Below are positions 1 to 24,830 of a DNA stretch of 24,830 nucleotides, in pieces. Source of the stretch: a virus; the IMG/VR virus record IMGVR_UViG_3300025435_000086, positions 1 through 24,830 of that record, one strand, 5' to 3'. Made by a program: the position numbers and the translations under genes. Positions within the stretch are counted from its first letter, which is position 1. The number at the start of each line of letters is the position of its first letter. The notes beneath the pieces are model-generated. The model made no database searches. It saw only the letters and a list, made by a program, of their open reading frames with translations, and had not been told where the DNA came from.

Positions 1-1
1 C

Positions 2-196
2 GTTGACGAGGAAGTAATTAAAGAGATTGAAGCTAGAGTAGATGCAGGATGGCGTGTTAAAACCGACATGGAATTGATGATTCGGTATATACGTGCCAAG
101 TTAAAGGAAGAGAATGCAGCTAGATGCACAGTTGATAGAGGGCTTTGTCAGGGTATTTCTTGTACCCAGGATGGATGCAGTAAAGGCAATCCCTAG
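2..196 (+). CDS. 3' end of an unidentified upstream gene (partial)
   Basis: An open frame enters from the left edge and runs 64 codons to a TAG at 194-196. The visible part is charged and helix-prone (it begins VDEEVIKEIEARVDAG) and ends in a short Cys-rich stretch with four cysteines. The last 83 bases overlap the terminase start, which is long for phage genes, so the Cys-rich tail may exist only because the terminase frame constrains it. The position directly before the large terminase is where a small terminase subunit often lies, but I see no motif that shows this. Function is not recognised. Whether it is truly coding depends on sequence left of the window. Confidence 0.45.
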   Translation, partial: VDEEVIKEIEARVDAGWRVKTDMELMIRYIRAKLKEENAARCTVDRGLCQGISCTQDGCSKGNP

Positions 197-1538
197 GTTT
201 CATCGAGAACTTTGGGAAGACTTTTGTAGCGAATACCCCCGTGTAGCACAAGCTGCCCCTCGTGGCACAGCTAAAACAACTGCCGTTACTTTCTCCTGTA
301 CGTTAGCGTCTGCTCTCTTTCGTGACCGAGATTTTATCCTTTTAGTCTCTAAGACTGAAGGGCAGGTAGTCCGCTTCCTAGCCAATATTAAGGCAGAGCT
401 TCTGGTCAATGATGAACTTAAGTCCCAATTTGGGGTTAAAAGGTTCGTCAAAGATACTGAGACTGAGGTTGTAGTCGAGTTATTAGACGGACACCAGTTT
501 TGTATAATAGCTAAAGGTTCCGAACAAGAAGTCCGTGGTCTTCAATGGAACGGTAAACGCCCTAATCTAATCATTATTGATGATGCCGAAGGTGCCGAGC
601 AGGTAATGAACCCCCAGCGTCGTGAGAAGTTCCGTAACTGGCTATTTAACGACCTTTTCCCTTGCGGCTCAGAATACTGCAAGATACGTATGGTAGGAAC
701 AGTCCTCCACATGGATAGTGCTCTAGAGCGACTCTTAAAGGATAATCTCTGGCACAGTAAGCGTTTTGCAGCGCACAATGAAGACTTTACCGAAATACTA
801 TGGCCAGAAAAGCTAGGTAGAGATAAGCTAGAAGAAATACGACAGTCTTATATTAACCAAGGAAACCCTGATGGATATAGCCAGGAATATCTCAATAAGC
901 CTATTGATGCTGAAAACGCCTATTTTCATCGTGACGATTTTGTGCATAGCGATACTCCTGATTACCTTGAGTATTATGCTGCGATTGACTTTGCTATTAC
1001 AAAGAAGACCAAGTCCGACTATACCGTTATTGCGGTGGCGGGCATCGACCAAGAAGGATTAGTCCACGTAGTTGATATTCGTAGGGGCAGGTGGGATGGC
1101 TTTGAGATTATAGAGAATATGTTTTGGATACAGGAAAAGTATGAGCCTAACCTGTTCATAGCAGAGAAAGGGCAGATTAAACATACCCTAGATGCGTTCT
1201 TAAATGCCGAGATGGTTAAACGGGGAATGTACATTAACCTACACGCTGTTACTCCAAAGGTTGACAAAGAACAACGTGCCAAACCATTACAGGCTCGAAT
1301 GAGGGCTGGTGGGGTACGGTTTAATAAGGATAAGAACTGGTACGCTGGTCTAATAGACGAAATGCTAGTCTTCCCAAGAGGACAGCACGATGACCAAGTT
1401 GACGCACTAGCCTATATTGGTCTGGCTTTAGACAAGGTAACTATGGCACCGACCAAAGAAGAAATAGACGATGAAGAGTACGAAAAAGAATACGGTGGCG
1501 GTTTATTTGAAGGTCAGTCAGTCTATACAGGTTACTAG
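114..1538 (+). CDS. terL: Terminase large subunit (DNA packaging ATPase-nuclease)
   Basis: This is the motor that pumps phage DNA into the prohead through the portal and cuts the concatemer. The 474 residues have the usual two-domain order. The N-terminal ATPase shows a Walker A-like loop APRGTAKTT (about 48-56), a Walker B strand NLIIIDDAEG (151-160) and a coupling motif VGTVLHMDS (194-202). The C-terminal RNase H-like nuclease shows the acidic triad positions AAIDFA (D292), IAEKG (E351) and HDDQVDA (D426/D427). Length is normal for the family. The ATG at 114 is preceded by AAGGAAG at a suitable distance, and earlier in-frame codons are closed by stops, so this start is well supported. It opens the late gene block and is followed by a promoter-like gap and the portal gene. 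The packaging type (pac or cos) cannot be told from this sequence alone. Confidence 0.96.
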   Translation: MQLDAQLIEGFVRVFLVPRMDAVKAIPRFHRELWEDFCSEYPRVAQAAPRGTAKTTAVTFSCTLASALFRDRDFILLVSKTEGQVVRFLANIKAELLVNDELKSQFGVKRFVKDTETEVVVELLDGHQFCIIAKGSEQEVRGLQWNGKRPNLIIIDDAEGAEQVMNPQRREKFRNWLFNDLFPCGSEYCKIRMVGTVLHMDSALERLLKDNLWHSKRFAAHNEDFTEILWPEKLGRDKLEEIRQSYINQGNPDGYSQEYLNKPIDAENAYFHRDDFVHSDTPDYLEYYAAIDFAITKKTKSDYTVIAVAGIDQEGLVHVVDIRRGRWDGFEIIENMFWIQEKYEPNLFIAEKGQIKHTLDAFLNAEMVKRGMYINLHAVTPKVDKEQRAKPLQARMRAGGVRFNKDKNWYAGLIDEMLVFPRGQHDDQVDALAYIGLALDKVTMAPTKEEIDDEEYEKEYGGGLFEGQSVYTGY

Positions 1539-1573
1539 ACAATAAATTCTGTGTCTAGGAATAGTGTTAGGTA

Positions 1574-1602
1574 TTGACTCTGTTACAATACTGTAGTATT
1601 TT
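1574..1602. promoter_or_regulatory. Possible sigma70-type promoter before the portal gene (+ strand)
   Basis: In the 88-base gap between terminase and portal there is TTGACT (1574-1579), a 17-base spacer and TATTTT (1597-1602). The -35 box matches the consensus at five of six bases and the -10 box at four of six, with ideal spacing. It is the only gap of this size in the head module, which fits a start point for head-gene transcription. The portal ATG at 1627 has its own AAGG ribosome site just upstream. The call rests on sequence pattern only. Confidence 0.45.
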
Positions 1603-1626
1603 CCTTTAAAGATTATAAGGTAAACA

Positions 1627-3651
1627 ATGAAAATAGAAGAACTCCTGCGTTCCCCCAATATCGCTGAAGATATGGATTCAGAGGAGTTATCCTCATTAGG
1701 CTTCCGATTGATGGATGAAATCAATCTTGACTTAACTTCCCGTTTAGATTGGGAAGAGCGTAATGAGAAAGCCAGCAAGTTGGCTCTTCAAGTAGTTGAG
1801 CGTAAAACGTTCCCTTGGCCTGGTGCTTCTAATGTGAAGTTCCCCTTGATTACTATTGCTGCAATGCAGTATCATAGTCGTGCGTACCCTGCATTAATTT
1901 CCAATAACGAAGTAGTCAAATGTAAGGTGTACGGTAAAGATGACGATGGCGAAATGCACAAACGTGCAGACCGCATCTCCCGTCACATGACATACCAAGT
2001 AATGGAAGAAGATGAAGGTTGGGAAGAAAACACTGACAAGACTTTGCTGGTTCAAGCTATTGCTGGTACCGCAATTAAGAAGTCTTATTTTGACCCAGTA
2101 AAAGGTCATAATGTCTCTGAGCTTGTTCTTCCTAATGATTTCATTGTCAATTACTATACCAAGTCAATTGCAGAATCCCCAAGAGTCTCACATCGAATTC
2201 TTTTGTCTTCCAACGACCTGCACGAGCGTCAGGTACGTGGCGTATTTTTAAAAGTAGAAGACGAAGTACAACCCAGTCTTCCTAACGTCTCTATGCTTAC
2301 CCAAGCTAAAGAAGACGCACAAGGTGTTCGTCAACAATCAGGTGACCCTGATACTCCTTACGAATTTTTTGAAACTCACTTTTGGCATGACTTCGATGAA
2401 GATGGATACAAAGAGCCGTACATTGCCTACATCCGTAGAGACACTGGCAAAATATACCGTATTGTCGCCCGATACTTTGAAGACTCAATTGAGTACCACA
2501 ACGGTGAAATTATCCGAATTAAGCCTGAACAGTACTTCACAAAGTATGGCTTTGTTCCTAGCCCAGACGGTGGCTTCTACGATTTAGGCTTTGGCGTATT
2601 GCTTGGGCCTACTAATGACTCGGTAAACACCATTGTTAATCAGTTGATTGATGCTGGTACGATGAGCGTTACTGGCGGTGGATTCTTAGGACGTGGCGTT
2701 AAGATTAAAGGTGGAGACTACACATTCAAACCACATGAGTGGAAACGTGTAGACAGTACTGGCGATGACCTCCGTGCCAACATTTTCCCATTGCCTATCC
2801 GTGAACCTAACGGTGTATCGTTCCAATTATTGCAACTGCTTATCAACTATGGTGAGCGTATTGCTGGTGCAACCGATATGATGACAGGCGTAAGCCCTGG
2901 TCAAAACACTCCTGCTGAGACAAGTCGTAACGTAGTAGAGCAGGGTATGAAAGTATTTAATGGTATCTACAAGCGTACTTGGAGAGCCATGAAAGAAGAA
3001 TTCCAAAAGCTATATCGTCTAAACCAACTCTATCTGCCAAGTGAGCCAATAGAGTTTGAGTACAACAACGAACTACAATTCGTGTTGCCTGACGACTATT
3101 CTATGGATATGAAGTTAGTTAAACCTGCTGCCGACCCTAATGTTGTTTCAGATAGTCAACGTCAGATGCAAGCACAAGCCGTATTACAGTTAGCACAATC
3201 CTCTGGTGGCTTCAATATGTATGAAGTCCAAAAGCGTTACTTAGATGCACTTAAAGTAAACGCTATTGACCAGATTCTCCCTGACCCTAAAGGCCCTAAC
3301 GCTATCAAGCCAGGCCCATCGGAAAAAATGCAAATCGAGAAGATGAAGAACGATGAGCGTCAGATGAATCACCAACTCAAATTTAAACTTGGTATTGCCA
3401 AGCTCATGCAAGAAGCAGAGCTACAGCAAGCCAAGATTACCGAGCTACAAGCTAAAGCAGTATTGGAACTTGAACAAGCAGATGGCGTTCAATCTGGTCA
3501 TGCTATAGCTATGTTAGAAGCCCAAATCGGTGCTAAGAGAGCACACGTAGATGGGATTATTAAGTCAATAGAGATGATGCAAAACTTAGATAAGGAATCA
3601 AGCAATGACGGAGCAGGAATTCAAGGAATGGAAGAGCTACCACGTAACTGA
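1627..3651 (+). CDS. Portal protein (P22-like)
   Basis: The portal is the dodecameric ring at one head vertex through which DNA enters and leaves. It also nucleates head assembly and binds the tail-neck proteins. At 674 residues this is the large P22-type portal. The N-terminal part carries a run typical of this family around residues 60-80 (FPWPGASNVKFPLI), followed by a long alpha/beta body. Near the end, about residues 565-655, there is a long, strongly charged, Gln-rich coiled coil, which corresponds to the C-terminal barrel region of P22-like portals that extends into the head. AAGG at 1617-1620 precedes the ATG. The end overlaps the next small gene by 47 bases. The gp4-like and gp10-like genes further downstream support the P22-type assignment. 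Confidence 0.93.
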   Translation: MKIEELLRSPNIAEDMDSEELSSLGFRLMDEINLDLTSRLDWEERNEKASKLALQVVERKTFPWPGASNVKFPLITIAAMQYHSRAYPALISNNEVVKCKVYGKDDDGEMHKRADRISRHMTYQVMEEDEGWEENTDKTLLVQAIAGTAIKKSYFDPVKGHNVSELVLPNDFIVNYYTKSIAESPRVSHRILLSSNDLHERQVRGVFLKVEDEVQPSLPNVSMLTQAKEDAQGVRQQSGDPDTPYEFFETHFWHDFDEDGYKEPYIAYIRRDTGKIYRIVARYFEDSIEYHNGEIIRIKPEQYFTKYGFVPSPDGGFYDLGFGVLLGPTNDSVNTIVNQLIDAGTMSVTGGGFLGRGVKIKGGDYTFKPHEWKRVDSTGDDLRANIFPLPIREPNGVSFQLLQLLINYGERIAGATDMMTGVSPGQNTPAETSRNVVEQGMKVFNGIYKRTWRAMKEEFQKLYRLNQLYLPSEPIEFEYNNELQFVLPDDYSMDMKLVKPAADPNVVSDSQRQMQAQAVLQLAQSSGGFNMYEVQKRYLDALKVNAIDQILPDPKGPNAIKPGPSEKMQIEKMKNDERQMNHQLKFKLGIAKLMQEAELQQAKITELQAKAVLELEQADGVQSGHAIAMLEAQIGAKRAHVDGIIKSIEMMQNLDKESSNDGAGIQGMEELPRN

Positions 3652-3811
3652 GGAATTCTTTAATTTTTTAAAGAAAGCTAAAGTTGAAACCCAAGAGGCG
3701 TGGGCTAATCGACAGTTTGTAACTGACGGGGAAAATCAGTTTGCATTGGGTGGGGTATATTCCATCAATCAAATTCTTGATTTGACTTATGAAGATATTA
3801 CGGGGGTCTAA
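3605..3811 (+). CDS. Small hypothetical protein between portal and co-chaperonin
   Basis: A 68-residue protein, mildly acidic, with an aromatic helix-like first half (about residues 8-38) and no signal peptide or membrane segment. I do not recognise the family. The ATG at 3605 has AAGGA at 3592-3596 with eight bases between, so translation from inside the portal gene end is credible despite the 47-base overlap. Its stop overlaps the next start (TAATG), which suggests translational coupling to the co-chaperonin gene. A role in head assembly is suggested only by location. Confidence 0.75.
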   Translation: MTEQEFKEWKSYHVTEEFFNFLKKAKVETQEAWANRQFVTDGENQFALGGVYSINQILDLTYEDITGV

Positions 3812-4134
3812 TGAATACATCAGGATGGAAGCCAACAGGACATCGTGTCTTGGTAAAGGTCACGAAAGTTGAAGAAGTATCTCAAGGCGGCATTATTATT
3901 CCCAAAGACGTTACTAAGCGAGAACAGCTTGGTCAAGACGGTGGAATCGTCGTCGAAGTTGGGAATACTGCTTATTCCGACCAAGAATCCCCTTGGTGTA
4001 AAGTCGGTGACTACGTCAAGTTTGGACGTTACGCTGGTCAACTTATCACCCCAGACGAATCAGAAGACGGAATCGAATACCGAGTCTTAAACGATTTAGA
4101 TATATGCCTTACCAAACTAGGAGATAGCAAATGA
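3811..4134 (+). CDS. groES: GroES-like co-chaperonin (Cpn10)
   Basis: A 107-residue protein with the Cpn10 layout. GroES caps the GroEL folding chamber, and phage versions such as T4 gp31 replace host GroES to fold the capsid protein. Here HRVLVKVTKVEE (11-22) matches the first strand of GroES, GGIII (26-30) sits where the mobile loop carries the hydrophobic tripeptide that docks on GroEL, GGIVVEVGN (44-52) matches the strand after the loop, CKVGDYVKFGRYAG (63-76) matches the conserved KVGD segment, and YRVLNDLDICLTKL (90-103) matches the last strand. The gene lies between portal and scaffold with TAATG and ATGA overlaps on both sides and a GGGGG ribosome site, so it is co-expressed with head genes. 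No GroEL gene is in this window, so it presumably works with host GroEL. That last point is inference. Confidence 0.9.
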   Translation: MNTSGWKPTGHRVLVKVTKVEEVSQGGIIIPKDVTKREQLGQDGGIVVEVGNTAYSDQESPWCKVGDYVKFGRYAGQLITPDESEDGIEYRVLNDLDICLTKLGDSK

Positions 4135-4961
4135 GTGAAGAATTAGCCCAAGTAGCACCTGAGTCATTAGATGGTTCAGCATCCCAAGAAGTAGAAGCAG
4201 GTGTGCAGTCTGACGCTACACCTGATATTGATGAAGAGACGTTAGCCGAGGCAAAACGCCAAGGTTGGGTTCCCCAAGAAGACTATAACGGCCCAGAAGA
4301 CAAATGGGTTGACGCAAAAACCTTTGTAAAAAAAGGTAAAGAGATTAATGCTCTGTTGCGGAAAGACAACGACTTCCTAAAGCGTGAAGTGGCTGAAATG
4401 AAGTCCACAATGAACGAATTTAAAAAGTTCCATGCTGAGACTGAAAAACGGGCTTATGACCGTGCAATGGCAGACTTGCGTGACCAAAAGAAAGAAGCTA
4501 TTTCTACTGGTGACGGAGACAAGGTTCTGCAGATTGATGACGCTATTGATGACCTTAAAGCTCGTAAACCTGACCCTGTAGCTGCTCGTGCATCTAATCA
4601 ACCTGACCCATCATTCGTTCAGTGGAATGAAGAAAATGCTTGGTTTGGCAAAGACACAGAATTGACTAATGAAGCTAACCTAATCGGTGAAGTTATCAAG
4701 CGTCAAAACCCAACATTGATTGGTTCTGAGTTCCTAGACGAGGTTACTAAGCGTGTTAAGAAGATGTATCCTGAAAAGTTTACCAATACTAACCGTGCAA
4801 GACCATCTCCTGTAGAGGGAACAACCGCTCCTAAGTCTAATCAAAAGGGCGGTAAGGGATATAACGACTTGCCTCCTGAAGCTAAAGCAGCTTGTCAGAA
4901 GTTTGAAAAGCAGGGTTTAATTACCCGTGAGGCTTACCTTAAAGAATATTTTGGTGAATAA
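4131..4961 (+). CDS. Probable head scaffolding protein
   Basis: Scaffolding proteins guide capsid subunits into a prohead and then leave. I do not see a catalytic motif. The call rests on position (after portal, before capsid) and architecture. The 276 residues start with an acidic, low-complexity stretch (1-50), followed by a conserved-looking segment with GWVPQEDYNGPEDKWVDA (about 46-63), a long charged coiled coil (about 75-150), a central SFVQWNEENAWF segment (about 161-172) and a short basic, helical C-terminal region. Such a coiled-coil core with a basic tail that contacts capsid protein is known for P22-type scaffolds. The start overlaps the co-chaperonin stop (ATGA). Confidence 0.78.
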   Translation: MSEELAQVAPESLDGSASQEVEAGVQSDATPDIDEETLAEAKRQGWVPQEDYNGPEDKWVDAKTFVKKGKEINALLRKDNDFLKREVAEMKSTMNEFKKFHAETEKRAYDRAMADLRDQKKEAISTGDGDKVLQIDDAIDDLKARKPDPVAARASNQPDPSFVQWNEENAWFGKDTELTNEANLIGEVIKRQNPTLIGSEFLDEVTKRVKKMYPEKFTNTNRARPSPVEGTTAPKSNQKGGKGYNDLPPEAKAACQKFEKQGLITREAYLKEYFGE

Positions 4962-4964
4962 CCA

Positions 4965-4992
4965 TTGTATTTATAGTAAAATCACTTAAAAT
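4965..4992. promoter_or_regulatory. Weak promoter-like sequence before the 165-aa gene (+ strand)
   Basis: The 48-base gap after the scaffold gene is AT-rich and holds TTGTAT (4965-4970), a 16-base spacer and TAAAAT (4987-4992). A second -10-like TAAAAT lies at 4977-4982. From the downstream box the expected transcription start would fall on or next to the AGGAG ribosome site at 4998-5002, which argues against it. The call is therefore weak. Confidence 0.2.
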
Positions 4993-5009
4993 AAGTTAGG
5001 AGTATTACA

Positions 5010-5507
5010 ATGCCAAGAGTAAGCAAAAAAGAAAGCAGTCCTGAAACATTAGTTCGTTCGGTATCTGAACGAGAAACCGAGACAGTTCGGTCACAGGCTC
5101 AACGCCCTAGACGTAACTCAATTGGTGTTCCAAGACTGACTTTGGCTGTAAAGTTTGAAATTCCTGGTCATCACCTTTGTTGGATGAATGACGATGGGAA
5201 CGTAGAATCAGCACTAGATAGCGGATATGAGTTTGTTACAAGAGGTGAGACAGAGTTAGAGAATGGCGTAACGCCTTCAAACGTCGACATGAGTGACAAA
5301 ATCAAACAAAAGGTAGGAACTACACAGCAAGGCGATATACTTTACGCATACTTGATGAAGATTAAAAATGAATGGCATGAGGAAGATATGGCCAGCATTG
5401 AAGCTCAAAATAAGATGGTAGAAGACGCAATTGCTAGTGGAAATATTAATGGAGCCGTTGGTCAAGATGGGCGTTATAACGCTGGCATCTCGATTAAGCG
5501 GAACTAA
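5010..5507 (+). CDS. Conserved-type hypothetical protein between scaffold and head genes
   Basis: A 165-residue protein. The first 35 residues are basic, Ser/Arg/Glu-rich and probably disordered. A compact segment follows around residues 42-80 with LAVKFEIPGHHLCWMNDDGN and SGYEFV, which looks like a small beta-rich domain. The C-terminal half is helical and charged and ends basic. I cannot assign a function. Its place between scaffold and capsid genes and the strong AGGAG site seven bases before the ATG suggest high late expression and a virion or assembly role, which is inference. Confidence 0.8.
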   Translation: MPRVSKKESSPETLVRSVSERETETVRSQAQRPRRNSIGVPRLTLAVKFEIPGHHLCWMNDDGNVESALDSGYEFVTRGETELENGVTPSNVDMSDKIKQKVGTTQQGDILYAYLMKIKNEWHEEDMASIEAQNKMVEDAIASGNINGAVGQDGRYNAGISIKRN

Positions 5508-5534
5508 ACTTAATTTAATTGGAGCTTTATCATA

Positions 5535-6131
5535 ATGGCGAATTTAAACGCACCATTCGGCTTTTCAGCCGTGATTTATGGTACAAGTGGCGTTAACAAC
5601 CAGCAACAACGTGTTTACTACATTCCATCGACAGATACCTCTGCGTATTACATCGGTGACGTAGTAAAAACAATTGATGGCGGTGATGCTAATGGTACCC
5701 CTGCAATTGCAAAATGTGCATCTGGCGACACACCTCGTGGCGTTGTAACAAGCATTTTGATTTCTAACCCTAACAACCCTTCTATTCAGGGTACAAACCT
5801 TGACTTGACGACTACTAGCGTTCCTGCTTCTAAGTCACAAGCATACTACTTGCTAGTCAACGATGACCCAGACCAAGTCTATTGCATCCAAGGTGACAGC
5901 ACTACATTTGCAACAACTGACATGAATAAGAACGCATCCTACACTGTAGCTGCTCCTTCTATTTCAAATCAGCAATCTGCAACTGTATTAACAGGTACCA
6001 CCACATCTTCTACTGCAGTATTGAAGATTGTTGGAATTGAACCAATCCCAGGTAACAACTTGGGGCCTTATGTACGTTTCTTTGTATTGTTCAACAATGC
6101 AGAGTTGTTACGTCCATCTGCTGGCATTTAA
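5535..6131 (+). CDS. Probable capsid decoration / head structural protein
   Basis: A 198-residue protein, rich in Thr, Ser, Asn and Gly, with an alternating beta-strand pattern and few charged residues. It begins MANLNAPFGFSAV, an opening I associate with phage head-region structural proteins found just before the major capsid gene. There are no catalytic motifs, membrane segments or coiled coils. A decoration or capsid-cement role is the best guess from location and beta-rich composition. A GGAG ribosome site lies before the ATG, and the major capsid gene follows after 15 bases that hold its own AGGAG site. Confidence 0.68.
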   Translation: MANLNAPFGFSAVIYGTSGVNNQQQRVYYIPSTDTSAYYIGDVVKTIDGGDANGTPAIAKCASGDTPRGVVTSILISNPNNPSIQGTNLDLTTTSVPASKSQAYYLLVNDDPDQVYCIQGDSTTFATTDMNKNASYTVAAPSISNQQSATVLTGTTTSSTAVLKIVGIEPIPGNNLGPYVRFFVLFNNAELLRPSAGI

Positions 6132-6146
6132 TTAGGAGAATAAATA

Positions 6147-7088
6147 ATGGCTGGTATTATTACAACTGGTTCGTTTCCAAAAGCACTGTGGCCTGGTATT
6201 AAGGCTTGGTGGGGTCGTTCATACAATGAACATCCTATCGAATACACAGACTTGTTCGATACAACCACATCTGACAAAAACTACGAAGAGTACGTCCAAG
6301 CTACTGGCTTCGGTCTTGCTCCACAAAAACCACAAGGTCAAGGCGTTGTTTACGACTCTGAGACTCAAGGTTTCGTAACTCGTTTAACTAACGTTGCATA
6401 CGGCTTGGGCTACATCGTTACCCAAGAAGAACTTGCTGACAACCTCTATGAAGTTGTTTCCAAGCGTCGTGCTGCTGCTAACGCTTTCTCTATGCGTCAA
6501 ACCAAAGAGAACGTTGCTGCTAACGTATACAACAACGCTTTCTCTAACAGCTATGCTGGTGGCGACGGTGTTTCATTGTTGAACGCAACTCACCCTAACA
6601 CCTCTGGTGGTACATTTAGCAACTTGTTAACTACTGCAGCTAACTTGTCTGAAGCCGCTATTGAGAACTTGATTATTCAACAGATGTTAGCGTTGAACGA
6701 CCGTGGACTACGCATCAACTTGATGCCACGTTCTATCATAGTTCACCCAAGCAACTGGTTTGAAGCTAATCGCATTCTCAAGTCTGTATATTCATACAAC
6801 ACTGGTGCTAACCCTCCTGGTACTGCAAGTAACGCTGTAAACGTATTACACGCTACTAACGCATTGCCTGAAGGTATCAAGATGAACCATTACCTCACAA
6901 GTACTAAAGCATTCTTTATTCGTGCTAACGTACCTATGAATACAGGTATGATTCACCAAGAGCGTCAAGCAATCACGTTTGACCAAGACAATGACTTTGA
7001 TACGATGAATGCTAAAGCTAAATCGTATGAGCGTTATGCCTTCGGTTGGGGCGACCCACGTGCATTGTGGGGCACACCTGGAGTTTAA
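6147..7088 (+). CDS. Major capsid protein
   Basis: This protein forms the icosahedral shell. The 313 residues have the features of an HK97-fold phage capsid protein. An N-terminal arm (about 1-60, with ALWPGIKAWWGRSYNEHP) is followed by a helix-rich region with the Gln/Glu-rich turn IVTQEELADNLYEVVSKR (about 90-107), a segment with IIVHPSNWFEANRIL (about 197-211), and a C-terminal region ending ERYAFGWGDPRALWG. I see no N-terminal protease domain or delta-domain. TTAGGAG stands just before the start. The gene is placed last in the head module and a strong terminator follows 22 bases after the stop, as is common for highly expressed capsid genes. Confidence 0.92.
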   Translation: MAGIITTGSFPKALWPGIKAWWGRSYNEHPIEYTDLFDTTTSDKNYEEYVQATGFGLAPQKPQGQGVVYDSETQGFVTRLTNVAYGLGYIVTQEELADNLYEVVSKRRAAANAFSMRQTKENVAANVYNNAFSNSYAGGDGVSLLNATHPNTSGGTFSNLLTTAANLSEAAIENLIIQQMLALNDRGLRINLMPRSIIVHPSNWFEANRILKSVYSYNTGANPPGTASNAVNVLHATNALPEGIKMNHYLTSTKAFFIRANVPMNTGMIHQERQAITFDQDNDFDTMNAKAKSYERYAFGWGDPRALWGTPGV

Positions 7089-7109
7089 TTAACTCGCACG
7101 TGAGCGATT

Positions 7110-7146
7110 CCCCCTAGTTTCCCAAAAGGTCTCTAGGGGGTTTTTT
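7110..7146 (+). terminator. Strong rho-independent terminator after the capsid gene
   Basis: CCCCCTAG (7110-7117) pairs perfectly with CTAGGGGG (7133-7140) around a 15-base loop, followed at once by six T (7141-7146). It lies 22 bases after the major capsid stop. The next gene starts only 22 bases downstream. Confidence 0.93.
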
Positions 7147-7168
7147 CTCTAACTTAAAGGAAAAAATT

Positions 7169-7303
7169 ATGCCTAATAAAAAATTACGTGAAGGTCAGTC
7201 TATTGGAATGGGCGTAAAAGCTCCAGTTCAAAAGCCTACTAAAGACAAAGTTAAGAACCCAATGCAATCAACCAAAGCAAAGAAGCCTAAAGGCGGTTAT
7301 TAA
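7169..7303 (+). CDS. Small lysine-rich protein (44 aa)
   Basis: An ATG at 7169 with AAAGG eight bases upstream opens 44 codons to a TAA at 7301-7303. The product is strongly basic, with 11 lysines and one arginine, few hydrophobic residues and a Gly-Gly-Tyr end, so it is probably disordered or nucleic-acid binding. It is the first gene after the capsid terminator, and the next gene starts two bases after its stop. The family is not recognised, but ribosome site, spacing and fit between neighbours support coding. Confidence 0.68.
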   Translation: MPNKKLREGQSIGMGVKAPVQKPTKDKVKNPMQSTKAKKPKGGY

Positions 7304-7305
7304 TC

Positions 7306-7713
7306 ATGGGTACTCATATTCTTCCATTTCAAATCCTTAATGATGGCTATAGAAATGCCACATTAAAGATTGCAGGATATGTTAATGGTACAGATGTTAC
7401 CGCTTACACAGTTCTTGACCCAAGCACATTAAGTCCTATTGATGCACAAGGAACATTAGCAAAAACAGTCCGTATCAAACGTATTAATTTTGACATTCAA
7501 GATGGAATTCAAGCTACTTTAAACTGGGATGGTGCTACCCCTCAACTATTGTGGGAGTGTACTGGTCGTGGTGAAATTAAAGCTGGCCCATTTGGTGGCA
7601 TTACTGATAACGCAACAACACCTAATGGCAATATTACTTTGACAACTTTGGGTGGTGCAACAACTACCTTAAATACATCATTTGTAATTGTTTTAGAAAT
7701 TATCAAAGATTAA
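7306..7713 (+). CDS. Probable virion structural protein (135 aa, beta-rich)
   Basis: The 135 residues show alternating beta strands, few charges and a Thr/Gly/Asn-rich end. The segments NDGYRNATLKIAGYVNGTDVT (about 12-32, quoted here only as a region), VLDPSTLSP and AGPFGGITDN resemble a small protein often found downstream of capsid genes in aquatic podoviruses, which I believe to be virion-associated. No function can be shown. Its location among structural genes points to a head-tail or tail component. Confidence 0.7.
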   Translation: MGTHILPFQILNDGYRNATLKIAGYVNGTDVTAYTVLDPSTLSPIDAQGTLAKTVRIKRINFDIQDGIQATLNWDGATPQLLWECTGRGEIKAGPFGGITDNATTPNGNITLTTLGGATTTLNTSFVIVLEIIKD

Positions 7714-7714
7714 T

Positions 7715-7870
7715 ATGCAAGTAGTCAACACTAACGCTAAAGAAGCACAGATTATCGCTACTATTACACGTGCAGACGGTACAGTAGAGGAATTGGGCGT
7801 TATTGATTACTGGCATAAAAACCCAATTAAACGCATTATTTGGAGAATTAAAAAATGGCTACCTTATTAG
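7715..7870 (+). CDS. Small protein with basic aromatic C-terminus (51 aa)
   Basis: The frame opens with ATG at 7715, one base after the previous stop, and runs 51 codons to TAG at 7868-7870, overlapping the next gene by 16 bases. The first half looks like a small beta hairpin (AQIIATITRADGTVEELGVI). The second half is a basic, Trp-rich helix (DYWHKNPIKRIIWRIKKWLP) that could bind a membrane or nucleic acid. The upstream ribosome site is weak, so translation may be coupled to the previous gene. Function is not recognised. Confidence 0.65.
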   Translation: MQVVNTNAKEAQIIATITRADGTVEELGVIDYWHKNPIKRIIWRIKKWLPY

Positions 7871-8223
7871 TAAACACAGGAAAAGCTATTATTACCAACT
7901 ACCTAAACGGTGGTGCAGCTACTCAGCCTAAATACATTGGTTGGGGTACAGGTGCAGGTACTACTAGCGCAACTGATACAACATTATTTACAGAAGTATT
8001 GCCTCGTGTTAGCGGCACAACTTCTCAAGTAACAACTAGCACAACAAACGATACATACCAAGTTGTAGGCACTCAGACTGCTGGCACAAGTGAGACAATC
8101 ACAAATGCCGGTTTATTTGACGCATCTACCTCTGGTAACTTGTTTGTAAAAGGTGACTTTAGTGGCATCCCATTGAACAATGGCGACTCCATTCAGTTTA
8201 CTTTTAAAGTCCAGTTTAGTTAA
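7855..8223 (+). CDS. Probable virion structural protein (122 aa)
   Basis: A 122-residue, Thr/Ser/Gly-rich, beta-strand-rich protein with very few charges. It has a helix near the start (KAIITNYLNG), a WGTGAG turn (about 30-35), and a C-terminal strand-rich part with ITNAGLFDAS and GDSIQFTFKVQF. This layout is seen in small phage tail or baseplate-like proteins, but I cannot name a family with certainty. GGAG lies about ten bases before the ATG. Its stop overlaps the start of the repeat protein gene (TAATG), so the two are probably translated together. Confidence 0.7.
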   Translation: MATLLVNTGKAIITNYLNGGAATQPKYIGWGTGAGTTSATDTTLFTEVLPRVSGTTSQVTTSTTNDTYQVVGTQTAGTSETITNAGLFDASTSGNLFVKGDFSGIPLNNGDSIQFTFKVQFS

Positions 8224-9797
8224 TGGCAATTAATGGTTCTAGTATAAATAGAGTAGCAATTAATGACGGAGATAATATTACATTAACTCCCTCGTTAAGT
8301 GTTACTTCTACGAGTACTAGTTCCATTACCACAGTATTAAAGTTATTTAGAACCCTTATTTATGCTGTAACTTCTACAGCAACAATTAATAAAACCTACG
8401 GTAAAGCTCTAAATTACTTATCTACAACCTCCATTACCATTGGCAGGGCAATTAAAAAGTTAATGAGTAGTATTACCGAAATGTCGGTAATTGTATTAAC
8501 AGAATCAGCATTTCACCTAGCTTTGTTGTCGGTCACCGTTGTCAGCACGGCAACAATGAATCGATTACTAAGCCTATCTAAGGTTATTACCTATGCCGTT
8601 ACTTCCACAGTCAGTATAACTAAAAGCCTTACAAAGACCATCAGTTACCTATCTACAAGTGCAGTAACCATTGTTAAGTCTATTTTAAAGAACATAACCT
8701 ACCTATCTACCTCTACAGCAACCATTACAAAACAACTAGCTAGAATTCTAAGCGTCCTTTCTACAAGCTCAGTAACTATATCTAGGACTATTGGTAAGTT
8801 AATTTCCTATTTAAGCACTTCTACAGTAACTATTGGCAGGGCTATAGCTAAAACTATTTCTTATGCAGTAACTGAGACAGTAACCATAGTAAAAAGTGTT
8901 TTAAAAACCCTTTCATTCCTGTCTACAAGCTCTGTAACGCTTTTAAAGCCAATATATAAGGTCATAAGTTATCTAGTTACCAGTTCGACTTCTATGGCTC
9001 GTTTGGTAAGTTTCTTTAGGACATTGTCATATAACTCAACCGTTTCTGCCACTTTATTGAAAATGGTAGAAACAACATTAAGCGTCTTATCTACCAGTTT
9101 TGCCACTATTGGAAACTATTACCGTAAGCTATTAGCCTATGCGGTAACCACTACCATTACCATTCCAAGGTTCGTAAACAAATTTATGACCACTTATGTT
9201 GAACATACCATTGTCGTTTTGACAAGTATGGCAATGCACTTGGTTAGTTTGTCATATACCGTAACCAACAATAGCAAGCTATTTAAAAGCATAACCAAAG
9301 GGTTAAGCTACCTGTCTACTAGCGTATCTAGTATAAATTTTGGGTATTTTAGGACTTTATCTTACCTAAGTACTACAACCATTAGTATTGGTCGATTTTT
9401 AAATAAACTAATATCTTATTTATCGACATCAGTAATTACCCTAATACGTGGGTTAATTATTCACAAATTATTGGCTTTAGGGGTTGGTAATACGGTGTTT
9501 TTCTCAAAGCTGCCGATTAAGCTATTTTTTGTAGTTTCCCAAACAACTATCACATTTACTAAGCAAATGTATAGAACTTTCACCCTAGTTTCGGCTACAA
9601 TAGTGACATTAGTCGCTGCTTACTTTAACAGACTTGGTGCTGTAGTAAGGTATACGTTTACAGTAGACTTTAGAGACAGGGTAACAGAGCTTTATAAAGA
9701 GCGTTTAAGCGTAGTACAATTTAAAGACAGATTGGTTGACCTTTACAAGCAACGAACTGTCCTTGCAAACACAAGTAATAAAAAGGTCTCAAAATGA
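8223..9797 (+). CDS. Basic Ser/Thr-rich 18-residue repeat protein, unknown function
   Basis: The 524 residues hold a short head (1-24), about two dozen tandem units (about 25-471) and a different C-terminal part (about 472-524). The core unit is 18 residues and alternates a Ser/Thr strand with a basic amphipathic stretch, as in ISYLSTSTVTIGRAIAKT (194-211). A few units are 20-21 residues. In the repeat region I count only five acidic residues, all Glu, against dozens of Lys/Arg, and the whole protein lacks Cys and Trp. The C-terminus carries two copies of a 17-residue motif around FKDR and DLYK. The regular period suggests a solenoid or fibre, but the hydrophobic and basic mix would also fit membrane contact. 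It lies among virion genes, between a 122-residue structural protein and tail genes, so a tail or appendage role is possible. No enzyme motif is seen. Confidence 0.88.
   Translation: MAINGSSINRVAINDGDNITLTPSLSVTSTSTSSITTVLKLFRTLIYAVTSTATINKTYGKALNYLSTTSITIGRAIKKLMSSITEMSVIVLTESAFHLALLSVTVVSTATMNRLLSLSKVITYAVTSTVSITKSLTKTISYLSTSAVTIVKSILKNITYLSTSTATITKQLARILSVLSTSSVTISRTIGKLISYLSTSTVTIGRAIAKTISYAVTETVTIVKSVLKTLSFLSTSSVTLLKPIYKVISYLVTSSTSMARLVSFFRTLSYNSTVSATLLKMVETTLSVLSTSFATIGNYYRKLLAYAVTTTITIPRFVNKFMTTYVEHTIVVLTSMAMHLVSLSYTVTNNSKLFKSITKGLSYLSTSVSSINFGYFRTLSYLSTTTISIGRFLNKLISYLSTSVITLIRGLIIHKLLALGVGNTVFFSKLPIKLFFVVSQTTITFTKQMYRTFTLVSATIVTLVAAYFNRLGAVVRYTFTVDFRDRVTELYKERLSVVQFKDRLVDLYKQRTVLANTSNKKVSK
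8295..9635 (+). repeat. Coding array of about 24 units of ~54 bases (18 codons)
   Basis: The unit begins with L/I-S/T-Y-L-S-T-S and is followed by a Val/Thr strand, then basic residues. Clear consecutive 18-residue units start at protein residues 122, 140, 158, 176, 194, 212 and 230. At DNA level the same ten bases acctatctac occur at 8647 and 8701, exactly 54 bases apart, but most units differ strongly in synonymous positions. The array is old and held at the protein level rather than a recent DNA expansion. Confidence 0.88.
9663..9764 (+). repeat. Two-copy 17-residue repeat at the end of the repeat protein
   Basis: Residues 481-497 (VDFRDRVTELYKERLSV) and 498-514 (VQFKDRLVDLYKQRTVL) align without gaps and share the pattern V-x-F-K/R-D-R-hydrophobic-x-D/E-L-Y-K-E/Q-R. 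This motif is charged and differs from the preceding 18-residue units, marking a separate small C-terminal domain. Confidence 0.85.
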
Positions 9798-10390
9798 GCC
9801 AGTTTTATGTATATGAACACATAACAAAAGATACTAATGCCGTATTTTACGTTGGCAAAGGCACTGGCTATAGAAGTGGCTCAAAAAGCGACAGAAACAT
9901 ACATTGGAAAAGAGTTGCCAAAAAACATGGTTTTACCGTAAATATAGTTGCTCAAAATTTAGATGAAGAATTGGCATTTTTATGCGAACAAGAAAGAATT
10001 GACCAATTAAGAAGGCTTGGCGTAAAACTATGCAATTACACTGATGGTGGCGAAGGTATATCTGGTCATAAACATTCTGAAGAAACTAAAAAGAAATTAT
10101 CAGAAAAAGCTATTGGTCGAAACGTTGGACATACATTTAATGTAGGCAGAAAACAAACAAAAGAATGGAAAGAAAAAATATCAAAATCTCTTTTTGGAAA
10201 CAAATATAGGTTAGGAATACCACATACTAAAGAATCTATTGAAAAGATTAAATTCCATTCTGCAGGAAAAAATAACCCAATGTATGGAAAAATAAGAATT
10301 ACCAATGGTTTTGAAAACAAAATTATATTGCCAAATGATACTATTCCAGATGGATGGACTAGAGGTATGGCTAAAAGAGGTAAAAAATAA
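9794..10390 (+). CDS. GIY-YIG homing endonuclease with NUMOD3-type DNA-binding motifs
   Basis: A free-standing homing endonuclease, a selfish gene that cuts related genomes lacking it. The 198 residues start with a GIY-YIG nuclease domain: YVY (5-7), YVGKG (19-23), the expected catalytic Arg at R27 and a likely catalytic Glu at E65. TDGGEGISGHKHSEETKKKL (about 83-102) opens the linker and first NUMOD3-like motif, followed by basic helix repeats around 118-155 and AGKNNPMYGK (157-166). The end, with ITNG and IPDGW, is common in phage homing nucleases. The gene is much more AT-rich than terminase: 10141-10200 holds only 16 G/C in 60. It overlaps the repeat protein stop (ATGA), and the next gene starts at its last base, so it is wedged between two structural genes. 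The domain looks complete. Confidence 0.9.
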   Translation: MSQFYVYEHITKDTNAVFYVGKGTGYRSGSKSDRNIHWKRVAKKHGFTVNIVAQNLDEELAFLCEQERIDQLRRLGVKLCNYTDGGEGISGHKHSEETKKKLSEKAIGRNVGHTFNVGRKQTKEWKEKISKSLFGNKYRLGIPHTKESIEKIKFHSAGKNNPMYGKIRITNGFENKIILPNDTIPDGWTRGMAKRGKK

Positions 10391-10698
10391 TGTCACAATT
10401 TAGTTACAAGCTAGTACCAGAATCAGAGGTCTTTAGCTTTGATTTTAACCCTGTTTTGCAAACATCCGAGACCTTAACCTCGGCTACTTGCACTGCTATT
10501 ACAGCACAAGGTACAGATACAAACCCATCTGCCATACTTTCAGGAACACCCGTATTTACATTAGGCAAGGCATCTCAAAGGGTTATTGGCGGTGTCGCTG
10601 ATAATACTTACCGATTGATTATGACTTGTGGTACTAACCAGGGTAACGTTTACACCTGTATTGGTGACATCCCAGTTTATTCCCCAACGGAGATATAA
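10390..10698 (+). CDS. Small beta-rich structural protein (102 aa)
   Basis: A 102-residue, strand-rich protein. The pattern TLTSATCTAI, GTDTNPSAILSG, QRVIGGVADNTYRLIMTC and IPVYSP resembles small proteins common in phage structural modules that look Ig-like, with a conserved G-x-D-x-N-P turn and a later Gly-Gly turn. No catalytic residues are seen. GAGGT stands before the ATG inside the nuclease gene end. The following gene starts immediately after its stop. A tail or head-tail accessory role is inferred from context. Confidence 0.72.
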   Translation: MSQFSYKLVPESEVFSFDFNPVLQTSETLTSATCTAITAQGTDTNPSAILSGTPVFTLGKASQRVIGGVADNTYRLIMTCGTNQGNVYTCIGDIPVYSPTEI

Positions 10699-10980
10699 AT
10701 GGGTCACGCAGATTTCTTACGTAATGGCGATTACAACGGTATATGTGATGCTTGTGGTCACAAATATAAGTTCTCGCAACTAAAGTTACGTTGGGATGGG
10801 CTGTATGTTTGTAGCTACGACTGGGAGATTCGCCAGCCTCAAGACTATGTAAAAGGTGTACGAGACAATATGTCTGTACCAGTTTCTAGACCACAGGCTC
10901 CACAAGAATACAGCATTGTACAATCAACAATTGAATTAGTTGACGGATTTACTGTCAACGATACATATACACTAGGATAA
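10699..10980 (+). CDS. Small zinc-ribbon-like phage protein (93 aa)
   Basis: The 93 residues contain CDACGHKYKFSQLKLRWDGL then VCSYDWEIRQPQDYV. This is the layout of a small phage protein in which CxxC and a second Cys pair or Cys/Asp pair bind a metal, ending in W-E-x-R-x-P-Q-D. Here the knuckle is C16-x-x-C19 and C38, and the fourth position is Asp (D41) where other members often have Cys. The C-terminal 35 residues are polar and probably extended. Such proteins occur beside tail-fibre genes in many podoviruses, but their role is unknown to me. The start follows the previous stop without a gap. Confidence 0.78.
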   Translation: MGHADFLRNGDYNGICDACGHKYKFSQLKLRWDGLYVCSYDWEIRQPQDYVKGVRDNMSVPVSRPQAPQEYSIVQSTIELVDGFTVNDTYTLG

Positions 10981-10983
10981 TAT

Positions 10984-13527
10984 ATGGGCCGTCCTTTATA
11001 TACTAATAACGCAGCCACCTATTTGGCTTTTGGAATAACCAATACAGCAACAACGATGCAGGTGTCTGCAAATGCTGGAGGATTATTCCCAAACCCAGTT
11101 GGTGGAGATTACTTCTACGTTAGCTTAATCAGTCTAAGTGGCCCAATCATTGAGATTGTAAAGTGTACCGCACGTAACGGTGATATTTTTACTATTGAGC
11201 GTGGACAAGAGGGTACATCACCTTTGTATTGGAATACTGGCGATAACGTCCAATTGCGTATTACTGCTGCTGGTATGAACTTTATTTCTGGTGCAAGTGC
11301 AACTACTACAGAAGAAGAAACTCAAACAGCTACTCAAGGTCAAACACTATTTACCTTAAACACAATTGATTACACTCCAAATACCAATAACTTAGCCGTA
11401 TTTGTAAACGGCTCTAAACAAGTTGCTGGTCTTAACTATTCTGAAACAGCAATTAATACAGTTACATTTTTAACTGGTTTAAATGCTGGAGATGTGGTTG
11501 AGTTTATCCTTGGATTAACTATTGCAACTGGTACTCTTTATGCAACAGACATTAGATACAATGAACAAAGCACAGGCGCAGTAACTCGTACATTGGAGTC
11601 TAAACTTCAAGAATCTGTTTCTGTATTAGATTTTGGTGCTAAAGGCGACGGAACAACAAATGATTCTGTTGCTGTGCAAAATGCTTTAAACAGTGGATAT
11701 AGCTCTATATATTTTCCTAGTGGTACATATTTAGTACAGAATGTAAGCATTTCACATTCAGTAACAATTTATGGAGATGGTTTTAGTTCAATTATTAAAT
11801 CCATTCCTTCTGTAGTTGGTAGCAATTACTACTCAACTAACATTTTTACAAGCGTTACAGGCTTAAGTGATATTGTAATTAAATATTTAGTTTTTGATGG
11901 TTCAGGAACTACTGTAGTTGGCACAGACCCAGATATTGAACAAGCATTAGTTTTATTGCAACAAATTACAAGAATTGAATTTGATAATGTTAAGGTAACT
12001 GGTTACTCTGCAAATGCTAAAACACCTCCAACAGATATTTACAGTCAACATTTTCAAGCAATTACAATTAGAAATTTAAACAATTCTGAATACATTAAAT
12101 TTAACAATGTTTTGTTAACTAATAATTTTTATGAATTAGTTTCTATTTACAATGGTCCAACATCTGTTTGCGAAACAATTATTACAAATAGCGGTGAAAT
12201 CAATACTGTAACAACACCTACAAGTCATACTGCTTTTGAAATTACTGGTGGTAAATTAACATTTACAGATAATTTCTTTTACAATACTGGGCCACAATCA
12301 ACTGTTAATATTAATGCTACAAGCTCATCATTAGTAAGCAACAATCAATTTATTAAACAAGTTGGTGGTTCATCTGCTGTAGGCCCATCTATTAATTATG
12401 GTCAAGCAGGGTTGTATGGCCAAAGTAATTGCATAATTACAAATAACTATTTCAACAATACAGGTGCTGGTTGTATTTTGCACTCAGGTGGTAATGGAAT
12501 TATTATTTCAGACAATATTTGTATTGATGGCGGTTTAGAGCCTATCAAAGTTTTATGCGCTTTAGACCCTACAATGTATGCTGCTTTACTCCCTGCATAT
12601 ACAGTTCCTACTCTTGGAAATTCGTATTCATTACATATTACAAACAATCAAGTTGTAGGTGCTCAATATACTTCAGGCCCTACAAGTCGTGGTATTTGGA
12701 TTGGTTATTTAAGCCCATCTGTTTCTAACCTTTGGTACGATGTTCTTGTTGAAAACAATACTGTTTCAATGGATACATCTCCAAATGACTTAAATTATTG
12801 TTTATTTTTAAGCGGAATTGCAGATATTAAAATTAAGAGTAATTATTTTAATTACAAATATACAGCTATTTATTCTTATGACTATGCTTACAATGTTGAA
12901 ATTGTAAACAATGAGTTTGCTGGTGCAATTACAACACAATCAGACGATGTAGATTTTATTGGTGGAATAGCTAATACTAAACTTGTATTTAATAATAATA
13001 GATTTGTAGCTATTCCTTTAGCACAAAATTATAATATTCAAATTATTTCTGGTACTACTTTTGGTAGCATAGAGGCTGTAAACAATATAAATACTAAGCC
13101 TGGTTATTTTATAAACACAACTTCTCTTTATTTTCAACAACAATTAATAGGTCAAAGATTAACTTCCGTACCTACTACTGGTATTTGGAGAGCATACGAT
13201 ACTGTTTATTCTATTCCTGCATCTGGAGTTAGCAGACCTATGGGTTGGGTATGTACGACAATAGGTAGTTTTGCTGGCCCTTATACAGCAACTGCTAGTG
13301 GTGTAGTTGGTAATTATTATTTAACTGTTACTGATGGAACACAATTTAAAGTAGGTGAAAGAATTAATGTAACAGGAGTTGGCTCTGGTGGTGCAAGTCA
13401 AAAATTTACTATTTGTCAAATTGTTGGTAATCAATTAAATACTGCAGAAGTTGTTAATACTACGGCATCAGCACAAACTGTTACTCCATCAAACCCAGTT
13501 TTTGTAACAATGCCTAATTACGCATAA
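10984..13527 (+). CDS. Tailspike with N-terminal anchor and pectate-lyase-like beta-helix
   Basis: An adsorption protein that probably binds, and may cut, host surface polysaccharide. Of 847 residues, about 1-101 form a beta-rich domain shared with the fibre gene at 13537. Residues about 110-178 form a second small domain (GQTLFTLNTIDYTPNTNN, VFVNGSKQV) often seen in phage fibres. After a linker, LQESVSVLDFGAKGDGTTND (208-227) opens a pectate-lyase-3-type right-handed beta-helix with many N/T/I-rich rungs up to about 740. The end (about 745-847) holds a small MGWVCTT-type cap and a beta-rich domain. Catalytic residues cannot be assigned from sequence. The beta-helix DNA is very AT-rich: 12121-12180 has 15 G/C in 60. 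AGGA precedes the ATG. Confidence 0.88.
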   Translation: MGRPLYTNNAATYLAFGITNTATTMQVSANAGGLFPNPVGGDYFYVSLISLSGPIIEIVKCTARNGDIFTIERGQEGTSPLYWNTGDNVQLRITAAGMNFISGASATTTEEETQTATQGQTLFTLNTIDYTPNTNNLAVFVNGSKQVAGLNYSETAINTVTFLTGLNAGDVVEFILGLTIATGTLYATDIRYNEQSTGAVTRTLESKLQESVSVLDFGAKGDGTTNDSVAVQNALNSGYSSIYFPSGTYLVQNVSISHSVTIYGDGFSSIIKSIPSVVGSNYYSTNIFTSVTGLSDIVIKYLVFDGSGTTVVGTDPDIEQALVLLQQITRIEFDNVKVTGYSANAKTPPTDIYSQHFQAITIRNLNNSEYIKFNNVLLTNNFYELVSIYNGPTSVCETIITNSGEINTVTTPTSHTAFEITGGKLTFTDNFFYNTGPQSTVNINATSSSLVSNNQFIKQVGGSSAVGPSINYGQAGLYGQSNCIITNNYFNNTGAGCILHSGGNGIIISDNICIDGGLEPIKVLCALDPTMYAALLPAYTVPTLGNSYSLHITNNQVVGAQYTSGPTSRGIWIGYLSPSVSNLWYDVLVENNTVSMDTSPNDLNYCLFLSGIADIKIKSNYFNYKYTAIYSYDYAYNVEIVNNEFAGAITTQSDDVDFIGGIANTKLVFNNNRFVAIPLAQNYNIQIISGTTFGSIEAVNNINTKPGYFINTTSLYFQQQLIGQRLTSVPTTGIWRAYDTVYSIPASGVSRPMGWVCTTIGSFAGPYTATASGVVGNYYLTVTDGTQFKVGERINVTGVGSGGASQKFTICQIVGNQLNTAEVVNTTASAQTVTPSNPVFVTMPNYA

Positions 13528-13536
13528 GGATAATTA

Positions 13537-15012
13537 ATGGCAAATATGCTCTTCGCAAACAATGCTAACACGACGTTAGCTTCCAGTTTAACTGCTGGAG
13601 CTACGTCTATGAGTGTTACATCTGCGACGAACTTCCCATCGCCTACTGGTGTCCAATACTTTTATTGCACATTAGCTGATGCTGCAACGCAAACAACTAT
13701 TGAGATTGTTAAAGTAACTTCAGTATCAGGAACTACTTTTGCTATCACTAGAGCACAAGACGGAACATCTGCCGCAGCCTTTGCTGCAGGTGCAGTAGTA
13801 TCTTTGCGTCTGGTTCGTGCAAGTCTTAATGACTTTCCTAAGTTAGACGAGACAAACACATTTAATGCTGACCAAGCTATTAGCGGTCAATTAACATCTT
13901 CTGCTGGTTTAGCAACTACAGGAACATTTACTGCGACTGCTCCTAGCGATGGTCTAGTAATGGACTATGCAACTGGCTTTGGTCGTTTTAGTGCTTTTGC
14001 TGGCGATGGTTTTCAATGGTATAACGCTGGTATAGCTAATACTAAATTGATGCAATTGTCATCAAGTGGTGCAATTACAACAGCTACTTGGAATGGTGCT
14101 ACAGTTGGTGTTGGATATGGCGGTACAGGCACAGCTACCTCATTTACTACTGGTTCTGTAGTTTATGCAGGAGCTTCAGGAGTTTATAGCCAAGACAATG
14201 CCAATTTCTTTTGGGATGCTACAAACCATCGTTTAGGAATTGGAACTACAAGCCCTCAATATGCTTTAGATGTTACAAGTAGTTTTGGCATTGGTGGAGT
14301 TGGTTCTAATGGTAACGGTCTTGTTGCTTATGCTGGAGCATCTCCAAGCACAGGATTTAGGTTCTCATTAACTCGTCAAGATGCTGTATCTGCTGGTTCT
14401 GTATATTTAAATTCCTATGGTGGAATTGGATTTGGAGTAGGTTTAGGCGGTAGCGGAACTCCTGCTGGTGGCCCTAATATGTATCTTGACACTAGCGGTA
14501 ACTTGCTAGTTGGTACTACAAATTCATCGGACTTTACTGGTTCGGGAATAAAATTACTTCCAGCTAGTAGTGCTTTTGCAGCAGTTACTGCTAATTCAAC
14601 CTCTGCTAGCTATTGTTTTTCTATTTATTCAACAGGGGCATCTGCTTATCGTTGCTATATAGATAATGCAGGAACTATTCACGCTACATCAACATCTATT
14701 ACAGCTATTTCAGATGCAAGTCTAAAAACCAATGTTAAAGACCTTGAAACAGGTTTAACTCAGGTAATGTCACTTAAACCAAGACGATTTGACTGGGTAA
14801 ATGGAGATGCTACAAATGTAGCTGGTTTTATTGCTCAAGAATTAGAAGAAGTATTGCCTGATTTAGTATATGAATCTAAATACAGCATTGATGAAAATGG
14901 CAATAACGTTACTAAAAAATCAATTAAAATGGGAGATATACTTCCAACATTAGTAAAAGCATTGCAAGAACTTAAAACAGAATTTGATGCTTATGTAGCA
15001 TCTCACCCATAA
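13537..15012 (+). CDS. Tail fibre with C-terminal S74 intramolecular chaperone domain
   Basis: A 491-residue fibre. Residues about 1-97 repeat the beta-rich anchor domain found at the start of the 10984 spike (both carry TIEIVKV/IIEIVKC and a later E/A-x-G-T-S turn). The middle is Gly/Ser/Thr/Ala-rich with fibre motifs such as GVGYGGTGTA (191-200) and HRLGIGTTSPQYALDV (231-246). Residues about 391-485 are a Peptidase_S74 chaperone: SDASLKTNVKDL, LKPRRFDW and GFIAQELEEVLPDLV. The catalytic dyad of this family is Ser and a Lys five residues later, here S392 and K397. This domain trimerises the fibre and then cuts itself off. AAGGA lies before the ATG. Confidence 0.93.
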   Translation: MANMLFANNANTTLASSLTAGATSMSVTSATNFPSPTGVQYFYCTLADAATQTTIEIVKVTSVSGTTFAITRAQDGTSAAAFAAGAVVSLRLVRASLNDFPKLDETNTFNADQAISGQLTSSAGLATTGTFTATAPSDGLVMDYATGFGRFSAFAGDGFQWYNAGIANTKLMQLSSSGAITTATWNGATVGVGYGGTGTATSFTTGSVVYAGASGVYSQDNANFFWDATNHRLGIGTTSPQYALDVTSSFGIGGVGSNGNGLVAYAGASPSTGFRFSLTRQDAVSAGSVYLNSYGGIGFGVGLGGSGTPAGGPNMYLDTSGNLLVGTTNSSDFTGSGIKLLPASSAFAAVTANSTSASYCFSIYSTGASAYRCYIDNAGTIHATSTSITAISDASLKTNVKDLETGLTQVMSLKPRRFDWVNGDATNVAGFIAQELEEVLPDLVYESKYSIDENGNNVTKKSIKMGDILPTLVKALQELKTEFDAYVASHP

Positions 15013-15021
15013 GGTTAAATT

Positions 15022-16431
15022 ATGACTACGTTAATTCCAAAATATGACCAAGGTTCTGCATCAGCAGTAAACAGACCTTTTAATAAAAAATTACAAGAAT
15101 CTGTTTCTATCTTAGATTTTGGCGGTGACCCTACAGGCTCTTCTGATTCTTCATCAGCTTTTAACGCTGCGGTTGCTGCATCTAGTCATATTTATTTCCC
15201 TGCTGGTACATATAAGTTTTCTAGTACATTAACCATAAATAATATTAATGGTCTTGTATTAGAAGGTGCTGCTGCTGCTTTAATTTCTGCAGGAACTACT
15301 TATAGCACAAATACTGTATTTTCTTTTGATTCTGCTGCTTCAGGAAGTAATGGATTAGTAATCAGTAACTTTGTTGGTGTTGTTGTTAAAAACATTGTTA
15401 TTACACAAAATCATAGTGGTGCTGGTGGTGGTTCTGCTCTTGTTATGTCAGGAGGCCATGACTTTACACTTGAAAACATTAAAGTATCTTCACAAACTGG
15501 GTCTACTGGAAAAGGTATTGTTTTAGGTGGAGGAACAGGAGCAACATCTACATTTACAGGAAGAATTAATAATTGCAAAGTTATTATGGCCAGTGGAGGC
15601 TCTGGAATACAAAGTAATGACACAAATACTAGCTTAACTTTTGATAGTTGTTATGTTATTGGAGGTCATTATGATTTTTCAGGCACTGTTTATTCAACAG
15701 TAATAAATTGCGCTTGTGATACTTCCGATTTATACGGATATGGAATTGTTGGGTGCGCTGGAATGACATTTACTTCTTGTGGTGCAGAACAATGTCAGCA
15801 AACAATGTTTTATTTGTCTCAAGGAACAAATAACATTACATTTACTTCTCCTTTAGGATTGGCAAATAATCAATCAGGAAATACATCTCAAGGAGATTTA
15901 TTTACTTTTGATAGTAGTGGCGGTGCTATTCAGGGAATTACAATTACCAATCCTTCCGCAGTTAATTCAGTTTCTGCTACTGTTGCTAATATTTATGGAA
16001 CAGCATCTAGCGGAGTTGTTGATGTTTATGGAGTAATTTCTTCTAAACTTCCTAAAGGTTTTGGTGGCAATACAACTTGGTTGCAAAATAAACTTACCTA
16101 TACTGGCGATACAGAAAATATTTCATTTTCCCCTACTTTAGATTCAAATTGGACTCTTGTTGGAACTCCTACAATTACTGCTTATTACAATAAAAAAGGT
16201 AAGCAAATTTATGTTTCCATTGTTATTACTCCAGCAACAAGTATTAAAGCAAACGCAGGTGCAAAAATAAACCTTCCTTGGTCTGAAATTTCTCCAAGTG
16301 GAGCATGGGTTATTGATGAATCTAATACTCCTTATGGAACTGCTGCAATTTTTAATTCTGAAATTTATTTGCAAACAACTGGAACTTTAACTGTTCCATT
16401 AACTGTAAGCGGTACATTTTTAATTCCTTAA
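15022..16431 (+). CDS. Second tailspike, pectate-lyase-like beta-helix
   Basis: A 469-residue spike. It lacks the 100-residue anchor of the two preceding genes and begins with a short head (MTTLIPKYDQGSASAVNRPF), then KLQESVSILDFGGDPTGSSD (about 23-42), the same hinge as in the 10984 spike, leading into a right-handed beta-helix rich in Ser, Thr, Gly and Val up to about 345. The last 110 residues form a separate beta-sandwich-like domain (from about YTGDTENISFSP), perhaps a receptor-binding or trimerising cap. AAGG stands before the ATG. Two spikes with different helices suggest a phage able to attack more than one surface glycan or with layered spikes. This is inference. Confidence 0.85.
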   Translation: MTTLIPKYDQGSASAVNRPFNKKLQESVSILDFGGDPTGSSDSSSAFNAAVAASSHIYFPAGTYKFSSTLTINNINGLVLEGAAAALISAGTTYSTNTVFSFDSAASGSNGLVISNFVGVVVKNIVITQNHSGAGGGSALVMSGGHDFTLENIKVSSQTGSTGKGIVLGGGTGATSTFTGRINNCKVIMASGGSGIQSNDTNTSLTFDSCYVIGGHYDFSGTVYSTVINCACDTSDLYGYGIVGCAGMTFTSCGAEQCQQTMFYLSQGTNNITFTSPLGLANNQSGNTSQGDLFTFDSSGGAIQGITITNPSAVNSVSATVANIYGTASSGVVDVYGVISSKLPKGFGGNTTWLQNKLTYTGDTENISFSPTLDSNWTLVGTPTITAYYNKKGKQIYVSIVITPATSIKANAGAKINLPWSEISPSGAWVIDESNTPYGTAAIFNSEIYLQTTGTLTVPLTVSGTFLIP

Positions 16432-16436
16432 ATAAT

Positions 16437-16583
16437 ATGAAAACATTTACATTAGAAGATAAAGAAGCAGAGTTTATTGTTCAAGTTATGGGACAGTTAC
16501 CTACACAGTCAGGTGCTTATCCATTACTACAAAAGCTCCAACAGCAGTATGCTTTAATTACCGAAGAACCAAAGGCAGAATAA
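16437..16583 (+). CDS. Small helical protein before gp4-like gene (48 aa)
   Basis: An ATG at 16437 opens 48 codons to TAA at 16581-16583, with the gp4-like ATG directly adjacent. The product (MKTFTLEDKEAEFIVQVMGQ, then LPTQSGAYPLLQKLQQQ) looks like one or two amphipathic helices joined by an LPT-x-S-x-A turn, a layout I associate with small conserved phage proteins of unknown role. No clear ribosome site is seen and the previous stop lies only five bases before, so coupling is likely. Confidence 0.7.
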   Translation: MKTFTLEDKEAEFIVQVMGQLPTQSGAYPLLQKLQQQYALITEEPKAE

Positions 16584-17279
16584 ATGACTACCACTTACCA
16601 ACAATCTAGGGATTCCGTAATCAATGGCGCACTCCGTGTATTGGGGGTAATTGGTGCTGGTGATACCCCAACCCCACAGGACTATCAGAACTGCTCTGAA
16701 GCCCTAAACCTGTATATCAAACAGCTACAAACTAAGGGTATGCCATTATGGTTAGTAGAAGACCTCCCAGTACCTATGGTAGCAGGTCAATACACCTACA
16801 CATTAGGCCCAACAGGAGATGTAGTCTGTGACCGCCCTTTAAGAGTCGTTATGGCGTTCATTAGAAGCCCTCAGGGGAACGATACAACCCTTCAGGTCAT
16901 CTCACGTCAAGAGTATATGCAACAGGGCTATAAACCCTCTTCAGGTACTCCTAATCAGGTCTATTACGACCCACAATTAGGTAATGGCGTATTGTATGTA
17001 TTTAACAACCCTAATGATGCAGGATGGACTATCCATCTACAAGTACAACAACCTATTTCAGACATCCTAACACCCACTTCAATCCCTCAGTTTCCTTCTG
17101 AATGGTTCAATACATTGAAGTTTGGTTTGGCTGACCAGTTAGCCCTTGAGTATGGTGTTCCTGCACAAGTCCGTGCTGAACTAGCTCAACGTGCCGCTAA
17201 GTATGAAGAAGTAATGACAGATTGGAGCCAAGAAGAGGCTTCTACTTCTTTCCAACCAGATTATAGATTTAGGGGTTAA
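16584..17279 (+). CDS. Tail accessory / head completion protein, P22 gp4-like
   Basis: In P22, gp4 binds the bottom of the portal after packaging and starts the tail neck. This 231-residue protein has the expected N-terminal helices (about 1-55, with ALRVLGVIGAGDTPTPQD and LNLYIKQLQTKGMPLW), a central beta-rich part with the fragment AGQYTYTLGPTGDVVCDRPL (about 92-111) and a C-terminal helical region (about 165-220, with FPSEWFNTLKFGLADQLALEYG) before a short tail. This arrangement is typical of gp4-like and related tubular adaptor proteins. The gp10-like gene follows two bases later, as expected for a P22-type neck. Confidence 0.88.
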   Translation: MTTTYQQSRDSVINGALRVLGVIGAGDTPTPQDYQNCSEALNLYIKQLQTKGMPLWLVEDLPVPMVAGQYTYTLGPTGDVVCDRPLRVVMAFIRSPQGNDTTLQVISRQEYMQQGYKPSSGTPNQVYYDPQLGNGVLYVFNNPNDAGWTIHLQVQQPISDILTPTSIPQFPSEWFNTLKFGLADQLALEYGVPAQVRAELAQRAAKYEEVMTDWSQEEASTSFQPDYRFRG

Positions 17280-17281
17280 TT

Positions 17282-18853
17282 ATGGCAATTAGCCGTATAC
17301 CTCTTGCTCATAACATTGGTAGTCGTGATGGAACCTTAAACAAGGATTCAAAGCTAGGCAATGCGATTATTGAAGTAGAGAAAAAAGAGTCTATTGCAGC
17401 CGTTAAACGCCCAGGACTCAAAACTTATCAGACTCTAACTGCAGGAGAAGGACTTGGTATCTTTGCCGCTGGTACTCACTTACTTACTATTATTGGAGCT
17501 ACCTTCTATGACAATGGAGTGGCTAATGCTACCCCTGTTGATGGCACGGGGTCATACGACTTCATCTACTCGGTAGACCAAACTCAAGTCTTTTTTAAAA
17601 ATGCCAATCATGGGTATGTCTATACCATTGCAACAAGCACCATTTTAGATTTACAAGGCACCATTACGACGCAAAACGGTACTACTGTATCAGGTACCCC
17701 CGTAGTAACATTATCTGCATCTAATTCTGCAATTCAGGTTGGACAGATTGTGACAGGGACAGGAGTTCCCCTCGGCACTTATGTTTTAACTATATTTGGT
17801 ACTGCCTTAACTTTAAGTCAAAATGCTACAGCTTCTGGAACCGTTAGTCTTACCTTTACTACCTCTTATCCTGCTACTACTGTACCAGGTGCGGTGTTTG
17901 TGGATGGGTATTATGTTGTTGGGACTCCTGAGGGGTTACTTTATAACTCTAACGTAGAAGACCCTACAACTTGGCAAGCAATTAACTACATTGGTGTAGT
18001 GTCCTCTGCCGACCCATTATTGGCTATTGGTAGGACAATTAACTACATTGTTACTTTTGGTTCATTCCATATTGAATTCTTTTATGACGCAGGAAGCTCT
18101 CCTGGTAGTCCATTTTTACCATACCAAAACTCTGTAATCAAATTTGGTGTGGCAGCAAAGGCTTCAGTAGTGCAAATGGACAATACCCTTGTTTGGATGT
18201 CTACAAGCTACCAAAAGGGTTTCCAAATAATGACAATGGCTGGTCAATCAGCACAAGTCATTTCTAACCAATATATTGAAAGAATTATCAATAACTGTAA
18301 CCCTGCATCTGCTTATGCCTTTAGCATTAAGACTTCAGGACATTCCCTATACGTATTAACCCTTAGAGACTTAGGGTATACCCTAGTATATGACTTTGCT
18401 CAAAATGGTTGGACATATTGGACTTCTACTGAAAACAACGTAGAAGGCTACTTTAAAGGACAGTATTACACCAAGTACCAAAACATGGATTTACTTCAAC
18501 ATGAGACTAACGGTAAAGTCTATGAGTTTGATTCAAACACCTATCAAGATGATGGTAATCCAATTGCGGTATTAGCTCGTACTCCATTAGTAGATGGTGG
18601 CGATAATCTACGTAAGTTTTGGAGAAGCGTTCAGGTAGTAGGCGATAAGATTGATTCTTATGCCCTGTTACGCTATACCAGCGATGACTACCAAACCTTT
18701 TCTGCGTGGCAGAACGTCAATCTTAATACCGCTAAATCCGAAGTCCATAGACTAGGGCAGGGCCGTAGAAGAGCGTTTGACTTACTTCACCAAGATAATG
18801 TACCCTTGAGACTCGAATATTTTGAAGTCGATGTCGAAAAGGGGGATTCATGA
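17282..18853 (+). CDS. Packaged-DNA stabilization protein, P22 gp10-like
   Basis: gp10 forms the hub below gp4 that keeps DNA in the head and carries the tailspikes. The 523 residues show the family opening (AVKRPGLKTYQT at about 40-51, GLGIFAAGTHLLTIIG at about 57-72) and a beta-rich propeller-like body with aromatic strand repeats to the end. Between about 130 and 195 lies a Ser/Thr/Val/Gly-rich stretch (SGTPVVTLSASNSAIQVGQI, TGTGVPLGTYV) that looks like an inserted small beta domain, after which the body resumes (PGAVFVDGYYVVGTPEGLLY). The gene overlaps the following acetyltransferase gene by four bases (ATGA). Confidence 0.87.
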   Translation: MAISRIPLAHNIGSRDGTLNKDSKLGNAIIEVEKKESIAAVKRPGLKTYQTLTAGEGLGIFAAGTHLLTIIGATFYDNGVANATPVDGTGSYDFIYSVDQTQVFFKNANHGYVYTIATSTILDLQGTITTQNGTTVSGTPVVTLSASNSAIQVGQIVTGTGVPLGTYVLTIFGTALTLSQNATASGTVSLTFTTSYPATTVPGAVFVDGYYVVGTPEGLLYNSNVEDPTTWQAINYIGVVSSADPLLAIGRTINYIVTFGSFHIEFFYDAGSSPGSPFLPYQNSVIKFGVAAKASVVQMDNTLVWMSTSYQKGFQIMTMAGQSAQVISNQYIERIINNCNPASAYAFSIKTSGHSLYVLTLRDLGYTLVYDFAQNGWTYWTSTENNVEGYFKGQYYTKYQNMDLLQHETNGKVYEFDSNTYQDDGNPIAVLARTPLVDGGDNLRKFWRSVQVVGDKIDSYALLRYTSDDYQTFSAWQNVNLNTAKSEVHRLGQGRRRAFDLLHQDNVPLRLEYFEVDVEKGDS

Positions 18854-19302
18854 TTGAGTATAAAGAAGAAACGTTTGACCAAGTAATTGACGAAATTAAG
18901 CCTTTATTAGAAGACCATTGGCAAGAAATAGCCCTACATAAGGATTCTATTAAGCTCAATCCTGATTATGCCAAATATGAGCAAATGTTCAAAAATGGCA
19001 ATATGAGGATTGTAACGGCTAGAGACGATGGTAAATTGGTGGGATATTGCATAATGTTGCTATACCATCATATTCATTATAAAGACCAATTTATGGCTAT
19101 GGATGACATTTTTTTCATAGCTAAAGATTACCGTAAGGGCTTGACAGGTGTAAAATTGTTCATTAAGACCGAAGAGATAATGAAGCAATACGGAGTTACC
19201 AAGTTGTCTATGAATGTAAAAATACATCAAGACGTTGGAGCCATATTTGAACGTTTAGGATATAAAGAGACTGAGCGTATGTTTACTAAGATGATTGGAT
19301 AG
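18850..19302 (+). CDS. GNAT-family N-acetyltransferase
   Basis: GNAT enzymes move an acetyl group from acetyl-CoA to an amine. The 150 residues show the fold in order: an N-terminal helix pair with EDHWQEIALHKDSIKLNPDY (21-40), the strand ARDDGKLVGYCIML (57-70), the strand and pyrophosphate-binding loop MDDIFFIAKDYRKGLTGVKL (84-103) and the C-terminal MNVKIHQDVGAIFERLGYKE (121-140). The loop RKGLTG is a variant of the usual R-x-x-G-x-G. A GGGGG ribosome site inside the gp10-like gene and the ATGA overlap tie its expression to virion genes. GNATs at this spot occur in other podoviruses, but the substrate is unknown. It could modify a virion or host protein. Confidence 0.88.
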   Translation: MIEYKEETFDQVIDEIKPLLEDHWQEIALHKDSIKLNPDYAKYEQMFKNGNMRIVTARDDGKLVGYCIMLLYHHIHYKDQFMAMDDIFFIAKDYRKGLTGVKLFIKTEEIMKQYGVTKLSMNVKIHQDVGAIFERLGYKETERMFTKMIG

Positions 19303-19305
19303 ATT

Positions 19306-20256
19306 ATGGGCGCAGCCGCAGCAGGAGTAGCAGACGTAGTAGGATTAGGAGCAGCAGATGCAGCAGCAGCAACAGCCGCAGCAGACATAGCAGGTGGTGC
19401 GTTTACAGCAGCAGATATAGCTTCTGGTGCCGTTACTGTTGGTGATGCTTTGGCTCAAGGAGCTACTGTTGGAGAATTAGTTTCTGCTGGAGCACCGATT
19501 GGGGATTTGATTGCCTCAGGTGTCTCAGTTGCTGATTTAACTGCCGCAGGTGCTACTGCCGAACAAATTGCTGCAGCAACTCCTATGTTGGAAACTGCAG
19601 CCGCAGGTGCTGAATCTATCCCATTCCAACTTGCTGATGGTTCAATGGGTTCTATTCAAGGTGGAAACATCCTTGACGCTGCAGGTAACATTGTTGCTAA
19701 AGGTGGAGTAGGAACTACATTAGGCGACTTGGCTGGATACGCCAAGACTGGTGCTCAATTAATAGGCGGTATTGGACAATTAGGACAAGCTGCATCATTA
19801 TTGGGTGGTGGAAAAACTAAGCCAGGTGTTGCTGACCCATACGCAGCATACCGTTCACAAGCAGCTTCCCAGTTACAGAACTTACTGGCAAACCCAAATA
19901 CCATTACCTCTACTCCAGGTTACCAGTTTAACCTCCAACAAGGCTTACAAGCTCAACAGGCTCAACAAGCTGCACAGGGTCGTTTAGTATCAGGCGGTGG
20001 ATTGTTGCAAGCTCAACAGTTTGGTCAACAGTATGCTACTTCTAGCCTACAGCAACAACAAAACTTACTAGCTACATTATCAGGTGCTAATCAAGCCCCT
20101 GCAGGTGCAGCGCAAGCTCAACAAGGTATTAACTTTGGTCAAGCAGGGTTAGGTGCGTTGGGATTACAACAGTTAGCTGGAGGTGCAGCGAACGTACTAA
20201 ATCCATTACAAACACTCTATTCCCAATACAATCAATCATCTCCTTCGGTGAGTTAA
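19306..20256 (+). CDS. Probable ejection (DNA transfer) protein, Ala/Gly/Gln-rich
   Basis: A 316-residue protein. The N-terminal 100 residues are Ala/Gly-rich and contain six copies of a ten-residue repeat. A Gly-rich hydrophobic stretch follows (about 145-170, GAQLIGGIGQLGQAASLLGG). The segment about 177-265 (TPGYQFNLQQGLQAQQAQQA, then GRLVSGGGLLQAQQFGQQYA) matches a pattern common in podovirus DNA-transfer proteins: a Pro-Gly-Tyr-x-Phe helix, an Ala-rich helix, a Ser-Gly-Gly turn and a Gln-rich helix. Ejection proteins are packed in the head and leave with DNA to form a conduit through the envelope. It starts three bases after the GNAT stop and is followed by two more proteins of ejection type. 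Confidence 0.72.
   Translation: MGAAAAGVADVVGLGAADAAAATAAADIAGGAFTAADIASGAVTVGDALAQGATVGELVSAGAPIGDLIASGVSVADLTAAGATAEQIAAATPMLETAAAGAESIPFQLADGSMGSIQGGNILDAAGNIVAKGGVGTTLGDLAGYAKTGAQLIGGIGQLGQAASLLGGGKTKPGVADPYAAYRSQAASQLQNLLANPNTITSTPGYQFNLQQGLQAQQAQQAAQGRLVSGGGLLQAQQFGQQYATSSLQQQQNLLATLSGANQAPAGAAQAQQGINFGQAGLGALGLQQLAGGAANVLNPLQTLYSQYNQSSPSVS
19396..19578 (+). repeat. Six decapeptide repeats in the first ejection protein
   Basis: Residues 31-91 divide into units that begin with Gly: GAFTAADIAS, GAVTVGDALAQ, GATVGELVSA, GAPIGDLIAS, GVSVADLTAA and GATAEQIAAA. The pattern is G-A-x-V/T-x-D/E-L/I-x-A/S-A/S. Regular short hydrophobic repeats of this kind usually fold as a small solenoid. Confidence 0.8.
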
Positions 20257-20257
20257 T

Positions 20258-21730
20258 ATGGCAAGTCTTTCAGAATTAGCTAATATATTGCAAACAAGCC
20301 CTGCTCAAGCATTTAGGCAGGAAGATATTTCATCGCAACAATATGGATTACAGCAACAAAAAATACAACAAGTTCAAAAAAGCATGGCACCTCCTTTGGC
20401 TGGAATGACTGGAGTAGGCGCTGGTGGTGGTCAACCACAACAAGGTTTGGGGCAGATGGCTGGAAATATATTGCCTCCAGAATATAGCCTTACTTCAGCT
20501 GATGGTCAATTAACTACTTCTGGTTTATATAGCAAAACTAAAACATCGGCATTAAAAGATGAGCAAATGGCTCAAGCTGCTTTGCAAGATGCTAATTATT
20601 ATGAAGCAATAGGCAAATCAGAGCTTGCTGAAAAAGCCAAAGAAGAATCTCGTAGATTAATGACTCAAGCAAAACTTACAGATATTGAAGCACAAAAAAT
20701 AAGAACTGATGGCAAAGACGACCTTATGAGTTCTTTATATCGTGCAAAAAGTCAAACTGATTTTGACCAAAGGTTAAAAGATGGTTTAGAAAGAACTGGC
20801 GTTCCAATGCCAAAAGAATTTCCAACCACTTGGACTCCAGATTTAAAAGAAAAGTTCATTGCCAAAATGTCTCCTACTATGAGACAAAAAATGGAAAGTG
20901 AAGACCTTGCAGAAGCTGCTTCTAAACGTGCTGCGAAAGCTCTTGAAGATAGAGAGCGTAAAAATAATGCGGCAGACCAAAATAATTTACCAAAACAACC
21001 CGTTACAAAAGTTGTAGATGGAAAAGTTGTGCCTACAACGTTTGATGATGCACTTGCTAATCCAAAGTACGGAGTTGCAACAAGTAAAGTATCAACCGAT
21101 GACAAAAAAGTTGCACGTAGGGTTAGTACCGACTCACAATTAATTCTTTCTAGTTTAGATGACGTATCAACACTAAATGAAAACGGTTCAAAAAGTCTTA
21201 CAGGAACAACATTTTCTAATCTCCCAGATAAAGGTTTATTGACTGCCCCAGCCAAAGCATTGGCAAATAATATGTCTGATACCGATGCACAAATGTATGA
21301 TTCAATTCTTGGGCCAGCTACTCGTGAAATGGTGCAATTCTTAATGCCAGATTACCGCCCAACTGATGCTGCATTTCAAAAGACTGAAGCAATCTACAAA
21401 GGAAGGTCTGGAGAGCCACATATTGTTCAAATTCAAAAATTGGCTAAATTGCGTCAAGACTATGAAAATGCTGGTAAATCATATTTAGATGCTGGAATTA
21501 TGAATGCAGAGCAAGCCAAAGAATTCAAGGCTAATGTGTTAAAGTCTCGTCAAATGATTCCTTACTCTGTTAAAGATGTAATTGAATTTAGAAAAGAAAT
21601 GGAAAATAATCCTGATTTATCTATGGATGATTTTTTAAGAAGAAAAGGTCTTATTAAATCAAAAGATGAAAAATCATCTGTATCGGTAAAAGGCACTGGT
21701 ACTAAAGAAGACCCAATCAAACTAGACTAA
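20258..21730 (+). CDS. Probable internal virion / ejection protein, helical
   Basis: A 490-residue, mainly helical and highly charged protein with a Gln-rich N-terminal region (20-70), a coiled-coil-like region with Glu/Lys/Ala (about 100-155 and 205-245), a linker, and a C-terminal helical domain (about 290-465). It ends in an acidic tail. I see no catalytic motif or signal peptide. The assignment as internal virion protein rests on its place between two other ejection-type genes, its length and composition. The start has GGTGAG ahead of the ATG. Confidence 0.6.
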   Translation: MASLSELANILQTSPAQAFRQEDISSQQYGLQQQKIQQVQKSMAPPLAGMTGVGAGGGQPQQGLGQMAGNILPPEYSLTSADGQLTTSGLYSKTKTSALKDEQMAQAALQDANYYEAIGKSELAEKAKEESRRLMTQAKLTDIEAQKIRTDGKDDLMSSLYRAKSQTDFDQRLKDGLERTGVPMPKEFPTTWTPDLKEKFIAKMSPTMRQKMESEDLAEAASKRAAKALEDRERKNNAADQNNLPKQPVTKVVDGKVVPTTFDDALANPKYGVATSKVSTDDKKVARRVSTDSQLILSSLDDVSTLNENGSKSLTGTTFSNLPDKGLLTAPAKALANNMSDTDAQMYDSILGPATREMVQFLMPDYRPTDAAFQKTEAIYKGRSGEPHIVQIQKLAKLRQDYENAGKSYLDAGIMNAEQAKEFKANVLKSRQMIPYSVKDVIEFRKEMENNPDLSMDDFLRRKGLIKSKDEKSSVSVKGTGTKEDPIKLD

Positions 21731-21738
21731 AGAATACT

Positions 21739-23199
21739 ATGCCAGTATATGAATACCAAGGTCAGCATTATGATATTTCTGAAACAGACCCATCTAAAGC
21801 TAAAGAGAAAATTCTTTCTCATTTAGTAAAGTCTGAACCAAAAACAGAAGTAACTGTAGAAGGTGCTCCTGCCGATATTCCAAAAGCTGACTATAAACCT
21901 GCAACTGGATTGACAACACCACAAGTAACTGAAGGTGGTGCAGCATTTTTGGCTCCTACATCTCTTCGTAAAGAAGTTCCAGTAGCAAAACAAACATTTG
22001 GTTTTGACCCTTCTCGTATAAATAAAGTCCCGTTATCTGAGTATGGTTCTAATATTGCTAGGGGTGCGGCTACTGGTGGAGCAATAGGTGGTGTTATTGG
22101 TGGTTTTACTGGCCCAGGAATACTTGCAACTGCAGGGGGTGGTGCTGTAATGGGTGCCGCATCTGGTTTGGCTGAATCAGTTGCTAAAGACCTTGGATAT
22201 GGCCCTGGAACACAGACGCTTGCTGGGTTAGCTGCTGGTATGCCAGCCCCAGTAAAATCTACAACCGACTTTTTAGTTAAATCTAGATTAGCTCAAAAAG
22301 TATTTGGAATGGCTGAGACTGCAGCTTATACAATGATGCCTGGAGTAGCTGGTAAAGTTGCTAAATTATCTAAATTTATTCCTCAAGGTGAAGCAAAACT
22401 TGCTGGTCGTGATGTTGAGTCAGCATTAGGTACAGAACCTAAAACTGCTGGTGTAAAAGTTTCTACAGACCCAACAAGCGAAACATATAAATTCACACAA
22501 GAATTACAAGCACAACATGGAAAAGATGCAACAGTTAATAAACTGTATGAAGATGCGAAAGCAGGATATGATGCAGCATTAGCAGAAAAAACTGGTAAAG
22601 GGCTTAAAGAAGATTTAACTCATATAGTTTCAGAGTTTCCTGCAGAATCCCGTGCTTCATCTGCTAAAAAGATTAGAAAATTATTTCTTGACGAAGACGG
22701 CAATCCTTTTGATGGTAATGCGGTTATTAATAACCTTAAATCTGATGAATTCAAAGCATTAAGCAATAATGAACAAGAGAAAGTTCGTAATGCTGTAAAC
22801 AAATTTATACCAGGTGGTGCTGAGAAGGTTGCACGTAATGCTTCTGAAAAAGAATTTGTTGCAAAAGCTAAGGACGCATTACCTGAACTGTTTAAAAGCA
22901 AAGATTATAGAACTATTAATACTCAAATGGGTAATTTTGGAAAAGATGAGATTGGTCAGAAGGTGTTTAAACAAGAGTTAGGATATTATTTAAAAGGTCT
23001 TCCTGTAGAACAAGGTAAGACATTATGGAATAACATTGGCTCTAGTGTTAATAAAAACATTATCAAAGACCCAGCGGAATTTAAAAAAGTTACTGAAATG
23101 ATTAATAATGCTAGAACAGAAAAAGAGTTATCTCGTGCAGCTAATTTAATTATTAAAGCAACCTATGGTGCCTATGAAACACGAAGAAAGAAAAAATAA
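21739..23199 (+). CDS. Probable ejection protein with Gly-rich membrane segment
   Basis: A 486-residue protein. The first 40 residues ([20 protein letters not shown] and on) form a small domain with a tyrosine-rich start. Residues about 104-150 are a Gly/Ala-rich, hydrophobic stretch ([20 protein letters not shown], then [19 protein letters not shown]), a type of glycine-zipper membrane segment found in ejection proteins that insert in the host envelope. The rest is helical and Lys/Glu-rich with a strongly basic end (ETRRKKK). No lysozyme or transglycosylase motif is seen. Its stop overlaps the next start (TAATG). Confidence 0.68.
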
Positions 23200-23357
23200 T
23201 GCCACTTAAATCAGGTTCATCACAAAAGACTATTTCATCTAACATCTCCAAAGAGGTGAAAGCTGGTCGTCCACAGAAGCAAGCGGTTGCTATTGCTCTT
23301 ACTAAGGCTAGAGCAGGTAAACCACCTTCAGGCAAGACTAGAAAGAAAATGAAATGA
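23199..23357 (+). CDS. Small basic DUF6496-type protein (52 aa)
   Basis: The 52 residues ([20 protein letters not shown], then [19 protein letters not shown]) match a small family common in phages with the pattern [37 protein letters not shown], which I know as DUF6496. The function of the family is unknown. The product is very basic with one short helix. The start overlaps the previous stop (TAATG) and the stop overlaps the next start (ATGA). Base composition rises in G+C from here on compared with the ejection genes. Confidence 0.88.
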
Positions 23358-24682
23358 AGATTCTCCTCCTTGACCCTGCAGGAGCATTGGTTGACTTTGG
23401 TATTCGTTGCCTTGCAGAAGGACACGAAGTTAAACAATGGGTGCGTCCACACGGTCAGGAGCGTTCTAAGATTGGTAAAGGACTTATTGACCACGTTCAG
23501 AACTGGCAGATTCATGCCAAACAAGCAGACTTAATCGTATTATCGGATAACGCTTTTCAAATGCGGGAACTAGAAAAGTTCCATGAAGAGGGTTACCCAA
23601 TTATCGGTACTAATATGCTTGGTGCCAAGATGGAACTAGACCGTGATTATGGTCAAGACATTATGAAGAAGGCAGGACTTGCAGTTATCCCTTCATTTGA
23701 ATTTAAGGACTACAACAGTGCTATCGACTTTGTTAAAGCTAATCCCAAACGATACGTCTCTAAACCCAGTGGTGATGCAGACAAGGCTCTATCTTATGTA
23801 TCTAAATCAGCGGCAGATATGGTCTTCATGCTGCAACGATGGAAAGAAACTGGTAAACGACGTGATTTCATCCTACAAGAGTTCGTCCCAGGAATAGAAT
23901 TCGGAGTAGGTGCCTGGATAGGCCCCAATGGATTTGGTAAGAACATCCTAGAAGGCTTTGAACATAAAAAGCTCATGTCAGGTAACTATGGCTGTAATAC
24001 AGGTGAGCAGGGAACTGTCATTAAGTATTGCACCGAGTCTAACCTATTTAATGACACCTTAAAACGCTTTGAAGACTACCTATGCTATATCGGACATACT
24101 GGCTATGTTGATTTGGCGTTCATTATTGATGAAAAAGGTGAGCCACGTCCATTAGAGTGGACTATGCGTAAAGGATGGCCTTTATTTAACATTCAACAAG
24201 CCCTTCATAAGGGTTCTGTTGTAGATTGGATGTGTGACCTATTAAATGGCAAAGATACTCTCAAAGTTAGCTACGACACTGCTACTGGCATTGTTATCCC
24301 TATTGGGGATTACCCTAGGTCTAAGACTACGGGGCGTGACCATACAGGATTTCCTATCTATGGTCTTCCCGATGAATTAACCAAGGATTATGCCTTATGT
24401 GAGGTCATGGTTGGGAATGCCCCTCAGAACGACGAGGAAGGCATTGTAGAGCGTCCTTGCCTAGTGACGGCAGGTGACTATGTTTTAGTGGCAAACGGGG
24501 TAGGAAAGACCGTTAAACAAGCCTGTGAACGTGCCTATAAAAACGTTAAGAAAATTGAGATTCCTGACTGTATTAACGTAAGGGATGACATTGGTGAGGG
24601 TATGGAGCATCAAATCCCTGCTTTACAAAAGTATGGATATGCTGAGAATTGGTGCTATGACGAAATGGAAGAGGATGAGTAA
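23354..24682 (+). CDS. PurD-like ATP-grasp ligase, divergent
   Basis: ATP-grasp enzymes join a carboxylate to an amine through an acyl-phosphate. The 442 residues align along the whole length with phosphoribosylamine-glycine ligase (PurD): N domain (1-110), ATP-grasp domain with [20 protein letters not shown] (171-190), [11 protein letters not shown] (210-220) and [19 protein letters not shown] (251-269), and the PurD C-terminal domain with [13 protein letters not shown] (311-323), [19 protein letters not shown] (385-403) and RDDIG (410-414). Two key places differ from E. coli PurD. The GGREHAL phosphate-binding motif near the start is replaced by DPAGALV, and the E-x-N metal site is E268-W-T270. 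The true substrate may therefore not be phosphoribosylamine. It is translated from within the previous gene end (ATGA). Confidence 0.85.
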
Positions 24683-24830
24683 TGCCAATCAAGATGCTTC
24701 CTCCCCCTCCTCCAACCAATCAAGGCGTAGACTCTCGACAGTTTAGAGATTGGTTTTATACCATTTTCTCCCAAACCAATGGTAATTTAGACCAAATAGG
24801 AACAATGGCCTATGAGAACTCTAATAATGT
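24682..24830 (+). CDS. 5' part of a proline-rich protein (partial, runs off the window)
   Basis: The frame starts with ATG at 24682, overlapping the ATP-grasp stop (TAATG), and stays open for 49 codons to the window end. It begins with a run of prolines ([15 protein letters not shown]) followed by an aromatic helix (DSRQFRDWFYTIFSQTNGN). This opening is similar in style to small proteins or fibre-like proteins near the end of podovirus late operons. The full length and function are unknown. Confidence 0.65.
   Translation, partial: MPIKMLPPPPPTNQGVDSRQFRDWFYTIFSQTNGNLDQIGTMAYENSNN

What the first reader, a model, noticed from the sequence alone, without database searches (positions are those of the whole stretch)
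8223..9797. Basic, almost acid-free 18-residue repeat protein in the virion gene block
About 24 tandem units make up nearly the whole protein. Each pairs a Ser/Thr strand (xSYLSTSxVTI) with a short basic-hydrophobic segment. The repeat region contains only five Glu and no Asp, and the protein has no Cys or Trp. It sits among late structural genes directly before a homing nuclease and the tail genes. I do not know a described fold or function for this unit. It could be a fibre-forming solenoid, a membrane-active array, or an adhesin that varies by repeat number.
Basis: partly seen in the sequence, partly recalled or inferred. Interest (0 to 1): 0.82.

Follow-up and report, generated by a model that had tools for sequence, protein, structure and literature searches.

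The report
Thread protein of a beaded fibre
This phage gene very probably makes a long repetitive thread on which many copies of the protein from the gene just before it (a relative of a known fibre subunit) are strung like beads, forming a flexible whisker on the virus; the repeat number could set the whisker's length.

Summary
The 524-aa ORF at 8223-9797 has 22 clear 18-residue units plus two divergent 21-residue units (lag-18 identity 0.257, shuffles 0.095, z 12.8). Residues 25-452 hold five Glu and no Asp; the protein has no Cys or Trp. It matches no family in Pfam, PHROGs or NCBIfam.

Its neighbours identify it. The gene overlapping its start is Pfam PF23140 (podophage GP4 fibre I protein gp80). 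After a mobile homing nuclease comes PF23148 (GP4 fibre-tail adaptor gp77). PDB 8JOU holds 10 chains of the gp80-type bead and 3 of the adaptor. From my memory of the abstract (paper not held), fibre I is five gp80 dimers linked by an 'elongated rope protein'. BcepIL02 has the same bead-rope-adaptor order, with a 20-residue rope annotated virion-associated.

In 65 non-redundant bead loci, 34 carry such a repeat protein downstream, against 2 of 357 control ORFs. I conclude it is the rope of a GP4-type beaded fibre, in an undescribed 18-residue sequence class with about twice as many repeats as Bcep ropes. Strand donation to beads, and rope length as a ruler, are inferred. AlphaFold gave an all-beta, low-confidence monomer (pLDDT 58) that settles nothing.

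The parts
7855..8223 (+). Bead gene: 122-aa gp80-family protein; its stop codon overlaps the start codon of the rope gene (TAATG)
   Evidence: PF23140 'Podophage GP4 fiber I protein gp80' E 1.3e-8, above the Pfam cut-off; phrog_5417 5e-11; profile of this family has 8jou_a (140 aa, 10 chains) as top PDB hit, weakly, E 0.086
8223..9797 (+). Rope (thread) protein, 524 aa: the finding
   Evidence: no Pfam, PHROGs or NCBIfam family
8223..8294 (+). N-terminal anchor-like segment MAINGSSINRVAINDGDN...; similar short N-termini begin other ropes (MALNGKVVNG..., Bcep LYALNETPINGWA...)
   Evidence: Alignments A2, A3; hhalign pairs only this stretch with the Bcep ropes, E 0.09
8295..9578 (+). Array of 18-residue units (consensus ISYLSTSTVTIGRAIAKT), residues 25-452; 5 Glu, no Asp
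8463..8525 (+). Divergent 21-residue unit MSSITEMSVIVLTESAFHLAL, recurring in most relatives; role unknown
9186..9248 (+). Second divergent 21-residue unit MTTYVEHTIVVLTSMAMHLVS
9579..9794 (+). Non-repeat, charged C-terminus (residues 453-524), partly conserved in relatives (GAV..YTF.V...); helix predicted 484-518 at low confidence
9794..10390 (+). Homing nuclease (NUMOD3, weak GIY-YIG match) inserted between rope and adaptor; not part of the fibre
   Evidence: PF07460 1e-14, phrog_314 6e-16; absent from relatives L022, L024, L025 with 96-98% identical ropes, where the adaptor follows directly
10390..10698 (+). Fibre-tail adaptor, gp77 family, 102 aa
   Evidence: PF23148 'Podophage GP4 fiber-tail adaptor protein gp77' E 6e-8

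Best explanation
The protein is the rope (thread) of a GP4-type beaded fibre on a short-tailed phage. Translationally coupled genes make many copies of a small beta-rich bead (gp80 family, 7855-8223) and few copies of the rope. The rope stays extended. Each 18-residue unit supplies a Ser/Thr-rich beta strand that docks on one bead, and the basic-hydrophobic half links to the next bead. One rope end is held near the gp77-type fibre-tail adaptor at the tail vertex. Repeat number then sets bead number: about 24 beads, or about 12 dimers if beads pair as in GP4. Shown here: the repeats, the bead and adaptor family assignments, the conserved bead-rope-adaptor order, and the link between rope period and bead clade. 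Inferred: physical threading, strand donation, one unit per bead monomer, the ruler role, and the orientation of the rope.
For: Neighbours are PF23140 (GP4 fibre I gp80) and PF23148 (GP4 fibre-tail adaptor gp77), both above the curated cut-offs. PDB 8JOU has 10 chains of the bead and 3 of the adaptor, as expected for five bead dimers and a 15-fold adaptor per five-fold unit. BcepIL02 has bead gp55 (PF23140 2e-33), repeat protein gp56 (20-residue period) and adaptor gp57 (PF23148 6e-22, matches 8jou_D at 3e-20) in the same order, all three called virion-associated by the depositors. In JC1 the bead and adaptor were found in virions by mass spectrometry (PMC9144972). Of 65 non-redundant bead loci, 34 have an 18- or 20-periodic protein within 4 kb downstream, against 2 of 357 control ORFs. 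Rope period changes once on the bead tree (100/100 support; shuffles need 9.8 changes). The pair recurs in Rhizobium phage RHph_TM16, MW202615 (998-aa ORF) and rhizobial genomes. Bcep ropes show about 11 strand motifs against 10 bead chains in 8JOU (counted by eye).
Against: GP4's own rope sequence could not be obtained: its genome is not in the collections, and no rope-like chain was found in the PDB by profiles of the 18- or 20-residue ropes. The rope's existence in GP4 therefore rests on my memory of the abstract of Zheng et al. 2023 (not held). The 18- and 20-residue ropes are not significantly alike beyond a 15-residue N-terminus. JC1's rope counterpart gp54 is not in its virion protein list. 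Some bead loci have no repeat protein (phiCbK). The period change on the bead tree is a single event, so it shows lineage linkage only. No complex could be modelled. Pairing of units as dimers is seen in one rope (38-residue superperiod in L163) but not as a general odd/even signal.
Confidence: 0.77

Rival explanations
1. A self-standing beta-solenoid or trimeric fibre: each 18-residue unit is one coil and the protein folds alone into a rod, with gp80 a separate collar protein.
For: 18 residues per turn is typical of several beta-solenoids (own knowledge). AlphaFold with 28 relatives gives an all-beta model with about two short strands per unit and a C-terminal helix.
Against: Confidence is low (mean pLDDT 58, pTM 0.44; three of five models near 30), and Foldseek finds no PDB match below E 1.4, only scattered solenoids. 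It does not explain the repeated association with gp80 beads or the shared layout with Bcep ropes.
Confidence: 0.12
2. A receptor-binding or envelope-active array: the basic, hydrophobic repeats bind lipopolysaccharide or membranes.
For: Strong positive charge and hydrophobicity (56 Lys+Arg against 13 Asp+Glu); location among tail genes.
Against: Basic charge is typical of the 18-residue ropes but absent in some counterparts (BcepIL02 gp56 30:30, MEP401 gp59 22:24), so it is not the shared essential feature. Separate putative tip or adhesin proteins lie between bead and rope in many relatives, or are fused to the rope.
Confidence: 0.06
3. An internal or assembly protein (ejection protein, tape measure or scaffold-like) that happens to sit in the structural block.
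For: Repeats and basic charge could suit DNA-associated internal proteins; a relative gives weak, sub-threshold hits to tail tape-measure profiles (phrog_167, E 0.004).
Against: The phage is podovirus-like and needs no tape measure; the gene lies between the two fibre I genes, not with the candidate ejection gene at 19306-20256 (weak phrog_598 match).
Confidence: 0.03

Closest known systems
Fibre I of Ralstonia podophage GP4 (gp80 bead, rope protein, gp77 adaptor; Zheng et al. 2023 J Mol Biol 168258, PDB 8JOU)
   Same: Bead and adaptor families by Pfam, and a repeat gene lying between them in the same order as in the GP4-like Bcep phages
   Different: No rope sequence of GP4 was available to compare; this rope has about 24 units of 18 residues instead of about 11 of 20 in GP4-like Bcep phages, and is strongly basic
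Burkholderia phage BcepIL02 gp56 and relatives DC1, JC1, BcepMigl (phrog_19041, virion structural protein)
   Same: Position between gp80-family and gp77-family genes; tandem beta-strand-like repeats; short LNxTPIN-type N-terminus
   Different: 20-residue period, neutral charge, no significant profile match beyond 15 residues
Bead-chain neck fibres of Anabaena phage A-1(L) (gp82-gp81-gp80; PMC10966104)
   Same: Works alike: five bead-chain fibres on a 15-fold ring at the head-tail junction
   Different: Beads are trimers that connect head to tail through their own hairpins; the model has no separate rope. Not a member of this family
Repeat regions of Rhizobium phage RHph_TM16 QIG66716 and the 998-aa ORF of MW202615
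   Same: Same 18-residue repeats next to a PF23140 bead (hhalign to the TM16 repeats E 8e-9)
   Different: Repeats fused to extra globular domains; longer

Membership tests
Rope of GP4-type beaded fibre (fibre I) | Gene next to a gp80-family bead gene | tested here: met
   PF23140 E 1.3e-8 directly upstream, overlapping stop and start codons
Rope of GP4-type beaded fibre (fibre I) | gp77-family fibre-tail adaptor in the same block | tested here: met
   PF23148 E 6e-8 at 10390-10698
Rope of GP4-type beaded fibre (fibre I) | Tandem strand-like repeats able to serve many beads | tested here: met
   About 24 units, z 12.8; beta-rich but low-confidence prediction
Rope of GP4-type beaded fibre (fibre I) | Sequence homology to the GP4 rope | tested here: inconclusive
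   GP4 record not held; no rope chain found in the PDB; Bcep counterparts align only at the N-terminus
Rope of GP4-type beaded fibre (fibre I) | Physical threading through gp80 dimers in the virion | not testable with these tools
   Needs cryo-EM or co-expression; only single chains could be modelled
Free-standing beta-solenoid fibre | Confident solenoid fold as a monomer | tested here: inconclusive
   pLDDT 58, pTM 0.44; no PDB fold match at E <= 1
A-1(L)-type bead-chain neck fibre | Beads join head to tail without a separate thread | tested here: not met
   A separate repeat gene accompanies the bead here and in 34 of 65 non-redundant bead loci

The most novel reading that the evidence does not exclude
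A widespread, undescribed class of phage fibres is built as beads on a genetically encoded string. Each 18- or 20-residue repeat of a disordered rope donates one strand to one gp80 monomer, so repeat number is a molecular ruler that fixes bead number and fibre length, and evolution lengthens or shortens the fibre by adding or deleting repeats. Parity of linker lengths (18, 20) and a 38-residue superrepeat in one relative would reflect bead dimers.
Probability: 0.45. Interest if true: 0.72.

Novelty: new variant of a known kind. Interest (0 to 1): 0.52.

Why it matters
The repeat family has no entry in Pfam, PHROGs or NCBIfam, yet it accompanies gp80-type beads in phages and prophage-like regions from freshwater, soil bacteria and rhizobia. 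Identifying it as a thread explains an otherwise orphan repeat protein. It gives a testable rule, repeat count equals bead count, for how a flexible phage fibre gets its length, and it suggests a self-assembling beads-on-a-string scaffold whose length is written in one gene.

Tried and rejected
GP4 and four of its Ralstonia relatives by accession, plus NC_054957: none held. GP4 structure paper by DOI: not held. Searches for the rope chain of 8JOU with three different queries: none found; the best hits (an addiction-module antidote, Putidacin) look like chance. AlphaFold of the bead from a single sequence failed (pLDDT 37), which cost one of two jobs. No natural bead-rope fusion that would let a single-chain prediction show the contact was found; the longest bead ORFs are 169-198 aa with N-terminal extensions. 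A general even/odd alternation of units (dimer signature) was looked for and not found; spacings of 16/22 in that script are register slips of the unit finder. Membrane-active array and phase-variable array were considered and rejected (charge not conserved; no DNA repeats).

Full report
1. The observation. The ORF at 8223-9797 (+) encodes 524 aa. Identity of the protein with itself at lag 18 is 0.257, against 0.095 +/- 0.013 for 2000 shuffles (z 12.8). A unit search gives 22 units of 18 residues (consensus ISYLSTSTVTIGRAIAKT); the first of them is the N-terminal motif. Two divergent 21-residue units (residues 81-101 and 322-342) interrupt the array. Residues 25-452 contain five Glu and no Asp, and the protein has no Cys or Trp. 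At DNA level there is no tandem array, and near-identical relatives differ mostly at silent sites (dN/dS 0.13-0.23). The repeats are thus old and maintained as protein.

2. The surroundings. The window is a 24.8-kb virus record with terminase, portal, major head protein, head-closure and tail-fibre genes. The gene just upstream (7855-8223), whose stop overlaps the rope start (TAATG), belongs to Pfam PF23140, 'Podophage GP4 fiber I protein gp80' (E 1.3e-8). Downstream lies a NUMOD3 homing nuclease, then a 102-aa member of PF23148, 'Podophage GP4 fiber-tail adaptor protein gp77' (E 6e-8). The nuclease is absent in relatives with 96-98% identical ropes (L022, L024, L025), so the native order is bead, repeat protein, adaptor.

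3. Link to a solved structure. A profile of the bead family has as its top, though weak, PDB hit 8jou_a, a 140-aa protein in 10 chains (E 0.086). The adaptor of BcepIL02 matches 8jou_D, 3 chains (E 3e-20). These counts fit five bead dimers and a 15-fold adaptor per five-fold unit. From memory of the abstract of Zheng et al. 2023 (J Mol Biol 168258; cited in PMC12347782 and PMC11784390, but not held), each GP4 fibre I is five gp80 dimers linked by an elongated rope protein. The rope itself could not be found as a sequence in the PDB, and the GP4 genome is not in the collections.

4. The bridge through GP4-like phages. A fragment of the GP4 bead, read from the 8JOU alignment, finds Burkholderia phages of the Bcep22 group. 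In BcepIL02 the order is gp55 (PF23140, 2e-33), gp56 (285 aa, 20-residue period, no Pfam family) and gp57 (PF23148, 6e-22). The depositors call all three virion-associated. In JC1 the bead (gp53) and adaptor (gp55) were seen in virions by mass spectrometry, but the rope counterpart gp54 is not listed (PMC9144972). By eye, gp56 has about 11 strand motifs, close to the 10 bead chains of 8JOU.

5. The association is general. Bead relatives were collected from viral contigs, phage records and genomes. Among 65 non-redundant bead loci with room downstream, 34 have a protein with significant 18- or 20-residue periodicity within 4 kb, against 2 of 357 control ORFs upstream of the bead. The figure is a lower bound: several loci counted as 'no' carry recognisable but weaker repeats. 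Ropes range from 233 to 998 aa, and one pair (L071/L073) differs by a 76-aa internal deletion, which fits four units. Rope period (18 or 20) maps to one change on the bead tree, with 100/100 support. It is a single event, so it shows that bead and rope travel together, not repeated co-adaptation.

6. Independent examples. Rhizobium phage RHph_TM16 has a bead gene followed by a 1661-aa protein with about 20 such repeats near its C-terminus (profile match E 8e-9). MW202615 has a 998-aa plus-strand ORF with some 30 units, hidden under an annotated antisense ORF. A groundwater relative (L163) shows a 38-residue superrepeat of 18+20 residues, as expected if beads dimerise; but no general odd/even signal was found.

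7. Structure. AlphaFold on the rope with 28 relatives gives mean pLDDT 58, pTM 0.44, all-beta with a C-terminal helix; three of the five models are near 30. Foldseek finds nothing significant. This neither proves disorder nor supports a confident solenoid.

8. Mechanism and verdict. The best reading is a thread for gp80 beads, with strand addition and a ruler role inferred. The 18-residue class is a new sequence class of a known kind of fibre part. Whether it is homologous to the GP4 rope is unproven: hhalign against the Bcep ropes pairs only the first 15 residues.

Noticed in passing
L019:4716-7712 (MW202615.1): The record annotates a 603-aa minus-strand hypothetical protein (5774-7585) that is antisense to a 998-aa plus-strand ORF with about 30 rope repeats; likely a misannotation.
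   Followed up: yes
window:9794-10390: NUMOD3 homing nuclease inserted between rope and adaptor; present in some relatives (L001, L004, L023, L026) and absent in others with 96-98% identical ropes (L022, L024, L025).
   Followed up: partly
window:8463-8525 and 9186-9248: Two divergent 21-residue rope units (E..hVVLT..A.HLV) recur once or twice in most ropes of this class; possibly a special joint or docking point.
   Followed up: partly
L029-L040, L044, L068, L162 between bead and rope: Many relatives carry one or more low-charge proteins of 100-970 aa between bead and rope genes, absent from the window; possible fibre tips.
   Followed up: no
L102:6743-7135 (phiCbK gp72): Caulobacter phage phiCbK, known for a head filament, has a PF23140 bead (E 1.7e-16) a few genes after its minor capsid protein, but the next gene has no rope repeats.
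   Followed up: partly
window:7306-7713: 135-aa gene upstream of the bead, without a match in Pfam, PHROGs or NCBIfam; a 138-139-aa gene lies in the same place in relatives (L012-L016).
   Followed up: no
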